From: Actinorugispora endophytica
GTDB lineage: Bacteria; Actinomycetota; Actinomycetes; Streptosporangiales; Streptosporangiaceae
DNA length: 64,000 nucleotides
Direction: 5' to 3'
Assembly (NCBI RefSeq): GCF_004363075.1
Contig: NZ_SNYN01000025.1
Location: 1 to 64,000 of the forward strand
Position numbers and translations under genes: made by a program. This document shows positions 1 to 64,000 of the stretch, in pieces (positions within the stretch are counted from its first letter, which is position 1; every line of letters starts with the position of its first letter). The notes beneath the pieces are model-generated. The model was given only the letters and a program-made list of their open reading frames with translations. It was not told the DNA's origin and searched no databases.

Positions 1-114
1 GAAGCAGTGGCGGGGCATCGCGACCCGGTACGACAAGACCTCTCAGTCCTACAGAGCAGCCGTCACCCTCGCCTCACTCCTGATGTGGGCATGACATTTG
101 AAGACACGCCCTAG
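1..114 (+). mobile_element. Right end of an IS5-family insertion sequence (cut by window edge)
   Basis: The window opens inside a transposase reading frame that stops at 92-94, and about 20 bases later the sequence changes into the coding sequence of an XRE regulator on the other strand. The element probably ends at or near CTAG at 111-114; a CTAG-like target is common for IS5-type elements, but the left end lies outside the window, so neither the inverted repeat nor the target duplication can be confirmed. The exact boundary is an inference. Confidence 0.6.
2..94 (+). CDS. IS5-family transposase, C-terminal fragment
   Basis: Frame 2 gives 30 residues before TGA: a KQWRGIATRYDK segment followed by SYRAAVTLASLLMWA. 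This is the usual C-terminal tail of the DDE transposases of actinobacterial IS5-type elements, just after the catalytic glutamate region. Only the tail is present, because the rest lies left of the window. It is too short for general gene callers, and the call rests on recognition of this conserved tail. Confidence 0.65.
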   Translation, partial: KQWRGIATRYDKTSQSYRAAVTLASLLMWA

Positions 115-457
115 CCCAACTGGTGACCGACACCGTCAGGGCCGCGGTCGCGGCGATGAAGTCCCTGCGGAGCATGCGCCCTCTCCCATCCGCCAGGCCG
201 CCGAGTAGCGCCAGGTTCTGCGGCAGCTCCCAGCCCGCGCTGTTGCGGCAGTCCTGCAGGAGCCGGGTGAAGCGCCCGCCGGTGCCCAGGACTTCGTCAT
301 AGGCCGCGACCACGTCGGCAGTCAAGGCCCGGTTTCCGTTCTCGACGTTGCGCAGGTAGCTCTCGGCGTACCCGGCGCCGGCGGAGAACCGCACCCAGAC
401 CAGGCCCGAAGCGCGTCGGGCCTGCCGCAGTTGCTCGCGAATCCGGTCAGGCGTCAC
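74..457 (-). pseudogene. XRE-family regulator truncated by IS5 element
   Basis: From a GTG at 457 the frame encodes an N-terminal helix-turn-helix domain (about residues 5-65; SYLRNVENGNRAL is the recognition-helix region) and then MLRRDFIAATAAL, the linker that in this family leads into a long TPR-like C-terminal half. The protein ends after 127 residues, and the last 13 are encoded by insertion-sequence DNA. Relatives are normally about 400 residues, so this is a remnant. It is divergent from the lanthipeptide precursor at 657 and may once have regulated that cluster (inference). Confidence 0.75.
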
Positions 458-656
458 AGGGGTACCTCAGGAATGGGATCGGTGCTGGATCGGGTCGTTC
501 CATTGTCCCGTCCCGGACCCCGGGATGTACTCGATCCACAGGGTTTTCTCCCTGGGGCCGCAGGTGCGCAGCCGCCCCTGCCCCGGCGCGTGCCCCCCTT
601 CAGGCACAGGTCCGCGCGATGCGGCTCGTTTCGACACCGATTCTCAGGAGTGACAG

Positions 657-863
657 ATGAGCACGCCCACCATCGAGCAACCCACCACCGGCGTTGCGCC
701 CGTCCCGCACGACTCCGGCGCCGGCGAGGGTCCCGGCGCGGCCGACCCGTTTGCGTTCGACATCGGTTTCATCGAGGGCACCCCGGCCAGCGAGTCGATC
801 CTGGCATGCAGCACCGGGGACACCTGCGGCAGCTCCTGCCCCAGCGCCTGCGCCACCTCCTAA
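657..863 (+). CDS. FxLD-family lanthipeptide precursor peptide
   Basis: This 68-residue ribosomal peptide has an acidic, cysteine-free leader and a core rich in Ser, Thr and Cys at the C-terminus. The leader holds FAFDIGFIEGTP (about residues 34-45), which matches the FxLD/F-x-x-D-I recognition region. The core (about residues 46-68) contains ILACSTGDTCGSSCPSAC, with four cysteines and many Ser/Thr for lanthionine rings. The ATG follows AGGAG at 646-650 with 6-base spacing. The family is known to be processed by split LanB-type dehydratases, and a LanB gene follows 83 bases downstream but is broken. Without intact partners the peptide is probably not matured from this locus. FxLD membership is recognised from motif layout, not from a search. 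Confidence 0.85.
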   Translation: MSTPTIEQPTTGVAPVPHDSGAGEGPGAADPFAFDIGFIEGTPASESILACSTGDTCGSSCPSACATS

Positions 864-946
864 ACCGACCAGGCCAGCAACCCGGTGGTGCGGGTCGGCC
901 GGCCCGATCCGCGCCACCGCACCCACCAGAGGAAGGGAGGGCACAG

Positions 947-2851
947 ATGACGCGTTCTCGACGCACCCTGTACCGGGGGACCGGACAGGGGATGCTGCGC
1001 GCGGCGGTCGCCCGAACGGTGCCGGACATGGCGCCGTGGCCGCAGGCCGACGCGCCCATCGAGCAGTGGCGGGCGTGGCTGGACTCCGTGTGGGCACAGG
1101 AGTCGTTCCGGGAGGCGGTGGAAGCCGCCAGCCCAGACCTGGCCGGCCGGGTGCAGGCCCTGGTGACCGGGCACACGCCCAAGCCACGGCGGGTGCGGCG
1201 GGCGGCGCTGGCCCTGGCCCGCTACGCGCTGCGGTCCGCGCACCGCTCCACCCCCTACGGGCTGTTCGCCGGAGTGGCACCGGTGGCGTTCGGCGACACC
1301 GTCCACATGGAGATCGGCGCGGAACACCGGGTGGTGTCCCGCCCCGATCCGGTGGGCTTGGACGCGGCGATCCGCACCTGGCAGGCCACCCCTGAGCATC
1401 TGGCCGAGGTGGAGGTGTGCGTCAACACCCTGGCCCGCCAGCGGGGCGACCGAGTCCATGTCCCGGCCGAGGGGGACGCCGAGTACACGCTCGCGTGGAC
1501 GCCGGTGCTCGCCCTGGTGCTGGAGGTCACCCGCGCCCCGATCCGGTTCGCCACCCTGGCGGGCAAGGTCGCCGCCCAGTTCCCCGACGTGCCCGCCCCC
1601 CGCCGGCTGGCCGCACTCGCCGAGCTGGTGTGGGTGGGGCTGCTGCTGTCGTCGCTGCGCGCCCCGGCCACCCTGACCGACGCGACCGTGCCCCTCCCGG
1701 AGGCGGTGCAACGGCAGGCGGAGGCCCTGCCGGCGGCGTCGGACCTGCTGCTGGATGCCACTGTGCGGCTGCCCGCCGCGGTGGCGGTGGAGGCGGAGAC
1801 GGCCGCGACCGTACTGACCCGCCTGTCCCCCGCACCGACCGGGACCGCGGCCTGGGCCCGGTACGCCGACCGGTTCACCGACCGCTACGGCGACGCGGTG
1901 GTGCCGCTGAACCAGGTCACGGCCGACCTGGGGCTGCCCGAGGGGTTCGAGAAGCCGTCCTCACCACCGCGTCCCATGAAGCTGCGCGACCGGCTGCTGC
2001 TGGACCTGGCCGGGACCGCCGCCCTCCAGGGACGCCGGTCGGTGACCCTCACCGAAGAGATGATCGAACGCCTGGAGGCCGCCGCAGGTGAGCGCGAGCA
2101 AACCCCGCCGCACCTGGAGGTGTGCGCCCAGGTCCACGCCCCCACACCACACGCCCTCCAAGCAGGGCGGTTTCGGCTGCACGTGGTAACCGTCTCCCGC
2201 GCCGCCGGGTCGATGACCGGCCGCTTCTGGCACCTGCTCCCTCACATGCCCCGGTCCTACGCTGGCCTGCCCACCGTCGCCCCCGGCACCGAAGCGGTGC
2301 AACTGTCCTTCCACCCCGCCCGGGTGGCGGCCGACCTGCTCACCCGCGCCCCGCAGGTGCTGCCCCGCCTGATCAGCGTCGGCGAGTTCCGCCACCCCGC
2401 CCCTGGGGTGCTGTTCCCGGCCGACCTGGCCATCGGCCAGGACGGGGGCCGCCTGTTCCTATGCGAGACCGCCACCAGGCAGCGCCTGGAGGCGCTCGCC
2501 CCCACCGCCCTGAACTTCGTGTGGAACCACTACACCCCGCCCCTGGTCCGGTTCCTGGCCGAGATCGCCCGCGCCCGCACCCCGCAGGTAACCGGGTTCG
2601 AGTGGGGCGCGGCGTGGACGCTGCCGTTCACCCCCGCTGTGCACTACCGCAGATCGGTCCTGGTGCCCGCCCGGTGGAAGCTCCAAGCCCGGGACCTGCC
2701 CGGCCGCACCGCGCCCTCGCAGGTGTGGGAGGACCGGTTCGACACCTGGCGGGCCCAGTCCGGTGTCCCCGACCGGGTGCTGCTGGTCCAGGACGACCAA
2801 CAACTCCCCTTGGACCTCACGAAGCCGATGCATGTTTCGTGCCGGGTGTGA
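947..2851 (+). pseudogene. Lantibiotic dehydratase (LanB, glutamylation domain), 3' end lost to IS3 insertion
   Basis: LanB enzymes use glutamyl-tRNA to activate Ser and Thr of a precursor peptide for dehydration. The frame from ATG 947 (GGGAGG 6 bases upstream) shows the family's N-terminal hallmarks, including RSAHRSTPYGLFAGVA near residue 90 and the arginine-rich core, and runs about 628 host codons. At 2833 the left inverted repeat of an IS3 element begins and supplies the last few codons and the stop. Related proteins continue roughly 100 or more residues and are followed by a SpaB_C elimination gene, a methyltransferase and transport genes, none of which is present here. The glutamylation domain is therefore incomplete and probably non-functional. 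Confidence 0.85.
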
Positions 2852-2884
2852 TGGAGGCTCTCAAACCTGGGAAGGATGAGAGAC

Positions 2885-3205
2885 ATGCCAGCACCGAGGA
2901 AGTACCCCGATGAGCTGCGCGAACGTGCCACCCGGATGGTCGTGGAGGCCCGCCGGAACCCGGCCACGCGCCCCGGGGCGATCGCCCGGATCGGCGACCA
3001 GCTCGGCGTCAACCGCGAGACCCTGCGCAACTGGGTGAGCCAGGCCGAGGTCGACGCCGGAGACCGGCCCGGGACCACCACCGACCAGGCCCAGCGTCTG
3101 GCCGAGCTCGAGCGCGAGGTGCGCGAGCTCCGGCGGGCCAACGCGATTGTGAAGTCGGCCTCGGCTTTCTTCGCGGCGGAGCTCGACCGCCCGCACACCA
3201 GGTAA
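2885..3205 (+). CDS. IS3-family transposase OrfA
   Basis: OrfA is the HTH and leucine-zipper part of the IS3 transposase. From ATG 2885 it gives 106 residues beginning MPAPRKYPDELRERA, with an HTH around NRETLRNWVSQAE and a C-terminal heptad-rich stretch (LAELEREVRELRRA). An in-frame ATG at 2876 is an alternative start. The end of orfA carries a pyrimidine run, ctttctt at 3165-3171, and the orfB frame (-1) is open across the junction, consistent with programmed -1 frameshifting that makes the OrfAB fusion. Confidence 0.9.
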   Translation: MPAPRKYPDELRERATRMVVEARRNPATRPGAIARIGDQLGVNRETLRNWVSQAEVDAGDRPGTTTDQAQRLAELEREVRELRRANAIVKSASAFFAAELDRPHTR

Positions 3206-3258
3206 CGGCCTACATCGACCTGTACCGGCAGGAGTTCGGGGTCGAGCCGATCTGCGAG

Positions 3259-4119
3259 GTGTTGCAGGTCGCCCCGTCCACCTACTACGCGGCCAAGAGC
3301 CGGGCCCCGTCGCTGCGCTCGCGCACCGACGAGGCCACCACCGAAAAGATCCACACGGTGCACGCCGACAACTACGGCGTCTACGGGGTGCGCAAGGTCC
3401 ACGCCGAACTCGACCGCCAGGGCCACCGGGTGGCCCGCTGCACCGTCCACCGACTGATGAAACGCGCGGGTCTGCGCGGCATCACCCGCGGTAAGAGCCC
3501 TCGGACCACCGTGCCGGGACCGGCTCCCGATACCCGCCCGGACCTGGTGGAGCGCTCCTTCTCCGCGGACGCTCCGAACCGGTTGTGGGTCGCCGACATC
3601 ACCTACATCCGCACCTTTGCCGGTTGGGTCTGCGCGGCATTCGTGATCGATGTGTTCTCCCGCCGCGTGGTGGGCTGGCAGGTGTCGAAGTCGCTGCGCG
3701 CCGGCCCGGCCCTGGACGCACTGGAGATGGCGGTGTGGAACCGGGCGCACGTGGGCCGGCGCATCGACGGCCTGGTCCACCACTCCGACCGAGGAGTCCA
3801 GTACCTCGCGGTGCGCTACACCCAGCGCCTGGCCGAGGCGGGCGCGGTGGCCTCGGTGGGCACCACCGGGGACTCCTGTGACAACGCCCTGGCCGAGGCG
3901 TTCCACTCGTTGTTCAAAGCAGAGTTGGTCCGCAACCGCGGCCCCTGGAGGAACCTGGACCACCTCGAGATCGCGGTGGCCGAGTACGTGGACTGGTTCA
4001 ACCACCGCCGCCTGCACGGCGAGATCGGCCTGGTCCCGCCGTCGGAGTTCGAGGACAGCTTCTATGGGCAGCGGGTCGGGTCAACAGAAGGCGAAGCGTT
4101 GGTTCCGAGCCTCCAATAA
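3259..4119 (+). CDS. IS3-family transposase OrfB (DDE integrase domain)
   Basis: OrfB carries the rve/DDE catalytic domain. Visible landmarks are LWVADITYIRTFAGW (first Asp), HHSDRGVQY (second Asp) and CDNALAEAFHSLFKAEL (Glu). The -1 frame is open upstream across the orfA stop at 3203, so the active product is probably an OrfAB frameshift fusion; the GTG at 3259 is only the first in-frame start after that stop. The stop codon lies inside the right inverted repeat. All three catalytic residues are present, so the element may still be mobile. Confidence 0.9.
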   Translation: MLQVAPSTYYAAKSRAPSLRSRTDEATTEKIHTVHADNYGVYGVRKVHAELDRQGHRVARCTVHRLMKRAGLRGITRGKSPRTTVPGPAPDTRPDLVERSFSADAPNRLWVADITYIRTFAGWVCAAFVIDVFSRRVVGWQVSKSLRAGPALDALEMAVWNRAHVGRRIDGLVHHSDRGVQYLAVRYTQRLAEAGAVASVGTTGDSCDNALAEAFHSLFKAELVRNRGPWRNLDHLEIAVAEYVDWFNHRRLHGEIGLVPPSEFEDSFYGQRVGSTEGEALVPSLQ

Positions 4120-4135
4120 ACCCGGCACGAAACAG

Positions 4136-4168
4136 TTCAGCGTCCTGGTTTCCGGGACCCTGAACGTC
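4136..4168 (-). repeat. Orphaned CRISPR spacer left at the IS3 junction
   Basis: These 33 bases sit between the IS3 right end (4134, with one base at 4135 matching the last base of a repeat) and the first complete repeat at 4169. The length equals the array's normal spacer length, and the base next to the repeat is C, as for 21 of the other 24 spacers. It is best read as an intact spacer whose distal repeat was removed by the element. Confidence 0.75.
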
Positions 4169-5659
4169 GGTTCATCCCCACGTGCGTGGGGCTTGGCGGC
4201 GCCGCGCGAACTCGAGATCCTGGCAGTCAGGTTCATCCCCACGTGCGTGGGGCTTGGCGCATCTGCATCTGTTCGCGCACGTAGGTTCCCGGTTCATCCC
4301 CACGTGCGTGGGGCTTGGATCCCCACCGTCCGAGCAGACGCGGCCTGACGCGGTTCATCCCCACGTGCGTGGGGCTTGGGTCCGTCGTCGGCATCCTCAC
4401 CCGGGTGATCTCGGTTCATCCCCACGTGCGTGGGGCTTGGACGACAACAGCGTCGACATGGGGGGGAGCACGCGGTTCATCCCCACGTGCGTGGGGCTTG
4501 GCTGACCAACGTCCTTTTTGATTCGTTGTTCGAAGGTTCATCCCCACGTGCGTGGGGCTTGGCACGGCGATGAAAATCGCTCACTCAATGTGAACGGTTC
4601 ATCCCCACGTGCGTGGGGCTTGGTCCGCCAGACCCGCACGGTGTCGGATGGTCGGCGGTTCATCCCCACGTGCGTGGGGCTTGGTCGGGGCGTACCCACG
4701 CGCGGCGTTCGATGCCGGTTCATCCCCACGTGCGTGGGGCTTGGGGATCGCTACGTCACTCACGACCGGAGGGCGGCGGTTCATCCCCACGTGCGTGGGG
4801 CTTGGGCGGGGCCGCTGCGACTTCGCTCCATTCCCGCAGGTTCATCCCCACGTGCGTGGGGCTTGGATCAACGAGATCTCCGCGAAACTCCGTGAGCACG
4901 GTTCATCCCCACGTGCGTGGGGCTTGGGACGAGGTGCCCTACCAGCTGTGCACCAGCTACGGTTCATCCCCACGTGCGTGGGGCTTGGATCGCCGAGGAC
5001 GGCGTGCAGGCCACCGTGGACGGTTCATCCCCACGTGCGTGGGGCTTGGCCCGGACCGGATCGCTCCGTCCCACAGGTTGACGGTTCATCCCCACGTGCG
5101 TGGGGCTTGGGTCAGGGCGTCGGCCTCACCGGTGCCGAACAGCGGTTCATCCCCACGTGCGTGGGGCTTGGGGTGGTGTGGGCGCGCATCGCGGCCACGT
5201 CGCCGGTTCATCCCCACGTGCGTGGGGCTTGGGCGGGCCTCACCGCCCTCATCTGAACCATTAACGGTTCATCCCCACGTGCGTGGGGCTTGGTCATGGA
5301 TCAGCACCAGCGACGCCGCCGCCTACGGTTCATCCCCACGTGCGTGGGGCTTGGGGACCCCCGCCCCCCGGGGCCGGACCGGACCGCGGTTCATCCCCAC
5401 GTGCGTGGGGCTTGGTCGGCGACCGCGCCGACCACCGCGACGCCAACCGGTTCATCCCCACGTGCGTGGGGCTTGGTCGGCGACCGCGCCGACCACCGCG
5501 ACGCCAACCGGTTCATCCCCACGTGCGTGGGGCTTGGTCGATCTCGACGAGCCGCGCCAGCAGGGCGGCCGGTTCATCCCCACGTGCGTGGGGCTTGGGG
5601 GGTCCAAAAACCGCGCCGTGCTCACCAGTACGGTTCATCCCCACGTGCGTGGGGCTTGG
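4169..5659 (-). CRISPR. Type I-E-like CRISPR array, 25 repeats and 24 internal spacers
   Basis: Twenty-five repeats of 28 bases start at 4169 and recur every 61 bases, with one 60-base step before 4717; I saw no variant repeat. Each contains the perfect stem CCCCACG/CGTGGGG around TG. Spacers are 33 bases (one of 32). Read on the minus strand, the repeat ends in a handle like AUGAACCG, the equivalent of the E. coli type I-E handle AUAAACCG, so transcription is probably leftward from a leader at 5660 onward. Spacers at 5416-5448 and 5477-5509 are identical. No cas gene is present in the window. Confidence 0.97.
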
Positions 5660-5800
5660 TGTTAATGACCTGCGACTATGCGGAACGTTATCTCTGCGTT
5701 ATCTTGCCTGAGGATGTCATCCAGGAAGACCTGACCACTACGAGACAGTCTGCCAGAAACACCGAGTCATTCTCGGTGAGAGGTAAAGGATACGACGGCT
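5660..5800 (-). promoter_or_regulatory. Probable CRISPR leader
   Basis: This stretch abuts the last repeat and is clearly more A/T-rich than the surrounding DNA. Read on the minus strand it contains the direct repeat AGATAACG twice, three bases apart, close to the array (complement of about 5686-5704). Repeat polarity predicts the leader on this side. No -35/-10 pair can be fixed with confidence. Confidence 0.6.
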
Positions 5801-5895
5801 ACCCGTCCCACCGAACGGCTCACCAGATACGCAGAGGCAGGCAGTAGGGAGTTCCCGGCACGGGGGCGCTTTGGCATCGGTAGAGGGACCTACTC

Positions 5896-6023
5896 GATGA
5901 TCTTGAGCCTTCTGCCCGTTTCGGGGGCTGGAAGGGCGGAAAGCTCAAGATCATCCCGGGGTGAGGGCGGAACCGGTCTCCGAACCGCCGCACCACGGAC
6001 CCCCGCACCGGAGGCTCCCTGCC
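5896..6023. repeat. Dispersed palindromic element, copy 1 (GATCTTGAGC hairpin)
   Basis: Arms GATGATCTTGAGC (5896-5908) and GCTCAAGATCATC (5943-5955) enclose a G/C-rich inner palindrome. The following GAGGGCGGAACCGG segment and the ending complementary to GGGAGCCTCCGG (near 6003-6016) recur in the copies near 16.2 kb and 40.3 kb. It lies between the CRISPR leader and the DUF397 terminator in a stretch with no recognisable gene (5800-6195). Confidence 0.75.
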
Positions 6024-6195
6024 TCCCATGTCATCCAGCACCATAGCTACCTGGAAGACCCTGACGACAGAGGGTCTTGAACGGGGCCTTACCCATGACT
6101 TTCAGACCTCCCATCGAATCGCCCTCACCCCGGAGGATCCCGAGGAGCCGATGCCACCCCGGGTTAGCATGGCTGAGGGATGCATCAGGTATGCA

Positions 6196-6233
6196 CGGAA
6201 AGGCCCCCGGCGATCTCGCCGGGGGCCTTTCCG
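6196..6233 (-). terminator. Hairpin terminator after DUF397 gene
   Basis: Perfect 18-bp inverted repeat: arms CGGAAAGGCCCCCGGCGA at 6196-6213 and its complement at 6216-6233, with a 2-base centre. It begins 9 bases past the stop of the DUF397 gene. No long U tract follows, as is common in actinomycetes. Confidence 0.8.
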
Positions 6234-6241
6234 TTGGCTGG

Positions 6242-6436
6242 TTAGACCAGATCGGCCTTCACCTCAGCTAAAAACTCCCGCCACGCGGTAGTGCCGAACA
6301 CGAGGTGGCCGTTGCCCGTGTTCTGCGAGTCTCGGACTGCTACAGCGCGGGACGTGTCCGCGACCTCGACGCAGTTCTGCGTCGTTGATCCGCTGTAGCT
6401 GGACTTTCGGAAAACCAGGGGGGGCGTTTCAGGCAT
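6242..6436 (-). CDS. DUF397 protein
   Basis: This 64-residue protein has the DUF397 signature: FRKSSYSGSTTQNCVEVA at about residues 9-26, then VAVRDSQN and the W-x-x-F ending (TTAWREFLAEV). Such proteins are encoded next to XRE regulators throughout mycelial actinomycetes (the BldB/WhiJ-type regulatory pairs), where they act with the regulator in development or toxin-antitoxin-like circuits. It starts at ATG 6436, ten bases after the upstream XRE gene ends, so the two are co-transcribed. Its specific target cannot be read from the sequence. Confidence 0.92.
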   Translation of the reverse strand: MPETPPLVFRKSSYSGSTTQNCVEVADTSRAVAVRDSQNTGNGHLVFGTTAWREFLAEVKADLV

Positions 6437-6446
6437 GATGCCTCTT

Positions 6447-7307
6447 CTACAGGGACGTCAATCTGTTGCGGATGAGTTCGCGGGACTCGTCGGGGGACAG
6501 CGCCTCGGCCTGCACGTAGTCGTAGATGTGCTGGTAACGACGGATCTCCTCGGGTTTCTCGAGGTAGATCTCCTCCGACATCACCTCCAGGTACACCACA
6601 GGGTGGTCCGGCAGAGGGAAGTCCATGATGACAAACTGCCCGGTCATCGCGGCGTGCGGCCCCTTACTGAGAGGGAGTACCTGAATCCCGACGTTGGGTC
6701 TGCTACCCACTTCCAGAAGGTGCTCAAGCTGCCCGGACAGTTCAGGCGTCATGCGCAGCAGGGCGGCTTCGTCGATGACCGCCCAGTAACTCGGGGCATC
6801 GCTCCGCATGAAAACCTGTTTGCGGAACATCCGCGCCTGCACCCTGCGGTCGATGTCGGCCTCATCACCTACAAGGCCGTTGCCTCGGATAACAGCGCGA
6901 GCGTAGTCCTCGGTCTGCAACAGGCCCGGAACGGTCATCGACTCGAAGGTCCGGATAACCGATGCTTCCGCCTCCAGACCGACGAACTGGCCAGAGCCCA
7001 GCGCATCACCAAACGAAGCCCACCAACCTTTCTGGTTGGCTTCTTTTGCAAGAGCCGCGTAGGCGGCACGCTCCTCGGGGGCATCGATGTCGTAGATGTC
7101 GAGCAGCATGTTGACGTCGTCGGTGCGCAGCCGCTTCCAGTCACCGACTTCGAGTCGGGTCAGCTTGGACTCCGACCAGCCCCGGGGGCGGCCCGATCGA
7201 AGCTTCGCTTCGTTGGCGACCCACTTGGCGGTGTAACCACGCTGTTCTCTGGCTTCCCGCAGTAGACGCGAGAGGCGTCGGCGGCGAAGTGTCGGGCTGC
7301 TGGCCAC
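6447..7307 (-). CDS. XRE-family regulator with DUF5753 ligand/effector domain
   Basis: The 286-residue protein has an N-terminal HTH_31-type domain (about residues 5-65, with SRLLREAREQRGYTAKWV) and a C-terminal DUF5753 domain (about 85-285), with the typical phrases MTVPGLLQTEDYARAV and GPHAAMTGQFVIMDFP. The GTG at 7307 is preferred because AAGGAG lies 10 bases upstream; the longer reading from 7391 has no ribosome site. With DUF397 downstream it forms a WhiJ/AbaA-like pair. The promoter is probably in the A/T-rich stretch 7400-7470. Confidence 0.9.
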   Translation of the reverse strand: MASSPTLRRRRLSRLLREAREQRGYTAKWVANEAKLRSGRPRGWSESKLTRLEVGDWKRLRTDDVNMLLDIYDIDAPEERAAYAALAKEANQKGWWASFGDALGSGQFVGLEAEASVIRTFESMTVPGLLQTEDYARAVIRGNGLVGDEADIDRRVQARMFRKQVFMRSDAPSYWAVIDEAALLRMTPELSGQLEHLLEVGSRPNVGIQVLPLSKGPHAAMTGQFVIMDFPLPDHPVVYLEVMSEEIYLEKPEEIRRYQHIYDYVQAEALSPDESRELIRNRLTSL

Positions 7308-7391
7308 GTCCTGTGCGCTCCTTGTATCGCAACGATCTCGCTGTCCGGATCCTACGCCGCTCCTCGACGAACCAGACATTTCACACACCAC

Positions 7392-7534
7392 CCATTGATG
7401 CTAGAGACATGCGCCATCATTCACGACATCCTTTTTAATTTGGGACTTGCAAATCTATACGCATGCGGTGAACATGTAGCCACCTGATGTTTCCTGCCGG
7501 ACCTCCCATCCGGCCCTTCCCGAGGAGTCCGCTC
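7392..7534. promoter_or_regulatory. A/T-rich divergent intergenic region
   Basis: The gap between the XRE gene (leftward) and the small-protein operon (rightward) contains an unusually A/T-rich core around 7428-7465 (TTTTTAATTTGGGACTTGCA), consistent with promoters in both directions. No clear operator dyad was found. Confidence 0.4.
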
Positions 7535-8002
7535 ATGCGACTCGTCCGTTCTCTCGTCATGCCCTGGGCGGCGTTGCCGTCGTTCCTGGCTCCGCCTCCC
7601 CGTCGGGTGGCCCGGCACGCGCGCACGTCCCGGCCTGCGGCAACCCGGCCTGCCGTTCCCCGCACCGCCGCGCCCCGCACCGCCGTTCCCGGGGTTCCGT
7701 CGCCGCGCCGCCCCGGCTGGGCGCGGCCCCTGGCCCGTACGGTGGCGGTGCCGCCCGACCGGGTGCGTTTCGCCGAGGTCGCCCGGGCCCACCGGGCGTT
7801 GTGGGCGCTGTCCTACGACCCGGCCCAGGGCGCGTCCTTCCAGGCCCGTCACCGGGTCATCGGCACCCTGGTGGTGGCGGCCAGTGATCTGGAGGCGTTG
7901 GACTTCGCGCTCGCCGAGTTCGTTGCGCCTTCGCACGCGCGCGGCTACCTGGCCCGCCACCGCGACCGCGGCGTTGTCCGGCGCGCTTCGGCGGTGGTCT
8001 GA
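7535..8002 (+). CDS. Hypothetical protein, first gene of a small ATPase operon
   Basis: From ATG 7535, preceded by GAGGAG with 7-base spacing, the frame gives 155 residues. The first 80 are Pro, Arg and Ala rich and probably disordered. The second half (about 75-150) looks folded, with VRFAEVARAHRALWALSY and ALDFALAEFVAPSHARGYLARHR, which suggests a small helical domain. I do not recognise a family. The stop overlaps the next start, and the third gene is an anti-sigma-like ATPase, so it may belong to a regulatory module. Confidence 0.7.
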   Translation: MRLVRSLVMPWAALPSFLAPPPRRVARHARTSRPAATRPAVPRTAAPRTAVPGVPSPRRPGWARPLARTVAVPPDRVRFAEVARAHRALWALSYDPAQGASFQARHRVIGTLVVAASDLEALDFALAEFVAPSHARGYLARHRDRGVVRRASAVV

Positions 8003-8277
8003 TGCTCGACCTGACCCCCGAGGAGGCGCGCCGCCTGCGGCGGCTGGCCGACCAGATCGCGGCCCAGACCCAGGACCGCGCCTACTGGCTCATCGGGGTG
8101 CGGCACACCTGTCTGGCCCTGCTCGCCGAGGTGTCGGCGTGGCTGGGCGACGGCTGCGCCCGCCGCCGCCCCGGTCTGGGCACCGGGTGCGTGCGCCCCA
8201 GCGCCCATCCGGGGTCCTGTCTGGACGCCTTCGGTCACGCCTGGACCCACGACCCCGACGGGAGCACCGCGCCGTGA
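8002..8277 (+). CDS. Hypothetical small protein
   Basis: The 91-residue frame starts at an ATG overlapping the previous TGA and ends overlapping the next GTG, so all three genes are translationally coupled. The N-terminal half is predicted helical (LTPEEARRLRRLADQIAAQ); the C-terminal half has several Cys and His (CARRRPGLGTGC, HPGSC, HAW) that could bind metal, which is inference only. No family was recognised. Confidence 0.65.
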   Translation: MLDLTPEEARRLRRLADQIAAQTQDRAYWLIGVRHTCLALLAEVSAWLGDGCARRRPGLGTGCVRPSAHPGSCLDAFGHAWTHDPDGSTAP

Positions 8278-8747
8278 CCGCCTTCCACGAGGTCCCGCCG
8301 CCGTCCTTCGACGGCGCGGCGGCGGCCTTCGCCACCACCCTGGCCGGGGTCCCCGCCAACGTCGCCGTGGCGCGGCGCTGGACGCGCGGCGTGCTGGCCC
8401 TGGCCCCGGGAGCCCGGGTTCCGGAGCCGGTGGTGGACACCGCCGTCCTGCTGGTGTCCGAGTGCGCCGCCAACGCCGTCACCCACACCCCCAGCGGACG
8501 GCCCGGCCAGGTGTTCGGCGTGCACGTGCGGGTGGCGCCGGGGCGGTTGCGCGCCGAGGTGCGCGACCGGCGCCCCCACGGCTCGGCGGCCCCGCGCGCC
8601 GTGGACGCCGCCCCCGACGCCGAGCACGGGCGCGGCCTGGCCCTGGTCCACGCCCTGTCCACCACCTGGGGGCCCCTGCCGTCGGCCTCGGGGGTGTTCT
8701 TCACCCTCACCTGGCCGCAGGCCCCGCCCCCGGTCCCCGACCCCTGA
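8274..8747 (+). CDS. ATP-binding protein, RsbW-like (HATPase_c_2)
   Basis: The 157-residue protein matches the GHKL ATPase fold of anti-sigma-type serine kinases found in large numbers in actinomycetes. The N box is visible as LLVSECAANAVTHT (about 62-75), and the glycine-rich lid as HGRGLALVHALS (about 121-132). RsbW relatives bind a sigma factor or an STAS anti-anti-sigma partner. No partner is adjacent, only two small hypothetical proteins translated with it. The start is GTG 8274, four bases inside the upstream gene. Confidence 0.85.
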   Translation: MTAFHEVPPPSFDGAAAAFATTLAGVPANVAVARRWTRGVLALAPGARVPEPVVDTAVLLVSECAANAVTHTPSGRPGQVFGVHVRVAPGRLRAEVRDRRPHGSAAPRAVDAAPDAEHGRGLALVHALSTTWGPLPSASGVFFTLTWPQAPPPVPDP

Positions 8748-8780
8748 CCACTGACCCCCGACCGGGGCAGGGCAGGGCTC

Positions 8781-10007
8781 TCAGCCGTCCAGGAGTGCTC
8801 CCAGGACGGCGGCCGGGTCGGTTCCGGGGCTGCCCGCGGGCCACCAGTCGCCGCTTTCGCGCCGGTAGGGGTACCACCGGCCGTCGGTGCCCCGGCGCAG
8901 TTGGACGCCCTGCCCGGCGAGCGTCCACCGGTTGCGCCACAGGCGCGCCTCCGGCGGGGCCCCGCCCTCCCACACCTCGGCCAGCGCGCTCCGGGCACGG
9001 GCCATCTCGACCCTCGGCGGGCTCCACGGCCGTTCGAGGACGTCCAGGCCGACCGCGCCGCCCTGGCGCCAGGCGCGCACCGCGCGCTCCAGGCCGCCGG
9101 GGCGGCCGCACGCCTGCTCCAGGCGGGCGCGGATCCGCCCTTCGGGGTGGGACGCGGCCAGGCGCACGGTGTCCTGCCACACGGTGAGCGACGGCGGCGT
9201 CCGGCCCCGCAACAGCTCGCCCGCGCGCGCGGCGGCGTCGGCCGCGAGCAGCCGCAGCGCCCCCGCGTCGACGCCCGGGGCGTCCGGCAGCTCCGGCGGC
9301 GCGCCCCCGGGCGGGAGCGGCCCCGGGTCGGGCAGCGGCCGGGGCTCCTCCGCGTAGGCGCGCGCGGCCGGGACCCCCTCGCCCCGCCTCTCCGCCTCCG
9401 GGCCGGGGACGCCGCCCGCGCCGCGCCGCCGGAGCTCGTCCAGCAGCGCGTGCTCGGCGCGGCCCCGCATGAGCAGCAGCAGGAAGGGGTCCTCGTCCAG
9501 CAGCCAGGCCGTCTGGTAGCACAGGGCCGCGGCGTGCCGGCAGGGGAACTCCCAGTCGGGGCAGTCGCACTCGGGTTCGAGGTCGTCGGAGCCGGGCAGC
9601 AGCCGCACTCCCGCGTCCTCGGCGGAGCTCACCAGATCGTGCGGCACGTCCCGGTCCAGCAGGGCGGCGATGTGCCCGGCCTTGGCGGCCACCTGGGCCA
9701 GGAAGCGGTCCCATTCGGCGTCGGTGAGCGGCGTGACGTACACGACGGTCCGGTAGCTGCCGCCGGCGTCGTGCACGGGCGCGGCGATGCGCCCGGGGCT
9801 GACGGTGATGGTGCCGACATGCCCGGTCCGGGCGTAGGCGCGGCCCTTCCTGAGGGGCTCCGCGTCCAGCGCGGTCTCCTCCACCGCTCCGACCCAGGCC
9901 CGCCCCCACCAGGTCCGGCCGCCGCCCTTGGCTCCGCGCCCCTTCAGCGCGGGGAAGGCGGGGAACCCGCGGGCTTCGTCGGAGGCGCGGGCGCGCTGTT
10001 CGCTCAA
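8781..10007 (-). CDS. SWIM zinc-finger protein, partner of adjacent helicase
   Basis: The 408-residue protein carries a SWIM finger at about residues 147-165 (CDCPDWEFPCRHAAA, the CxCx(n)CxH pattern) that should bind one zinc and nucleic acid or protein. The C-terminus is Pro/Ala rich with a final WYPYRR motif. It starts at a TTG whose last two bases form part of the helicase stop (TTGA), so translation is coupled. A paralogous helicase/SWIM pair lies at 47.7-51.5 kb. The pairing is recurrent in actinobacteria, but its biological role is not established. Confidence 0.88.
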   Translation of the reverse strand: MSEQRARASDEARGFPAFPALKGRGAKGGGRTWWGRAWVGAVEETALDAEPLRKGRAYARTGHVGTITVSPGRIAAPVHDAGGSYRTVVYVTPLTDAEWDRFLAQVAAKAGHIAALLDRDVPHDLVSSAEDAGVRLLPGSDDLEPECDCPDWEFPCRHAAALCYQTAWLLDEDPFLLLLMRGRAEHALLDELRRRGAGGVPGPEAERRGEGVPAARAYAEEPRPLPDPGPLPPGGAPPELPDAPGVDAGALRLLAADAAARAGELLRGRTPPSLTVWQDTVRLAASHPEGRIRARLEQACGRPGGLERAVRAWRQGGAVGLDVLERPWSPPRVEMARARSALAEVWEGGAPPEARLWRNRWTLAGQGVQLRRGTDGRWYPYRRESGDWWPAGSPGTDPAAVLGALLDG

Positions 10008-12826
10008 CGGGTGCTCCTGAGGGCCACGAGGTCGGACAGTTCGGCGTCGGAAAGCTCGCTCAGGGCTTTCTCCCCGGAGCCGAGGACGGCGTCGGCGAGT
10101 TCGCGCTTGGCCGCCAGCATGTCGGCGACGCGGTCCTCGACGGTGCCTTCGGCGATCATCCGGTGCACCTGGACGGGACGCGTCTGGCCGATGCGGTAGG
10201 CGCGGTCGGTGGCCTGCTCCTCCACGGCCGGGTTCCACCACCGGTCGTAGTGCACGACGTGGTCGGCGCGGGTGAGGTTGAGCCCGGTTCCCGCCGCCTT
10301 GAGCGACAGCAGGAAGACGGGGCACCGGCCGTCCTGGAAGGCGCGGACCATCTCCTCGCGCCGCGCCAGCGGGGTTCCGCCGTGCAGCAGCAGGGTGGGC
10401 ACGCCGCGCTCGGCCAGGTGCCTCTCGATGAGCCGCGCCATCGCCACGTACTGGGTGAACACCAGGACCGTGCCGTCCTCGGCGAGGATCGTGGCGACGA
10501 GCTCGTCGAGCAGTTCGAGCTTGCCCGACCTCCCGTCCAGGCGGCCGCCGGCCTCCTTGAGGTACTGGGCGGGGTGGTTGCAGATCTGCTTGAGACCGGT
10601 GAGCAGCTTCATGACCAGGCCGCGCCGCGCCATCCCGTCGGCCTCGCGGATCCGCTCCATGGTCTCGCGCACCAGCGCCTCGTACAGGCCCGCCTGCTCG
10701 GGGGTGAGCGTGACGGGCCGGTCGGTCTCGGTCTTGGCGGGCAGTTCCGGCGCGATGCCCGGATCGCTCTTGCGGCGGCGCAGCAGGAACGGGCGGACCA
10801 GGCGGGACAGCCGCTCGGCGGCGTCGGGGTCGGTCCCCGACTCGACGGCCCCGGCCCAGCGCGAGCGGAACCCGCCGAGGCTGCCGAGCAGGCCCGGGGT
10901 GGTCCAGTCCAGGACGGCCCACAGCTCCGACAGGTTGTTCTCCACCGGGGTGCCGGTCAGCGCCACGCGCGCGTCTGCGCCGATGCGGCGCAGCGCCTTG
11001 GCGGTCGCCGACAGCGGGTTCTTGACGTGCTGGGCCTCGTCGGCCACGACCAGTCCCCAGTGCCGCTCCGCGAGGAGGTCAGCGTCCAGGCGCATGGTCC
11101 CGTAGGTGGTGAGCACGAACCCGCCGGGGTCCGCGTCCGGGGAGCGTCCCGCCCCGTGGAAGCGGCGCACGGGCGTGCCGGGCGCGAACCGGCGGATCTC
11201 GCGCTCCCAGTTGCCCAGGAGGGAGGCCGGGCACACCACGAGAGTGGGGCCCGCGCCGCCGTCGGTGTCGGCCGCGCGGCGCAGGTGCAGCGCGATGAGC
11301 GTGACGGTCTTCCCCAGCCCCATGTCGTCCGCCAGGCAGCCGCCCAGGCCGAGCGAGGTCATGCGGTCCAACCAGCGCAGGCCGCGCAGCTGGTAGTCGC
11401 GCAGGGTGGCGGCCAGCGCGGCGGGCGCGCCGACGGGTTCGCGGCCGCCGTCGGGGTCGCCGATGCGTTCGCGCAGCGCCTCCAGCCAGCCGCCGGGGGC
11501 GACCTCGACGCGCTCGCCGTCCACCTCGGTGGTGCCGGTCAGCGCCGCGCCGAGCGCGTCGATGGGGGTGATCGGCTTGAGTTCGGGCTCGCGCGCCCTG
11601 CGGGCCAGTTCGGGGTCGACGAGCACCCACTCGCCGCGCAGCCGCACGACGGGCCGGTGGGCTTCGGCGAGGGTGTCGAGTTCGGTCTCGGTGAGCGGGG
11701 TGCCGCCCAGCGCGATCCGCCAGTTGAAGGACAGCAGGTCCTCTCCCAGCAGGGCCCGCGTGTCCGAGGGCGCCGCCCCGGCCGCCTCCACGGCGGCGGT
11801 CGCGGTGAGGCCCCGGACGAGTTCGCGGGGCCAGTGCACCTGGACCCCGGCGTCGGCCAGGGCCGTCGCGGCCGCCCCCGTGAGGTCGGCGGCCTCGGTG
11901 TCGGCGAGCACGAGCCGGTCGGGCACCGGGGCCTCCAGGAGGCGCTCCAGCGGCGGCCACACCCGCGCGGCGCGCCGGATCGCGAGCGTGCTGTCGAGCC
12001 GGGCGCGCGCGCCGAAGCCGTGGTCGGCGCCGCGCCACAGCTCGGCGGCGTCGATGACCAGGGACGGGTCGGCGAGGCTGTGGGCCTGCGCGACGGCGTG
12101 GAAGGCGACTCCCTCCAGCCCGTCGCCCAGGGAGTCGACGCCGCCGGGGATCTCCAGTCGCAGCGAGAGGCACACCCCGGAGTCGAGGCCCGCCGCGACC
12201 TCCTCGGCCCACGGGCGCAGCCGCGGCACCCGTTGGGGTTCGGCCGCGGCGAACGGTTTGGAGCCGGTGAGCCGGGGCGCGGCCGCCGTGCGCGCCATCG
12301 TGTCGGCGACGGCGTCGAGGAAGCCGCGCACCAGGGCGTGCGCGTCGGGCAGCAGGGGCGGGTCGGTGCCCTCGACGGGGACGGCGCGCGCGTGGGGCGG
12401 CATGGCGGCGGCGAGCTCCCGGACGCCGCGCGCGTCGTCGGCGTCCAGCGGTCCCACCCGCCAGGCGTCGTGGTCGTCCTCGGACACGCCGGGCAGGATC
12501 CGGCCCCGGTGGACCAGGCGCAGCGCCGTGACGGCGGCGGCGCCCCAGAACGCGGCCGCCGGGTGCGGCGCGCTCCCGGCGCGGGCCGCGACGAGCACCC
12601 CGAGCGCGTCGGCGACGGGGAGGCGGAGCACCGGGACGGCCCCGACGCGCACGCCGTCGGGGGTCGGCCGGGCCAGGACGAGTTCGCCCCGCTCCCCCTC
12701 CGGGGCGGGGAGTCCGCCGCCGTCCGGATCCCAGAACGCCATCGTCGCGGCGCGCGGCGGGTCGCCCGCCTCGAACACGGCGGCGCAGCGTGCCAGGCGC
12801 GCCGCCTCTGCCTCGGTCAGTGCCAT
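10004..12826 (-). CDS. SNF2-family DEAD/DEAH-box helicase (HelZ-like)
   Basis: The 940-residue protein has an N-terminal SNF2-associated region and a C-terminal SNF2 ATPase. Motif I is LADDMGLGKTVTL near 497, motif II is DEAQHVKN near 595, then TGTPVENNLSELW, and motif VI QATDRAYRIGQTRP near 873. It probably translocates on double-stranded DNA. ATG 12826 has GAAGGGAAG about 11 bases upstream; the longer frame to 12985 is read over the upstream remnant gene and lacks a ribosome site. Its stop overlaps the SWIM gene start, so the two products probably work together. Confidence 0.92.
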   Translation of the reverse strand: MALTEAEAARLARCAAVFEAGDPPRAATMAFWDPDGGGLPAPEGERGELVLARPTPDGVRVGAVPVLRLPVADALGVLVAARAGSAPHPAAAFWGAAAVTALRLVHRGRILPGVSEDDHDAWRVGPLDADDARGVRELAAAMPPHARAVPVEGTDPPLLPDAHALVRGFLDAVADTMARTAAAPRLTGSKPFAAAEPQRVPRLRPWAEEVAAGLDSGVCLSLRLEIPGGVDSLGDGLEGVAFHAVAQAHSLADPSLVIDAAELWRGADHGFGARARLDSTLAIRRAARVWPPLERLLEAPVPDRLVLADTEAADLTGAAATALADAGVQVHWPRELVRGLTATAAVEAAGAAPSDTRALLGEDLLSFNWRIALGGTPLTETELDTLAEAHRPVVRLRGEWVLVDPELARRAREPELKPITPIDALGAALTGTTEVDGERVEVAPGGWLEALRERIGDPDGGREPVGAPAALAATLRDYQLRGLRWLDRMTSLGLGGCLADDMGLGKTVTLIALHLRRAADTDGGAGPTLVVCPASLLGNWEREIRRFAPGTPVRRFHGAGRSPDADPGGFVLTTYGTMRLDADLLAERHWGLVVADEAQHVKNPLSATAKALRRIGADARVALTGTPVENNLSELWAVLDWTTPGLLGSLGGFRSRWAGAVESGTDPDAAERLSRLVRPFLLRRRKSDPGIAPELPAKTETDRPVTLTPEQAGLYEALVRETMERIREADGMARRGLVMKLLTGLKQICNHPAQYLKEAGGRLDGRSGKLELLDELVATILAEDGTVLVFTQYVAMARLIERHLAERGVPTLLLHGGTPLARREEMVRAFQDGRCPVFLLSLKAAGTGLNLTRADHVVHYDRWWNPAVEEQATDRAYRIGQTRPVQVHRMIAEGTVEDRVADMLAAKRELADAVLGSGEKALSELSDAELSDLVALRSTR

Positions 12827-13167
12827 GGGGGCGTGTGCTTCCCTTCGTGGGCTCCGGTGCGTACGGGCTTCGCAACGAACGGCGCGGCCGCGGGGATTCC
12901 CCTCGACCGCCTTTTCCACCGGCCGAGCGCCCGGTCGCGGCGCGCGGGCAGGGGGTGGAGGACCGCGGTGGGCGGCAGCGGCCACACCGGCACCATAAGG
13001 GCGGGGACGAGCCCGGCGGCGAGGCCGGGGCTCCTGCGCACGCCGCCGGAGTACCGCCTGACGGGTTTCCCTCCGCTGTCGGTGGGGTCGAAACCGTCCA
13101 GAGCCCGACCGCCCCCGTGCTCCTTGTCCGGGCCGTCGGCGGCGGCCGCGTGATCCGTGGGGTTCAC
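12817..13167 (-). pseudogene. Decayed DrrA-type ABC transporter ATPase (internally deleted)
   Basis: From a GTG at 13167 with a strong GGAGGAGGG site, the 116-residue frame begins like a DrrA ATPase (KEHGGGRALDGFD resembles the first strands) but jumps directly to the region around the ABC signature (PVRRYSGGVRR, LAAGLV). Walker A and about 100 residues are missing, and the Walker B/D-loop area is degenerate (PTAVLHP where PTTGLDP is expected). No permease gene follows. It sits divergent from a TetR gene with an operator between them, the usual arrangement for drug-efflux ABC genes. It may still serve as the leader ORF of the helicase operon. Homology is by eye. Confidence 0.6.
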
Positions 13168-13196
13168 CGCGCCCTCCTCCGCTCTGCGGCCGACTT

Positions 13197-13230
13197 TTCC
13201 GTACACTGTACCGTATGGTATACGGTCAAG
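13197..13230. promoter_or_regulatory. TetR operator overlapping a leftward promoter
   Basis: The dyad ACCGTA (13210-13215) / TACGGT (13221-13226) has a 5-base centre. On the minus strand a TTGACC -35-like hexamer lies at 13228-13223, with a weak -10 about 16-18 bases on, so the dyad sits between the promoter elements of the leftward operon. A TetR repressor gene begins 78 bases to the right. Confidence 0.6.
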
Positions 13231-13303
13231 CGGGCCGCGCGGCCGGGAGCCGGCCGCGCGGGACGCCGGGCCCGCCCCGGGCGGCACGTAGGATGACCGC
13301 ATC

Positions 13304-14086
13304 ATGACCACGGAGCACACCAGCGGCACCTCGGACCCCGCCCGCAGCCTGGCCCTGCTGTGGCGCGGCGGCGAACGCGCCGGGCGCAGGGGGAAGCACG
13401 ACCTGAGCGTGGACCGCGTCGTGCGCGCGGCGATCGAACTGGCCGACACCGAGGGCGTGGCCGCGCTGTCCATGCGCAAGGTCGCCGAACGCCTCGGCGT
13501 GGGCACCATGTCCCTCTACACGTACGTGCCGGGCAAGAGCGAGCTCGTCGACGTCATGGTGGACACCGTCCACGGCGAGCTCGGGCGGCACCACGAGGCC
13601 CCCGGGGGCTGGCGGGCCCGTCTGGAGCTCATCGCCCGGGACAACTGGGCGCTGTGCCACCGCCACCCGTGGCTGCTCCAGGTGCTGACCAGCAGGCCTC
13701 CCTTGGGCCCGAACATCTCGCTCGACTACGAGTACCAGCTGCGCGCGATCGACGGGATCGGCCTGAGCGACCTGGAGATGGACTCGGTCACGACCCTGGT
13801 CACGGGATACGTCCACGGCGCGGCCCGGGGCTCGGTCGACGCCGCCCGCGACCAGCGCGACTCCGGCCTGACCGACGAGCAGTGGTGGGACACCCAGGCG
13901 CCGTTCCTGAGGAAGGTCATGGAGCCCGGGCGCTTCCCCGTCTCCAGCCGGGTCGGCGCGGCGGCCGGCGAGGCGTACAACGCCGCCTCCGACCCCGACC
14001 AGGCCTTCGAGTTCGGCCTGGCACGCGTCCTGGACGGCCTCCAGGTGTTCATCGACCGGAAAGCGGACGCGGCCCCGGAGCGGTGA
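13304..14086 (+). CDS. TetR-family regulator with TetR_C_1-type ligand domain
   Basis: The 260-residue protein has an HTH at about residues 32-75 (VAERLGVGTMSLYTYVPGKSEL) and a long C-terminal ligand domain of the type found in regulators of antibiotic efflux. It lies divergent from the decayed DrrA-like ATPase and the helicase operon, with a dyad operator between. Family knowledge suggests it represses an exporter and its own gene; that exporter now appears destroyed, which leaves the helicase pair as the remaining downstream genes. The start ATG 13304 has TAGGA about 10 bases upstream. Confidence 0.88.
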   Translation: MTTEHTSGTSDPARSLALLWRGGERAGRRGKHDLSVDRVVRAAIELADTEGVAALSMRKVAERLGVGTMSLYTYVPGKSELVDVMVDTVHGELGRHHEAPGGWRARLELIARDNWALCHRHPWLLQVLTSRPPLGPNISLDYEYQLRAIDGIGLSDLEMDSVTTLVTGYVHGAARGSVDAARDQRDSGLTDEQWWDTQAPFLRKVMEPGRFPVSSRVGAAAGEAYNAASDPDQAFEFGLARVLDGLQVFIDRKADAAPER

Positions 14087-14237
14087 CGAGGCCGTTCACC
14101 CCGGGGTTCTCCCCGCCTGCGGGTCCGGCGCGGTCGGCGCTGTTTCCGGGGCCGCCGCCCGGGTAGCCGTCGCCTTACTGAACCCTGGACCCATTCGCGC
14201 CGCTGCCGGACGCGAGACCAGTGAGAAGAGAGCAGCG

Positions 14238-15392
14238 ATGGCGGACCGTTCGGAGGCGCTGTCCGGCCTTCCCACGATGGGCGTGGAGGAGGAGTTCCTG
14301 CTCCTGGACGACCGGGGGCACCTGGCCGGGGAGAGCCCCGAGGTGCTCGCCCTCGCCGCGGACGGCGCGAGCGCGTTCCAACACGAGCTGACCCGCTACC
14401 AGGTCGAGTCGGCCAGCACCGTGGTCGGGGACTCCCACACCCTCCTGCGGGAGCTGCGGCTCTCGCGCGAACGGCTGTCACGCGCCGCCGCGGCCAAGGG
14501 GCTGCGCCTGGTGGCGGTCGGTACTCCGCTTCTCCGCGAGACCGCCCCGCCGGCCCTGAGCCCCGTCTCGCGCTACGCGCGCATGCGCGACGAGCTGGGT
14601 CCGGCGCTGCTGGAGTCGACGAGCACCTGCGGATGCCACGTGCACATCGCGGTCCCCGACCTGGCCTCGGGCCTGCGGGCCGCCAACCACCTGCGGCCAT
14701 GGCTTCCCGCGCTGCTCGCCCTCACCGCGAACTCGCCCTACTCCGACGGCCGCGACACCGGCTACGCCAGTTGGCGGTACATCCGCTGGTCCCGACAGCC
14801 CGCGGCGTCCGCGCAGCCGTTCTTCGCCGACGAGCGCGAGTACAGGGAGAGCGTCGAGGCGCTGCTGGCGTCGGGGGCGGTGCTGGACAAGGGGATGCTC
14901 TACTGGGACGCGCGCCCCTCCGAGGTGTACCCCACCCTGGAGGTCCGGGTGAGCGACGTGGCCGCCACCGCGGAGGAGGCGGTGCTGCTGGCGGTGCTCG
15001 TGCGCGGGCTCGTCACCACGTTCCTGGCCGACGCCGCGCTGGGCCTCCCTCCGCCGTGCCTGCGGCTGGAGGTGCTGCGCGCCCACATGTGGCGCGCCGC
15101 CCGCGACGGCCTGGACGGCCGGTGCCTGGACCCGGCGACGGGGCGGCCCGGGGACGCCCGCGAGGTTCTCCCGGCACTCGTGGACCGGGTCCGTCCGGTG
15201 CTGGAGCGGTCGGGCGACCTGCGCTTCGTCGAGTCGATGCTCGGGCTGCTGTACACGACGGGCAGCGGCGCGCGGCGCCAGCGCGAACTGCGCGCCCGGT
15301 GCGCGGGGACCGGCGAGTTCGTGGACCGCCTCGCCGAGACCACGGTGGGCGGGCCGTTCCACACCGCGCACGGCGGCTCCCCCGTCGGGTGA
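14238..15392 (+). CDS. ybdK: Carboxylate-amine ligase, YbdK/GCS2 family
   Basis: The 384-residue protein is an ATP-dependent carboxylate-amine ligase with weak glutamate-cysteine ligase activity in characterised relatives. The N-terminal MGVEEEFLLLD (about 14-24) and the metal/ATP region TCGCHVHIAV (about 134-143) are family hallmarks, and the length is typical. Actinobacteria make mycothiol rather than glutathione, so the true substrates are unknown. It is transcribed alone, 151 bases after the TetR gene. Confidence 0.9.
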   Translation: MADRSEALSGLPTMGVEEEFLLLDDRGHLAGESPEVLALAADGASAFQHELTRYQVESASTVVGDSHTLLRELRLSRERLSRAAAAKGLRLVAVGTPLLRETAPPALSPVSRYARMRDELGPALLESTSTCGCHVHIAVPDLASGLRAANHLRPWLPALLALTANSPYSDGRDTGYASWRYIRWSRQPAASAQPFFADEREYRESVEALLASGAVLDKGMLYWDARPSEVYPTLEVRVSDVAATAEEAVLLAVLVRGLVTTFLADAALGLPPPCLRLEVLRAHMWRAARDGLDGRCLDPATGRPGDAREVLPALVDRVRPVLERSGDLRFVESMLGLLYTTGSGARRQRELRARCAGTGEFVDRLAETTVGGPFHTAHGGSPVG

Positions 15393-15408
15393 GCGTCCCG
15401 CCTCGGGG

Positions 15409-15933
15409 TCAGGACCGCCCGCGGACCGGCTCCAGCTCGGTCTCGTCGACGACGCGGCGCAGCCCGGCGAGCCCTTCGGGCGCGGCCTGAGCGAAAAGGC
15501 GGACGAGCCACTCCCCGTCCAGCGCGGTCGCGGCGACCCAGGAGTGCGCGGTGGTGAGCACGGTGAACGGCCGCGGGACGCCGTCCAGGGCGATGTCCAG
15601 GCCGGACCAGGCCGCCTCGGCCGCGGGCGACGGGTCGGACCAGTCGGCCGCCCCCCGGGCGCGGCGCTGCATGAAGTCGCGTTCGGCGCAGAAGGCCCGC
15701 AGATGGCGCGCGTCGGGAGCCGCCCCGGCGTCCCAGCGCCGGGTGGCGACCTCCAGGTCGAGGACGGCCTCCGACGAACGCCATCCGAAGTCCACGACGA
15801 CCTTGTCGGGCAGCGTGTGGCCGGGGCGTACGGTGGCGGCGCTGAGGCGTCCGCGCCCGCCGCGCCCCAGCGGCGCGAAGACGGGGACGGCGGCGACCAG
15901 TTCGGCCACTGACGCGGGTTCGGGGTTGCTCAC
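15409..15933 (-). CDS. Hypothetical protein
   Basis: A 174-residue frame with strong third-position G/C bias, starting at ATG 15933 and convergent with the ligase gene. It has no signal peptide or membrane segment; there are short conserved-looking stretches (VVVDFGWRSSEAVLDLEVATRRWD, PRPFTVLTTAHSWVAA) but no family that I recognise. The mixed strand/helix pattern suggests a small soluble domain. Confidence 0.65.
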   Translation of the reverse strand: MSNPEPASVAELVAAVPVFAPLGRGGRGRLSAATVRPGHTLPDKVVVDFGWRSSEAVLDLEVATRRWDAGAAPDARHLRAFCAERDFMQRRARGAADWSDPSPAAEAAWSGLDIALDGVPRPFTVLTTAHSWVAATALDGEWLVRLFAQAAPEGLAGLRRVVDETELEPVRGRS

Positions 15934-16065
15934 GCCCCAGAGCCTAGTGTCGCGCGTCCGGGGTCCGCCGGGGGCACCCGGGACCGGGCCGCGAGAAGGC
16001 GTCCGGCTCCCGGCCCCCGCGGGGGTCCTGCTCGATGGTCGTGACGCCGGCGTTCCACTTCGTCC

Positions 16066-16283
16066 GTTTCACGCGGTTTCCATTGATGATCTTGCTGTTT
16101 CCCCCTGAAACCAAGGTTTTTCGGGGGAGAACAGCAAGATCACCGGACATTCGAGGGCCGGTTCCGCCTCATCCGGAATGATCACGGGCTTTCCGCCCTT
16201 CCAGACCCCGAAACGGGCAGAAAGCTCAAGACCGCCAATGAAACCACCGGTGCGCGAACCACCCCGGCGCCAGAGGCTCCCTA
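16066..16283. repeat. Dispersed composite palindrome, copy 2 (two hairpins)
   Basis: Two hairpins sit side by side. Hairpin C has arms ending in TGATCTTGCTGTT (from 16087) and AACAGCAAGATCA (to 16142). Hairpin B at about 16178-16235 contains CTTTCCGCCCTTCC and AACGGGCAGAAAGCTCAAG. The linker TTCGAGGGCCGGTTCCGCC joins them. The same unit occurs in reverse orientation at 40235-40415. On the minus strand the stretch directly after the def stop, GGGAGCCTCTGGCGC, is also shared. No gene is present between 15934 and 16280. Confidence 0.8.
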
Positions 16284-16949
16284 GCCGTCGAAGTCCATCG
16301 ACTCGGCGTTCTCGGCGCGGCGCGCGAACACCTGGTCCTTCATGTCGTTCATGGTCTTGAGGACCTTCTTGCGCTCGCGCGCGGAGAGCCGGTCGATGTA
16401 GAGGCGGCCCAGCGTGTGGTCGGTCTCGTGCTGCAGGCAGCGGGCGAAGTAGCCGGTGCCCTCCACGGTCACGGGCCTGCCGTCCACGTCCGCCCCGGTG
16501 ACCCGGGCGCGCGGGGCGCGTGCCAGGTCCGCGTGCGGGCCCGGCACCGACAGGCAGCCCTCGCTCTCCACGGTGACGCCCTCGTCCTCGGTCCCCTCGG
16601 TCTCCAGGACCGGGTTGACGACGTGGCCCACGTGCCGCACCCCGTCGTCGTCGCGGCAGTCGTAGACGAACAGCCGGAGGTCCACGTCCACCTGGTTGGC
16701 GGCCAGGCCGACGCCCTCGGCGACGTACATGGTGCGGAACATGTCGTCGACGAGCGCGCGCAGTCCGGGGGTGCCGAACTCGGTGACCTCGGCGTTGCGC
16801 CGGTGCAGCACGTCCTCGCCCACGACGGTGACCCGCAGGGCCCTCCCCCGCTCGGCCTCCGGGGCCCATTCGGGGTAGGAGTCGACGGGCTCGCCCTGGA
16901 CCCACACCCGGGCGTCGATCGGCGGCTCGGACACGTGCTGCTCGGACAT
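16281..16949 (-). CDS. def: Peptide deformylase
   Basis: It removes the formyl group from the initiator methionine of nascent proteins. All three metal-site motifs are present: GVGLAANQ (79-86), EGCLS (130-134, Cys132) and HETDH (174-178), so the Fe/Zn site is intact. The 222-residue length includes an N-terminal extension of about 30 residues over the shortest enzymes. The start is ATG 16949, with only a weak GACGAG site upstream. It is probably a second deformylase rather than the fmt-linked copy, since no fmt is near. Confidence 0.93.
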   Translation of the reverse strand: MSEQHVSEPPIDARVWVQGEPVDSYPEWAPEAERGRALRVTVVGEDVLHRRNAEVTEFGTPGLRALVDDMFRTMYVAEGVGLAANQVDVDLRLFVYDCRDDDGVRHVGHVVNPVLETEGTEDEGVTVESEGCLSVPGPHADLARAPRARVTGADVDGRPVTVEGTGYFARCLQHETDHTLGRLYIDRLSARERKKVLKTMNDMKDQVFARRAENAESMDFDG

Positions 16950-17243
16950 CACTTCGCTCGTCTTTCCAAATGGTTCGGTGGCCGCCCCGGGACGGACTCG
17001 GGTCCGGGCACGACCCTTGAAAGGTACCAGCGGACGAGGACCGGCCCCCCGCCCGACCCCTCCGCGCCGCCCCGGCCGCGGCGCTCCCAAGCCCCCTGGC
17101 GGCACGGAAACCCGTCTGTTGGGCGTATCGTCTGCGTATGTGCGTCGGAACACAAAGACGACGTGGCGACATGCCATCACAGACAGCCAGCGTCCCTCCC
17201 CTTCCGCGGCGGGCGGTCATGCGCGCGTGCGGCGAGGGCCCGG

Positions 17244-19400
17244 GTGACGCCCGTGCGTGAGCCGTGGACTCCTTCCGACGACCCGGCGCTTCCCTCCGGT
17301 GGAACGGAGATCCTGGCCCAGAGCCTGCGCGAGACGCTGGAGGGCCTCGGGGTCTTCGCGGGCGGCATCTACCTGGTGTCCCCCGACGAGCCGACCCTCG
17401 TGCTGACGATGCTGGCGGGCTGGCCCCGGGACTTCGTCAAGCCCTGGGAACGCATGAGCCTGTCCTACCCGGGGCCCGTCTCCGACACGCTGCGCAACGA
17501 CAGCCCCACCTGGGTCCGGGACTCCAAGGAGTGGGTGCGCCGGTACCCGCACACCGCCGTGGCGATGCCGTACGAGTTCGCGATCGCCGCCTTCCCCGTC
17601 TCCGACGACACCACCGACTACGGGGTGCTGTTCGCCCTGTGGCCGGGCGCGCAGCCCGAGAAGCTCTCCCCCCACGACCACGACCACCTCCAGAAGTGCG
17701 CCGACCTGCTGGCGCGGCGTCTGGGCGCGGCCCCCGAACCGGTCCGCCCCGGCCCCGGACCGCTGTTCCTGCGCCCGGCCTTCGACGGCTCGGCCGAGGC
17801 GTTCGCGGCCCGGCTCCCCGAAGGGCTGTGCGCCCTGGACCTGCAGGGCCACCTCACCGTCGTCAACCCCGCGGGGGCCGAGCTGCTCGGCGAGAGCGCC
17901 GAGCGGCTGGTGGGAACCCACCCGTGGCGGGTGCTGCCCTGGCTGAACGACCCGGCGTACGAGGACCAGTACCGGGCCGCGGTGATCAGCCAGAAGCCCA
18001 CCTCGTTCGTGGCGCTGCGCCCGCCCGACCAGTGGCTGTCGTTTCGGCTGCACCCCGATCCGACCGGGATCACCGTGCGCATCGCCCCGGCCCGGCCCGC
18101 GCACGACGGACCGGCGGCCCCGGCCGACGACGCCGGGACCGACGCCCTCCCGGTCGAACCCGTCCGGCTCGGGGCGATCTACCACGTCGTGCAGCTCGCC
18201 GCCACACTCACCGCCGCGGTGGGGGTGCGGGACGTGGTGGACCTGGTCGCCGACCAGATCATGCCCGCCTTCGGCGGACAGGCCCTGGCGCTGCTGACCG
18301 CCGAGGACGGACGGCTGCGCGTCGCGGGCTCGCGCGGCTACCCGCCGCACGCCGTGCGGGCGCTGGACCGGACTCCGCTGACCGCGCAGACCCCGGGGAT
18401 CAAGACGCTGCTGGCCGGCGTGCCGAGCTTCTTCGAGTCGGCCGGGGAGCTGTACGAGGCCTATCCGCTGACGGGTTCGTCGTCCGGATCGGTCCTGCGC
18501 GGCACCATGTCGGCGTGGGCGTTCCTGCCGCTGATCGCCTCGGGCAAGCCGGTCGGCGTGTGCGTGCTGGCCTTCGAGCAGCCGCACGTGTTCACCCCGG
18601 AGGACCGCAACGTGCTCACCTCCCTGGGCGGACTGATCGCCCAGGCCCTGGAGCGCGCGCGCCTGTACGACTCCACCAACGAGCTGGCCCGCGGTCTCCA
18701 GTCCGCCCTGCTGCCCCACGCGCTGCCCCGCGTCCCCGGCCTGAACGCCGCCGCGCGCTACCTGCCGGGCACCAAGGGCATGGACATCGGCGGCGACTTC
18801 TACGACCTGATCCCGCTGGGCGAAGGCGCGATCGCCGCCGTGATCGGCGACGTCCAGGGCCACAACGTCACGGCCGCCGCGCTCATGGGCCAGGCGCGCA
18901 CCGCGGTGCGCGCCTACGCCGCCACCTCCGACGGCGACCCCGGGCAGGTCCTGGAGCGCGTCAACCGGCTCCTGACCGAACTGGACACCGGGCTCTTCGC
19001 CAGCTGCGTCTACCTGCACCTGGACCTGGCCGGCGGCGAGGCCCGCATCGCCCGCGCGGGGCACCCCCAGCCGCTCCTGCGCCACCCCGACGGCCGCACC
19101 GAGGTCCTGGACATCCCCGGCGGCCTCGTGCTGGGCGTCGAGGCCGACGCCCGGTACCCACACGTGCGGATCCCGCTGCCTCCCGACTCCGTCCTGGCCC
19201 TGTACACCGACGGGCTCATCGAGAAGCCCGGCATCGACCTGGACGACGCGCTGGCCGAACTGGCGGAGCGGCTCGCGCTCTTCGGCGACCAGTCCCTGGA
19301 GGGGCTCGCCGACATCCTGGCCCGTCCCGCCCGCCTGGCCGGGCACCGCGCCGACGACGTCGCGGTGCTTCTGCTGCGCCCCACCGCGGCCCGCCCCTGA
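17244..19400 (+). CDS. PP2C/SpoIIE phosphatase with GAF-PAS-GAF sensor region
   Basis: The 718-residue protein has an N-terminal GAF domain (about 15-160), a PAS domain (about 175-280, with CALDLQGHLTVVNPAGAELLG), a second GAF (about 320-465) and a C-terminal SpoIIE-type Ser/Thr phosphatase (about 500-715). Metal-binding motifs are intact: MDIGGDFYDLI, VIGDVQGHNVTAAA, YTDGLIEKPG and ADDVAVLLL. Relatives dephosphorylate anti-anti-sigma factors in partner-switching stress circuits. No STAS or RsbW partner is adjacent. The GTG at 17244 was chosen as the first in-frame start after the def-side promoter region; the GTG at 17253 is also possible. Confidence 0.92.
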   Translation: MTPVREPWTPSDDPALPSGGTEILAQSLRETLEGLGVFAGGIYLVSPDEPTLVLTMLAGWPRDFVKPWERMSLSYPGPVSDTLRNDSPTWVRDSKEWVRRYPHTAVAMPYEFAIAAFPVSDDTTDYGVLFALWPGAQPEKLSPHDHDHLQKCADLLARRLGAAPEPVRPGPGPLFLRPAFDGSAEAFAARLPEGLCALDLQGHLTVVNPAGAELLGESAERLVGTHPWRVLPWLNDPAYEDQYRAAVISQKPTSFVALRPPDQWLSFRLHPDPTGITVRIAPARPAHDGPAAPADDAGTDALPVEPVRLGAIYHVVQLAATLTAAVGVRDVVDLVADQIMPAFGGQALALLTAEDGRLRVAGSRGYPPHAVRALDRTPLTAQTPGIKTLLAGVPSFFESAGELYEAYPLTGSSSGSVLRGTMSAWAFLPLIASGKPVGVCVLAFEQPHVFTPEDRNVLTSLGGLIAQALERARLYDSTNELARGLQSALLPHALPRVPGLNAAARYLPGTKGMDIGGDFYDLIPLGEGAIAAVIGDVQGHNVTAAALMGQARTAVRAYAATSDGDPGQVLERVNRLLTELDTGLFASCVYLHLDLAGGEARIARAGHPQPLLRHPDGRTEVLDIPGGLVLGVEADARYPHVRIPLPPDSVLALYTDGLIEKPGIDLDDALAELAERLALFGDQSLEGLADILARPARLAGHRADDVAVLLLRPTAARP

Positions 19401-19497
19401 GCCGCGGCCCCGGTCCGTCCCGCCACGGAGACGCGCATCACACAGGTGGGATCATCGGTTCTCGGAAGAGAGGACGTCGAACAGGGGTTTCCCTACC

Positions 19498-20724
19498 GTG
19501 CCCTCTCTCACCACCGCCCCACGCCCCCCGTCGGCCGCCCTGGCCGTGCTCGCCCTCGCCATCGGCGGGTTCGGCATCGGAACCACCGAGTTCGTGGCCA
19601 TGGGCATCCTGCCCGAGGTCGCCGCGGACTTCGACGCGTCGATCCCCGCCGCCGGATACATGATCTCCGGATACGCCCTGGGCGTGGTGGTGGGCGCACC
19701 GCTGCTGACCGCGCTCGGCGCGCGCGTCGACCGCAAGGCTCTGCTGATCGCGCTGATGGCGATGTTCACCCTCGGCAACGTCGCCGCGGCCCTCGCGCCC
19801 ACCTTCTCGACCCTGATGGCCGCCCGCGTGTTCACCGGCCTGCCGCACGGCACCTTCTTCGGCATCGGTTCGGTGGTGGCGGCCGGGCTGGTCCCCGCCC
19901 ACAAGCGCGCCCAGGCCATCTCCATGATGATGGTGGGGTTGAGCGTCGCCAACATCATCGGGGTCCCGCTGGCGACCGCGGCCGCCCAGACCGTCGGCTG
20001 GCGCAGCACCTACTGGATGGTGACCGCCGTGGGCCTGGTGACGCTCGTCGCGCTGGCCGCGTTCGTGCCCCGCACCCCCACCTCGCCGCACACCACGATG
20101 CGCTCGGAGCTGGGCGCCCTCAAGCGCCCCCAGGTGTGGCTGGCGCTGGCCACCGGCGCGGTCGGCTTCGGCGGCATGTTCGCCTCCTACAGCTACATCG
20201 CGCCGATGATGACCGAGGTCGCCGGGCTGGAGGCCGCGGCGGTGCCCCTGGTGCTCGCCGTGTACGGCGTGGGCATGACCGCGGGCAACCTGCTGGGCGG
20301 GCGGCTCGCCGACTACCGGCTGATGGCCAGCATGTACGGGTCGCTGGCGGCGATCATCGTCCTGCTCGCCCTCTTCTTCGTCACCGCGCACCACCCCGTC
20401 ACGGCGGTGGCCACGGTGTTCGGCGTGGGCCTGGCGGGAAGCGCGCTCGTCCCCGCCCTGCAGACCCGGCTGATCGACGTGGCCCCGGGCGCGCCGTCCC
20501 TGGCCGCGGCCCTGAACCACTCGGCGCTGAACCTGGCCAACGCCTCGGGCGCGTGGCTGGGCGGCCTGGTGATCGCCGCCGGGTACGGCTACACCTCGCC
20601 CAACCTGGTGGGCGCGGTCCTGGCGGTGCTGGGGCTGGGGCTGATCGTCGCCTCGGGCCTGCTGGACCGGCGCGCCCCCGCCGCGGCCGGCCCCCGCGCA
20701 CCGGTCCCGTCCGCCGCCCCGTAG
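19498..20724 (+). CDS. MFS transporter, DHA1/AraJ-like
   Basis: The 408-residue integral membrane protein has about 12 hydrophobic segments. GGFGIGTTEFVAMGILPEVA in the first segment is the signature of the AraJ/DHA1 sugar-or-drug efflux group, and the loop motif ARVDRKALL follows TM2. It probably exports small organic compounds using the proton gradient; the substrate is unknown. It is a single gene, 97 bases after the phosphatase. Confidence 0.9.
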   Translation: MPSLTTAPRPPSAALAVLALAIGGFGIGTTEFVAMGILPEVAADFDASIPAAGYMISGYALGVVVGAPLLTALGARVDRKALLIALMAMFTLGNVAAALAPTFSTLMAARVFTGLPHGTFFGIGSVVAAGLVPAHKRAQAISMMMVGLSVANIIGVPLATAAAQTVGWRSTYWMVTAVGLVTLVALAAFVPRTPTSPHTTMRSELGALKRPQVWLALATGAVGFGGMFASYSYIAPMMTEVAGLEAAAVPLVLAVYGVGMTAGNLLGGRLADYRLMASMYGSLAAIIVLLALFFVTAHHPVTAVATVFGVGLAGSALVPALQTRLIDVAPGAPSLAAALNHSALNLANASGAWLGGLVIAAGYGYTSPNLVGAVLAVLGLGLIVASGLLDRRAPAAAGPRAPVPSAAP

Positions 20725-20745
20725 TGCCCGGTCCCGAGGCGCGGC

Positions 20746-22536
20746 CTACGACCGGGCCTCCCCTCCGGGGAAGCTCCGCGCGTCGTCGTCGTGGTCGGGG
20801 TCGTGGCGGGTCGGCTCGGCGGGCAGGGTGTAGCGCTCGTCCACCAGCCGCGCGACCTCGTCCCGGCTGTCGGCGGCTGCGCGGTCCTCGTCGTCCTCGA
20901 CCCCGCGCACCAGGTCGGCGAGCTCGGCGTCGCCCACCGCCTCGCGCAGCCACCGCGAGTAGTCGTGGCGGCGCAGGTGGTGCGTCCAGGTGTCGTCGTC
21001 CACCCCGTCCGCCAGTTCGAGGAACGAGTGCAGGTTGCGGGCGCGCAGCCGCAGCCGCCCCTCCGGGCCGGTGAAGTAGAAGCTCTTGTCCGGGGACATG
21101 GTGCCCGTGGCGTACTTGCGGCGGTGCCGGGTCCGGTGCGCCTCCCCCGGCGCCAGGAGGACCCTTTCCGCCTTCTCCTCCCCGACCCGCCACACGGCGA
21201 TGTCCGAGACGATGGAGCCCTGCCTCTCGTCGGTCCCGGGCGCCTCGCCCAGCGCGGGCGCCGTCCTGCCCGTGGCCGAGGCGAACGCGTCCAGGGTGTC
21301 GCCGGGCTCGTCGCCGACCGCGACGACGGTGTCGACCAGCTCCAGCGCCAGCGGGCTCAGCGTCTCGGGGTGCACGGTGACCATCATCAGGCTGCCCACG
21401 TCCGTCGGGACGCCGACCGGCAGCTGCGCCAGTTCCACCGGCATCAGGTGGTGGGCCTCGTCCACCACGACCCAGTCGGGGTGGCCGAGTTCGGCGCGCA
21501 ACCCCACCAGCCTGGGCAGCAGGTCGGCGAAGAACGCGGGCCGGTCCCGCAGCGGGACCGCGAGCAGGTTCACGGCCACGCTCTGGCCCGGGTCGCGCAG
21601 CGCCCCCAGCACCTCGTCGACCGACGGCCCCCGCGTGGGGTCGCCGAACACCGTCACCCCGCCGAAGTCCGCGTAGTCGCCCTCGGGGTCGATCACGCAG
21701 TACTGGTACCCGGCCTCGCCCAGCCGCTCCAGCAGCGCGGTGGCGGCCGTGGACTTGCCGCTTCCCGAGGGTCCCGCCACCACCACCGACGTTCCGTACG
21801 GCGCGATCGCGGACGGCCGCTCCCCCGCCGTGCCGAAGTGCAGGTCGTGGCGGCTCGTGGACACCTCGGCCAGATCGGACTCCAGCAGCGAGGCGGCCAG
21901 CGCCGCCACGCCCCGTCCGCGCGGCTCGGTGAGCACCAGGTCGCTGTGCTCCTTGACCGAGTCCAGGGCGTTGGCCACGGCCACCGCGCACTCGCACATG
22001 GACAGCATCGCGTGGTCGTTCTCGGCGTCTCCCACGGCGACCGTCGAGTGCGGCGACATCTCCAGGCGGCGCAGCGCCTCGGCGAGCCCGGACGCCTTGT
22101 TCACCCCCGGCGGCAGCACCATCACCGCGCCCTTGTTGTACACCACCTGCATCTCCATGCCCAGCTCGCGGATCGCGTCCAGGACCGCGCGGTCGTGCGG
22201 TTCGCGGGTGGCGACGATCACCGAGCCCACCCCCAGCGGCCGCACGCCCTGGGCGCGCAGCCGCTCCACGAACGCCTCGGGCGGCGCGTCGGCGAGCGGT
22301 CTGCGGTCGCGCCGCGCGGGGTCGTACACGACGCCCCCGTTCTCGGCCACGACCATGTCGAACAGGTCGACGTGCGTGAACACCCGCAGCAGGTCGTCGA
22401 GTTCCCGCCCCGTGACCAGGACCAGGCGCCGACCGGAGCGCGACAGGCGCTCCAGCGCGGTCACGGTCTCCTCCTCCACCCGCCCCTCGTGCGCGATCGT
22501 CTCGTCGAAGTCGCAGGCCAGCACGTGGTACCGCAT
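20746..22536 (-). CDS. HAD-IIB phosphatase fused to HerA/VirB4-like ATPase
   Basis: The 596-residue fusion has an N-terminal Cof-type HAD domain (about 1-215: nucleophile DFDETI at 9-14, LVTGRE near 40, and GDAENDHAML near 168) joined to a P-loop ATPase domain (Walker A GPSGSGKST near 253, Walker B VVVDEAHHLMP near 358). The last 150 residues are charged, with an SFYFTGPEGRLRLRARNL motif. HAD-IIB enzymes dephosphorylate sugar phosphates; HerA-like ATPases move DNA or protein. Both active sites look complete. The substrate and purpose of the fusion are unknown. Confidence 0.88.
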   Translation of the reverse strand: MRYHVLACDFDETIAHEGRVEEETVTALERLSRSGRRLVLVTGRELDDLLRVFTHVDLFDMVVAENGGVVYDPARRDRRPLADAPPEAFVERLRAQGVRPLGVGSVIVATREPHDRAVLDAIRELGMEMQVVYNKGAVMVLPPGVNKASGLAEALRRLEMSPHSTVAVGDAENDHAMLSMCECAVAVANALDSVKEHSDLVLTEPRGRGVAALAASLLESDLAEVSTSRHDLHFGTAGERPSAIAPYGTSVVVAGPSGSGKSTAATALLERLGEAGYQYCVIDPEGDYADFGGVTVFGDPTRGPSVDEVLGALRDPGQSVAVNLLAVPLRDRPAFFADLLPRLVGLRAELGHPDWVVVDEAHHLMPVELAQLPVGVPTDVGSLMMVTVHPETLSPLALELVDTVVAVGDEPGDTLDAFASATGRTAPALGEAPGTDERQGSIVSDIAVWRVGEEKAERVLLAPGEAHRTRHRRKYATGTMSPDKSFYFTGPEGRLRLRARNLHSFLELADGVDDDTWTHHLRRHDYSRWLREAVGDAELADLVRGVEDDEDRAAADSRDEVARLVDERYTLPAEPTRHDPDHDDDARSFPGGEARS

Positions 22537-23203
22537 CCCTCACCTCCAGCGCGGCCGCGGGCGCGGCCTCTCCCGCCCAGCCACTGACCCGGCGCGGCCG
22601 TTTCACACGTTCGGCGGGACGCTAGCGCCGGGCGTGGCGGATCCGGCGGCCCAGGAGCGCGGCGGCCAGCAGGGCGGCGCCGCCCGCCAGGACCAGGGGT
22701 GCGCGACCCTCCCCGGGAGCGGGGTGGCGCCTTTCACAGGGCGCGCGAAACCCCCTCCGACACGGCGGTTACGCGGACGTGTGGCAGGTCACGGTTTCAG
22801 CACTCCGCGACCCGGACTAATCTCGCTGGTCAGGGGGTTCAACCTCGCGTAGCCCCCAGGTCGCGTCCGTCCGTGCGTCCCGTCTCCACGATCGCCGGGC
22901 GGAACCCCTGCCACGTCGGCACCACCCCGGTCTCCCCGGGGTGCGTCTTCCGGACCGCTCCCGGATTCGTGGGCGATCGTCCACGCGGTTCTCCGCGAGA
23001 CAGTCCGCGAAGAACACCCGGTCTCGTCCGTTCGGGCGGTCCGGCGCAACGAACCGGGAGACACCTCCCGGAGCGGTCCACGCGGATCGCCGACGGTCAC
23101 CTGGACCAGGCCCCTGAGCCGGGCCACAACCCCTGCGCCCCGCGGTGTGACATGCCGGAGCGCTTTTCCCGCCCTGTCGTCTCCTTCGACATGCCCACGG
23201 AGT
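22537..23203. other. Intergenic region without a recognisable gene
   Basis: This 667-base gap separates the divergent HAD-ATPase and Bcr/CflA genes. On the minus strand 22623-22706 reads LVLAGGAALLAAALLGRRIRHARR and a stop, like the last membrane helix and basic tail of a lost protein, but there is no start codon before an upstream in-frame TAA. The remainder contains short G/C-rich inverted repeats only. Promoters for the flanking genes must lie here. Confidence 0.5.
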
Positions 23204-24502
23204 ATGCAGTTGTCCCTCACCGCCCTGCGCCCGCGTCCGTCCGCCGCGCGCACCGCTTCCGCCGCTCCGGCCCCCGGGCGCAAGCCCCGTTCGTCGGTCG
23301 TGCTGCTGGTGTTCGTGCTCGGTCTGCTCTCGGCCACCAGTTCGCTGGCCACCGACCTGTACCTGCCCGCCTTTCCCAGCATCGCCGCCGACCTGGGCGC
23401 CACCCAGTCCCAGGTCCAGCTGACCCTGACCGCGATCATGATCGGCCTGGCCGTGGGCCAGCTCGCGATCGGCCCCATGAGCGACCGCTGGGGGCGGCGC
23501 GGCCCGCTGCTCGTCGGCGTCGCCGTGTTCACCCTGTCCTCGCTGGCGTGCGCCGTGGCCCCGTCCGTCGAGGCGCTCAGCGTGCTGCGGTTCGTCCAGG
23601 GACTGGCCGCCGCCGCGGGCGCGGTGATCTCCCGCGCGGTGGTGCGCGACACCTTCGACGGCGACGACGGCGCCCGCTTCTTCTCCCGCCTGGTGCTGCT
23701 CGTGGGCCTGGCCCCGATGCTGGGCCCGATGCTGGGCGGGCAGCTGCTGCTGGTGGGGTCGTGGCGGCTGATCTTCGTCGCGCTCGCCGTGGCGGGCCTG
23801 GTGAACCTGGCGTTCGTGTTCTTCGGGCTGCCCGAGACCCTCTCCCGCGAGCAGCGCGGACAGCGCGGACAGCGGGGCCGCGGGTCCCTGCGCGTCCTGG
23901 TCCGCCTGCTGCTCGACGTCCGTTTCATCGCCCCGTCCCTGATCATGGCGCTGAGCTTCGCCATGACGTTCACCTACATCTCCGCGTTCTCCTTCGTCTC
24001 CCACGACGAGTTCGGCACCACCCCCCAGCAGTTCAGCCTCATCTTCGGGGTCAACTCCCTGGGCATGGTCCTGGGGAACCAGGTCAACGCCGCGCTCATC
24101 GGCAGGATGGACACCTCCCGCCGCCTCCTGGCCGGCCTGGTCGGCAGCCTCGCCTCCGTCGGGGTACTGGCGGCGCTCGCCCTGACCGGCGGAGCGAGCC
24201 TGGTCTCGGTCACCGCCGTGCTGTTCGTGATGATGTTCTGCACCGGCCTGATCTCGCCCAACGCCACCACCCTGGCGATCGCCGGCCAGCCCGCGTCGGT
24301 GGCGGGCGCCGGGTCCGCGCTCCTGGGCACCCTGCAGTTCGCGATCGGCGGCGGCCTCGCGGCGGTCACCGGCATGGGTGAGGGCGGCCAGGCCAGCATC
24401 GTCAGCATGTCCGGGGTGATGCTCGCCACCGCGGCGGCGGCCCTGGCCGTGTTCGTCGTCCAGGCGTACCTGGGCTCGGCCCGCCGCTCCGCGCGGGTCT
24501 GA
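23204..24502 (+). CDS. Bcr/CflA-type multidrug MFS exporter
   Basis: The protein (432 residues from ATG 23204) has 12 predicted membrane segments. ATDLYLPAFPSIAADLGA in TM1 and GPMSDRWGRRGPLL after TM2 are diagnostic of the Bcr/CflA family, drug:H+ antiporters. The C-terminal half has SPNATTLAIAGQPASVAGAGSALLG, also typical. A GTG at 23147 would extend it by 19 residues; neither start has a well-spaced ribosome site, so the start is uncertain. A close paralogue lies at 43500-44786 on the other strand. Confidence 0.9.
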   Translation: MQLSLTALRPRPSAARTASAAPAPGRKPRSSVVLLVFVLGLLSATSSLATDLYLPAFPSIAADLGATQSQVQLTLTAIMIGLAVGQLAIGPMSDRWGRRGPLLVGVAVFTLSSLACAVAPSVEALSVLRFVQGLAAAAGAVISRAVVRDTFDGDDGARFFSRLVLLVGLAPMLGPMLGGQLLLVGSWRLIFVALAVAGLVNLAFVFFGLPETLSREQRGQRGQRGRGSLRVLVRLLLDVRFIAPSLIMALSFAMTFTYISAFSFVSHDEFGTTPQQFSLIFGVNSLGMVLGNQVNAALIGRMDTSRRLLAGLVGSLASVGVLAALALTGGASLVSVTAVLFVMMFCTGLISPNATTLAIAGQPASVAGAGSALLGTLQFAIGGGLAAVTGMGEGGQASIVSMSGVMLATAAAALAVFVVQAYLGSARRSARV

Positions 24503-24524
24503 CGGCGGGCCTCCCGTCCGTCAG
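24499..24524. terminator. Bidirectional hairpin between convergent genes
   Basis: Arms CTGACGG (24499-24505) and CCGTCAG (24518-24524), with an inner GGG/CCC, overlap the stop codons of both converging genes, so the hairpin can end transcription from either side. Confidence 0.6.
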
Positions 24525-25642
24525 CCCCGCGCCGGTTCCGGCCCCGCGGTGAACACCGCCTGCACCACGTGGCGGCGGTGCCGGGCCACCTCGGTCATCA
24601 GGCGCGGCGCCTCGCTCAGCGGCACCACATCGGTGACCAGGTGCTCGCGCACCCGGTCCCCCTTCGCCACCAGCAGCTCCACGGTCTCCACCGAGAGACG
24701 CTCCCTGTCCCACAGGTGCGCCATCCCGCGCGGCACCCTGCCGATCTGGGCGCACCGGATGGCCAGCCCGTTGTGGTGGAACTCCTCCCCCAGGCGCACC
24801 GACGCGGCCGCGTCGGTGTAGAACGCCAGGTCGATCACCGCCCCCTGCGGCCGCAGCACGCGCAGTGCCGCGGCCAGGAAGCGCGACCGGCCCCGGCACT
24901 GGAAGACCACGTCGGCCCCGTGGTCGCCCGCCCCGTGCCGCCAGCGCTCCTTGAGCACCGGCGCCGCGTCACCGGCGTCCATGTCCAGGGTGTCCAGCCC
25001 CAGCCGGCGGCACACCTCCAGGCGCTCGGGGGTGGCGTCCAGCACGACGACCTCGGCGGCGCCGTGGTGGACGGCGAACAGCGCGGTCAGCACCCCGACC
25101 ACGCCCGCGCCCAGTACCGCGACCCGCCGCCCGGCCACACCGTCGCCCAGCGCCCGCACATCGGGGCCGCACACCTCGGCGGCGGCGTGCAGGAGTCCGT
25201 TCGCGCAGATCGGCCCCATGTGGGCGACGTACACGCCCAGCAGCGGGTCCAGGTCGTCGCCCAGCACCACGAACCGGTCGACGCGGGGGTCGGCCACGTA
25301 CCCGGTCCGGTGCCCGTACGCCATCGCCACGGTCTCGCCCTCGGCCACAGCGCGGGTGCGCGTGCGCACCACCCGTCCCACCTGCATGTACCCCAGTCGC
25401 CGGACCGGGTACACGGGGGTCCGGGGCTCCCCGGTGAACAGGCCCAGGCCGCCGTCCCAGCCCCCGGTCAGCGCCGGGTTGGTGCCGTTCAGGAACGTCA
25501 GCTCCGTCCCCGCGGACAGCCCGCTGTACATCGTCCGCACCTCGAAGCGGCCCTCTCCCAGCGGCGGAGCCTCCTCCCGGACCAGTTCGACCCGCCCCGG
25601 CCCGGTCACCCACAGCGCCTCGTACCCGCCCCCGCCGCTCAC
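24521..25642 (-). CDS. Zinc-type alcohol dehydrogenase-like oxidoreductase (MDR superfamily)
   Basis: The 373-residue medium-chain dehydrogenase/reductase has a GroES-like N-terminal half (SGLSAGTELTFL near 40) and a Rossmann half with the cofactor motif VAVLGAGVVGVLTALFA near 175. The usual zinc ligands of alcohol dehydrogenases are not obvious, as in the threonine-dehydrogenase-like members that act on sugar derivatives. The GTG start overlaps the stop of the upstream Gfo/Idh gene (GTGA). Together they look like a two-step oxidation or epimerisation of a sugar or cyclitol (inference). Confidence 0.85.
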   Translation of the reverse strand: MSGGGGYEALWVTGPGRVELVREEAPPLGEGRFEVRTMYSGLSAGTELTFLNGTNPALTGGWDGGLGLFTGEPRTPVYPVRRLGYMQVGRVVRTRTRAVAEGETVAMAYGHRTGYVADPRVDRFVVLGDDLDPLLGVYVAHMGPICANGLLHAAAEVCGPDVRALGDGVAGRRVAVLGAGVVGVLTALFAVHHGAAEVVVLDATPERLEVCRRLGLDTLDMDAGDAAPVLKERWRHGAGDHGADVVFQCRGRSRFLAAALRVLRPQGAVIDLAFYTDAAASVRLGEEFHHNGLAIRCAQIGRVPRGMAHLWDRERLSVETVELLVAKGDRVREHLVTDVVPLSEAPRLMTEVARHRRHVVQAVFTAGPEPARG

Positions 25643-26613
25643 TCCGCCCTCACCTCGACCGGACCGCCCGTGGCCGCCGACTCCGCGATGGCGCACGCCA
25701 CCCGATGGGTGCGCAGCGCCTCGGCGTAGTCGGTGCGCACGTCCGAGCCCACCCCGCGCACCGCGTCCACGAACGCCCGGTCCACCCGCGTCCTGGCGTC
25801 CCCCGTGTCCGCGACGTGCTCGGGGTCCGCGCCGGTGTACACGTCCAGCCGCTCCTCCGACACCTCCAGGACCATGCCCTGGGCGTACACCTCCAGGCCC
25901 GCGCGGTGCTTCCACGCCAGCAGGCAGGTCGCGGCCAGGCTGCCCACCGCCCCGTCCGCGAAGCGCAGGGCCGCGGTCGTGGCGGCGGCCACATCCGCGT
26001 CCGGCACTCCCGCCGCCTTGGCCGCGGACTCCAGCGCCCACACCTCCACCACCTCGCCCGCCAGCAGCCGCGCGGTGTCGATGACGTGCGCGGCTTGCTC
26101 GACGATCTGCCCGCCCGAACCGTCCAGGCGCGCCCACCAGCCCACCGGCGGGACCTTGTCCAGCCAGTACCCCAGCACCATGCGCACGCCGCGCCCCTCC
26201 AGCAGCTCACGGGCCCGCTCGATACCGCTCAGGTACCGCCACTGGTGGCCGACCGCGGTCAGGAGGCCCCGCTCGCGGACCCCCGCCGCGATGTCCTCGG
26301 CCAGCGCGAGGTCCAGAGCCAGGGGCTTCTCCACGAAGAACGGCAGCCCCGCCTCCAGCGCGGCCTTCTCCGGCGCCCCGTGCGCGAACGGCGGCACGCA
26401 GATGTACACCGCGTCCAGTGCCTCTCCCGACAGCATCGCGAGGTGGTCCGGGTAGGCGCGTGCCCCCAGACGCCCGGCCAGCGCCCCGGCGCGCAGCGGA
26501 TCGGTGTCGGCGACCGCCGCCACGCGCACGTCCCCGAACCCCGCCAGCACCCCCGCGTGCCGCGCCGCGACGCCGCCCGCGCCGATGATCCCGACCGCGC
26601 ACTCGCTTTCCAC
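25639..26613 (-). CDS. Gfo/Idh/MocA-family oxidoreductase
   Basis: The 324-residue NAD(P)-dependent enzyme shows the N-terminal dinucleotide motif GIIGAGGVAARHAGVL (about 8-23), the EKPLALD motif near 95 (the catalytic-lysine region) and the alpha/beta C-terminal domain. It oxidises or reduces a sugar, inositol or related ring; specificity cannot be deduced. The start is GTG 26613. It is the first gene of the operon with the MDR dehydrogenase and is divergent from the GpgS gene. Confidence 0.9.
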   Translation of the reverse strand: MESECAVGIIGAGGVAARHAGVLAGFGDVRVAAVADTDPLRAGALAGRLGARAYPDHLAMLSGEALDAVYICVPPFAHGAPEKAALEAGLPFFVEKPLALDLALAEDIAAGVRERGLLTAVGHQWRYLSGIERARELLEGRGVRMVLGYWLDKVPPVGWWARLDGSGGQIVEQAAHVIDTARLLAGEVVEVWALESAAKAAGVPDADVAAATTAALRFADGAVGSLAATCLLAWKHRAGLEVYAQGMVLEVSEERLDVYTGADPEHVADTGDARTRVDRAFVDAVRGVGSDVRTDYAEALRTHRVACAIAESAATGGPVEVRAE

Positions 26614-26789
26614 GCGCGACCCACTGCCGCGAAGGAACCGGATTAAACCGGCTGCTTGATGTTCATAACGGATGTTCCCGGTTAGGGGGGCGCGCGTACG
26701 ACCAGCGGCGGAACGGTCCGTTACGCCGCCTGGCCGCCCAGCGCACCCGCGCGACGGCCCGGCTCCTGCCGCAACCGAAGGAGTTGCTG

Positions 26790-27779
26790 ATGATGCCGAC
26801 CCGCACCCGCCAGTGGATGTCCCGGAACACCGGTTCGCACCTGGACTGGCCCGCCGAACGCGCCCTGGCGCACAAGGGCGCCGAGACCGTCAGCGTCGTC
26901 CTTCCCGCCAAGGACGAGCAGGAGACCGTCGGCGCGATCGTCGAGGCCATCAGGAAGCCGCTCGTGGAACGCCTGCCACTGGTCGACGAGATCGTGGTCA
27001 TCGACTCCCGTTCCGGCGACGGCACCGCCGTCACCGCCCGCGAGGCCGGAGCCCTCGTCTACCACCAGGACGACATTCTCCCCGACCTGCCCGGCCTGTG
27101 GGGCAAGGGCGAGGCCCTGTGGAAGTCCCTGGCCGTGACCACCGGGGACGTCGTCGTCTTCGTCGACGCCGACATCCGCAACTTCGGCCCGCACTTCATC
27201 ACCGGCCTCGTCGGGCCGCTCCTGGCCGATCCGGACATGGGCTACGTCAAGGGCTGCTACAGCCGTCCCCTCCTCGAGGAGGGCTCCGTCGCCCCCGCGG
27301 ACGGGGGGCGCGTCACCGAGCTGGTGGCCCGCCCGCTGCTCAACATGTGCTGGCCGCACCTGTCGGGTTTCGTGCAACCGCTGGCCGGCGAGTACGCCGG
27401 GCGCCGCGCCGTCCTGGAGGCGGTCCCCTTCGTGTGCGGGTACGGCGTGGAGTTCGCCCTCCTGGTCGACCTCGCCGACCTCCTGGGCGTGGACCGCATG
27501 GCCCAGACCGACCTGGGCGTGCGCGAGCACTCCCACCAGTCCACGGCGGCGCTGGGCCGCATGTCCGGGCAGATCATCAACACCGCGTGGTCCCGCCTGC
27601 ACCGGCACGGCCTGGCCACCGCCGCCCGGCCGCCCGCCACCGGGCTCACCCAGTTCGTCCAGACCCCCGTCGGCTACCACGCGCTGGACTGGGACGTGGA
27701 CGTGCCCGAGAGGCCTCCGATGCGGCAGGTCGCGCATGCCCGGAGCGCGCAGTTCCCGCCCGGACGGGTCCAGCGGTGA
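26790..27779 (+). CDS. gpgS: Glucosyl-3-phosphoglycerate synthase (GT81)
   Basis: GpgS transfers glucose from an NDP donor to 3-phosphoglycerate, the first step to glucosylglycerate, a compatible solute and precursor of methylglucose lipopolysaccharides. Family motifs are present: VVLPAKDEQETVG, VVIDSRSGDGT, the metal-binding VVVFVDADI, GKGEALWKSL and GGRVTELVARPLL. The double ATG at 26790 follows GAAGGAG by 6 bases; the length of 329 is normal. The next gene, a GT4 transferase, starts inside its stop codon. A paralogue is at 30664-31629. Confidence 0.9.
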   Translation: MMPTRTRQWMSRNTGSHLDWPAERALAHKGAETVSVVLPAKDEQETVGAIVEAIRKPLVERLPLVDEIVVIDSRSGDGTAVTAREAGALVYHQDDILPDLPGLWGKGEALWKSLAVTTGDVVVFVDADIRNFGPHFITGLVGPLLADPDMGYVKGCYSRPLLEEGSVAPADGGRVTELVARPLLNMCWPHLSGFVQPLAGEYAGRRAVLEAVPFVCGYGVEFALLVDLADLLGVDRMAQTDLGVREHSHQSTAALGRMSGQIINTAWSRLHRHGLATAARPPATGLTQFVQTPVGYHALDWDVDVPERPPMRQVAHARSAQFPPGRVQR

Positions 27780-28933
27780 GCGTCCTGAGCGTCCTGGTCA
27801 ACGTCGGCCCCTGGCTGCCCGTACCCCCCACCGGCTACGGCGGGATCGAGAACGTGGTGGCCGCGCTGATCCCCCAGCTGCGCGAGAGGGGGGCGCGGGT
27901 GATCCTGGCCGGGACGGGGTCCTCGTCGATACCCGCGGACGAGTACGTCTCGGTGTTCCCCGACGGCCAGTTCGAGCACATCCAGGCCCCGTACAACCAG
28001 GCGGCGGGCATCGCCCACGCCCACATGCAGGCCGTCCTGGAGCGGCTGCGCCGCCACGGCGACGTCGACCTGGTGCACGACCACATGGAGGTCGTGGGCG
28101 CCTCCGTCCTCGGCGCCGCCGGAACGGCCGTGCCGCCGGTCCTGCACACCCTGCACTGGGACCTGTGCAAGCACCCGCACTTCTACAACGGCTTCGACGG
28201 ACGGGGGCGGCTCTTCGTCAACGGTGTATCGGAGTCCCAGCTGCGGCGCGCCCCGGCCCGGCTGCGCGCGCACAGCGTGGGCCACGTCCACCTGTCCACG
28301 CCCCTGGCCGTGGACGCCGACCGGCGCCGGGGCCCCGAGCGCCGCGAGGGCTTCGTCGTGGTCGGGCGGATCACCGCGGCCAAGGGCACCCACATCGCGG
28401 CGCGCGCGTGCCGCCGGCAGGGCCTGCCGCTGCTGCTGGCCGGCCCCGTCAACGGGTTGGACTCCCCCGAGGCCCTCGACAAGGTGCTCTCGGACCCCGA
28501 CGACCCGCGCCACGGGGCGCCCGACGTGCGCTACTACGCCGAGCACGTCGCGCCCCACGTCGACGGCGACCTGGTGCGCTGGATCGGCACCGTGGCGGGG
28601 CCCCGGCTCCGGTCCCTGCTGGAGAACGCGCGTGCCGCGCTGTTCCCGGTGCAGTGGGCCGAGCCCGGCGGCACCGCGGTGGTGGAGGCGCTGGCGTGCG
28701 GCGCCCCGGTCGTCGCGCTGTCGCGCGGCTGCCTGCCCGAACTCGTCGAGCACGGCCGGACGGGCCTGCTCACCGAGACCGACGACGGCTTCGAGGCGCT
28801 GCTGCGGCGCGTCGCGGAGATCGACCCCGCGCAGTGCCGTGCCGAGGCCGCGGCGCGGTTCACCCCCCGCGCGATGACCGAGCGCTACCTCGACCTGTAC
28901 GAGGAGACCCTCAGGCGCGCACGGCGCGCGTAG
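27776..28933 (+). CDS. GT4-family glycosyltransferase, partner of GpgS
   Basis: The 385-residue GT-B enzyme has the acceptor-domain motif PTGYGGIENVVAALIP near the N-terminus and the donor-site pattern EPGGTAVVEALACGAPVVAL near 295, whose first glutamate contacts the nucleotide sugar. It is translationally coupled to gpgS (GTGA overlap), so it probably extends or modifies the same product, for example by mannosylating glucosyl-3-phosphoglycerate as MggA enzymes do elsewhere. That assignment is inference; a polysaccharide role is possible. Confidence 0.85.
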   Translation: MSVLSVLVNVGPWLPVPPTGYGGIENVVAALIPQLRERGARVILAGTGSSSIPADEYVSVFPDGQFEHIQAPYNQAAGIAHAHMQAVLERLRRHGDVDLVHDHMEVVGASVLGAAGTAVPPVLHTLHWDLCKHPHFYNGFDGRGRLFVNGVSESQLRRAPARLRAHSVGHVHLSTPLAVDADRRRGPERREGFVVVGRITAAKGTHIAARACRRQGLPLLLAGPVNGLDSPEALDKVLSDPDDPRHGAPDVRYYAEHVAPHVDGDLVRWIGTVAGPRLRSLLENARAALFPVQWAEPGGTAVVEALACGAPVVALSRGCLPELVEHGRTGLLTETDDGFEALLRRVAEIDPAQCRAEAAARFTPRAMTERYLDLYEETLRRARRA

Positions 28934-28951
28934 ACCCGTGGTGCCTCCTCC

Positions 28952-29013
28952 GGTGATCTTGACCTTTTCGGGGTCTCGGAGACGGTTGAGACCCCGAAAA
29001 GGTCAAGATCACC
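28952..29013. repeat. 26-bp perfect palindrome, family A copy 1 (likely terminator)
   Basis: Arms at 28952-28977 and 28988-29013 pair over all 26 bases with a 10-base loop; the core of each arm is GATCTTGACCTTTTCGGGG. It starts 19 bases after the GT4 stop. A second copy at 56717-56778 differs by a paired change (GGTG/CACC here, GCTG/CAGC there) and by its loop, so base pairing is conserved. Confidence 0.9.
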
Positions 29014-29047
29014 GAGGGAAAGGCGTTCCGGCGCGGCGCTCGGCCGG

Positions 29048-29479
29048 TCAGCGGAACCAGTCGTTGTCCTGGCCCAGGCAGCGTGCCAGGTAGTCGCGCA
29101 GGGACACCACGGCGAGCCTCCGTTCGTCGGTCTCGTGGTCCCACTTGACGATCCCCGGGCCGTATCCGGTGTGGACGTAGGCGAACTGGGGTCCCATGTC
29201 GCTGTCGCCGAAGAACATCAGGTCATCGAACGGCGCGTACAGCTCATGGTGGTCCGGCTCCGCGCGGATCGCGAGGTTGTCCTCGACGATGCGCTCGGCG
29301 GGCCAGACCACGGCGTCGCCGTACTCGTTGTGGACCCCGTTGGTCTCGCGCAGCAGCTCCACCAGCTCCGGGGGGACCGGCAGGCCCAGGTTCTCCTCGA
29401 TCCGCCAGAACAGCGCCTCCTTGGCCGGCTCGGGGAATTCCGCGTCGGGATACAGTTCACCGATCAATAAACGCCACAC
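29048..29479 (-). CDS. SMI1/KNR4 (SUKH-family) protein
   Basis: The 143-residue protein matches SUKH immunity-like proteins: PVPPELVELLRETNGV near 36 and an acidic middle (LYAPFDDLMFFGDSDMG). SUKH proteins are often immunity partners of polymorphic toxins, but no toxin gene or secretion gene is adjacent, so it is solitary here. It starts at GTG 29479 and is preceded by the transporter promoter region. Confidence 0.8.
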   Translation of the reverse strand: MWRLLIGELYPDAEFPEPAKEALFWRIEENLGLPVPPELVELLRETNGVHNEYGDAVVWPAERIVEDNLAIRAEPDHHELYAPFDDLMFFGDSDMGPQFAYVHTGYGPGIVKWDHETDERRLAVVSLRDYLARCLGQDNDWFR

Positions 29480-29712
29480 CGTTGAATAATCACAGGTGCG
29501 CCCGGGTCACGGGAAATCGACGGGCCCGACGGACGCGAATCCGCGCCGATTTCTCCCGCCCGCAAAGGCGCGCGCGACTCCTCGTACCGCATCCGCCGTA
29601 CTCCGGAAGCCGCTTCCCGGACGACGCGGCGCGCCCTCCGACGGTGCAGAGTGGTGGGTATGACACGAACCACGAGCCTTCGCCCTCCTCTGCCCGCAGG
29701 GGTGTCGCACCC

Positions 29713-30618
29713 GTGAGCACGCTGTGGATCGCGGTCGGACTGTCGGTGGCCTCGGCGGTGTGCTACGGCGGCGGCGCGGTCACCCAGCGCCGCCTGGCGG
29801 GGGCCGTCGGCGGGCACGGCACGCTTCGGCGCGCGGTGCCCGCCCTCTTGGAGCAGCGGCTGTGGTGGCTGTCGGTCGCGCTCAACGCCGCCGGCGCGGC
29901 TCTGCACGCGCTGGCACTGGTGTACGGAACCCTTGTCGTGGTGCAGCCGCTGGGCACGCTGGTCCTGGTGTTCGCCCTGCCGTGGTCGGCGTGGCTGGCC
30001 GCGCGCCGGGTGAGCGCGCGCGAGTGGCACGGCGTGGTCCTGACGGTGGGCGCGCTGAGCGTCATGCTCGTGGCCGCGGGCTCCGGACCGCAGGGGCACA
30101 CCCTGTCCGACCAGGGCGGGCTGTGGCTGTCGCTGGCGGCGGCCGCGGCGGTGGGCGCGCTGGCGCTGGCCGGGGCCCGCGCGTCCGCCGCGGTACCGCG
30201 CGGCCTGCTGCTCGCGGCCGCCTCGGGGGTGGCCTTCGGCACGGCCTCGGCGCTGACCAAGGCGGTCCTGCACGCCGCCGCCGAGCAGGGGGTGTGGGCC
30301 CTGCTGGGATGGACCGGGCTGGGCCTGGTGGTGCTGGCCTGCGCCGGGGTGCTGCTGTCCCAGGCCGCGTACGCGCGCATGGACGTGGGCGCGCCGCTGG
30401 CCGTGATGACGCTGGCCAACCCGCTGGCGGCGGCCGCGGCGGGTGTGCTGTTCATGGGCGAGGGCTACGCGGGCGGCTCGTGGGGCGCGGGGGTGACGGT
30501 ACTGGCCGCGATCGTTGCGGCGCGCGGCGTGTTCCTGCTGTGCGTGGTCCCCGAGGGCCCCGCCGCCCCGCCCGTGCGCCGTGGCGATCACCCCGGCGCG
30601 TCCTCCCGGCGGTCCTGA
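29713..30618 (+). CDS. DMT-family transporter (EamA-like)
   Basis: The 301-residue membrane protein has about ten hydrophobic helices in two related halves, as in the drug/metabolite transporter family: YGGGAVTQRRLAG in TM1 and MTLANPLAAAAAGVLFMGE in the second half. It probably exports a small metabolite. GTG 29713 has GCAGGGG about 10 bases upstream; the longer frame to 29482 is Arg-rich and lacks coding character. Confidence 0.85.
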   Translation: MSTLWIAVGLSVASAVCYGGGAVTQRRLAGAVGGHGTLRRAVPALLEQRLWWLSVALNAAGAALHALALVYGTLVVVQPLGTLVLVFALPWSAWLAARRVSAREWHGVVLTVGALSVMLVAAGSGPQGHTLSDQGGLWLSLAAAAAVGALALAGARASAAVPRGLLLAAASGVAFGTASALTKAVLHAAAEQGVWALLGWTGLGLVVLACAGVLLSQAAYARMDVGAPLAVMTLANPLAAAAAGVLFMGEGYAGGSWGAGVTVLAAIVAARGVFLLCVVPEGPAAPPVRRGDHPGASSRRS

Positions 30619-30663
30619 CGTCCGCGGGGGCGCGGCTCCGGCCGGGCCCCCGGGGCGCCGCCC

Positions 30664-31629
30664 TCACACCAGTGCGGGCTCCACCAGGCTGTCAGCGGGG
30701 GGACGCTCACTGATGGCCGTCTCGCGCGGGTACGGCACGTACGCGCCGTCGGCGGTGTCGCCGCGCGCGTACTGCACGAGCGTGGTGGCGGCCGGGTCCC
30801 CTTCGACCAGCCGCCCCGACCGCACCAGGCGGGTGCGGGCGGTGTGCTGGATCTGCGCGGCCATCACCCCCAGGTCCGGCGTGGACTGGTTGGTGTGCTC
30901 GCGCACCCCCAGGTCCACCTGGGCGAGCGCGTCCAGGCCCTCGGCCTCCAGCAGGTCCACCAGCAGCCCCAGCTCCACCCCGTAGTGGGACACGAAGGGC
31001 ATCCGGCGCAGCACGTCGGCGCGGCCCGCGTACTCCCCCGACAACGGCTGGACGAACCCCGCCAGGCTCGGCCAGTACTGGTTGAGCAGGGGGCGCGCCA
31101 CCAGTTCGGTGACGCGCCCCCCGTTGAAGGCCTCCCCGGGGGACCCCTTCAGCGGCCGGTCGTAGCAGGCCTTGACGTAGGCCACGCCCGGGTCGGTGAC
31201 CAGCGGGCCCAGCAGGCCCGTCACGTAGTCGGGGGTGAAGCTCAGCAGGTCCGCGTCGACGAACACCAGGATGTCGCCGGTGGCCACGAACAGCGACTTC
31301 CACAGCGCCTCGCCCTTGCCCTCCCCGCCCGCCAGGTCGGGCCGGACGGCGTCCTGGTGGTAGACGGTGGCGCCCGCCTCCGCCGCGACGCGGGCGGTGC
31401 CGTCGGTACTGCGCGAGTCGATGACCACGATCTCGTCCACCAGCGGCACGTCCTCGCACAGCGCGGTTCGGATGCTGGTGACGATCCGGCCCACGGTCGC
31501 GCTCTCGTCACGGGCCGGCAGGACCACGGTGACCCGCTGGTCCCGTTTGTCCCCGGCGAGGACGCCGGCGTCCCAGTCCCGCGCACGGCTGGTGCGCCGG
31601 TCGAGCCATGCCTCTACCTCTGGCAGCAC
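30664..31629 (-). CDS. gpgS: Glucosyl-3-phosphoglycerate synthase, second copy (GT81)
   Basis: The 321-residue paralogue of the protein at 26790-27779 keeps the same motifs: VVLPARDESATVG, VVIDSRSTDGT, ILVFVDADL, GKGEALWKSLF and GGRVTELVARPLLNQ. GTG 31629 is preceded by GGGAGG at ideal spacing, whereas the GTG at 31671 is not. No gpgP phosphatase or GT4 partner is next to it. Two copies within 5 kb suggest separate regulation or different acceptors. Confidence 0.88.
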   Translation of the reverse strand: MLPEVEAWLDRRTSRARDWDAGVLAGDKRDQRVTVVLPARDESATVGRIVTSIRTALCEDVPLVDEIVVIDSRSTDGTARVAAEAGATVYHQDAVRPDLAGGEGKGEALWKSLFVATGDILVFVDADLLSFTPDYVTGLLGPLVTDPGVAYVKACYDRPLKGSPGEAFNGGRVTELVARPLLNQYWPSLAGFVQPLSGEYAGRADVLRRMPFVSHYGVELGLLVDLLEAEGLDALAQVDLGVREHTNQSTPDLGVMAAQIQHTARTRLVRSGRLVEGDPAATTLVQYARGDTADGAYVPYPRETAISERPPADSLVEPALV

Positions 31630-31918
31630 GGTGCCTCCCTGAATCGGCTCTGGCGTGTCCCGGCGCGGCACCGGTCGGTGAACCGCGCCAGGCGATTCGT
31701 TATAGCCCGCGAATTTTTCCGGCGTGTCGCCGGCGTGTGGCCAACGTGTGACGCCGTTTCGCGTCCGCCCCTCGCCGCGGTCCTTACGTCCGGGTTCACC
31801 CCTGACACACCACCTTGGTCCGCTCCCTGGCCTGGGCGCGCCTCCACGGGCTCAATGAGACCAGTGACGTGGTCAGGCCATGACCTTCCGCACACCGTTC
31901 CTTGCCGATGGGGGATCC

Positions 31919-32881
31919 ATGCGCGACTACCGACGCCCCGCCGCGGCGGCCGCCGCGGCCGCCGCACTGCTGCTGGCCGCACCCGCCGCGACCGCCGCGG
32001 CCATGACGGCGCCACCCGCCACGACCAGCTACTACGTGTCGATGACCGGGACACGCGCCGACCTGGAGACCGCGCGCGACGCGGGCTGCGCCCAGGGCCG
32101 CACCGGCCTCGACGGGCTGCGCGTCCTGTTCCTGGGCACCCAGGAGCGGGGGAACGTGCTGCGCCCGCCCGGCACCCGTCCGGACACCACCGCGCCCCGC
32201 GTGGCGGCCGCGCGCGGCGCCGCGGTCGCCGCCCAGTGGGCGCGCGGGTTCACCGAGTGCCGCGTCTCGGGGGCCACCGCCGTGCTGGCGCTGGGCGTGA
32301 ACAACAAGTCCGACGGACACGTCGACAGCGCCGCGGCGGGCCGGGCGTGGGCGCGGACCGTCACCGCGGCGGCCCGGAGGGCCACGACCGACGCGGTCGC
32401 GGTCGCGGGCGCGGTGGACGCCGAGCCGTCCTGGTCCTCCCCCGCCTGGGCGCGGGCCTGGGTGGACGCGTTCACCTCCGCCTCGCCGGCGCCGCTGTTC
32501 ACGATGAACTCCGCGGACGGCTGCCCGGTGTACGGCTCGACGTCCACCGCGTGCGGCAACGGCTGGACGGTGGCCGACGTGCACTACGTGTCCGCGGGCG
32601 CCTCCCCCGCCCTGGTGCCGGTCCCGCAGATCTACCGCACCGACGGCATCCAGGCGCGCCAGTGGGCGAACGTGAGCGCCTGGGGCGTGGCCCACGGGCA
32701 CGGCCCGGTCCGGTTCGGCGGGGCCCTGTCCCAGTCCGCCGCGTGCGCCCAGCGCGGCTGCGCCCGAACCGACAACACCCCCGAGCAGGCGTGGACGCAG
32801 CTGTTCACCGAACTCAACTCCCACGAGGAGACCCGTCTCGACTCCCTGCCGTACTCCACCGACATGAGCTGGCCCCGCTGA
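31919..32881 (+). CDS. Secreted protein of unknown function
   Basis: From ATG 31919 (GGGGGA just upstream) the 320-residue protein has a basic start (MRDYRRP), an Ala/Leu-rich hydrophobic core and an ATAAAM-like cleavage region, so it is exported by Sec. The mature part has four to six cysteines that may form disulfides (DGCPVYG, ACGNGW, ACAQRGCA) and an AGAVDAEPSWSSP stretch with acidic residues resembling a TIM-barrel hydrolase active site. That fold guess is weak. The gene is divergent from the second gpgS. Confidence 0.75.
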   Translation: MRDYRRPAAAAAAAAALLLAAPAATAAAMTAPPATTSYYVSMTGTRADLETARDAGCAQGRTGLDGLRVLFLGTQERGNVLRPPGTRPDTTAPRVAAARGAAVAAQWARGFTECRVSGATAVLALGVNNKSDGHVDSAAAGRAWARTVTAAARRATTDAVAVAGAVDAEPSWSSPAWARAWVDAFTSASPAPLFTMNSADGCPVYGSTSTACGNGWTVADVHYVSAGASPALVPVPQIYRTDGIQARQWANVSAWGVAHGHGPVRFGGALSQSAACAQRGCARTDNTPEQAWTQLFTELNSHEETRLDSLPYSTDMSWPR

Positions 32882-32927
32882 GGCTCCCGCCGGTCGCGCG
32901 GGGCTTCCGGCCCCGCCGCCGCCCGGG

Positions 32928-34217
32928 TCAGGCCGGCGCCATCGCTGTCGTCCGGCGCTTGTCGTCGCGGGCGGGGCCGGAGGACGAGAGGACGCACGGC
33001 GCGCCCAGTTCGGCGGCGACCGCCTCGCACCAGGCGCCGGGGTCCACGGCCTCGACGCGGGGCCGCACCTCCTCGAGCCGCCGGGTGAGCCGCTCCTGGG
33101 CCGCGAGGTCGCCCACGACCGCGCCCGGAAGCTCCGCGCACCGCCCCTGGTCGGTGTCGTAGGCGCGGCACATCCCCAGGCGCGCCCGGTGGGGGGCGTC
33201 GGTGTGGGTCACCGCCACCGCGTCCACCCCGCCGGTCGCGGCCACCGCGTAGCGGTGCAGGACCGCGTCGAAGTGCCCGGTGCGGAACGCCCCCTGCCAA
33301 CGCCCGGTCGTGTTGTGCGCCTCGCCCAGCGCGGCCAGCAGCGCGGGGTCCTCCGTGGGCAGCGGGCCGGGCCCGTGCCGGGGGGTGTAGGTGCGCACCA
33401 CCCCCAGCGTCGCCCCGTCGGCGCCGGCCCCGGCCAGCAGGGCGCGCGCGTTGGCCGCGGTGGTGGTGGACCAGGTGGTATACGGGTGCAGGCCGTGCCA
33501 CTCGTCCAGGAGGACCCCCTGGGCGCCCTCGAACACGACCGGCCCGGCCCCGAGCAGGTGCCGCAGGCGCGCGGCGCCGTCCACGATCCGGACCCGCTCG
33601 GCGAACGCCCCGAACACCGCCGCGCAGTCGGCGACCGGAGGCGCCTCCAGCGGACCGAGTTCGGCCTCCAGGGCCTCGCGCAGCCTCCCCAGCAGCCGCC
33701 GCAGCCGCACCGGGTCGGCGCAGTCGGCCGCCCTCGGCGCCCACCCGGGGTTCGCCAGCGCGTACGCCGCGGTCTCGCCGACGCCCATCCCGCACGAGCC
33801 GTGCCGCCCCGCGCCGCGCGCGCTCTCGCGCGCCCGGTTGGCCGCCTGGTGGTAGGGGGTGGTCACCAGCGCGTCGGCGTCCACGGTGAGCCGGTCCAGC
33901 GCGTCCGGCACCCCGATGGCGGCCAGGTGGTCGGCCTCGGCCGCCAGCGCCAGCGGGTCCACCAGCATGAACCGGGACAGGTGGGTGGCCACGCCGGGGG
34001 TGAGGGTGCCCGAGGAGAACTGCGCGAAGGTGTGGTGGCGCCCGTCGGGGGCCACCACGTTGTGGGCGGCCTGGGCGCCGCCGTTGAACCGCACCACCGC
34101 GCGGTGGCCGCCGAGCGCGCACAGCCAGTCCACGACCGTGCCCTTGCCCGCGTCGCCGAACCCCAGGTCCACCACGATGGTGTGGCCGTCCAGCTCCGCA
34201 CCGGCGCGGGGCGCCAT
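32928..34217 (-). CDS. Adenylosuccinate synthetase-like protein (PurA paralogue)
   Basis: PurA joins aspartate to IMP using GTP. This 429-residue homologue keeps the catalytic Asp (FGDAGKGTVVDW for WGDEGKGK), the catalytic His (GGAQAAHNVV for GGHNAGHT), the FEGAQGVLLDEWHG/HPYTT core and the final SSGPAR. The IMP-loop TTGRGIGPAY is replaced by SCGMGVGETAAY, and TKLD, the GTP base-specificity motif, by THTD. It is therefore unlikely to be the housekeeping enzyme and may use other nucleotides or acceptors. It is the last gene of an operon with vWA, J-kinase and NUDIX-regulator genes; its ATG overlaps the vWA stop (TGATG). Confidence 0.88.
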   Translation of the reverse strand: MAPRAGAELDGHTIVVDLGFGDAGKGTVVDWLCALGGHRAVVRFNGGAQAAHNVVAPDGRHHTFAQFSSGTLTPGVATHLSRFMLVDPLALAAEADHLAAIGVPDALDRLTVDADALVTTPYHQAANRARESARGAGRHGSCGMGVGETAAYALANPGWAPRAADCADPVRLRRLLGRLREALEAELGPLEAPPVADCAAVFGAFAERVRIVDGAARLRHLLGAGPVVFEGAQGVLLDEWHGLHPYTTWSTTTAANARALLAGAGADGATLGVVRTYTPRHGPGPLPTEDPALLAALGEAHNTTGRWQGAFRTGHFDAVLHRYAVAATGGVDAVAVTHTDAPHRARLGMCRAYDTDQGRCAELPGAVVGDLAAQERLTRRLEEVRPRVEAVDPGAWCEAVAAELGAPCVLSSSGPARDDKRRTTAMAPA

Positions 34218-35218
34218 CACAGCCGCCGGGTGCGCCCGGCGGCGCCGTCGGCGTCCAGGTCGGCCGGGGCCTCGGAGGCCCTGACGGGGGTGCGCGAGCG
34301 CGCCACGGGCTCCAGCGCGGCCGAGACCGCGCGCACCGCCTCGTCCTCCGTACCGTTCTCGCCCAGGTCCGCCAGGCCCTCGGCCAGGTCGATGGCCTCC
34401 TCGGCCAGGCCGACGGTGACCGCGATGGTCTCGGCGACCGCGTCCAGGTCGTCGAGCATGATGACGTTCTGTCCGAACAGCGACCGCCAGAACTTCTCCA
34501 CCTTGCCGTCGGCGGCGTGGTACGCGCCCGCCGGGACGATGTGGAACACCTCGAACTTGGCCTTGAGCTCGGCCACGATCTGCGGCAGCGGGATGTCCTC
34601 GTCCAGGTCGTCCCCGATCACCTCGCGCACCTCGCGCGCCTTGACCTTGCCGTACGCCAGCTCGTCGCCCATCAGGAACAGGTACCCGCGCCTGCCGCGC
34701 TTCTCCAGGCAGTCCATCGCGGTGTGCCGCGCCATGAAGTACATGGCCAGCTCGTAGGACTCGGTCAGCTGGCCGCCGCCCCCGCCCTCCAGCAGGATGT
34801 TGCCGAGCTGCTCGTCCATGCGGTTGTCCGACTCGAACTGCCCCACCTGAAGAGGGACCCGGTCGCAGGTGGCGTCCCCGATCCCGCCGAACATGATCTG
34901 CGGGTGCTGCACGTACCCCTTGCGCAGCAGCAGGCCGAACAGCTCGGGGAGCTTCGTCTGCATGGTCCGCGGGATGGACCCCATCGACCCGGTCACGTCG
35001 AACAGCACCGCGATGGCGGTGGAGGCGGGGTGCTCGTCGGAGTCCCGGCTCTCCCGCACCCCCGCGTTTCCGGGGTCCAGGCTCGGGTGGGCCGTCCAGG
35101 TGCTGGGCGGCGCCGACGCCGCCACGTGGTCGGTGTAGGCGAAGGCGCTCGTGCCGGTGCTCGCCCGGTACGAGTTCGCGGCGTTGTAGACGTCGGTGGA
35201 CCAGTGTCCGCTTCCCAT
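34217..35218 (-). CDS. vWA-domain protein
   Basis: The 333-residue cytosolic protein has a von Willebrand A fold with the metal-site motif LFDVTGSMGS near 73, followed by GGIGDATCDRVPLQVGQFES and ELAMYFMARH. There is no signal peptide. vWA proteins in bacterial conflict and stress operons act as scaffolds for kinases or AAA ATPases. The gene lies between the J-domain pseudokinase and the PurA-like gene, with AGAGGA before its ATG. The role in the complex is inference from context. Confidence 0.88.
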   Translation of the reverse strand: MGSGHWSTDVYNAANSYRASTGTSAFAYTDHVAASAPPSTWTAHPSLDPGNAGVRESRDSDEHPASTAIAVLFDVTGSMGSIPRTMQTKLPELFGLLLRKGYVQHPQIMFGGIGDATCDRVPLQVGQFESDNRMDEQLGNILLEGGGGGQLTESYELAMYFMARHTAMDCLEKRGRRGYLFLMGDELAYGKVKAREVREVIGDDLDEDIPLPQIVAELKAKFEVFHIVPAGAYHAADGKVEKFWRSLFGQNVIMLDDLDAVAETIAVTVGLAEEAIDLAEGLADLGENGTEDEAVRAVSAALEPVARSRTPVRASEAPADLDADGAAGRTRRL

Positions 35219-35268
35219 GGTGTTTCCTCTCGTAATTCCCTGTCGCCCGCGCTGTCGGGGCGGGGTGG

Positions 35269-36333
35269 TCAGTAGGCGGGGTCGGTGGGCATCGTGAACG
35301 GCCGGAAGGAACGCGGGCCCCACAGGCGCTCCAGGAGGCCGTCGAACTCGCCCAGCAGCGCCCACGCGTCCTTGGGGCGCATGGAGGGCGCCTCCAGCGC
35401 GCAGCCGCGGGCGAACGCCGCCATCGGCGCGGGCATGCGCGGTCCGATGAGCCGCGCCATCGTGCGGGTGGCCATGTGGATGTCGGTGGCCGGGGTCGCG
35501 GCCCCGCCCTGGGGGATCTCGGGCGCGTAGTCGTCCTCGTACGCCTCGACCACGGCGCGCACGCGCTGCCCCTCGGGTACCGCGTAGCACCAGTCGGCCA
35601 GCACCAGCCCGTGCTTGCCGGGGTGGACGAGCACGTTGGCCGCCACGACCGCGCCGTGCACCAGCCCGGCGGCGTGCGCGTTGCCGACCGCCACCAGCAG
35701 GCGTCGCCACATCCACGCCGCGTCCCTGGGGTCCAGTCCGCCCGGGTGCGCCGCGGCCACGTCGGCCAGGGTGTGGAAGCCGCGCAGCGGCTCCAGGACC
35801 GTGACGTCGCGCACCGCCCCGGTGGCGGCGTCGCGGTGCCGCGCCGCCTCGACGAGGCGGGGCGCGTACGCGGCCAGGTCCGGGCGGCCGTGTTCGGCGA
35901 GCACGGCCAGCGACTCGGCCTCGGCGGCCATCAGGTCGTTGTCGGCCACCGAGCGCGGCATCTTGACCACGGCGTCGTGGTCGCGGCCATCCTCGTGCCA
36001 GACGGCGCGGTACACGTTCGCGATGTCCCCGCGGGCGATGAGCGCGCCCACCCGGTAGACGCGCCGCCGCGTGGTGACGGTGACGCCGCCGGTCTCGGCC
36101 TCGGTGCGCCGGTGCGCGCTCCAGTGCGCGGCCAGGCGGCTGTAGGCGGCCAGCGCCCGCGCCCGCTCGTCCTCGCGCGCCCGGTCCGGGTGCAGCACGC
36201 GCGCCAGGCTCCGCCAGGTGCGCGCCGCCTCGTCGGTGGGAGCGGCCCCGCCCTCGGGCGCGGGGCCGAACAGCTCGGCCGGACCGCTCGCGGCCAGGAC
36301 CCGGTGCTCGGCGCGGTCGAAGTCGGCGCTCAC
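35269..36333 (-). CDS. J-domain/protein-kinase-fold protein, probable pseudokinase
   Basis: The 354-residue protein has an N-terminal J-like segment with HPD (SLARVLHPDRAREDERA, about 44-60) and a kinase fold (about 85-345). The ATP lysine is likely in DAVVKMPRS. The catalytic loop, normally HRDxKxxN, reads HGAVVAAN, so the catalytic Asp and Lys are lost, and DFG reads DWC. Phosphotransfer is therefore doubtful, and a regulatory or substrate-binding role is more likely. The GTG start overlaps the NUDIX stop, and GAGGAG lies 7 bases upstream. Confidence 0.85.
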   Translation of the reverse strand: MSADFDRAEHRVLAASGPAELFGPAPEGGAAPTDEAARTWRSLARVLHPDRAREDERARALAAYSRLAAHWSAHRRTEAETGGVTVTTRRRVYRVGALIARGDIANVYRAVWHEDGRDHDAVVKMPRSVADNDLMAAEAESLAVLAEHGRPDLAAYAPRLVEAARHRDAATGAVRDVTVLEPLRGFHTLADVAAAHPGGLDPRDAAWMWRRLLVAVGNAHAAGLVHGAVVAANVLVHPGKHGLVLADWCYAVPEGQRVRAVVEAYEDDYAPEIPQGGAATPATDIHMATRTMARLIGPRMPAPMAAFARGCALEAPSMRPKDAWALLGEFDGLLERLWGPRSFRPFTMPTDPAY

Positions 36334-37097
36334 CGCCCGCTCCTCGGTTCGGGCGCGGCGGGGCGCAGCAGCGCCGGGTGCAGCGCGGTCGCCGGACCCG
36401 CGCTGTACAGGCGGGCCCGCCGCCCGCCGCGCGCGCCTCCGCTTTCGGTGAGCCGTCCGGTGTCGGTGACCAGGCCCGGCACCGAAAGGACCTTGCGGTG
36501 GAAGTTCGCCGCGTGCAGGGGGCGGCCCCACACCGTCTCGTACACCCCGCGCAGGTCCGCGACGGTGAACTCCGCGGGCAGGAACGCTGTGGCCAGGGAC
36601 GTGTACTCGAGTTTGGAGCGGGCCCGCTCCAGCGCGTCGGCCGTGATCCGCGCGTGGTCGAACGCCAGCGCCTCCCCCTGCTCCACCTCGGCCACGGTCC
36701 GCCACGCGGCCTCCGCGGCGTCGCCGCCCCCGCGTGGTTCGGGCAGGTCCGGGGCCATCACCATGTGGGCGACGGACACCACCCGCATGCGGGGGTCGCG
36801 CTCCGGGGCGCCGTAGGCGGCGAGCTGCTCCAGGTGCGGGGTGGGCGGCAGGTCGGTCTCCTCGGCGAGTTCGCGCAGGGCCGCCCCCGCCAGGTCCTCG
36901 TCCTCGCGCACGAAGCCGCCGGGCAGCGCCCACTCCCCCTCGAACGGCGGCTCCGCGCGCCGCACGCACAGGACGCACAGTTCGCCGCCCCGGATGGTGA
37001 GGGCGACCACGTCCACGGTGACGGCCACCGGCGCGAACGCGCGCGGGTCGTAGGCCGCCAGGAACTCCGCCTCCCGCCGCTCCCGTTCGGTCTCCAC
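36330..37097 (-). CDS. NrtR-like NUDIX regulator (NUDIX plus winged helix)
   Basis: The 255-residue protein has an N-terminal NUDIX fold (about 20-150) and a C-terminal winged helix (about 155-225, with FTVADLRGVYETVWGRPLHAANFHRKV). The NUDIX box GFVREDEDLAGAALRELAEE is nearly intact, with Asp for the last Gly. NrtR proteins bind ADP-ribose-type ligands and repress NAD-related operons. It is the first gene of a four-gene operon, starting at GTG 37097 after GGAGG, and a 31-bp dyad lies directly upstream, so autoregulation is likely. Confidence 0.88.
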   Translation of the reverse strand: METERERREAEFLAAYDPRAFAPVAVTVDVVALTIRGGELCVLCVRRAEPPFEGEWALPGGFVREDEDLAGAALRELAEETDLPPTPHLEQLAAYGAPERDPRMRVVSVAHMVMAPDLPEPRGGGDAAEAAWRTVAEVEQGEALAFDHARITADALERARSKLEYTSLATAFLPAEFTVADLRGVYETVWGRPLHAANFHRKVLSVPGLVTDTGRLTESGGARGGRRARLYSAGPATALHPALLRPAAPEPRSGR

Positions 37098-37112
37098 CGC
37101 AGCCTCCAGTAA

Positions 37113-37143
37113 TTCTCAAAACGAGATTTTCTCGCCTTGAGAA
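37113..37143. promoter_or_regulatory. Nested dyad operator of the NUDIX operon
   Basis: A 31-bp interrupted palindrome centred at 37128: outer arms TTCTCAA/TTGAGAA (37113-37119, 37137-37143) and inner arms GAGA/TCTC (37123-37126, 37130-37133) share one axis. It can also be read as two TCTC-N5-GAGA sites separated by TTT. It sits between the presumed promoter and the ribosome site of the NrtR-like gene. Confidence 0.8.
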
Positions 37144-37357
37144 GAACATAGGGGACGGAGGCCCCTCCTGTCCACCCTCCCCGCCCCACCCCTTCCGAGA
37201 GTGGTCGCAGCACCACCGACCGCGCCCCGCCCCATCGGACACAATAGGGAACCGGGAACGCGTGTCCGACGGACCGCTCCGGGCCCGCGGACCCGATCCG
37301 GAAGTCGTCCGCCCACCGCTCCCCCGCCGCCCGTCCACAGAAGAGGAACCCGCCACC

Positions 37358-38632
37358 ATGGTCGTCCAGGACTACCGCGCCAAGCGCCTCAGGCTCCTGA
37401 GCTGGTGCCTGGCCCTGGCCACCACCGCCGTCCTCGGCCTCCTCCTGCTCCCCCTGTTCCTGCTCGCGGGCGTCCTCAGCCTGCTGTGGATCGGCCTGCC
37501 CCTCCTGGCCGGCGTCACCCACCTCACCCGCCGGTTCGCCGACTACCACCGCCGCGTCCTCGGCCAGTGGCTGCCCTCCCCCGTCCCCGCCCCCTACCGC
37601 CCCCTGCCCAGGGGCGTCATCCCCGCCGTCGGCACCATCCTCAGGGACCCCGCGACCTGGCGCGACCTGGCCTGGCTCGTCCTCAACCCCCTCCTCGGCC
37701 TCGTCCTGCTCCTCCTGCCCGTCGTCCTGTTCGTCCTCGGCGTCAACAGCCTCCTGGTCCCCCTCTACTGGCCCCTGATGCCTCCCGACACCCTCGTCGT
37801 GTTCGGCGCCGTCCCCGTCAGCAGCCAGGCCGGCTCCTACTTCACCCTCCTGCAGGCCCCCGTCGCGTTCCTGGCGTTCTGGCTCGCGACCCCGCCCCTC
37901 ATGCGCGTCTACGCCCACCTCAACCGGTTCCTGCTCGCCCCCAACGCCGCCGCCCGCCTCACCGCCCGCGTCGCCCACCTGTCCGCCTCGCGCGACGACG
38001 CCGTCGACACCCAGGCCTCCGAGGTCCGCCGGATCGAACGCGACCTCCACGACGGCGCCCAGGCCCGCCTCGTCGCCCTGGGGATGAGCCTGGGCATGGC
38101 CGAGCAGATGCTCGCCACCGACCCCGCCGCCGCGCAGAGGCTGCTCACCGAGGCCCGCGAGAGCACCCGCCAGGCCCTCACCGAACTCCGCGACCTCGTC
38201 CGCGGCATCCACCCGCCCGTGCTCGTCGAACGCGGCCTCGACGGCGCCGTGCGCGCGCTGGCCGTCACCCAGCAGCTCCCCATCTCCGTGGACATCGACC
38301 TGGCCGGCCGTCCCGAGGACCCCGTCGAGTCCGCCGTCTACTTCGCCGTCGCCGAACTCCTGACCAACACCGCCAAGCACGCCCACGCCACCCGCGCCTG
38401 GGTCCGCATCAACTACGGGCTCGGCCGCATGGTCATCGTCGTGGGCGACGACGGGAACGGCGGCGCCGACACCGCCAACGGGTCCGGCCTCACCGGGGTC
38501 CGGCGCCGGCTCGGCGCGTTCGATGGCACGATGATGATCGCCAGCCCCCCAGGGGGTCCGACCATCATCACCATGGAGCTACCGTGCGCGTTGTCATCGC
38601 CGAAGACCTCGCCCTCCTCCGCGACGGGCTGA
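37358..38632 (+). CDS. Sensor histidine kinase (NarL-type two-component system)
   Basis: The 424-residue membrane kinase has about four N-terminal transmembrane segments within residues 1-185, with short loops. A HisKA_3 dimerisation helix follows, with the phospho-acceptor in RRIERDLHDGAQARLVALG (near 230), then a HATPase domain (ELLTNTAKHAHA near 335, GDDGNGGADTANGSGLTGVRRR near 365). ATG 37358 has GAGGA about 10 bases upstream. The response-regulator gene begins 49 bases before this stop in another frame, so expression is coupled. The signal is unknown; the membrane region suggests envelope sensing. Confidence 0.92.
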   Translation: MVVQDYRAKRLRLLSWCLALATTAVLGLLLLPLFLLAGVLSLLWIGLPLLAGVTHLTRRFADYHRRVLGQWLPSPVPAPYRPLPRGVIPAVGTILRDPATWRDLAWLVLNPLLGLVLLLLPVVLFVLGVNSLLVPLYWPLMPPDTLVVFGAVPVSSQAGSYFTLLQAPVAFLAFWLATPPLMRVYAHLNRFLLAPNAAARLTARVAHLSASRDDAVDTQASEVRRIERDLHDGAQARLVALGMSLGMAEQMLATDPAAAQRLLTEARESTRQALTELRDLVRGIHPPVLVERGLDGAVRALAVTQQLPISVDIDLAGRPEDPVESAVYFAVAELLTNTAKHAHATRAWVRINYGLGRMVIVVGDDGNGGADTANGSGLTGVRRRLGAFDGTMMIASPPGGPTIITMELPCALSSPKTSPSSATG

Positions 38633-39228
38633 TCCGGCTCCTCAACGCCCATGACTTCCAGGTCGTCGCCGCTGTCGACACCGGTCCCGACCTGCTCGAC
38701 GCCCTTCTGGAGCACCGTCCCGACGTCGCCGTCGTCGACGTGCGCCTGCCCCCCACCCAGACCGACGAAGGCCTCAAGGCCGCCATCACCGCCCGTGAGC
38801 GCGTCCCCGGGCTGCCCGTCCTCGTGCTCTCCCAGCACGTCGAGCAGCTGTACGCCCGCGAACTCCTCTCCGGCGGCCAGGGCGGCGTCGGCTACCTCCT
38901 CAAGGACCGCGTCTTCGACATCGGCCAGTTCATCGAGGCCGTCCGCCGCGTCGCCGCCGGCGGCACCGCCATGGACCCGGAGGTCATCTCCCAGCTCCTC
39001 GCCAAGCACACCCTCGAGAGCCCCCTGGGCGCCCTCACCGCCCGCGAACGCGAGGTCCTGGGCGAAATGGCCGAGGGCCGCTCCAACTCCGCCATCGCGG
39101 GCCGGCTCTTCATCACCGAGAAGGCCGTCAGCAAGCACATCAACAACATCTTCGCCAAGCTCGGCCTCCCGCCCTCCTCCGACGACAGCCGCCGCGTCCT
39201 CGCCGTCCTGGCCTACCTCAACGGCTGA
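38584..39228 (+). CDS. LuxR/NarL-family response regulator
   Basis: The 214-residue protein has a receiver domain (about 1-120; acidic VIAEDLALLRDG, phospho-acceptor Asp in VAVVDVRLPP near 51, and KDR near 105) and a C-terminal LuxR HTH (about 145-205, LTAREREVLGEMAEG and ITEKAVSKHINNIFAKLG). It is the cognate partner of the overlapping kinase. GTG 38584 has GGAG about 6 bases upstream. Target genes are not evident nearby. Confidence 0.93.
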   Translation: MRVVIAEDLALLRDGLIRLLNAHDFQVVAAVDTGPDLLDALLEHRPDVAVVDVRLPPTQTDEGLKAAITARERVPGLPVLVLSQHVEQLYARELLSGGQGGVGYLLKDRVFDIGQFIEAVRRVAAGGTAMDPEVISQLLAKHTLESPLGALTAREREVLGEMAEGRSNSAIAGRLFITEKAVSKHINNIFAKLGLPPSSDDSRRVLAVLAYLNG

Positions 39229-39296
39229 GAACGGCGACGGGGCGGGGGCGGCGCGCCGACGCGCATCGCCCCCGCCCCGTCACACGGGCCTCCGGA

Positions 39297-39821
39297 TCAC
39301 ACCGGGCCCGGACCCCCGATACCGCCCAGCGGCGGCTCGGGACGGTCCCCGCGGACCTCGCCCCGGCCCGGGCGGACCTCGCCGCGCCAACCGCCCTCGG
39401 GCGCGGCGCCCCGCTCCTCGATGAACTCCTTGAACCGCTTCATGTCGCCCTTGGCGCGCGACTTGACCACGCCCAGCTTGTCGCCCAGCTTCTCCACCAT
39501 TCCCTCGGGAGCGGTGACCATCTGCAGCGTCACCCGCGTGTGGGACGGGTCGAGCCGGTGGAACGTCACCACACCCGAGTGCGTGGTCCCGTCCACGCTC
39601 TTCCACGCGATCCGCTCATCGGGGATCTGCTCGGTGATGACCGCCTCGAACTCGCGCTTCTGGCCTCCCATGGAGACCTGCCAGAAGGTGTGCGTGTCGT
39701 CCCTCTGCTCGACCCGCTCCACGCCTTCCATGAACCGCGGGAACGTCTCGAACCGGGTCCACTGGTCGTAGACCTGACGCACCGGAACATCAACCTCGAC
39801 GGCCTCGATGACCTCAGACAT
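39297..39821 (-). CDS. SRPBCC/START-like (polyketide cyclase-type) protein
   Basis: The 174-residue protein contains a helix-grip fold domain (about 1-140; VPVRQVYDQWTRFETFPRFM and WKSVDGTTHSGVVTFHRL are typical), which binds hydrophobic ligands. The last 30 residues are a Gly/Pro/Arg-rich tail. ATG 39821 follows GAGAGGA. No polyketide genes are nearby, so a general lipid or stress role is more likely. Confidence 0.85.
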   Translation of the reverse strand: MSEVIEAVEVDVPVRQVYDQWTRFETFPRFMEGVERVEQRDDTHTFWQVSMGGQKREFEAVITEQIPDERIAWKSVDGTTHSGVVTFHRLDPSHTRVTLQMVTAPEGMVEKLGDKLGVVKSRAKGDMKRFKEFIEERGAAPEGGWRGEVRPGRGEVRGDRPEPPLGGIGGPGPV

Positions 39822-40005
39822 TCTGTCGTGTCCTCTCCTCGCGTCGACTTCGCGTACCCGGCGGAACCGCACCGCGCCTCCGCCACGGCCGCCGCTACCC
39901 CGCGACGCCCCGAACACACACGGTTCTCCCGGCGGACTCGGCGCTCCCGCGCCGCCGCACCCGCTCGGGGCCGCCGATCCCCAGGTCACCGACGGGTGCC
40001 CTCCC

Positions 40006-40070
40006 CGGTGATCCCGGCCTCTCCGGGGTCTCGACCGCCGGTGAGAGCCCGGAAAGACCGAGATCGGCGG
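40006..40070. repeat. Degenerate family A palindrome
   Basis: The stretch GGTGATC...GGGGTCTC followed by GTGAGAGCCCGGAAAGACC and GAGATC has the same layout as the perfect palindromes at 28.95 and 56.72 kb but with several unpaired changes. It lies in a 714-base gene-free region (39822-40535) that also holds the composite element at 40235-40415. Confidence 0.55.
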
Positions 40071-40234
40071 GAGGAACGGGACACTGTGGAGTCTCCGCCG
40101 CGGGGGTGGTCCGGCGCCGGGAGTCCGCCGACCCGATCGTCGGGGTGCTCTCGTGCTCGGCGCCGTGACGAGGCGGCGACGGCGGGTGGCGGCCGGGGCC
40201 GCGCCCACGACGTCCGCTGCGTGAGGGGTCCGTT

Positions 40235-40415
40235 GACGGTCTTGGGCTTTCTGCCCGTTTCGGGGCCTGGAAGGGCGGAAAGCCCAAGATCATTCCGGGT
40301 GGGGGCGGAACCGGCCCTCGAATGTCCGGCGATCTTGCCGTTTCCCCCCGAAATCAAGGTTCTCGGGGGGAAACAGCAAGATCACCAACGGAAACCACGC
40401 GAAACGGACGTCGTG
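40235..40415. repeat. Dispersed composite palindrome, copy 3 (inverted relative to copy 2)
   Basis: Hairpin B (about 40235-40293; CTTTCTGCCCGTTTCGGGG and GGGCGGAAAGCCCAAGATC) is followed by the linker GGCGGAACCGGCCCTCG and hairpin C (about 40328-40386; GATCTTGCCGTTTCCCCCCG and CAGCAAGATCACC), then AACGGAAACCACGCGAAACG. The whole unit is the reverse complement of 16066-16240 at high identity. The sequence after the stop of the following minus-strand gene (GGGAGTCTCCGGCGCGGG) is also shared with the other copies. Confidence 0.82.
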
Positions 40416-40535
40416 GCCCCGGCCCCGACCCGCACCCGCCGTCGCCGCCCGCCGTAACCTCGCGGTTCGCGGGCGTGAGGCCGAAAGACCCACCCAAAGC
40501 ACCAGCACGCCAAACACCCCCGCGCCGGAGACTCC

Positions 40536-42494
40536 CTAGCGGCGCTCTCCGGTCGGGGGAACCGCGTAGAGCGACTCGATCTCCTCGGCGAACGCCCGCA
40601 GCACCGCGTCCCTCCGCAGCCGGCCCGACGGCAGGAGCAGCCCGCTGGAGGGGCTGAACTCCTCCGGCAGCACGTGGAACGCCCGGATCATCGACTCCGG
40701 CGACACGCTGCTGTTGACCTCCTCCACCGCGCGGCGGATCTCCGCCCCCATCTCGGGCGCGAACGCGATCTGCTCCAGCGGCGTCGACAGCGGATGCCCG
40801 TTCACCAGCCGCCAGTACTCCAACTGGTCCCGCTTCAACGTGATCAGCGCCGTCGCGTACGGCCGGTTCTCCGACAGCACGATCACCTGGCTGATCAGCG
40901 GATGCGACAGCAGCCGCGTCTCCAACGCCACGAAGTCGGGCAGCACCCCCTCGCCCCCGGAGTCCACCACCGCGCCCGTGACCACGGCCCCCGCCGCGGC
41001 GGGCACGTCCGCGGCGGCGGACGCCGCGGCCACGACGGCGGCGGACGTGGGCGCGACGGGCAGCTCCGGAGACGGCTCCGCCGACCGCGCGGCGGCCGCC
41101 GGACGCGCCCGCCGCGGCCCCCGCACGACCAGGCGCCCCTCCCCGTCCACCTCTCCCAGCCACCCCGTGGCCAGCCACCCGTCCCGCAGCGCCCGGTCGG
41201 TGTCGCGCGCGGCGTTGTGGTAGCCCGCGAACACGCACACGCCGCGCACCATCACCTCACCCGAATCGGACACCCTCAGTTCCACCCCGTCCAACGCCGG
41301 TCCCACCGTGCCCGGCCGGTGCGCCCCCGGCACGTTCAGCGTCACGAACCCGCCCGTCTGCACCAGGCCGAACCCCTCCAGCACCGGCACGCCCGCACCC
41401 CCGTAGAAGTGCGTCAACCGCGGTTCCAACCCGCCCTGCGGGCACACCACCACCCGCACCCCGCCGCCCAGCGCGTCCTTGACCCGGGTGTAGGCCCACT
41501 CGTACAGGGCGCGCGACACCCGCTGCCACGCTCCCCGCCGGCCCTTCTTGTCGATCTCCACCGCCAGCTGCGTCGCGGCCTTGAACGCCTGGACCCCGTC
41601 CCAGCCGCCCTCCTTGGAGCGGGTCCTCTCCAGTTCGTACGTGCGGGTCAGGAACGGCGCGTCGGCCACCAGCAGCGTCGGCGAGAACTCCCGCACCTGA
41701 TGCGCGAAGTCCGCGTCCTCACGCGCGAAGCCCACCCGCACGCCCCCCAGCATGCACGCCACGAGCACGCCGTAGCCCGCGACCCCGTCGGCCCCGGGGC
41801 CCAGCAGTGTCACCGCCCGCCCCTCGCCCATGTCCGCCAGCACCGGCTCCAGCCGCCCCACCAGGGCCCGCCCCGACACCAGCAGGTTCCGGTGCGTCAG
41901 CACCGCCCCCCGCACCCGCCGCTGCGGCGTCGCCGTGTAGCAGATCACCGCCGCGTCGTCGGGCCTGCACTCCTCCACCCGGAACCGCACCGCCGACGCG
42001 TCCATGTACGCCCCCGGCTTGGCGATCCCCTCCAGCCCGGCCTCGTCCAGCTGCCAGGTGCGCCCCAGGTCCACCAGCTCGTGCTGCAGCGACGCCACCA
42101 CCCGGGCGTGCTCCCGGCTGCGCACCACCGCCGCCGCCGGGCGGCTGTCCCGCAGCACCCGGCGCAGCAGCCCCGGCGAGCACCCCGGCGGCACCCACAC
42201 CACCACCCCGCCCGCCGCCCACACCCCGAAGGTCACCAGCGTCTGCTCGTACCCCGCGGCGGCGGCGACCAGCACCCGGTCCCCGCGGCCGACCCCCGCC
42301 GCGATCAACCCCCTGGCCAGCCGCGTCACCGCGGACAGGAACTCCGTGGCACCCACGTCCCGCCACCCGTCCCCCGCCACCGGCCGGTGGAAGGCCGTCC
42401 TCTCACCGTCCGCCGACCGGGAACTCGAATAGACCAACTCGCCCAGAACACCCGGGCTCGGCAACGGCGAAACGGGGGACCGTGACTGGCGCAT
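40536..42494 (-). CDS. Acyl-CoA synthetase homologue with lost catalytic motifs
   Basis: This 652-residue member of the AMP-dependent ligase superfamily resembles long-chain fatty-acyl-CoA ligases in length and order (REHARVVASLQHELVDLG, EGFGLVQTGGFVTLN, SRALYEWAYTRV). The ATP-binding loop YTSGTTGxPKG reads YTATPQRRVRG, the E of YGxTE is Q, TGDLG is TGWLG, and the C-terminal catalytic Lys (TGK/KLRR) is Arg in LLPSGRLRRDAV. Acyl activation is therefore unlikely; it may be a regulatory pseudoenzyme. An Ala-rich insertion of about 60 residues precedes the C-terminal domain. It is probably in one transcription unit with the upstream spo0M. The ATG at 42494 was chosen for alignment. Confidence 0.85.
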   Translation of the reverse strand: MRQSRSPVSPLPSPGVLGELVYSSSRSADGERTAFHRPVAGDGWRDVGATEFLSAVTRLARGLIAAGVGRGDRVLVAAAAGYEQTLVTFGVWAAGGVVVWVPPGCSPGLLRRVLRDSRPAAAVVRSREHARVVASLQHELVDLGRTWQLDEAGLEGIAKPGAYMDASAVRFRVEECRPDDAAVICYTATPQRRVRGAVLTHRNLLVSGRALVGRLEPVLADMGEGRAVTLLGPGADGVAGYGVLVACMLGGVRVGFAREDADFAHQVREFSPTLLVADAPFLTRTYELERTRSKEGGWDGVQAFKAATQLAVEIDKKGRRGAWQRVSRALYEWAYTRVKDALGGGVRVVVCPQGGLEPRLTHFYGGAGVPVLEGFGLVQTGGFVTLNVPGAHRPGTVGPALDGVELRVSDSGEVMVRGVCVFAGYHNAARDTDRALRDGWLATGWLGEVDGEGRLVVRGPRRARPAAAARSAEPSPELPVAPTSAAVVAAASAAADVPAAAGAVVTGAVVDSGGEGVLPDFVALETRLLSHPLISQVIVLSENRPYATALITLKRDQLEYWRLVNGHPLSTPLEQIAFAPEMGAEIRRAVEEVNSSVSPESMIRAFHVLPEEFSPSSGLLLPSGRLRRDAVLRAFAEEIESLYAVPPTGERR

Positions 42495-42614
42495 GCCCTC
42501 AACACTCCTCACAGGAAAGCCGGGGGGCACCGCTAGCGGCCGCCCCCCGGTCACGTGAATGAGCCCTACTGTGCACGCAACCGTCACCTTTGGGCAAGCC
42601 GCCAGCATGGCCGA

Positions 42615-43400
42615 TTACAGCCAGCCACGGCGTCCGGCGATCGAGTCGACCCACCCGTGCAGGTACCCCTGCCAGTCCTGGGCGGCCGCGCCCCGGTGCT
42701 CCACCGTGAACCGGTGAAACGAGTCACTTCCCTCTCCCAGCAGCAGCCCCGGCTTCTTGTCCAGCTCCAGTACCACGTCCACGCCCCGGTCGTCGGCCAC
42801 GAACGACAGCTCCAGCTCGTTCAGCCCCCGGTACCGGCCCGGCGCGTAGAACTCGATCTCCTGGTAGAACGGCAGCCGCTGACGCGTCCCCCGCAACCGG
42901 CCCCGCTCCAGGTCCGCGTGCTTGAACCGGAACCCCAGCGACACCAGGGCGTCCAGCACCACCCGCTGCGCCTCCAGCGGCGCCACCCGCACCGCGTCCA
43001 GGTCCCCCGGGTCCAGGGCCCCCGCCACGCTCAGCCGGGTGTTGACCCCGAGGTTCATCCCCGCCAGGTGCGACCCGCCGTACCAGGTCACCGGCGTCTC
43101 GAAAGGCACGTTCATCTCGAACGGCACCGAGAAGCGCGCCCCCGGCGTCAGGTGCAGCTCCCCGCCCAGCCGCTGCCGGGTGAACTCCACGTCGCTGGAG
43201 TGCTCGCTGTCGCCCGACTCCACCTCCACACGCGCCTGCAGGCCGACCGTCAGCTCCTCCACCCGCTGGTCGACCGTCCCTCCCTCGATCCGCACCTCAC
43301 CGCGCACCACGCCGCCCGGCACCACGTCGGCCTCGGTCAGCACCGTCTCCACCGACGCGCCGCCGAACCCCAGACCAGCCAGCAACCGCTTGAACGCCAC
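42615..43400 (-). CDS. spo0M: Spo0M-family protein (arrestin-like)
   Basis: The 261-residue protein matches SpoOM: the start AFKRLLAGLGFGGASVETVL is close to the family consensus, followed by two arrestin-like beta sandwiches and a polar C-terminus ending in a helix. In Bacillus, Spo0M affects sporulation; in actinomycetes the role is less clear. GTG 43400 is preferred (GGGGG 5 bases upstream and family alignment) over ATG 43412. The gene is followed after 120 bases by the ligase-like pseudoenzyme on the same strand. Confidence 0.88.
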   Translation of the reverse strand: MAFKRLLAGLGFGGASVETVLTEADVVPGGVVRGEVRIEGGTVDQRVEELTVGLQARVEVESGDSEHSSDVEFTRQRLGGELHLTPGARFSVPFEMNVPFETPVTWYGGSHLAGMNLGVNTRLSVAGALDPGDLDAVRVAPLEAQRVVLDALVSLGFRFKHADLERGRLRGTRQRLPFYQEIEFYAPGRYRGLNELELSFVADDRGVDVVLELDKKPGLLLGEGSDSFHRFTVEHRGAAAQDWQGYLHGWVDSIAGRRGWL

Positions 43401-43462
43401 GACAACCCCCATACGACCGGGAACACGAAAGGACAGGACCGAAGCCCTGTCCCGTCAGACGA

Positions 43463-43497
43463 GCAGGTCCCCGCCGGGGTTCCCGGCGGGGACCTGC
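43463..43497 (-). terminator. Strong hairpin terminator after Bcr/CflA gene
   Basis: Perfect 16-bp stem, arms GCAGGTCCCCGCCGGG (43463-43478) and its complement (43482-43497) with a GTT loop, directly after the stop at 43500. It separates the transporter from spo0M. Confidence 0.85.
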
Positions 43498-43499
43498 GG

Positions 43500-44786
43500 C
43501 TACACCACCGCCGCGGGGCGGCGCCGCCCGAGCCAGCCCGCCGCGGCGAACACCGCGAGCGCGGCGAACCCCGTCGACACCATCACCACCGCCATGCTCG
43601 CCAGCGACGCCTCGCCCGTGGCGGTCAGCCCCGCCAACGCCGACAGGCCGCCGCCCAGCGCGAACTGCAACGCGCCGACCAGCGCCGAAGCGGTCCCCGC
43701 CACCGACGCGGGCTGCGACGAGATCGCCAGCGTCGTGGCGTTCGGGAACACCAGCCCCATACCGAACATCATCGTGAAGAACACCACCGTCAACGACACC
43801 AGGCCGGCCGCCCCCACGGCCTCCAGCACCGCCATCGCCAGCACGCTCAGCAGCCCCAGCGCCAGCCCCAGCAGCAGTCGGCGCGACGTCTCCACCCGGC
43901 CGATCAGGAACGCGTTCACCTGCGTCCCCGCGATCAGCCCGATCGTGTTGACCGCGAACACCACGCTGAACCCCTGCGCCGTCGCGCCCAGCTCGTTCTG
44001 CGACACGAACGAGAACGACGAGATGTAGGTGAACATCATCGCGAAGCTCAGCCCCAGCGTCACCGTGGGGCCGACGAACCGCACGTCGCGCACCAGGCGG
44101 CCCACCGTCCTCAGCAGCGCGCCCGGCCGCATCGGCGTGCGCTCCCCCGCCGGCAGGCTCTCCGGCAGCCCGAAGTACACCACCACGAAGCTCACCGCGC
44201 TCACGAAGGCCAGCAGCGCGAAACTCATCTGCCACGGCCCCACCAGCAGCAGCTGGCCTCCCAGGACCGGCCCCACCATCGGCGCCAGCCCCGTCACCAG
44301 CATCAGCCGCGAGAAGAACCGCGCCGCGTCGTCGCTCTCGAACAGGTCGCGCACCACCGCGCGCGAGATCACCGCTCCCGCGGCCCCCGCCACGCCCTGC
44401 ACGAACCGCAGCGCCACGAACGCCGCCGCCGAGTCCACGAACATGCACAGGACCGACGTCGCGGTGAACACCGCGACGCCGACCAGAAGCGGGCGCCGCC
44501 GCCCCCAGGCGTCGCTCATCGGCCCCAGCGCCAGCTGCCCCAGCGCCAGCCCCACCATGATCGCCGTCAGGGTCAACTGGATCTGCGCCTCGGGCGCCCC
44601 CAGGTCCTCCGCGATCATCGGGAACGCCGGCAGGTACAGGTCCGTGGCCAGCGGCCCCGAAGCCGTCAGCACTCCCAGCACCATCACCATCATCGCCACC
44701 GACCGTCGCGGCCTCGGCGTGGCCGGTCCAGAGTCAGCCACACCCGACGCGGAAGAGGCGGGGGGGCTGGTCGCACTGCGCGTCAC
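43500..44786 (-). CDS. Bcr/CflA-type multidrug MFS exporter, second copy
   Basis: The 428-residue exporter has 12 predicted helices and the family motifs ATDLYLPAFPMIAEDLGA, GPMSDAWGRRRPLL and FPNATTLAISSQPASVAGTA. It is closely related to the protein at 23204-24502. GTG 44786 is preceded by AAGGAG with 4-base spacing; the 35 extra residues of the longest frame are not supported. It is transcribed alone, divergent from the HipA-like kinase. Confidence 0.92.
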   Translation of the reverse strand: MTRSATSPPASSASGVADSGPATPRPRRSVAMMVMVLGVLTASGPLATDLYLPAFPMIAEDLGAPEAQIQLTLTAIMVGLALGQLALGPMSDAWGRRRPLLVGVAVFTATSVLCMFVDSAAAFVALRFVQGVAGAAGAVISRAVVRDLFESDDAARFFSRLMLVTGLAPMVGPVLGGQLLLVGPWQMSFALLAFVSAVSFVVVYFGLPESLPAGERTPMRPGALLRTVGRLVRDVRFVGPTVTLGLSFAMMFTYISSFSFVSQNELGATAQGFSVVFAVNTIGLIAGTQVNAFLIGRVETSRRLLLGLALGLLSVLAMAVLEAVGAAGLVSLTVVFFTMMFGMGLVFPNATTLAISSQPASVAGTASALVGALQFALGGGLSALAGLTATGEASLASMAVVMVSTGFAALAVFAAAGWLGRRRPAAVV

Positions 44787-44957
44787 TGCACTCCTTCGTA
44801 TACATGGGATGGTCCGATGCCCGACCCGGCAAGGGAACCTCTCACCCCAACAACCGCCGTTCCCGAGAAAATCCCGAAAAACGGCGGACAAAGGTGATCC
44901 CGGTTACCCCGGGCGGCGCGGACGGCCGGCCCTCCGCCACTCCCTAAGATCGGGAGC

Positions 44958-45713
44958 GTGCTCCCGGAGATCATCCTCACCAGATACGTCACGCCCCTAC
45001 GCGAGGGCGGCTCGCTTCCCGCCATCGTCGAAGCCGACGACCTCGGCACCTACGTCATCAAGTTCACCGGCGCCGGCCAGGGCCGCAAATCCCTCATCGC
45101 CGAGATCGTCTCCGGAGAACTCGCCCGCCGCCTCGGCCTCCCCGTCCCGGAGCTCGCCCTCATCCACCTCGACCCCCTCATCGCGCGCGCCGAGCCCGAC
45201 CCCGAGATCCAGGAGCTCCTGCGCGCCAGCGCGGGCCTCAACCTCGCCATGGACTACCTCCCCGGCTCCATCGGCTACGACCCCGCGGTCCACACCGTCG
45301 ACCCCCGGCTCGCCGGCCGCGTCCTCTGGCTCGACGCCTACACCAACAACGTCGACCGCACCTGGCGCAACCCCAACATGCTCCTGTGGCACGGCCGCCC
45401 CTACCTGATCGACCACGGGGCCAGCCTGATCTTCCACCACAACTGGCCCGGCGCCGCCGGGGCCACCACCCGCCCCTACAACGCCGCCGACCACGTCCTG
45501 GCCGCGTCCGGCCCCGACCTCGCCGCCGCCGACCGCGACCTCGCCCCCCTCGTCACCCCCGGCCTCCTCACCGAGGTCACCGCGCTCGTCCCCGACCAGT
45601 GGCTCGCCGACGAGCCCGGCTTCACCACCCCGGACGACGTCCGCGCCGCCTACACCCGCCACCTGCTCGCCCGCGCCACCGACCGCACCTGGCTCCCGGA
45701 GACCGCCCGATGA
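44958..45713 (+). CDS. HipA-family kinase-like protein (short form)
   Basis: The 251-residue protein has the compact HipA-like kinase fold: an N-lobe lysine region (YVIKFTGAGQGRKSLIAEI near 33-51), the catalytic loop DAYTNNVDRTWRNPNML near 125-141 and the metal motif LIDHGASLIF near 150. It lacks the HipA N-terminal domain and the HipB antitoxin. Canonical HipA phosphorylates glutamyl-tRNA synthetase; the target here is unknown. The next gene, a DUF3037 protein, starts inside its stop. Confidence 0.85.
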   Translation: MLPEIILTRYVTPLREGGSLPAIVEADDLGTYVIKFTGAGQGRKSLIAEIVSGELARRLGLPVPELALIHLDPLIARAEPDPEIQELLRASAGLNLAMDYLPGSIGYDPAVHTVDPRLAGRVLWLDAYTNNVDRTWRNPNMLLWHGRPYLIDHGASLIFHHNWPGAAGATTRPYNAADHVLAASGPDLAAADRDLAPLVTPGLLTEVTALVPDQWLADEPGFTTPDDVRAAYTRHLLARATDRTWLPETAR

Positions 45714-46090
45714 CCCGCACCCCCTACGAGTACGCACTCCTGCGCGTCGTCCCGGACCTCCAGCGCGGCGAACTCATCAACGCCGGGGTCATCCTCTACA
45801 GCCAGCACCACCGCTACCTCGCCGCGCGGACCCACCTGGACGCCGACCGCCTGCGCGCCCTGGCGCCGGACGCCGACGCCGACGCCGTCCGCACCTCCCT
45901 GCGCGCCGTCGAGGTCGTCTGCCACGGCGGGCCCGCCGCCGGACCCGCCGCGACCGACGACGCCGGGCGCCGCTTCCGCTGGCTCACCGCGCCCCGCAGC
46001 ACCGTCGTCCAGCCGGGCCCCATCCACACCGGTCTCACCGAGGACCCCGGAGCCGAGACCGAGCGCCTGCTCGACCTGCTCGTGCGCTGA
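45710..46090 (+). CDS. DUF3037 protein, partner of HipA-like kinase
   Basis: The 126-residue protein matches DUF3037: YEYALLRVVPDLQRGELINAG at the start and the RFRWLTAPRSTVVQPGPIHTG core. The ATG overlaps the kinase TGA. The gene pair recurs in many bacteria, so it may be the kinase's substrate, inhibitor or antitoxin-like partner; none of these is proven. Confidence 0.88.
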   Translation: MTRTPYEYALLRVVPDLQRGELINAGVILYSQHHRYLAARTHLDADRLRALAPDADADAVRTSLRAVEVVCHGGPAAGPAATDDAGRRFRWLTAPRSTVVQPGPIHTGLTEDPGAETERLLDLLVR

Positions 46091-46098
46091 CCGGGGCG

Positions 46099-47379
46099 TC
46101 AGTCGCACGAGCACGAGCAGTCCGAACCGCCGCAGTCCCGGCAGCAGTTCCCGCAGGTGCAGCACGCCCTGCACCCCTCGGCGCACTGCGAGCACACCTC
46201 GCACCCGTCGCACAGCACCGAGCAGGCCGACTCCCGGGGCTTCCCCTTCCACGGCCCCGGGAACGGGTCCCGGCAGCACAGCTGACCGGTGCACCCCATG
46301 AACAGCGCCGCCCCGCACCCCGCCCAGAACCCCCTGCGCCGGGGCGGGTACTCGGCGGCGGGCGTCGTGCAGCACCAGCCGCCCTGGTCCGCCATCCGGC
46401 TCCGCTCCCCGTCCGGGCCGCCGCCCGCGGGCGGGTGGTCCCTCCCGCCCGCCCCGGCCCCGCCGCCCCCGATCGGTCCGTGCGAGTGGCGCCCCCCGTG
46501 CCCGCCGCCCGGCGGCCGCGGGTGCCCCGCCGACACGAACACCCGCCCCACCGCCCGCTCCAGCTCGTGCACCAGCAGGGCGTGCACCAGGCGGCCGTCC
46601 ACCAGGTCGGCCTCCGCGAGCGCCAGCCGCACCCCCAGCACCGCGTCCTCGCACAGCCGCCGCACCCGCGCGGCGTCGGTGCCGGTCGCGGTGATCGGGT
46701 TCCACGCGCCCGAGGCACGGTCGGCCTCCTGGTCCTCCACCGCGTCCAGCAGGTGCGCCACCCGCCCGAACAGCCGCCCCGCCTCGCGCAGCGGGGCCTC
46801 GTTCCGGGGCCGCCCGGCCAGCACCGCCGTGTGCGCGAACGCCTCCCCCGTGGCGTACTCGGTCGGCCCGGTCACGGCGAGCAGGTCGTCCCCCGTTCCC
46901 ACCCCCGACTCCAGTTCCCGCTGGCGCTCCAGCACCGACAGCAGCGCGCCGCCGTCGAACCCCAGCCGCTCCCCCGACGCGTGGGCCCGCACCGCCCAGC
47001 GCCCGGCGACCGCGCGCGCCACACCGCGCACCGGGCGCCGCCCGTACACCCCGTCCCCGTCGCTGACATGGTCGTCCACCGCGACCGCGGCCAGCAGCAG
47101 CGACACCGACGCGGCCAGCCGGGCGCCCGCCCCCTCCGCGACCTCGGCCCCGCGCATGCCCCGCAGCGGGCACGGGCCAGCCGTCCGCGTCCCCCTTCCG
47201 GCCTCGCTCTGCGCGGCGGTCAGGGCCGAGACGACCAGCCCGTCGTAGTTGGTGGCGACCCGTGCCAGCTGGCCGTGCTCGTCGCGCAGTGCCAGGCACA
47301 GTCCGCACAGGTGGGACATCCAGGCCGCGGCCAGGTCACCGGGCAGCGAGTGCCGGCACGGCCGAAGGATTCCGAACAA
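46099..47379 (-). CDS. DUF5685 protein with cysteine-rich tail
   Basis: The 426-residue protein begins MFGILRPCRHSL...HLCGLCLALRD, with paired Cys that may bind metal, followed by an all-helical body (about 50-270) and a Gly/His/Pro linker (about 290-330). The last 42 residues contain 15 cysteines in C-x2/3-C and CC patterns, and four more Cys lie just before a short hydrophobic AGCGAALFMGC segment. DUF5685 is known only as a family of unknown function in actinobacteria. The start is TTG 47379. Metal or cluster binding, or a lanthipeptide-like modification, are only guesses. Confidence 0.8.
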   Translation of the reverse strand: MFGILRPCRHSLPGDLAAAWMSHLCGLCLALRDEHGQLARVATNYDGLVVSALTAAQSEAGRGTRTAGPCPLRGMRGAEVAEGAGARLAASVSLLLAAVAVDDHVSDGDGVYGRRPVRGVARAVAGRWAVRAHASGERLGFDGGALLSVLERQRELESGVGTGDDLLAVTGPTEYATGEAFAHTAVLAGRPRNEAPLREAGRLFGRVAHLLDAVEDQEADRASGAWNPITATGTDAARVRRLCEDAVLGVRLALAEADLVDGRLVHALLVHELERAVGRVFVSAGHPRPPGGGHGGRHSHGPIGGGGAGAGGRDHPPAGGGPDGERSRMADQGGWCCTTPAAEYPPRRRGFWAGCGAALFMGCTGQLCCRDPFPGPWKGKPRESACSVLCDGCEVCSQCAEGCRACCTCGNCCRDCGGSDCSCSCD

Positions 47380-47710
47380 CGCGGTCCACCGCTTTCACAA
47401 CCGAGAAGGGAACAGACGCGGATATGATGCCGGTTCGCCCTCCAAGGTTCCGGTTTCCCCCGGACCGGGGCCGGCGGGGCGGCCGTCCCGCCGTCGGGGG
47501 TGGTCCGTCGATGCCCCGGACGAGCCGCTCCTCCTCGCGGTCCCGGCGCGCCTCCGGTTCCCCGCCGACCGCGCGGGGTCCGCCCGGACCCGCTCGCCGT
47601 CGGCGGGCTCCAGGCCGGGGATCCGCGTCGGGCGCGCCTGTGGACACCGGATGCGGATGTCGTCACCGCTCGGCATACTTTGGGGTCGACACGGAGACAG
47701 GGGGTGCGAC
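47380..47710. other. Intergenic promoter region of the second helicase operon
   Basis: There is no convincing gene between the DUF5685 and helicase starts. A less G/C-rich patch near 47393-47430 (TTTCACAACCGAGAAGG) and the stretch CGGCATACTTTGGGG near 47676-47690 are possible promoter parts. No operator dyad was found. Confidence 0.4.
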
Positions 47711-50700
47711 GTGCTGGTCGTGCACGCGGCCTGGGCCGGGGACGCGCTCACGCTGTGGGCCGAGGACCCCCGCGCGCCCGCCGCCACCGCGTCGCGGGCC
47801 GCCGCGCCGCGGCACCCCTACGCCTGCGACGCCGAGACGCTGCGCGGCGCGCTGGCCGCGCCGGCCGGGAGCGACACCGTCGCCAAGGCCGACCCCGTCG
47901 AACTGGAACTGCGCCTCCCCGGCTCCACCCGGCACCCGCTCCCCTCCCCGGAGCTCGGCCCCCGCGCGGACGCGCCCGCCGTGCGCGCGGTGTCCGCGCG
48001 TCGCTGGCTGGTCCCCGCGCTGGCCCTCCGCACCGGAGCGCACGCGCTCCTGGCCGCGCTCGACGGCGCCCCCCGCGAGGACTTCGCGATCGGGGCGGGG
48101 CTGCGGCACCTGGTCGAGGTGCGCGCCTTCGCCGAGCACCTCGTCGACACCGCGCGGCTGGCGCCGCTCGTCACCGGCTCCGCCGACGCTCCCCCGGCCG
48201 CGCGGTGGCGTCCCCTGCTCACCGGCTCCGACGCCGCGCGCTTCGCCGACCTGGCCGCCGCCCTTCCCCCCGTCGCGCACGCCCACCTGGACCCCGCAAC
48301 ACCGCCGCCGGCCGGCGATCAGGTGTTCGCCGCGCTGGCCGCGTTGGTGGACGAGGTCGCCCGGGACCGGCTCGCCGCCGTCCCCCCGTCCGCCACCGCG
48401 CCCTGGACCGACTCCCTGACCGGCGCGGACACCGGGCCGCACCATCTGGACGAGGCGCTCGCCACGCGCCTGCGCGAGTCGTTCGAGGCCGCGCACCGCT
48501 CCCCCGCCGGACCCCGGCTGCTGCTGCGGCTCACCGAACCCGAGCCGGGCCCCGAGCCCACCGCCGAGGCCGACGAGGTGTGGCGGGTGGAGCTCTGGAT
48601 CCAGTCCGCCGCCGACCCCAGCCTGCAGCTGCCCCTGCGCGACCTGTGGAACGGCGAGGGCGGCGCCTGGCTCGGCCCCGAGGCCGAGACGACCGCGCTG
48701 CGCGACCTCGCCCGCGCCGCCCGCCACTACCGGGCGCTGGCCCCCGCGCTCGACGAGCTGGCCCCCGCCGGGATCACGCTCGGCAGGGGCGGGGCGTACA
48801 CCTTCATCCGCGACGCCGCTCCCCGGCTGACCGCGGCCGGGTTCGCCGTCGTCCTGCCCGAATGGGCGGGGCGCCCCGCCCTCACCCTGACGCTGGCCAC
48901 CCGGGAGCGCCCGTCGGGCGCGGGTGGCGGCATCGGCGCCGAGGACCTCGTCGACTTCTCCTTCTCCGCTGTCCTCGGCGGAGAGCCCGTGGACACCGAC
49001 GCCCTCGCCGAGCTGGCCCGGCTCAAGCAGCCCCTGGTGCGGGTGCGCGGCCGCTGGGTGGAGGTCGACCCCGCCTCCGTCCAGGGCGCGCTGGACTTCC
49101 TGCGCCGCCGCGGCCGGGGCCGCATGCGCCGCTCCCAGGCACTGGAGCTGGCCGTGTCCCCCGAGGGCCCCGCCCCCGTACCCATCGGCGAGGTGGACGC
49201 CGACGGCGCGCTGGGCGCGCTGCTGAGCGGAGGCGCCGAGCGGAGCCTGGAGCCGATGGCCACCCCGCCGGGGTTCGGCGGCGCGCTGCGCCCGTACCAG
49301 GAGCGCGGCGCCGCCTGGCTCCGTTTCCTGGGCGGCCTCGGCCTGGGCGCGGTCCTGGCCGACGACATGGGCCTGGGCAAGACCGTCCAGCTGCTGGCGC
49401 TGCTCGCCGACGAGCACGCGCGCGGCGCGGCCGGGCCGACCCTGATGATCTGCCCGGTCTCCCTCGTGGGCAACTGGCAGCGCGAGGCCGGCCGGTTCGC
49501 GCCCGGGCTGCGGGTGCGCGTCCACCACGGCCCGGACCGTGCGCACGGCAACGACCTGGCGCGCCTGCTCGGCGGGAGCGACCTCGTGGTGACCACCTAC
49601 GGGGTGGTCACCCGCGACGTCGACGAACTGGCCGCGATGCCGTGGCGGCGGGTGGTCTGCGACGAGGCTCAGGCGATCAAGAACAGCGGCACGCGCCAGG
49701 CCCGCGCGGTGCGCGAGCTCAAGGCCGAGGCCCGGATCGCGCTGACCGGCACCCCGGTGGAGAACAACCTGGGCGAACTGTGGTCGATCATGGAGTTCGC
49801 CAACCCCGGGCTGCTGGGGTCCGCCGCGGCCTTCGACCGCGCGATCGCGGCCACGGCCGGGCGCGACGACGTCGAGGGCTCCGAGCACGGCACCGCGCTG
49901 CTGAAGAGGCTGACCGGTCCGTTCATCCTGCGCAGGCTCAAGACCGACCGCACGATCATCTCCGACCTGCCCGAGAAGCACGAGATGCGGACCTGGTGCA
50001 CGCTCACCCCCGAGCAGGCGTCGCTCTACAAGGCGACGGTGGACGAGATGACCGAGCGGATCGACGAGGCCGACGGCATCCAGCGCAAGGGCCTGGTCCT
50101 GGCGACGATGGCCCGGCTCAAGCAGATCTGCAACCACCCCGCCCAGTTCCTGGGCGACGGCTCGGCGCTGGAGGGCCGCTCGGGCAAGCTGGACCGGCTC
50201 GAGCGCCTGCTCGCCGAGGCGGTCTCCGAGGGCGACAAGGCCCTGTGCTTCACCCAGTACACGGCGTTCGGGGACCGGCTCGCCCCGTACCTGGCGGAGC
50301 GGCTGGACCGCGAGGTGCTGTGGCTGCACGGCGGGACCCCGCGGGCGCGGCGCGAGGAGCTGATGCGCCGCTTCCAGGAGTCGGCCGAGCCGATGGTGTT
50401 CCTGCTGTCGCTGAAGGCCGCGGGCACCGGGCTGAACCTGACCGCCGCCAACCACGTGGTCCACGTCGACCGGTGGTGGAACCCGGCGGTGGAGGACCAG
50501 GCCACCGACCGCGCCTTCCGCATCGGGCAGCGGCGCGACGTGCAGGTGCGCAAGCTCATCTGCGTGGGGACGCTGGAGGAGCGGGTGGACGAGATGATCG
50601 AACGTAAGAAGGCGCTGGCCGAGCGCGTGGTGGGCACCGGCGAGGAGTGGCTGGCCGGGCTGTCGACGGCCGAACTGCGCGAGGTCGTGCGCCTGGCCCC

Positions 50701-50719
50701 CGAGGCGGTGACCCGGTGA
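47711..50719 (+). CDS. SNF2-family DEAD/DEAH-box helicase, second copy (HelZ-like)
   Basis: The 1002-residue paralogue of the helicase at 10004-12826 has the same layout: an SNF2-associated N-terminal half and ATPase motifs ADDMGLGKTVQLL near 550, CDEAQAIKNSGT near 650, TGTPVENNLGELWS and QATDRAFRIGQRRDV near 930. GTG 47711 is preceded by AGGGGG; the longer frame to 47249 crosses the neighbouring gene. The stop overlaps the SWIM gene start, as in the first pair but on the opposite strand. Confidence 0.92.
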   Translation: MLVVHAAWAGDALTLWAEDPRAPAATASRAAAPRHPYACDAETLRGALAAPAGSDTVAKADPVELELRLPGSTRHPLPSPELGPRADAPAVRAVSARRWLVPALALRTGAHALLAALDGAPREDFAIGAGLRHLVEVRAFAEHLVDTARLAPLVTGSADAPPAARWRPLLTGSDAARFADLAAALPPVAHAHLDPATPPPAGDQVFAALAALVDEVARDRLAAVPPSATAPWTDSLTGADTGPHHLDEALATRLRESFEAAHRSPAGPRLLLRLTEPEPGPEPTAEADEVWRVELWIQSAADPSLQLPLRDLWNGEGGAWLGPEAETTALRDLARAARHYRALAPALDELAPAGITLGRGGAYTFIRDAAPRLTAAGFAVVLPEWAGRPALTLTLATRERPSGAGGGIGAEDLVDFSFSAVLGGEPVDTDALAELARLKQPLVRVRGRWVEVDPASVQGALDFLRRRGRGRMRRSQALELAVSPEGPAPVPIGEVDADGALGALLSGGAERSLEPMATPPGFGGALRPYQERGAAWLRFLGGLGLGAVLADDMGLGKTVQLLALLADEHARGAAGPTLMICPVSLVGNWQREAGRFAPGLRVRVHHGPDRAHGNDLARLLGGSDLVVTTYGVVTRDVDELAAMPWRRVVCDEAQAIKNSGTRQARAVRELKAEARIALTGTPVENNLGELWSIMEFANPGLLGSAAAFDRAIAATAGRDDVEGSEHGTALLKRLTGPFILRRLKTDRTIISDLPEKHEMRTWCTLTPEQASLYKATVDEMTERIDEADGIQRKGLVLATMARLKQICNHPAQFLGDGSALEGRSGKLDRLERLLAEAVSEGDKALCFTQYTAFGDRLAPYLAERLDREVLWLHGGTPRARREELMRRFQESAEPMVFLLSLKAAGTGLNLTAANHVVHVDRWWNPAVEDQATDRAFRIGQRRDVQVRKLICVGTLEERVDEMIERKKALAERVVGTGEEWLAGLSTAELREVVRLAPEAVTR

Positions 50720-51480
50720 GCGGGCACCGCTGGTGGTCGGCCCGGTTCGTCGCGGCGCTGGAGGAGGACACCGAGAGCGGCAGGCTGCGGCGCGGGCGCG
50801 CTCTGGCCGACGGCGGCGCGGTGGCCCGGCTCAGGGTCGGCCCCGGCGAGGTGCTGGCCCGGGTCCAGGGATCACGGCAGGCGCCGTACCGGGTCAGCCT
50901 GATCTTCCCCGTGCTGGACGATGGGCAATGGGACACCGCCGTCGCGGCGCTCAGCGGCCAGCCGCTGTTCCGGGCCCGGCTGCTGTCCGGCGAGCTGCCG
51001 CCCGAGGTGGAGCGGGTCTTCGACGTCCTGGGCCTGCCGCTGTTCCCCCGCGGCCTGGACGACCTGGTCCTGACCTGCTCGTGCCCCGACTGGGGCGACC
51101 CGTGCAAGCACGCCGCGGCGGCCCTGTACACCCTGGCCGACCGGTTGGACGAGGACCCGTTCCTGCTGACCGCGTGGCTGGGCCGGAACCGGACCGAGCT
51201 GTTGTCCGCGATGCGGCTGCGGTCCCGCTCCTCCGCCGCGCCGCACGCGTTCGCCGACGCCGCGCCTCCCGTGCACGTCGCGGCGCGCCCGCTGCCCGAA
51301 ACGGCCGAGGCGTTCTGGCACGCCCCGGCGCTCCCCCGGCGGCCGCGCCCGGGCCCCGTCCAGCCCCCGCCGTTCCCGTCGGACTCCGACGGGAACGGCC
51401 TCGCCGCGGCGCTGGCCCCGTTGTACGCGCGGCTGACCGCCCCCGCGCCGCGGCCCGGCGGCGGGGGGCCGGCCGTCTGA
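50716..51480 (+). CDS. SWIM zinc-finger protein, second copy
   Basis: The 254-residue protein carries a SWIM finger near 119-135 (CSCPDWGDPCKHAAA) and the conserved LDEDPFLLTAWLG that follows it in both copies. It is shorter than the copy at 8781-10007 (408 residues), lacking much of the C-terminal region. GTG overlaps the helicase stop (GTGA), so the pair is co-translated. Confidence 0.9.
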   Translation: MSGHRWWSARFVAALEEDTESGRLRRGRALADGGAVARLRVGPGEVLARVQGSRQAPYRVSLIFPVLDDGQWDTAVAALSGQPLFRARLLSGELPPEVERVFDVLGLPLFPRGLDDLVLTCSCPDWGDPCKHAAAALYTLADRLDEDPFLLTAWLGRNRTELLSAMRLRSRSSAAPHAFADAAPPVHVAARPLPETAEAFWHAPALPRRPRPGPVQPPPFPSDSDGNGLAAALAPLYARLTAPAPRPGGGGPAV

Positions 51481-51795
51481 CGTCCGCGGTGTCCGCCCTT
51501 CTTCGCCGGCGCCGCTCCCGCGGTCGTTTCCGGGGAAGGGGGCCGGACCCGTTTCGCGGCGCCGCGCGGCCCCCGGGCATGGCACGATGGAAGTTGGTTT
51601 CCTTTCCCGCGGTGGAACCGGGGGATTCCGACCCCACCGGTCCCGGTTCCCCGACGCACCGCCGTTCGGCCGCCCAGAAGGGCTCCTCACCCCTGGATCC
51701 GGTCGCCACCGTCGTCCCGTTCACCGATCCGACGTGAGGAGGTGCGGCGCCTCCCTCCCCGGGGCCGAGGACCCGGGGAGCGCGCCGCGAACCCG
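51481..51795. other. Intergenic region
   Basis: No gene is supported in this 315-base gap. It contains several G/C-rich inverted stretches after the SWIM stop (51500-51580) that may terminate the helicase operon, and a somewhat lower-G/C patch (GGAAGTTGGTTTCCTTTCCC near 51588-51608) that may carry the promoter of the TetR gene. Confidence 0.4.
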
Positions 51796-52416
51796 ATGAT
51801 GGAGGGCCATCCGGCCGAGAGCCCGATACGCGGGCGGCGCGCCGACTCCTGCCGCAACCACGAGCGGATCATCCGCGCCGCCACCGTGCTGCTGGCCGAG
51901 CGTCCCGAGGCGACCATGGACGAGCTGACCACCGCCGCGGGTCTGGGGCGCACCACCGTCTACCGGCACTTCCACGCCCGCGAGCAGCTGGTCGCCGAGG
52001 TGTACGCGACCGCGTTCTCCGGGACCCGGCGGCTCATCGCCGAGGCCGCCCCGGAGGCGTGCCCCCGGGAGGAGCTGCTGGAGCGGGTGGTGGCGGCGCT
52101 GATGCGCGCCGTGGAGACCTACCCCGTGCTGGCCAACGGCCCCGGCCCGGCCCCGGCGACCGGCGGGAGCGACACCACCGGGTACGAGGCGTGCCTGGAG
52201 GCCCTGGCCCGGGTGATGCGCCGGGCCCAGGACTCCGGCCTCCTGGACGCGTCCCTGCCGCCGCGATGGCTCGCCGGTTCCCTCATGGACGACTGCGCGG
52301 GCGCGGTGGTCTTCTCCGCCGAGCTGCGCGGCTGCGCGCCGAGCCCCGCCGCCCTGGTCCGCGCGGCGTTCGAACGCGCCTGGGCGGCGGTTCCCCGGGA
52401 CGGGAAGGCGTGGTGA
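51796..52416 (+). CDS. TetR-family regulator
   Basis: The 206-residue protein has an N-terminal HTH (about 20-65; TAAGLGRTTVYRHFHAREQLVAEVY) and a divergent C-terminal ligand domain. It starts at the tandem ATG 51796/51799. It lies 61 bases upstream of an AGE-type isomerase gene on the same strand and may regulate it or itself; no dyad operator was found. Confidence 0.88.
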   Translation: MMEGHPAESPIRGRRADSCRNHERIIRAATVLLAERPEATMDELTTAAGLGRTTVYRHFHAREQLVAEVYATAFSGTRRLIAEAAPEACPREELLERVVAALMRAVETYPVLANGPGPAPATGGSDTTGYEACLEALARVMRRAQDSGLLDASLPPRWLAGSLMDDCAGAVVFSAELRGCAPSPAALVRAAFERAWAAVPRDGKAW

Positions 52417-52477
52417 GGGTGCCCAGGGAGGGATGCGAGAGTATGTCCGGATCGACCAACGATTGGAGTCATCGGCC

Positions 52478-53695
52478 ATGGACTCGTGGATCTCCCAGTC
52501 CGCGCACCGGAACTGGCTGGACGCCGAGGCCCGGCGCCTGCTGGAGTTCGTCTCCGCCGCCGAGCACCCGGCACACGGGTTCGCCTGGCTGGACGCCGAC
52601 GGCGCCGCGGTGCCGGACCAGGGTGTGCAGACCTGGATCACCGCGCGGATGACGCACGTGGCGTCGCTGGCGCACCTGGAGGGCGTCCCGGGCGCGGGGC
52701 CGATCGCCGACCACGGGGTGCGGGCGCTGTCCGGGCCCCTGCGCGACGCGGTCCACGGCGGCTGGTTCTCCGCGCTGGACGCCGACGGCGCACCCTCGCA
52801 GACGCGCAAGGACGCCTACCAGCACGCGTTCGTGCTGCTGGCCGCGTCCAGCGCCGCGCTCGCGGGCCGGCCGGGGGCGCGCGAACTCCTCGACGACGCG
52901 GCCTCGGTCGTCGGGGAGCGGTTCTGGGACGAGGAGGCGGGCCGCTGCCGCGAGAGCTGGGAGCGGGACTGGAGCGCGGACGAGGCGTACCGGGGCGCGA
53001 ACAGCAACATGCACCTGGTGGAGGCGTTCCTGGCCGCGTCCGACGCCACCGGCGACCCGGTGTGGGCCCGGCGGGCGCTGCGCATGGCGCGGTTCTTCGT
53101 CCACGAGGTGGCGGGCGGGCGCGGCTGGCGCCTGCCCGAGCACTTCACCGCCGACTGGGAGCCCGTCGAGGACTACAACTCCGGTGACCGCGCGCACCCG
53201 TTCCGCCCGTACGGGGTGACGGTCGGGCACGTGCTGGAGTGGGCGCGGCTGCTGGTGCACCTGGAGGCGGCGCTGGACGACGCCCCCTCGTGGCTGCTGG
53301 CCGACGCCGAGGAGATGTTCGCCTTCGCGGTGGAGCGCGGCTGGTCGGTGGACGGGGCCGAGGGGTTCGTGTACACCCTGGGCTTCGACGACACCCCGGT
53401 GGTGCGCTCGCGCATGCACTGGGTGGTGGCCGAGGCCGTGTCGGTCGCGGCCGTCCTGCTCCGCCGCACCGGGGACGACCGGTACGAGCGCTGGTACCGG
53501 GTGTGGTGGGACCACGCCGCCGCGCACTTCGTGGACACCGGTCGCGGCGGCTGGCGGCACGAACTCGACGCCTCACTCGCGTCCCCGGCCGGCGCCACCT
53601 GGAACGGCAAGCCGGACGTCTACCACGCCTTCCAGGCGACCCGGCTTCCGGTGCTGCCCCTGGCCGCGAGCCTGGCCGGCGCGCTGGCCCGGTAG
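52478..53695 (+). CDS. AGE-family sugar epimerase/isomerase
   Basis: The 405-residue (alpha/alpha)6-barrel protein belongs to the N-acylglucosamine epimerase superfamily, which includes mannose isomerases and YihS-type sulfoquinovose/mannose isomerases. Supporting stretches are GGWFSALDADGAP, KDAYQHAFVLLAASSA, NSNMHLVEAFLAASDA, PYGVTVGHVLEWARLL and the catalytic-His region RMHWVVAEAVSVAAVL. It probably interconverts aldose and ketose forms of a free sugar. A strong hairpin ends the unit three bases after the stop. Confidence 0.88.
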   Translation: MDSWISQSAHRNWLDAEARRLLEFVSAAEHPAHGFAWLDADGAAVPDQGVQTWITARMTHVASLAHLEGVPGAGPIADHGVRALSGPLRDAVHGGWFSALDADGAPSQTRKDAYQHAFVLLAASSAALAGRPGARELLDDAASVVGERFWDEEAGRCRESWERDWSADEAYRGANSNMHLVEAFLAASDATGDPVWARRALRMARFFVHEVAGGRGWRLPEHFTADWEPVEDYNSGDRAHPFRPYGVTVGHVLEWARLLVHLEAALDDAPSWLLADAEEMFAFAVERGWSVDGAEGFVYTLGFDDTPVVRSRMHWVVAEAVSVAAVLLRRTGDDRYERWYRVWWDHAAAHFVDTGRGGWRHELDASLASPAGATWNGKPDVYHAFQATRLPVLPLAASLAGALAR

Positions 53696-53697
53696 CA

Positions 53698-53741
53698 CCG
53701 AGGTCTCCCGGCGCCGCCCGGGGAGCGCCGGGAGACCTCGG
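53698..53741 (+). terminator. Hairpin terminator after AGE gene
   Basis: Perfect 17-bp stem, arms CCGAGGTCTCCCGGCGC (53698-53714) and its complement (53725-53741) with a 10-base loop. Confidence 0.88.
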
Positions 53742-53781
53742 ACGGGGCGGTCGCCCCGCCCCGGTCCCGGCGCGCGAAAGC

Positions 53782-53821
53782 CCGCGGGGGCCGCCCGGTG
53801 AGAACCGGACGACCCCCGCGG
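53782..53821 (-). terminator. Hairpin terminator after cold-shock gene
   Basis: Arms at 53782-53798 and 53805-53821 pair over 17 positions with two mismatches (core CCGCGGGGG/CCCCCGCGG); the hairpin lies 20 bases past the cold-shock stop. Confidence 0.8.
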
Positions 53822-53841
53822 GGTGAGGTATGGACTACTGC

Positions 53842-54045
53842 TCAGACCGCGCGGACGTTCTCGGCCTGCGGGCCCTTCGGGCCCTGCGTGACGTCGAACT
53901 CGACGCGCTGGTTCTCTTCGAGGTTACGGAAGCCGCTTCCCGCGATGTTGCTGTAGTGCACGAAAACGTCGGGGCCACCGGCGTCCTGGCTGATGAAGCC
54001 GAAGCCCTTCTCGCCGTTGAACCACTTGACGGTTCCCTGCGTCAT
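53842..54045 (-). CDS. cspA: Cold-shock domain protein
   Basis: The 67-residue OB-fold RNA chaperone keeps both RNA-binding motifs: KGFGFIS (RNP1) and VFVHYS (RNP2), after the standard start [14 protein letters not shown]. It melts secondary structure in mRNA. ATG 54045 follows GGGAG with 6-base spacing, and the mRNA leader is about 150 bases and structured, as in other cold-shock genes. A terminator follows. Confidence 0.97.
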
Positions 54046-54200
54046 GCGATCTCCCAATTCTTTGGAGACAGTTCCAGACCCGCACTCTGCGGGTCTGCGG
54101 GTGCTGCGAACCTTCTTCAAAGAAAAACGCCCGCTGGTCAAAAACTCCGCAGGCGATCACATGCGATCAAGGCGAAATCAACGACTGCAACCCGATGCTC
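54046..54200 (-). promoter_or_regulatory. Structured 5' leader and promoter region of cold-shock gene
   Basis: A/T-richer than its surroundings, with a perfect 9-bp hairpin CAGACCCGC/GCGGGTCTG (54075-54083 / 54089-54097) and an A-rich run TTCTTCAAAGAAAAACG near 54112-54128. Long structured leaders in cold-shock mRNAs act as thermosensors in other bacteria; that role here is inferred. Confidence 0.55.
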
Positions 54201-54381
54201 ACGTTAGCACACCGCTTCTTCCGCGACCAGGGGCTTCTCCCGTGGTCCGCGCCGCTCCCGGCCGGCCTCCCCCTCGCCCCGGCGGACGTCTGCTGGGATG
54301 ATCGGAGCGGGCGGTCCTCTCGCACCGGGGCCGCCGGCCGCCGTCAACGCCGGGTGTCCCAGGGGAAGAAGAGGTCTTGCC

Positions 54382-56691
54382 ATGTCACGCGCTCCGCACG
54401 AGGACCCCCGCCAGGACGCCCCCGAGGTCACCGAGCCCGGGCGGTCGGCAGCGGGGATTCCCGCCGTCGTCAGCAGCGTCCGGGTGGTCGGCGGCCAGGC
54501 GGGCGCCCGCCGGGGGATGCTGACGCTGCTGGACGTCAACCAGAAGAAGGGGTTCGACTGCCCCGGCTGCGCCTGGCCCGAGCCCGGCCACCGGCACCCG
54601 GCCGAGTTCTGCGAGAACGGCGCCAAGGCCGTGGCCGAGGAGGCCACGCGGCGCACCGTCACCCCGGAGTTCTTCGCCCGCCACGGGGTCGCGGACCTCG
54701 CGGGCCGCTCGGGGTACTGGCTCGGCCAGCAGGGGCGCCTCACCCGGCCGATGTACCTGGCCGCAGGGGCCTCGCACTACGAGGCCGTGTCCTGGGAGCG
54801 CGCGTTCGACCTCGTCGCCGAGGAGCTGGCGGCCCTCGACTCCCCCGACGAGGCGCTGTTCTACACCTCGGGGCGCACCAGCAACGAGGCCGCGTTCCTC
54901 TACCAGCTGTTCGCGCGCAAGTTCGGCACCAACAACCTGCCCGACTGCTCCAACATGTGCCACGAGTCCTCGGGGTCGGCGCTGGTCGAGACGCTCGGCG
55001 TGGGGAAGGGGAGCGTGCTTCTGGACGACCTCTACCAGGCCGACCTGATCATCGTGGCCGGGCAGAACCCGGGCACCAACCACCCGCGGATGCTCACCGC
55101 GCTGGAGCGGGCCAAGCGCGGCGGCGCGCGGATCATCACGGTGAACCCGCTGCCCGAGGCGGGCATGCGGCGGTTCAGGAACCCGCAGACGGTGCGCGGC
55201 CTGGCCGGGGGCGGCACCCTGCTCACCGACCTGTTCCTCCAGATCCGCCTGGGCGGCGACCTCGCGCTGTTCAGCGCGCTGAACCGGATGATGCTCCAGA
55301 TGGAGGAGCTCCGCCCCGGCTCGGTGCTGGACCGCGACTTCATCGCCGAGCACACCCACGGCTTCGACGTGTTCGCCGAGGCCCTGCTGGAGCAGGACGA
55401 CGACGCCTTCTGGTCCGAGGTCGGCGCGGCCACCGGCCTGCCCCGCGAGCAGATCGACGAGGCCCTGGCCATGGTGCTGGGCAGCAGGCGCGTCGTGGTG
55501 TGCTGGGCGATGGGCCTGACCCAGCACAAGCACTCGGTGCCGACCATCCGCGAGCTCGTGAACTTCCTGCTGCTGCGCGGCAACGTGGGCCGCCCGGGCG
55601 CGGGGGTGTGCCCGGTGCGCGGGCACAGCAACGTGCAGGGCGACCGCACGATGGGGATCTTCGAGCGGCCCGCGCCCGCGTTCCTGGACGCCCTCGGCGC
55701 GGAGTTCGGCTTCGCCCCGCCCCGCGAGCACGGCCACGACACGGTGCGCGCGATCCGCGCGATGCGCGACGGGACCGCGAGGGTGTTCTTCGCGATGGGC
55801 GGCAACTTCGTGTCGGCCTCACCCGACACGTCGGCCACGGAGGACGCCATGCGTCGCTGCCGCCTCACCGTGCACGTGTCCACCAAGCTGAACCGCTCCC
55901 ACGTGGTCACGGGGGCGCGCGCCCTCATCCTCCCGGCCCTGGGCCGCACCGACCGGGACGACAGCGGCGGGGCCGAGCAGTTCGTGACGGTCGAGGACTC
56001 GATGGGGATGGTGCACGCCTCGCGCGGGTCGGTGCGGCCGCTGTCGGACCAGATGCGCTCGGAGGTGGCGATCGTCGCGGGACTGGCCCGGCGGGTCCTG
56101 GGTCCGGACGACGACGTGCCGTGGGAGGACTTCGCCCGCGACTACGACCTCGTCCGGGACCGCATCGAGCGCGTCGTCCCGGGCTTCACCGACTTCAACG
56201 CCCGCGTTCGCCGCCCCGGGGGATTCGCCCTGCCGCACGCCCCCCGCGACGAGCGCCGCTTCCCCACCGCCACCGGGAAGGCGAACTTCACCGCCAACCC
56301 GCTGACCGCCCCACGGGTCCCCGAGGGCCGCCTGCTGCTGCAGACCCTGCGTTCGCACGACCAGTTCAACACCACCGTGTACGGCCTGGACGACCGGTAC
56401 CGGGGGATCCGCGGCGGCCGTCGGGTGGTGTTCGTGCACCCCGACGACGCCGCCGGACTGGGCCTGGCCGACGGGGCGTACGCGGACATCGTCAGCGAGT
56501 GGGAGGACGGGGTGGAGCGCCGGGCCCCGCACTTCCGGATCGTCCACTACCCCACGGCCCGCGGCTGCGCCGCCGCCTACTACCCCGAGACCAACGTCCT
56601 GGTCCCGCTGGACTCCACCGCCGACGTCTCCAACACCCCGACGTCGAAGTCGGTCGTGGTCCGCTTCGAGGCCGACTCCGGGGAGGCGTGA
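54382..56691 (+). CDS. FdhF/YdeP-family molybdopterin oxidoreductase
   Basis: The 769-residue protein resembles the alpha subunit of formate dehydrogenase. Near the N-terminus it has Cys in DCPGCAWPEPGH and EFCENGAKA for an Fe-S cluster, then DCSNMCHESSG near 190, GQNPGTNHPRML near 230, VRGHSNVQGDRTMG near 415 and the C-terminal molybdopterin-dinucleotide domain (SKSVVVRFEA ending). YdeP relatives are linked to acid resistance; the electron partner is unknown and no FdhD or other subunit is adjacent. ATG 54382 has AGAGG 8 bases upstream. Confidence 0.9.
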   Translation: MSRAPHEDPRQDAPEVTEPGRSAAGIPAVVSSVRVVGGQAGARRGMLTLLDVNQKKGFDCPGCAWPEPGHRHPAEFCENGAKAVAEEATRRTVTPEFFARHGVADLAGRSGYWLGQQGRLTRPMYLAAGASHYEAVSWERAFDLVAEELAALDSPDEALFYTSGRTSNEAAFLYQLFARKFGTNNLPDCSNMCHESSGSALVETLGVGKGSVLLDDLYQADLIIVAGQNPGTNHPRMLTALERAKRGGARIITVNPLPEAGMRRFRNPQTVRGLAGGGTLLTDLFLQIRLGGDLALFSALNRMMLQMEELRPGSVLDRDFIAEHTHGFDVFAEALLEQDDDAFWSEVGAATGLPREQIDEALAMVLGSRRVVVCWAMGLTQHKHSVPTIRELVNFLLLRGNVGRPGAGVCPVRGHSNVQGDRTMGIFERPAPAFLDALGAEFGFAPPREHGHDTVRAIRAMRDGTARVFFAMGGNFVSASPDTSATEDAMRRCRLTVHVSTKLNRSHVVTGARALILPALGRTDRDDSGGAEQFVTVEDSMGMVHASRGSVRPLSDQMRSEVAIVAGLARRVLGPDDDVPWEDFARDYDLVRDRIERVVPGFTDFNARVRRPGGFALPHAPRDERRFPTATGKANFTANPLTAPRVPEGRLLLQTLRSHDQFNTTVYGLDDRYRGIRGGRRVVFVHPDDAAGLGLADGAYADIVSEWEDGVERRAPHFRIVHYPTARGCAAAYYPETNVLVPLDSTADVSNTPTSKSVVVRFEADSGEA

Positions 56692-56716
56692 GGGGACGGC
56701 CCGTGGTGGTCTCCCC

Positions 56717-56778
56717 GCTGATCTTGACCTTTTCGGGGTCTCAACCGTCCCCGAGACCCCGAAAAGGTCAAGATCAGC
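56717..56778. repeat. 26-bp perfect palindrome, family A copy 2 (likely terminator)
   Basis: Arms at 56717-56742 and 56753-56778 pair perfectly with a 10-base loop; the arm core GATCTTGACCTTTTCGGGG is identical to the copy at 28952-29013. It begins 26 bases after the oxidoreductase stop, and the preceding CCCGTGGTG is also shared. The second base pair is exchanged relative to the other copy, which preserves pairing. Confidence 0.9.
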
Positions 56779-56959
56779 GAAGGAAGGGACTCAAGGGCGG
56801 GCTCCGATGTTCCAGGCGGCGGGCCGCCAGGACCCGCAGCAGGCGGCCGCGGGCGACCATCCGCGCCCCCCGCGTCGGGGCCGTCCATGCCTCCGGTGGC
56901 CACGGTCCTCCGGTCCGGGAGCGGTCCCTCCACCGAGGCGGTGGAGGGACCCGGGGCCG

Positions 56960-58183
56960 TCAGGGGGACGGCGTGAACGCCAGGGAGACGTTGTGGCCGC
57001 CGAACCCGAAGGCGTTGGTCAGGGCCGCCGGCAGCGGCCCCTTGCGGGCCCGGCCCGTGACCACGTCCAGCGTGATCCCGGGGTCGAGGTCGTCCACGTT
57101 GCGGGTCGGCGGGATCACCCCGTCGCGCACGGACAGGACGGTGGCCAGGGCGCCCAGCGCCCCGGCCGCGCCGAACAGGTGGCCCGTCATCGACTTGGTC
57201 GCGGTGACGGCCGGGTGCGGGCCGACGGCCTCGGTGATCGACGCCGCCTCGACGGCGTCGCCGACGGGCGTCGAGGTGGCGTGCGCGTTGACGTGCGCGA
57301 CCTGCCCGGGAGCCAGGCCCGCCGAGGACAGCGCCATGCGCATGGCGCGGACCTGCCCCTCGGGGCTGCCCGCCGTGATGTGGTGGGCGTCGGAGGTCAC
57401 GCCGCTCCCGGCCAGCACCGCGTGGACGCGGGCCGAGCGCGCCGCGGCGAACTCGGCGCGCTCCAGGACCAGCAGGGCCGCCCCCTCGCCGATCACGAAC
57501 CCGTCGCGGCCCGTGTCGAAGGGGCGCGAGGCCCGGTCCGGCTCGTCGTTGCGGGTGGAGTGCGCGCGGGCCTGGGCGAACCCGGCCAGGGTCAGGGGGT
57601 GGACGCACGCCTCGGCGCCGCCCGCCACGACCACGTCGGCCCGGCCCAGCCGGATGAGGTCGAGCCCCATCGCGATGGCCTCGGCGCCCGACGCGCACGC
57701 GCTGACGGGGGTGTGGGCGCCCGCCCTGGCCCCCAGTTCGATGCTCACCCAGGCCGCCGGTCCGTTGGACATCTGCTTGGGGATCGTCAGCGGGGAGACC
57801 CGCCGACTGCCGGAGGCGTTGAGGACGTCGTGCTGGCCGAGCATGGTCAGCGCCCCGCCGGTGCCGGTGCCCACCACCACGGCCAGGCGCTCGGGGTCGA
57901 CCTCCGGGCGGCCCGCGTGGGCCCACGCCTCGCGCGCCGCCACCAGCGCGACCTGCTGGCACCGGTCCAGCCTCCGGGCCTGGACCCGGTCCAGGACCTC
58001 GGTCGGCTCGACCTTCAGCCGGGCCGCGAGCCGCACGGGGAAGTCGACCGCCCAGTCCTCCTCGATCGGTCTGATCCCGTTCTCCCCTGCCACGAGCCCC
58101 GCCCAGGTCGAGGCGGCGTCACCGCCCAGCGGGGTCGTGGCACCCAGTCCCGTGACAACGGCGCCCGTCGTGCTGATCACCAT
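56960..58183 (-). CDS. fabF: Beta-ketoacyl-ACP synthase II
   Basis: The 407-residue thiolase-fold condensing enzyme catalyses decarboxylative chain extension of acyl-ACP. The catalytic set is complete: Cys163 (SACASGAEA), His301 (VNAHATSTPVGD), Lys330 and His335 (KSMTGHLFGAAG), and the C-terminal GGHNVSLAF. It stands alone, without acpP, fabD or polyketide genes, and carries its own start region (ATG 58183). It is therefore probably a secondary FabF; a role in a specialised lipid is possible. Confidence 0.92.
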   Translation of the reverse strand: MVISTTGAVVTGLGATTPLGGDAASTWAGLVAGENGIRPIEEDWAVDFPVRLAARLKVEPTEVLDRVQARRLDRCQQVALVAAREAWAHAGRPEVDPERLAVVVGTGTGGALTMLGQHDVLNASGSRRVSPLTIPKQMSNGPAAWVSIELGARAGAHTPVSACASGAEAIAMGLDLIRLGRADVVVAGGAEACVHPLTLAGFAQARAHSTRNDEPDRASRPFDTGRDGFVIGEGAALLVLERAEFAAARSARVHAVLAGSGVTSDAHHITAGSPEGQVRAMRMALSSAGLAPGQVAHVNAHATSTPVGDAVEAASITEAVGPHPAVTATKSMTGHLFGAAGALGALATVLSVRDGVIPPTRNVDDLDPGITLDVVTGRARKGPLPAALTNAFGFGGHNVSLAFTPSP

Positions 58184-58476
58184 CGGTCGAACTCTCCTCG
58201 GTCGTGTCGGGTCGGGCCCCCGGCCCGCCCGGGGAGCGTTCCCGCGGACGGGCCGGGGGCGGCTCCGCCCGGCCGGTCACGCTCCGAGACTTGACGAATC
58301 GTGATCAATAGTGACGCTCTCCCGCATCCGAGGCGAACCGGGCACGTCCCGCCTGGTCGGGACTCCCCCGCGCGGGGCGGCCGACGGCCCCGCGCGCCCG
58401 CGCGAAAGCTCGTAGGCTCGTCCCTTACCCGGCACGGCCGGGACCACCGGTCCGGCCCCGACGAAGGGACGCTCCC

Positions 58477-59274
58477 ATGCGCGTGGCGCTCTGCCAGATC
58501 TCCTCGACCGGCGACCCGGCGACCAACCTGGGGCTGGTCGCGGACGCCGTCGCCCGGGCGGCCGCGGCCGGGGCGCGCCTGGTGGTGCTCCCCGAGGCGG
58601 CGATGGCCCGCTTCGGCTCCGACCTGGCCGCGGCCGCCCAGGAGGTCGACGGGCCGTGGGCCTCCGGGGTGCGCGGGATCGCCCGCGAGCACGGCGTCGT
58701 CGTGGTGGCCGGGATGTTCGCGCCCGCAGGCGACCGGCGGGTGCGTAACCTGCTCCTGGCCACGGGCGGGGGCGTGGAGGCGGTCTACCAGAAGATCCAC
58801 GTCTACGACGCCTTCGGGTACCGGGAGTCCGACTCGGTGCAGCCGGGCTCCGAACCGGTGTCCTTCGAGGTCGACGGCTTCCGGTTCGGCCTGGCGACCT
58901 GCTACGACGTCCGCTTTCCCGAACTGTTCCGGCGCCTGGCCGCAGGCGGCGCCGACGCCGTCCTGCTGTGCGCCTCGTGGGGGGCCGGGGCGGGCAAGCG
59001 CGAGCAGTGGGAGCTGCTGACCCGGGCGCGGGCCCTCGACTCGACGTCCTGGGTGCTGGCCTGCGGCCAGGCGGACCCGGCGGCCTCGGGCGAGGAGGTG
59101 TCGGGCGCGGCCCCGCGCGGGATCGGCCGCAGCGCGGTCGTGGCGCCCGACGGCCGGACCGTCGCGGCGCTGGACTCCGCCCCCGGCCTGCTGGTCGCCG
59201 ACATCGACACCGAGGCGGTGGCCGCGGCGCGCACCGCGATCCCGGTGCTGCGCAACGCCCGCCTCCTCCCCTGA
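58477..59274 (+). CDS. Carbon-nitrogen hydrolase (nitrilase superfamily)
   Basis: The 265-residue enzyme has the Glu-Lys-Cys triad: Glu40 (VVLPEAAM), Lys106 (VYQKIHVYDAFG) and Cys142 (ATCYDVRFPEL). The start MRVALCQISSTGDPATN is typical of the omega-amidase/deaminated-glutathione amidase branch, which hydrolyses small amides. It is a single gene; GACGAAGGGACG lies just before ATG 58477. Confidence 0.92.
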   Translation: MRVALCQISSTGDPATNLGLVADAVARAAAAGARLVVLPEAAMARFGSDLAAAAQEVDGPWASGVRGIAREHGVVVVAGMFAPAGDRRVRNLLLATGGGVEAVYQKIHVYDAFGYRESDSVQPGSEPVSFEVDGFRFGLATCYDVRFPELFRRLAAGGADAVLLCASWGAGAGKREQWELLTRARALDSTSWVLACGQADPAASGEEVSGAAPRGIGRSAVVAPDGRTVAALDSAPGLLVADIDTEAVAAARTAIPVLRNARLLP

Positions 59275-59321
59275 GCCCGCCGACGGTCCGGAGCCGGCCC
59301 GGGGAGGGGTTCGCGTTCCGC

Positions 59322-59359
59322 CGGCCGGGGAGCGGGCCGCCGGGCCTGCTCCCCGGCCG
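59322..59359. terminator. Hairpin between convergent genes
   Basis: Arms CGGCCGGGGAGC (59322-59333) and GCTCCCCGGCCG (59348-59359) form a perfect 12-bp stem between the nitrilase and the Tat-protein gene. Confidence 0.7.
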
Positions 59360-59421
59360 ACGGGACGGACGCCGGCCCCGGGAGGGGTGAGGGCCGGCGG
59401 GAGGGGGCCCGGGGCCCGTGG

Positions 59422-60444
59422 TCAGACCTCGCGGGCGATGGCGATGGTGGCGCCCAGCCGGTCGCCCGCCTCGTAGAACATGTAGTGCACGCCCCCGTCG
59501 GTGCCGAAGGAGGGCGCCGCGGCGCGCCCGTTGTCGGGGGCGCCGCTCATCGGGTAGTGGAAGGCGCCCAGATGGACGCGGCGGGTGAAGTCCCCGCCGA
59601 CCTCGGTGACGCGCATGCCGCCGTTGCTCGTGTGGTAGACGACGTAGGCGCTGTTGTTGCGGGTCAGCAGGTGCGGCCCCGAGATGTTGGCCGCGCCGAC
59701 CTCGGAGGGGCGCACCAGCGGCTCCCGGTCGTAGGTCCAGCTGATGCCGTCCCGGGACCACCCCCAGCCGATCGACCGGCTGTTGCTCGTGCTGTTGCGC
59801 ATGAACACCATGACGTAGCGGGAGCCCCGGGCCGGGATCGGGTGCTCGAAGACCCGGGCGTAGGAGGTCTCGGTGGTCCCGGGCAGCATCCCGGTGTTCA
59901 GGACCACGCCCTGGTAGCGGAAGTGGACGCCGTCGGTGGAGCGCGCCAGCCGGGTCGTGGTGTTCTCCCCGTGGTAGTAGAGCCACATCTCCCGCGCCGC
60001 GCTGTTCCACATCACGTGCGGTGAGGAGACGTGCGAGACCGAGTGGTGCGGCGACCAGCCCCGGGCCACGATCGGGTTGCCCCGGTACTCGGTGAAGGGC
60101 CCCTCCAGGGAGTCCGCGTAGGCCAGGCAGATCCCGCCCGGCGCGTCGTGGGGCGCGTAGTACAGGTAGTAGCGCCCCATCGGCGAGGCCAGCCGCCCGG
60201 CCGTGCCGCGGATGGTGGGGAAGATGAACTCCCCCGTCGGGTTGTAGGCCAGCGCCTTCTTGTCGAAGGCGGGACGCAGGTAGCGGTAGCTCGGAAAGCC
60301 CGCCGGGCCGCTCGCGGCCGCCGCCGGGGCCGCCGCCGCCCCCGGGAGCACGGCCCCCGCTCCCAGGACCGCGGCCCCGCGCAGGAGCGTCCGACGCGAC
60401 ACCGCGGGGCTCCGGCCGCGGCCGCTCGGGGGGTGGTCGCTCAT
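59422..60444 (-). CDS. Tat-exported beta-propeller glycosidase-like protein
   Basis: The 340-residue protein starts with a Tat signal (SRRTLLRGAAVLGAGAVLPG, cleavage near AAAASG). The mature part has repeats typical of five-bladed propellers of the GH43/GH32 type: GRYYLYYAPHDAPGG, YADSLEGPFTEYRGNP, SSPHVMWNSAAREMWLYYHG and IGWGWSRDGISWT. It probably binds or cuts an extracellular plant or microbial polysaccharide. It is divergent from a LacI gene with two LacI-type palindromes between, so it is likely repressed by it. Confidence 0.88.
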   Translation of the reverse strand: MSDHPPSGRGRSPAVSRRTLLRGAAVLGAGAVLPGAAAAPAAAASGPAGFPSYRYLRPAFDKKALAYNPTGEFIFPTIRGTAGRLASPMGRYYLYYAPHDAPGGICLAYADSLEGPFTEYRGNPIVARGWSPHHSVSHVSSPHVMWNSAAREMWLYYHGENTTTRLARSTDGVHFRYQGVVLNTGMLPGTTETSYARVFEHPIPARGSRYVMVFMRNSTSNSRSIGWGWSRDGISWTYDREPLVRPSEVGAANISGPHLLTRNNSAYVVYHTSNGGMRVTEVGGDFTRRVHLGAFHYPMSGAPDNGRAAAPSFGTDGGVHYMFYEAGDRLGATIAIAREV

Positions 60445-60513
60445 GGTGGTGCTCCCCTCGTCAGGTGCGATGGAGGCCGAGTGTGCTCCGCGTCACGGCC
60501 CCCCGTCAAGGAC

Positions 60514-60527
60514 CTAATACGTATTAG
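60514..60527. promoter_or_regulatory. LacI-type operator 1
   Basis: Perfect 14-bp palindrome CTAATACGTATTAG in the divergent region, on the side of the Tat-protein gene. A near-identical second palindrome lies 89 bases away; the central CG step is typical of LacI-family sites. Confidence 0.85.
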
Positions 60528-60602
60528 TACTCACGGAAAGCGATTCCGGGGAAATTCGCGCGAAAGCGTTGACTTATCGCTTCGCAGGGCTCAGATTCTT
60601 TT

Positions 60603-60618
60603 CCTAATGCGCATTAGG
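60603..60618. promoter_or_regulatory. LacI-type operator 2
   Basis: Perfect 16-bp palindrome CCTAATGCGCATTAGG just before the LacI gene. With operator 1 it gives the consensus CTAATRCGYATTAG and suggests looping or autoregulation. Confidence 0.88.
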
Positions 60619-60640
60619 TTCAACGGAGACAGGAGTTCAC

Positions 60641-61747
60641 ATGGTCAGCGGTAGGGGCGGCGGAGGCGGCGGTCCCGGCGGCCGGACCGCCCAGGCCCGG
60701 CCCCGGCAGTCCGACATCGCGCGGGCCGCGGGGGTGTCCCAGACCACCGTGTCGCTGGTGCTGGGCGGCAACAAGGCGGGCGTCGTACTGGCCGAGGACA
60801 CCAAGCGCCGGGTGCTGGAGGCCGCCGAGTCGCTGGGCTACGCGCCCGACCCGGTGGCCACCCGGCTGGCCTCGGCGCGCAACGACATGCTGGGCCTGTT
60901 CACCTTCTCCGCGACCTTCCCCACCGAGGTGGCCCACTCCTACTACCCGGTCCTGGTGGGCGTGGAGGAGGAGGCCGCGGCCCTGGGCCAGGACCTGATC
61001 CTGTTCACCGGGTCCAGCGGCGCCGCGTCCCGCGCAGCCGACCCCGCGGCGGTGCGCCGGGTCCGGGTGGCCGACGGCTGCCTCTTCTTCGGCCGCCACG
61101 TGCCCACCGAGCAGATCGAGCGGCTCGCGCGGGACGGCTATCCGTTCGTCTACATCGGCCGGCGCGACGAACTGGGCGAGCGCGTCCCGTACGTGGGCGC
61201 CGACTACGTCCCCGCCTCCGCAGAGGTCGTGCGCCGCCTCGCCGACCTGGGGCACCGCCGCGTCCGCTACGTCCGCGAGAACGACGACGCCCCGGCCTCC
61301 GCCGACCGCGAGCGCGGCGTCCTGGCGGGCGCCCGCGAGTGCGGGATCGACACCGACGGGCTCGTCGTGCGCACCGACGGCTCCGACATCACCGCCGAGC
61401 GCGTGCGCGCCTGGCGCGCCGAGGGCGTCACCGCCCTCGTCACCGAGGAGACCGACACCGCCGCCGCGCTGTCCGCGCTCACCGGCGCGGTCGAGGCCGC
61501 GGGACTGGACTGCCCCCGCGACGTGTCCCTGGCCGTGCTGGGCGACCCGCCCGCCAGCGGGTCGGCCTTCGCCCACATCAGCGGCTTCACCGTGCCGCGC
61601 CGGGAGATGGGCCGCCGCGCGGTGCGCCTGCTCGTGGAGCTCGTCACCGGCGACCCCGGCCTCCCCGCACCGCCCCTCCAGCAGCTGGTCCCGTGCGAGC
61701 CGGTCCCCGGCCGCACCATCGGCCCCGCCCCCTCCCCAGCCCCGTGA
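60641..61747 (+). CDS. LacI-family transcriptional regulator
   Basis: The 368-residue repressor has an N-terminal HTH (about 22-45; SDIARAAGVSQTTVSLVLGG), the hinge helix and a periplasmic-binding-type ligand domain (about 80-355; GCLFFGRHVPTEQIERL and GADYVPASAEVVRRLADLGH). Two perfect palindromic operators lie directly upstream. It probably senses a sugar or acid and controls both the divergent exported protein and the downstream oxidoreductase/hydantoinase genes, which start 29 bases after its stop. Confidence 0.95.
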   Translation: MVSGRGGGGGGPGGRTAQARPRQSDIARAAGVSQTTVSLVLGGNKAGVVLAEDTKRRVLEAAESLGYAPDPVATRLASARNDMLGLFTFSATFPTEVAHSYYPVLVGVEEEAAALGQDLILFTGSSGAASRAADPAAVRRVRVADGCLFFGRHVPTEQIERLARDGYPFVYIGRRDELGERVPYVGADYVPASAEVVRRLADLGHRRVRYVRENDDAPASADRERGVLAGARECGIDTDGLVVRTDGSDITAERVRAWRAEGVTALVTEETDTAAALSALTGAVEAAGLDCPRDVSLAVLGDPPASGSAFAHISGFTVPRREMGRRAVRLLVELVTGDPGLPAPPLQQLVPCEPVPGRTIGPAPSPAP

Positions 61748-61776
61748 ACAGGGAAACCAACCCGGAAAGGCCGTTC

Positions 61777-63399
61777 ATGTCCGATCGCGCAACCGAAATC
61801 CTCGTCGTCGGCGGCGGGCTGGGCGGTGTCGCGGCGGCGCTGGCCGCGGCCGGCGCCGGCAACCGCGTCGTGCTCACCGAGGAGACCGACTGGATCGGGG
61901 GCCAGCTCACCGCGCAGGCGGTGCCGCCCGACGAGAACCCGTGGATCGAGCGGTTCGGCTCGACCGCCGCCTACCGCCGGCTGCGCGAGGGCATCCGCGA
62001 CTACTACCGGCACCACTACCCGCTGCGCGCCGAGGCCCTGGACCTGGCCGAACTCAACCCGGGGGCCGGGCGCGTCAGCAAGCTGTGCCACGAGCCGCGG
62101 GTCGCGCTGGCCGTGCTGGAGTCGCTCATCGCCCCGCACCGGGCGTCGGGGCGGCTGACCGTCCTGCTGGAGCACCGCCCGGTCGCCGCCGAGACCTCCG
62201 GCGACGAGGTGGTGTCGGTGACCCTGGAGGGCCCCGGCGGCGAGCGCACCACCGTCGCCGCCGACTACGTCCTGGACGCCACGGAGAACGGCGACCTGCT
62301 GCCCCTCGCCGGGGTCGAGCACGTCACCGGGGCCGAGGCCCGCTCGGAGCACGGGGAACCGCACGCCCCCGAGGAGGCCGACCCGCTGAACCTGCAGGGC
62401 ATCACCTACTGCTTCGCGATGTCGTACCACCCGGGCGAGGACCACACGATCGAGCGGCCGCGCATGTACGACTTCTGGCGCTCCTACCGCCCCGACTTCT
62501 GGCCCGGCCCGCTCCTGGGGCTGAACGCCCCCGACCCGCGCACCCTGGAGCCCGTCGAGCGGACCTTCGAGCCCAACCCCGACACCGACCCGCTGGCGGT
62601 CAGCGCCGACCAGAGCGCCGACGCCGGGGACAAGGAGCTGTGGGGCTTCCGCCGGATCCTGGCGCGCGGGATGCACCGGCCCGGCGCGTTCGACTCCGAC
62701 ATCACGCTCGTGAACTGGCCGCTCAACGACTACTGGCTCAGGCCCGCCCTGGAGGTCGAGGGGCTCGTGGACGCCGAGGCGGTCGCCCTGGCGCACGAGG
62801 AGGCCCGCCAGCTCTCGCTGTCGGTTCTGTACTGGCTCCAGACCGAGGCGCCCCGCTCCGACGGCGGGACCGGCTTCCCGGGGCTGCGCCCGCGCCCCGA
62901 CGTCACCGGCACCGCCGACGGCCTGGCCAAGTCCGCCTACGTGCGGGAGTCGCGGCGCATCCGCGCCGTCACCACCGTCACCGAGCACGACGTCTCGCTC
63001 GACATCGTGGGCCCCTACGGCGGCACCCGGCACCCGGACTCCGTGGGCGTGGGCAGCTACCGCATCGACCTGCACCCCTCGACCGGCGGCGACAACTACG
63101 TCGACATCGCCAGCGTCCCCTTCGAGATCCCGCTGGGGGCGCTGCTGCCGGTGCGGACGCGCAACCTGCTGCCCGCGGGCAAGAACATCGGCACCACCCA
63201 CATCACCAACGGCTGCTTCCGGCTGCACCCCGTCGAGTGGAACATCGGCGAGGTCGCCGGCCGCCTGGCCTCGTTCGCCCTCGGCCACGGGGTCCGGCCC
63301 CACCAGGTGCGCGAGGACGGCAAGCTCCTGGACGAGTTCACCCGCCTGCTGGACCGGACCGGCGTCGAACGCCACTGGCCGGACGTCCGCGGCTACTGA
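61777..63399 (+). CDS. FAD-dependent oxidoreductase (FAD_oxidored family)
   Basis: The 540-residue flavoprotein has the dinucleotide motif ILVVGGGLGGVAAALAAAGAG at its start (about 8-28), WIGGQLTAQAVPPDEN, a second FAD contact (YVLDATENGDLLPLAG) and the C-terminal LPAGKNIGTTHITNGCFRLH. Relatives act in uptake or oxidation of organic acids and sugars. ATG 61777 has GGAAAGG 6 bases upstream. It lies in the LacI unit and is followed 107 bases on by a hydantoinase gene, so the two may degrade the same compound. Confidence 0.9.
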   Translation: MSDRATEILVVGGGLGGVAAALAAAGAGNRVVLTEETDWIGGQLTAQAVPPDENPWIERFGSTAAYRRLREGIRDYYRHHYPLRAEALDLAELNPGAGRVSKLCHEPRVALAVLESLIAPHRASGRLTVLLEHRPVAAETSGDEVVSVTLEGPGGERTTVAADYVLDATENGDLLPLAGVEHVTGAEARSEHGEPHAPEEADPLNLQGITYCFAMSYHPGEDHTIERPRMYDFWRSYRPDFWPGPLLGLNAPDPRTLEPVERTFEPNPDTDPLAVSADQSADAGDKELWGFRRILARGMHRPGAFDSDITLVNWPLNDYWLRPALEVEGLVDAEAVALAHEEARQLSLSVLYWLQTEAPRSDGGTGFPGLRPRPDVTGTADGLAKSAYVRESRRIRAVTTVTEHDVSLDIVGPYGGTRHPDSVGVGSYRIDLHPSTGGDNYVDIASVPFEIPLGALLPVRTRNLLPAGKNIGTTHITNGCFRLHPVEWNIGEVAGRLASFALGHGVRPHQVREDGKLLDEFTRLLDRTGVERHWPDVRGY

Positions 63400-63506
63400 C
63401 CGCCCCCGAGGCGGCGCAGCCGCGCCACCGCCCGCGCGGACCGCGACCACGCGGTCCGCGCGGGCCACCCCACCGCAGTCCCCCGCCCATCCCGGAGGTG
63501 TCGGCC

Positions 63507-64000
63507 ATGACGCCACATCCCAGACCATCCGCGATCCGTGTCGGCATCGACGTCGGCGGCACGTTCACCGACGCCGTCGCCGTCAGCGCCCGCACCTACG
63601 AGCTGCTCGGCCAGGTGAAGGTCCCCACCAGCCACGACCACCCCGACGGCGTCGCGCACGGCATCATGAGCGCGCTGGAGACCCTGCTCGCCGACGTCGG
63701 CGTGCCCGCCACCGACGTCACCTTCCTGGCCCACGGCACCACGCAGGCGACCAACGCCCTGCTGGAGGGCGACGTGGCGACCGTCGGGATCGTGGGCGTG
63801 GGACGCGGCCTCGACGCCTGGGCCACCCGGCGGCTGCGCTCCCTGGGCCGCCTCAAGCTCGCCCCCGGACGCACCCTCCCGGTGCGCTACACCGGCCTCA
63901 GGAGCCCCGACCGTCCCGAGGAGGTGCGCGCGGCCGTCACCCGGGTTCTCGAGGACGGCGCGCAGGTTCTGGTCGCGGTCGAGCCCTTCAGCGTCGACGA
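63507..64000 (+). CDS. Hydantoinase/oxoprolinase family protein (5' part)
   Basis: The first 164 residues of a HyuA-type protein are present: RVGIDVGGTFTDAVAVS (about 11-27), the ATP-binding phosphate loop of the family, and FLAHGTTQATNALLEGDV (about 74-91). Such enzymes use ATP to open cyclic amides such as hydantoins or 5-oxoproline. The gene runs off the right edge. ATG 63507 follows GGAGG with 8-base spacing. A HyuB partner would be expected downstream, outside the window. Confidence 0.92.
   Translation, partial: MTPHPRPSAIRVGIDVGGTFTDAVAVSARTYELLGQVKVPTSHDHPDGVAHGIMSALETLLADVGVPATDVTFLAHGTTQATNALLEGDVATVGIVGVGRGLDAWATRRLRSLGRLKLAPGRTLPVRYTGLRSPDRPEEVRAAVTRVLEDGAQVLVAVEPFSVD

Follow-up and report, generated by a model that had tools for sequence, protein, structure and literature searches.

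What might a Nudix regulator, a kinase-like protein with a J domain, a vWA protein and a paralogue of adenylosuccinate synthetase (PurA) do together? The question is raised by the minus-strand locus 32928-37143 of contig NZ_SNYN01000025.1 from the actinobacterium Actinorugispora endophytica, analysed here within a stretch of 64,000 nucleotides (the window). A preliminary description of this DNA had proposed a four-gene operon, and its architecture is borne out (table 1): the Nudix and J/kinase genes overlap by 4 bases in a GTGA (36330-36333), a 50-base gap (35219-35268) lies between the J/kinase and vWA genes, the vWA gene and the PurA paralogue overlap in a TGATG (34215-34219), and the nested dyad said to head the operon could be located.

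Table 1. Features of the operon and the evidence by which each was assigned.
Feature	Position	Strand	Evidence
TATGTT, -10-like element (TAnGTT consensus), adjoining the operator on its upstream side	37145..37150	-	aligned upstream regions
Nested-dyad operator, core of consensus TTCTCAn4GAGAn4CTCAn4GAGAA	37114..37142	-	aligned upstream regions
GGAGG ribosome-binding site of the first (Nudix) gene	37103..37107	-	read from sequence
P0004, Nudix domain + NrtR-type winged helix protein, 255 aa	36330..37097	-	Pfam
P0003, J domain + protein-kinase-fold pseudokinase, 354 aa	35269..36333	-	AlphaFold model, motif counts
P0002, vWA/I-domain protein with MIDAS DVTGS, 333 aa	34217..35218	-	AlphaFold model, motif counts
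P0001, PurA-fold ligase paralogue, 429 aa	32928..34217	-	Pfam PF00709, residue comparison

A conserved operon and its operator

The operon is a real and conserved module. All four genes occur together in 75 of 80 related bacterial loci, four more loci are truncated by contig ends, and one (L073) is devoid of the J/kinase gene. When strict gene order is demanded, 73 of 85 loci pass (72 of the 80 on genome contigs); among the eight failures in the latter set, L019, L025 and L036 nonetheless have all four genes by tblastn, L018, L049, L051 and L084 run into contig edges, and the eighth is L073. The titles of the 80-locus set contain 17 genus names (counted by hand), and the full order is found in at least one locus for 16 of them, the exception being Hamadaea, represented by a single locus with the J/kinase gene missing; an operator-like dyad precedes the operon in 17/17 genera. 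The four-gene grouping is thus not due to chance. Nor are the genes scattered in relatives: a survey of 200 genomes of the family revealed the vWA gene in 68, the PurA paralogue in 66 and both in 65, and the two genes adjoin in every one of these 65. Paralogues and housekeeping PurA were separated at the break in scores that runs from 419 down to 196 bits; G469, whose match is split into pieces of 238 and 186 bits, was taken to be a carrier. In genome G345 (locus L117) the Nudix and vWA genes are present and PurA is missing. The distribution is patchy, as only two of 296 genomes were positive in a phylum-wide sample, a number that may be low because it relies on one query sequence and at most seven candidates scored per genome. 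Carriage on plasmids was seen besides the chromosomal loci.

No additional operon member emerged from the flanks, as no flanking family recurs in five or more of 20 genus groups (35 loci, i.e. 33 of the 80, L119 and the window; ORFs of at least 100 aa, 35% identity). The named neighbours in the window are a glycosyltransferase, a sensor histidine kinase/LuxR regulator pair, an AMP-binding enzyme and a Spo0M protein, and four of the nine flanking ORFs scanned have no Pfam match. None of the named neighbours is a defence gene, and a defence-island setting was rejected; PADLOC returned weak kinase and Nudix matches on the operon and nothing more.

In P0004, both the Pfam NUDIX domain (1.3e-19, 71 bits) and NrtR_WHD (46.1 bits versus a cut-off of 27) pass, giving the protein the NrtR repressor architecture of a Nudix domain fused to the NrtR winged helix; the NCBIfam ADPR-repressor model stays below its cut-off (125 versus 400 bits). 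The Nudix box is intact in the window copy and degraded in several relatives. Its strict form is present in 29 of 93 rows, and many others differ just by insertions; RELxEE is replaced by RVLxEKT in 11 of the rows printed (10 Nocardiopsis and 1 Streptomonospora, counted by eye), and rows L086, L088, L093 and L094 fit neither pattern. Given these changes, a conserved hydrolase is unlikely. By resemblance to its family, the regulator may bind an ADP-ribose-like ligand.

Upstream of 77 of 78 homologous operons the nested dyad is present with at most four mismatches among its 19 fixed bases, compared with 0/1560 mononucleotide shuffles. In 1.5 Mb of sequence from 80 loci, all 92 matches on the operon strand with at most three mismatches fall no more than 300 bases from a Nudix start, and at the same threshold the 5.25 Mb genome of A. 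endophytica contains a single site, located before this operon. The -10-like element is similarly conserved among the 78 regions (T 71, A 74, G 77, T 77, T 73) and presumably serves as the promoter -10 element. A search of one strand, allowing up to five mismatches, did not find the dyad in L086-L088 and L091-L094 (plasmid loci) or in L135, L145 and L146 (viral loci with a Nudix gene), and the operator is therefore established for chromosomal actinobacterial operons only. Because it occurs once in the genome, a genome-wide NAD regulon under this motif can be rejected. The preliminary description had noted that no NAD biosynthesis gene is present, and none lies under the dyad; the protein resembles NrtR regulators of NAD metabolism in its architecture and upstream operator-like dyad but departs from them in the content and number of its targets. 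The Pfam domains and the single operator site support a regulator dedicated to the operon, a putative autoregulatory repressor.

The pseudokinase, the vWA protein and the PurA paralogue

Pfam evidence for a kinase is weak in P0003, and a J domain is not called in the window copy, whereas 23 of 47 relatives give a Pfam DnaJ match. The AlphaFold model (pLDDT 94.3) has PknB as its best structural match (Z 25.8, 229 residues, 1.9 A). The H, P and D of the HPD motif are found in 83, 84 and 83 of 85 bacterial/plasmid rows and in 49, 47 and 48 of 55 viral rows, while the catalytic HRD Asp occurs in none of the 85 (one of them, L085, a phage row) and in two of the 55; it is missing in 138/140 kinase-domain rows overall and in 84/84 bacterial/plasmid ones (the table omits L001, L003, L018, L025, L058 and viral ORFs below 270 aa or beginning at base 1). 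The protein is thus a J-domain pseudokinase, as had been claimed, and an active protein kinase is rejected for the family. Its gene is dispensable, there being a variant bacterial operon of three genes devoid of it, and 24 of 80 viral loci having no detectable copy.

The vWA assignment of P0002 had likewise been proposed and stands, although no Pfam vWA match was obtained for the window copy or for any of 51 sequences of the family. The AlphaFold model (pLDDT 92.4) matches integrin beta-I (Z 15.8, 188 residues, 2.7 A), the fold being called from matches in the structure lists, with folds outside those lists conceivable, and in the MIDAS (DxSxS/DxTxS) of the 51 sequences D74 and G77 are invariant and T76 and S78 conserved in at least 90%. 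One vWA member matched a TonB receptor, probably spuriously, and the match was traced to a Rhodovulum gene so annotated.

P0001 belongs to the Pfam PurA family (PF00709, 2.7e-62) but scores far under the cut-off of the NCBIfam adenylosuccinate synthase models (best 161.7 versus 402). It is not the only purA of the genome, a housekeeping copy being present at C5:54896-56176, and its status as a non-housekeeping paralogue is confirmed. D13, K16, H41 and Q224 are kept in 160/160 paralogues and D333 in 159/160; we take Asp13, His41 and Gln224 to be catalytic in PurA and Asp333 to be of the GTP type. In contrast, the IMP-pocket residues Asn38, Thr129, Arg143 and Val273, each present in 30/30 PurA reference rows, are not retained across the paralogue family: N38 is replaced by Q in 157 of the 160 (kept in three), T129 by C in 134 (kept in five) and V273 by H in all, whereas R143 is kept in one, a comparison that depends on the alignment of a variable region. 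K331 has changed to H or C. The aspartate loop is rebuilt as N-x4-W-Q-G, the full TTGRxRR being found in 28/30 PurA and 0/160 paralogues. TTGR stands before WQG in one of 84 bacterial rows, namely the window copy, and in one of 69 matched viral rows, so the window copy may have an inserted WQG turn with aspartate binding intact. T239 is kept in 157/160, as is one loop Arg in the family, so the nucleotide pocket is preserved in part. (The residue table omits L025, L036, L065 and L066, with split or over-extended frames, L049, with no PurA on its contig, four viral rows below 330 aa, and L086, L093, L095-L114, L116 and L119-L121.)

The paralogue thus shares with PurA the fold, the retained residues and the GTP-type base motif, and differs from it both in the replaced ones and in standing nearly always beside a vWA gene, with a separate housekeeping copy in existence. 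According to passages of PMC8342488, R303 of PurA and the equivalent loop tip of PurZ contact aspartate, and PurZ has the R303 equivalent displaced yet uses aspartate (section 8); loss of R303 alone therefore does not exclude this substrate. As judged from its residues, the paralogue keeps the GTP and phosphotransfer machinery, has a rebuilt acceptor pocket and aspartate loop, and is neither PurA nor PurZ. From the rebuilt substrate pocket it follows that a nucleotide not known so far is probably what the enzyme produces or attaches; the remodelled active site agrees with the unusual nucleotide of the preliminary description, whose product would itself be conjectural.

The core in phages and its relation to known systems

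The J-pseudokinase, vWA and PurA-like genes are also phage-borne, normally without the repressor, the carriers being Bxz1-type mycobacteriophages, Rhizobium and Vibrio phages, and IMG/VR contigs. A vWA match is present in 189 Mycobacterium, 10 Rhizobium and 6 Vibrio phage records, with equal numbers per genus for PurA, and 290 IMG/VR stretches carry the branch as judged by its vWA partner. Among 80 IMG/VR loci found by vWA, PurA occurs in 77, J/kinase in 56, both in 53 and Nudix in five; no other neighbour family is found in more than six. Three viral loci share a core-adjoining gene family, one scanned member of which is a NAMPT/NAPRTase-type enzyme, and some viral neighbourhoods hold nucleotide enzymes, e.g. 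a deoxynucleotide monophosphate kinase. In the tree, actinobacterial rows lie among viral rows; we make no claim of a phage origin of the bacterial copies, as the supports on that path (0.0 to 0.91) are mostly below 0.75 (paralogue clade, 0.73).

The phage LRRHood and window copies of the core proteins belong to PHROG 1211 (the PurA paralogue, labelled '2-aminooxy adenylosuccinate synthetase'), PHROG 2971 (vWA, function unlisted) and PHROG 3043 (the third, a kinase), which are however separate families with no stated link. PurZ/PurZ0, the phage 2-amino-adenylosuccinate synthetase, is likewise a phage-borne PurA paralogue, but position 13 is Ser in 4/4 PurZ rows compared and Asp in 160/160 of the present paralogues, and PurZ keeps N38 and a Thr-tipped aspartate loop (TTVT). 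Section 24 of PMC12884076 gives Ser at position 13 for all 147 phage PurZ. According to passages of PMC8342488 and PMC12884076, PurZ travels with datZ/mazZ or dutZ/dmtZ, whereas the companions here are the vWA protein and the J-pseudokinase. The ARG-centred operons, in which passages of PMC9503650 describe a one-component Nudix or WYL repressor and a vWA chaperone next to an enzyme, resemble our operon in combining a Nudix repressor, a vWA protein and an enzyme in actinobacteria and proteobacteria (section 3.8); unlike them, it has no ADP-ribosylglycohydrolase, its enzyme is PurA-like and its core also occurs in phages. An ADP-ribosylglycohydrolase had been suggested as a member of longer versions, but the genome has PF03747 genes on contigs C6 and C10, two in all, and none on C25. 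The titles, abstract beginnings and passages covered by our literature search hold no description of PurA, vWA and J-pseudokinase together, and passages of PMC7824862, PMC7159879 and PMC8504454 mention no such module. The module is built of known folds, and its two nearest kinds, the PurZ modules and the ARG-centred Nudix operons, each differ from it in a defining property.

A candidate ligase module and competing explanations

The sequences establish the linkage, the operator, the folds, the loss of the kinase residue, the residue changes and the phage distribution; what we say of the repression and its ligand, of complex formation, and of the reaction and its purpose is interpretation. Tentatively, and at a little under an even chance, we read the operon as a repressor-gated, chaperone-assisted, GTP-dependent ligase module acting on an unknown 6-oxopurine compound. 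The Nudix-winged-helix protein would bind the nested dyad beside the -10 element, repress its own operon only, and leave the dyad on binding a nucleotide ligand, probably ADP-ribose-like. With GTP and Mg2+, the PurA-fold enzyme would phosphorylate a purine compound at its 6-oxo group, and a nucleophile would then displace the phosphate as in PurA. IMP in its usual binding mode would not be the purine, and free aspartate is probably not the nucleophile, so that the product would be an unknown N6-modified purine nucleotide or conjugate. The vWA protein, the constant partner, probably holds the enzyme or a protein substrate via its metal site, and the J-domain pseudokinase may bring DnaK to the vWA-enzyme complex without phosphorylating. 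Large phages might bring this core along, as a rule minus the repressor, as a tool to act on the host chemistry that the bacterial module addresses. Of the earlier overall interpretation, the conserved, co-transcribed-looking system and the domain identities stand; ADP-ribose sensing, phage defence and a response to NAD depletion would be speculative, and its chemistry and role we infer.

The least probable competing explanation is an ordinary second adenylosuccinate synthetase adding AMP-synthesis capacity under stress. It would account for the PurA fold and Pfam family, the retained D13, H41, Q224 and D333 and the TTGR of the window copy, but the housekeeping purA, the family-wide alteration of N38, T129, R143, V273 and the aspartate loop, and the NCBIfam scores speak against it, and a near-constant vWA partner is not something that an isozyme would require. 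Very improbable, too, is a PurA-fold protein that has lost catalysis and serves as a scaffold together with the vWA protein, e.g. in protein assembly: several substrate residues are lost and the partners look like co-chaperones, yet D13, K16, H41, Q224 and D333 persist (nearly) invariantly over a large divergence, and dead enzymes do not evolve with invariant catalytic residues. We regard as rather improbable a PurZ-like route to a modified DNA base, i.e. phage genome modification borrowed by bacteria. PurZ, too, is a PurA paralogue of phages, large phages harbour the core and a few neighbourhoods contain nucleotide enzymes; however, the Asp13/Ser difference, the N38 and TTVT loop of PurZ, the rarity of any recurrent viral neighbour and the bacterial operons without a DNA enzyme all point elsewhere.

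A conflict system, with bacterial defence or ADP-ribosylation repair and a phage counterpart, in which the enzyme destroys, caps or rebuilds a nucleotide signal or a depleted nucleotide, is unlikely but less so. The patchy distribution, plasmid and phage carriage, the NrtR-type regulator, the NAMPT/NAPRTase-type family and a logic resembling the operons with Nudix repressor and vWA chaperone (passages of PMC9503650, section 31) favour it, whereas the operon encodes no nuclease, NADase, pore or other effector, no defence island is evident, PADLOC matches are weak and the contig has no ADP-ribosylglycohydrolase. Such a conflict would be a purpose, compatible with the ligase module. A further, doubtful extension of the ligase module is that bacteria and large phages share a chaperone-assisted PurA-fold ligase that modifies a purine carrier other than IMP at its 6-position with a group other than aspartate, yielding a new metabolite or modification; hosts would switch the ligase on by nucleotide sensing, and phages would bring it ready-made. 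Under that reading the carrier could be a dinucleotide of hypoxanthine or guanine, a signalling nucleotide, or a conjugate of a nucleic acid or protein.

PurA paralogues have already provided one surprise, PurZ and the 2-aminoadenine genomes. The present branch is another, with about 200 phage records and, judged by the vWA partner, 290 IMG/VR stretches; it carries the annotation adenylosuccinate synthetase despite a rebuilt pocket. It goes together with two chaperone-type proteins and, in bacteria, with a repressor of its own. The identity of its product would explain a gene set kept by large phages beside otherwise unrelated neighbours, and would provide a ligand-gated operon whose inducer could be searched for directly. 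Should the module turn out to involve only known chemistry, some two hundred phage genes nonetheless require re-annotation.

Conservation and composition of the operon

The operon is a conserved unit. Among the best 80 of the 200 relatives obtained when genomes were scanned with the vWA protein, all four genes, whose linkage the preliminary description had proposed to check, stay together in 75 loci; four of the other five are cut by contig ends and one (L073) is without the J/kinase gene. In the window itself, the coordinates bear out the earlier account of four minus-strand genes joined, in transcription order, by a GTGA overlap, a 50-base gap and a TGATG junction. AlphaFold models built from the relatives' alignments settle the predicted folds of the two doubtful proteins, the J/kinase model (pLDDT 94.3) matching PknB (Z 25.8, 229 residues, rmsd 1.9) and the vWA model (pLDDT 92.4) matching integrin beta-I domains (Z 15.8, 188 residues, rmsd 2.7). 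Pfam calls DnaJ in 23 of 47 J/kinase relatives and vWA in none of 51 vWA relatives.

Features of the operon and its surroundings in the window
Feature	Position	Strand	Remarks
Operator	37114-37142	-	single site in the 5.25-Mb genome at up to 3 mismatches
Nudix + NrtR winged-helix gene	36330-37097	-	first in transcription order; Pfam Nudix and NrtR_WHD
J-domain/kinase-fold gene	35269-36333	-	second; Pfam kinase weak, J uncalled in window copy
vWA gene	34217-35218	-	third; Pfam vWA uncalled in window copy
PurA paralogue	32928-34217	-	fourth; Pfam PurA supported
Family-2 glycosyltransferase	30664-31671	-	flanks operon on one side
AMP-binding enzyme	40536-42608	-	flanks operon on the other side
Sensor kinase/LuxR regulator pair	37262-39228	+	divergent from operon

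A sample of 200 genomes of the family Streptosporangiaceae contains the vWA gene in 68, the PurA paralogue in 66 and both in 65, the two being adjacent (at most 700 bases apart) in all 65. Two genomes with vWA and no PurA paralogue (G296 and G344) are fragmented assemblies, and the one showing the reverse (G461) is 67% complete. The PurA paralogue is also absent from G345, where locus L117 holds a Nudix and vWA pair with the operator, and neither PurA nor J/kinase in 15 kb; this is the sole clear bacterial loss of the PurA-like enzyme within the family sample. A shorter Nudix-vWA-PurA variant, with the J/kinase gene not in the stretch, occupies six of eight family loci hand-picked mostly for low identity (L115, L116, L118 and L120-L122). 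The gene is uncommon in the phylum as a whole: 296 sampled genomes gave 2 carriers, one being the source genome of the window. No additional gene recurs in at least 5 of 20 genus groups (35 loci).

Plasmids yielded a vWA match in 21 records. In the seven loci inspected, PurA adjoins vWA in six (Rhodovulum excepted), the J/kinase gene is present in all seven and a Nudix gene in six, standing last in Rhodococcus and Tsukamurella and divergently in Agrobacterium, Acetobacter (fragmented) and Rhodovulum. The J/kinase homologue of a Variovorax plasmid (L087, 6762-7964) begins with a Cys-rich, zinc-ribbon-like stretch at the position of the J domain.

The operator and the Nudix regulator

The consensus TAnGTTnTTCTCAn4GAGAn4CTCAn4GAGAA precedes the Nudix gene in 77 of 78 operons at no more than 4 mismatches over 19 fixed bases, and is found in none of 1560 mononucleotide shuffles. 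Across 1.5 Mb from 80 loci, read on the operon strand, all 92 matches with up to 3 mismatches lie less than 300 bases from a Nudix start. The three-gene variants also possess the operator (1 to 4 mismatches); it was not found in the plasmid loci or Nudix-bearing viral loci scanned. The element looks like a repressor site for one operon, not for an NAD regulon. Since the Nudix catalytic box, intact in the window copy, is degraded in several relatives, the conserved role of this protein is likely sensing and not hydrolysis.

The core as a phage module

The last three genes also constitute a phage module. A tblastn search with the vWA protein recovered 207 phage records (189 Mycobacterium, 10 Rhizobium, 6 Vibrio and 2 other), with equal counts of the PurA paralogue for the three named genera; phage LRRHood has kinase, vWA, a small gene and PurA in that order. 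IMG/VR contributes 290 stretches coding for vWA relatives; the best 80 of these include PurA in 77, a detectable J/kinase in 56, both in 53 and any Nudix match in 5, no other neighbour family occurring in more than 6. As for the three viral loci without PurA, L202 stops at the vWA gene, L191 stops where the near-identical L193 begins PurA, and L170 continues for a further 3.3 kb with no PurA. In three IMG/VR loci (L135, L145 and L146) the core is accompanied by an NrtR-like Nudix protein and a neighbouring gene from a family common to all three. The single member scanned, that of L146, is by Pfam a nicotinamide/nicotinate phosphoribosyltransferase (NAMPT/NAPRTase type), which hints at a connection with NAD in some of the phages.

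The vWA protein of Mycobacterium phage LolaVinca (L095, 5001-6779) carries an intein-like insert of about 250 amino acids (residues 188-440) directly before the conserved F-IGDE motif, with a Hint match (0.0015) under the Pfam cut-off; LRRHood vWA has no insert and is 99% identical on both sides of it. Two-piece vWA matches of roughly the same span occur in other Mycobacterium phages. In the records compared, the phage proteins appear solely in separate PHROG families and under generic names. The name '2-aminooxy adenylosuccinate synthetase' (phage RefSeq records of the NC_023737.1 type, PHROG 1211) covers the PurA-paralogue family, with Asp13 kept, and also Arthrobacter, Microbacterium and Vibrio phage proteins outside it, whose aligned rows have Ser at Asp13.

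The PurA-like enzyme, its partners and their possible role

We aligned 30 housekeeping PurA, 4 PurZ-type, 84 bacterial/plasmid and 76 viral paralogue sequences; residue roles for which no source is named are taken as background. All 160 paralogues retain Asp13, Lys16, His41 and Gln224, and 159 retain Asp333. They differ from PurA at Asn38 (Gln in 157), Thr129 (Cys in 134, Val in 21, Thr in 5), Arg143 (kept in one), Val273 (His in all) and Lys331 (His or Cys in 155). The aspartate loop differs too: 28 of 30 PurA have TTGRxRR there, while none of the 160 does and N-x4-W/F/Y-Q-G or a close variant takes its place. TTGR before WQG, seen in the window copy, occurs in 1 of 84 bacterial/plasmid and 1 of 69 viral rows and is therefore not a family feature. 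PMC8342488 places R303 of E. coli PurA in contact with both aspartate and the O2' of IMP. It further describes a pairing between the alpha-phosphate and Arg146 from the partner chain, and a dGMP base pocket lined by residues that we matched by motif to N38, T129, Q224 and V273. The same paper has the equivalent loop tip of PurZ contacting aspartate, which is still used despite displacement of the R303 equivalent, so a change at R303 alone proves nothing. PurZ itself has Ser at Asp13 (PMC12884076), as do all four aligned PurZ rows, whereas the paralogues invariably have Asp. By its residues, the paralogue enzyme is thus neither PurA nor PurZ; as the catalytic residues are kept and the pocket and loop changed, the enzyme probably still uses GTP to activate a 6-oxo group, with its acceptor and nucleophile sites rebuilt.

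All 85 bacterial/plasmid rows (including that of phage LRRHood) lack the catalytic Asp of the kinase loop, as do 53 of 55 viral rows; the DFG Asp is missing from 12 and 31, respectively. The J-domain HPD positions, by contrast, persist, and a pseudokinase whose J domain looks functional suggests recruitment of DnaK. The vWA protein, its MIDAS conserved, almost always accompanies the PurA enzyme, including in loci that lack the J-pseudokinase, and we therefore infer a role in holding either that enzyme or its substrate.

The literature searched offered no description of a PurA-fold enzyme combined with a vWA protein and a J-pseudokinase. In the reading we find most likely, and hold tentatively, a nucleotide ligand would release the repressor, and a GTP-dependent PurA-fold ligase would then be expressed and, assisted by the vWA protein and J-pseudokinase, form a putative N6-modified purine compound; the facts on linkage, operator and residues are far firmer than this chemistry. 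A possible role of the candidate ligase module in conflict fits its patchy, plasmid- and phage-borne distribution and its resemblance to the operons described in PMC9503650, which likewise pair a Nudix repressor with a vWA protein.
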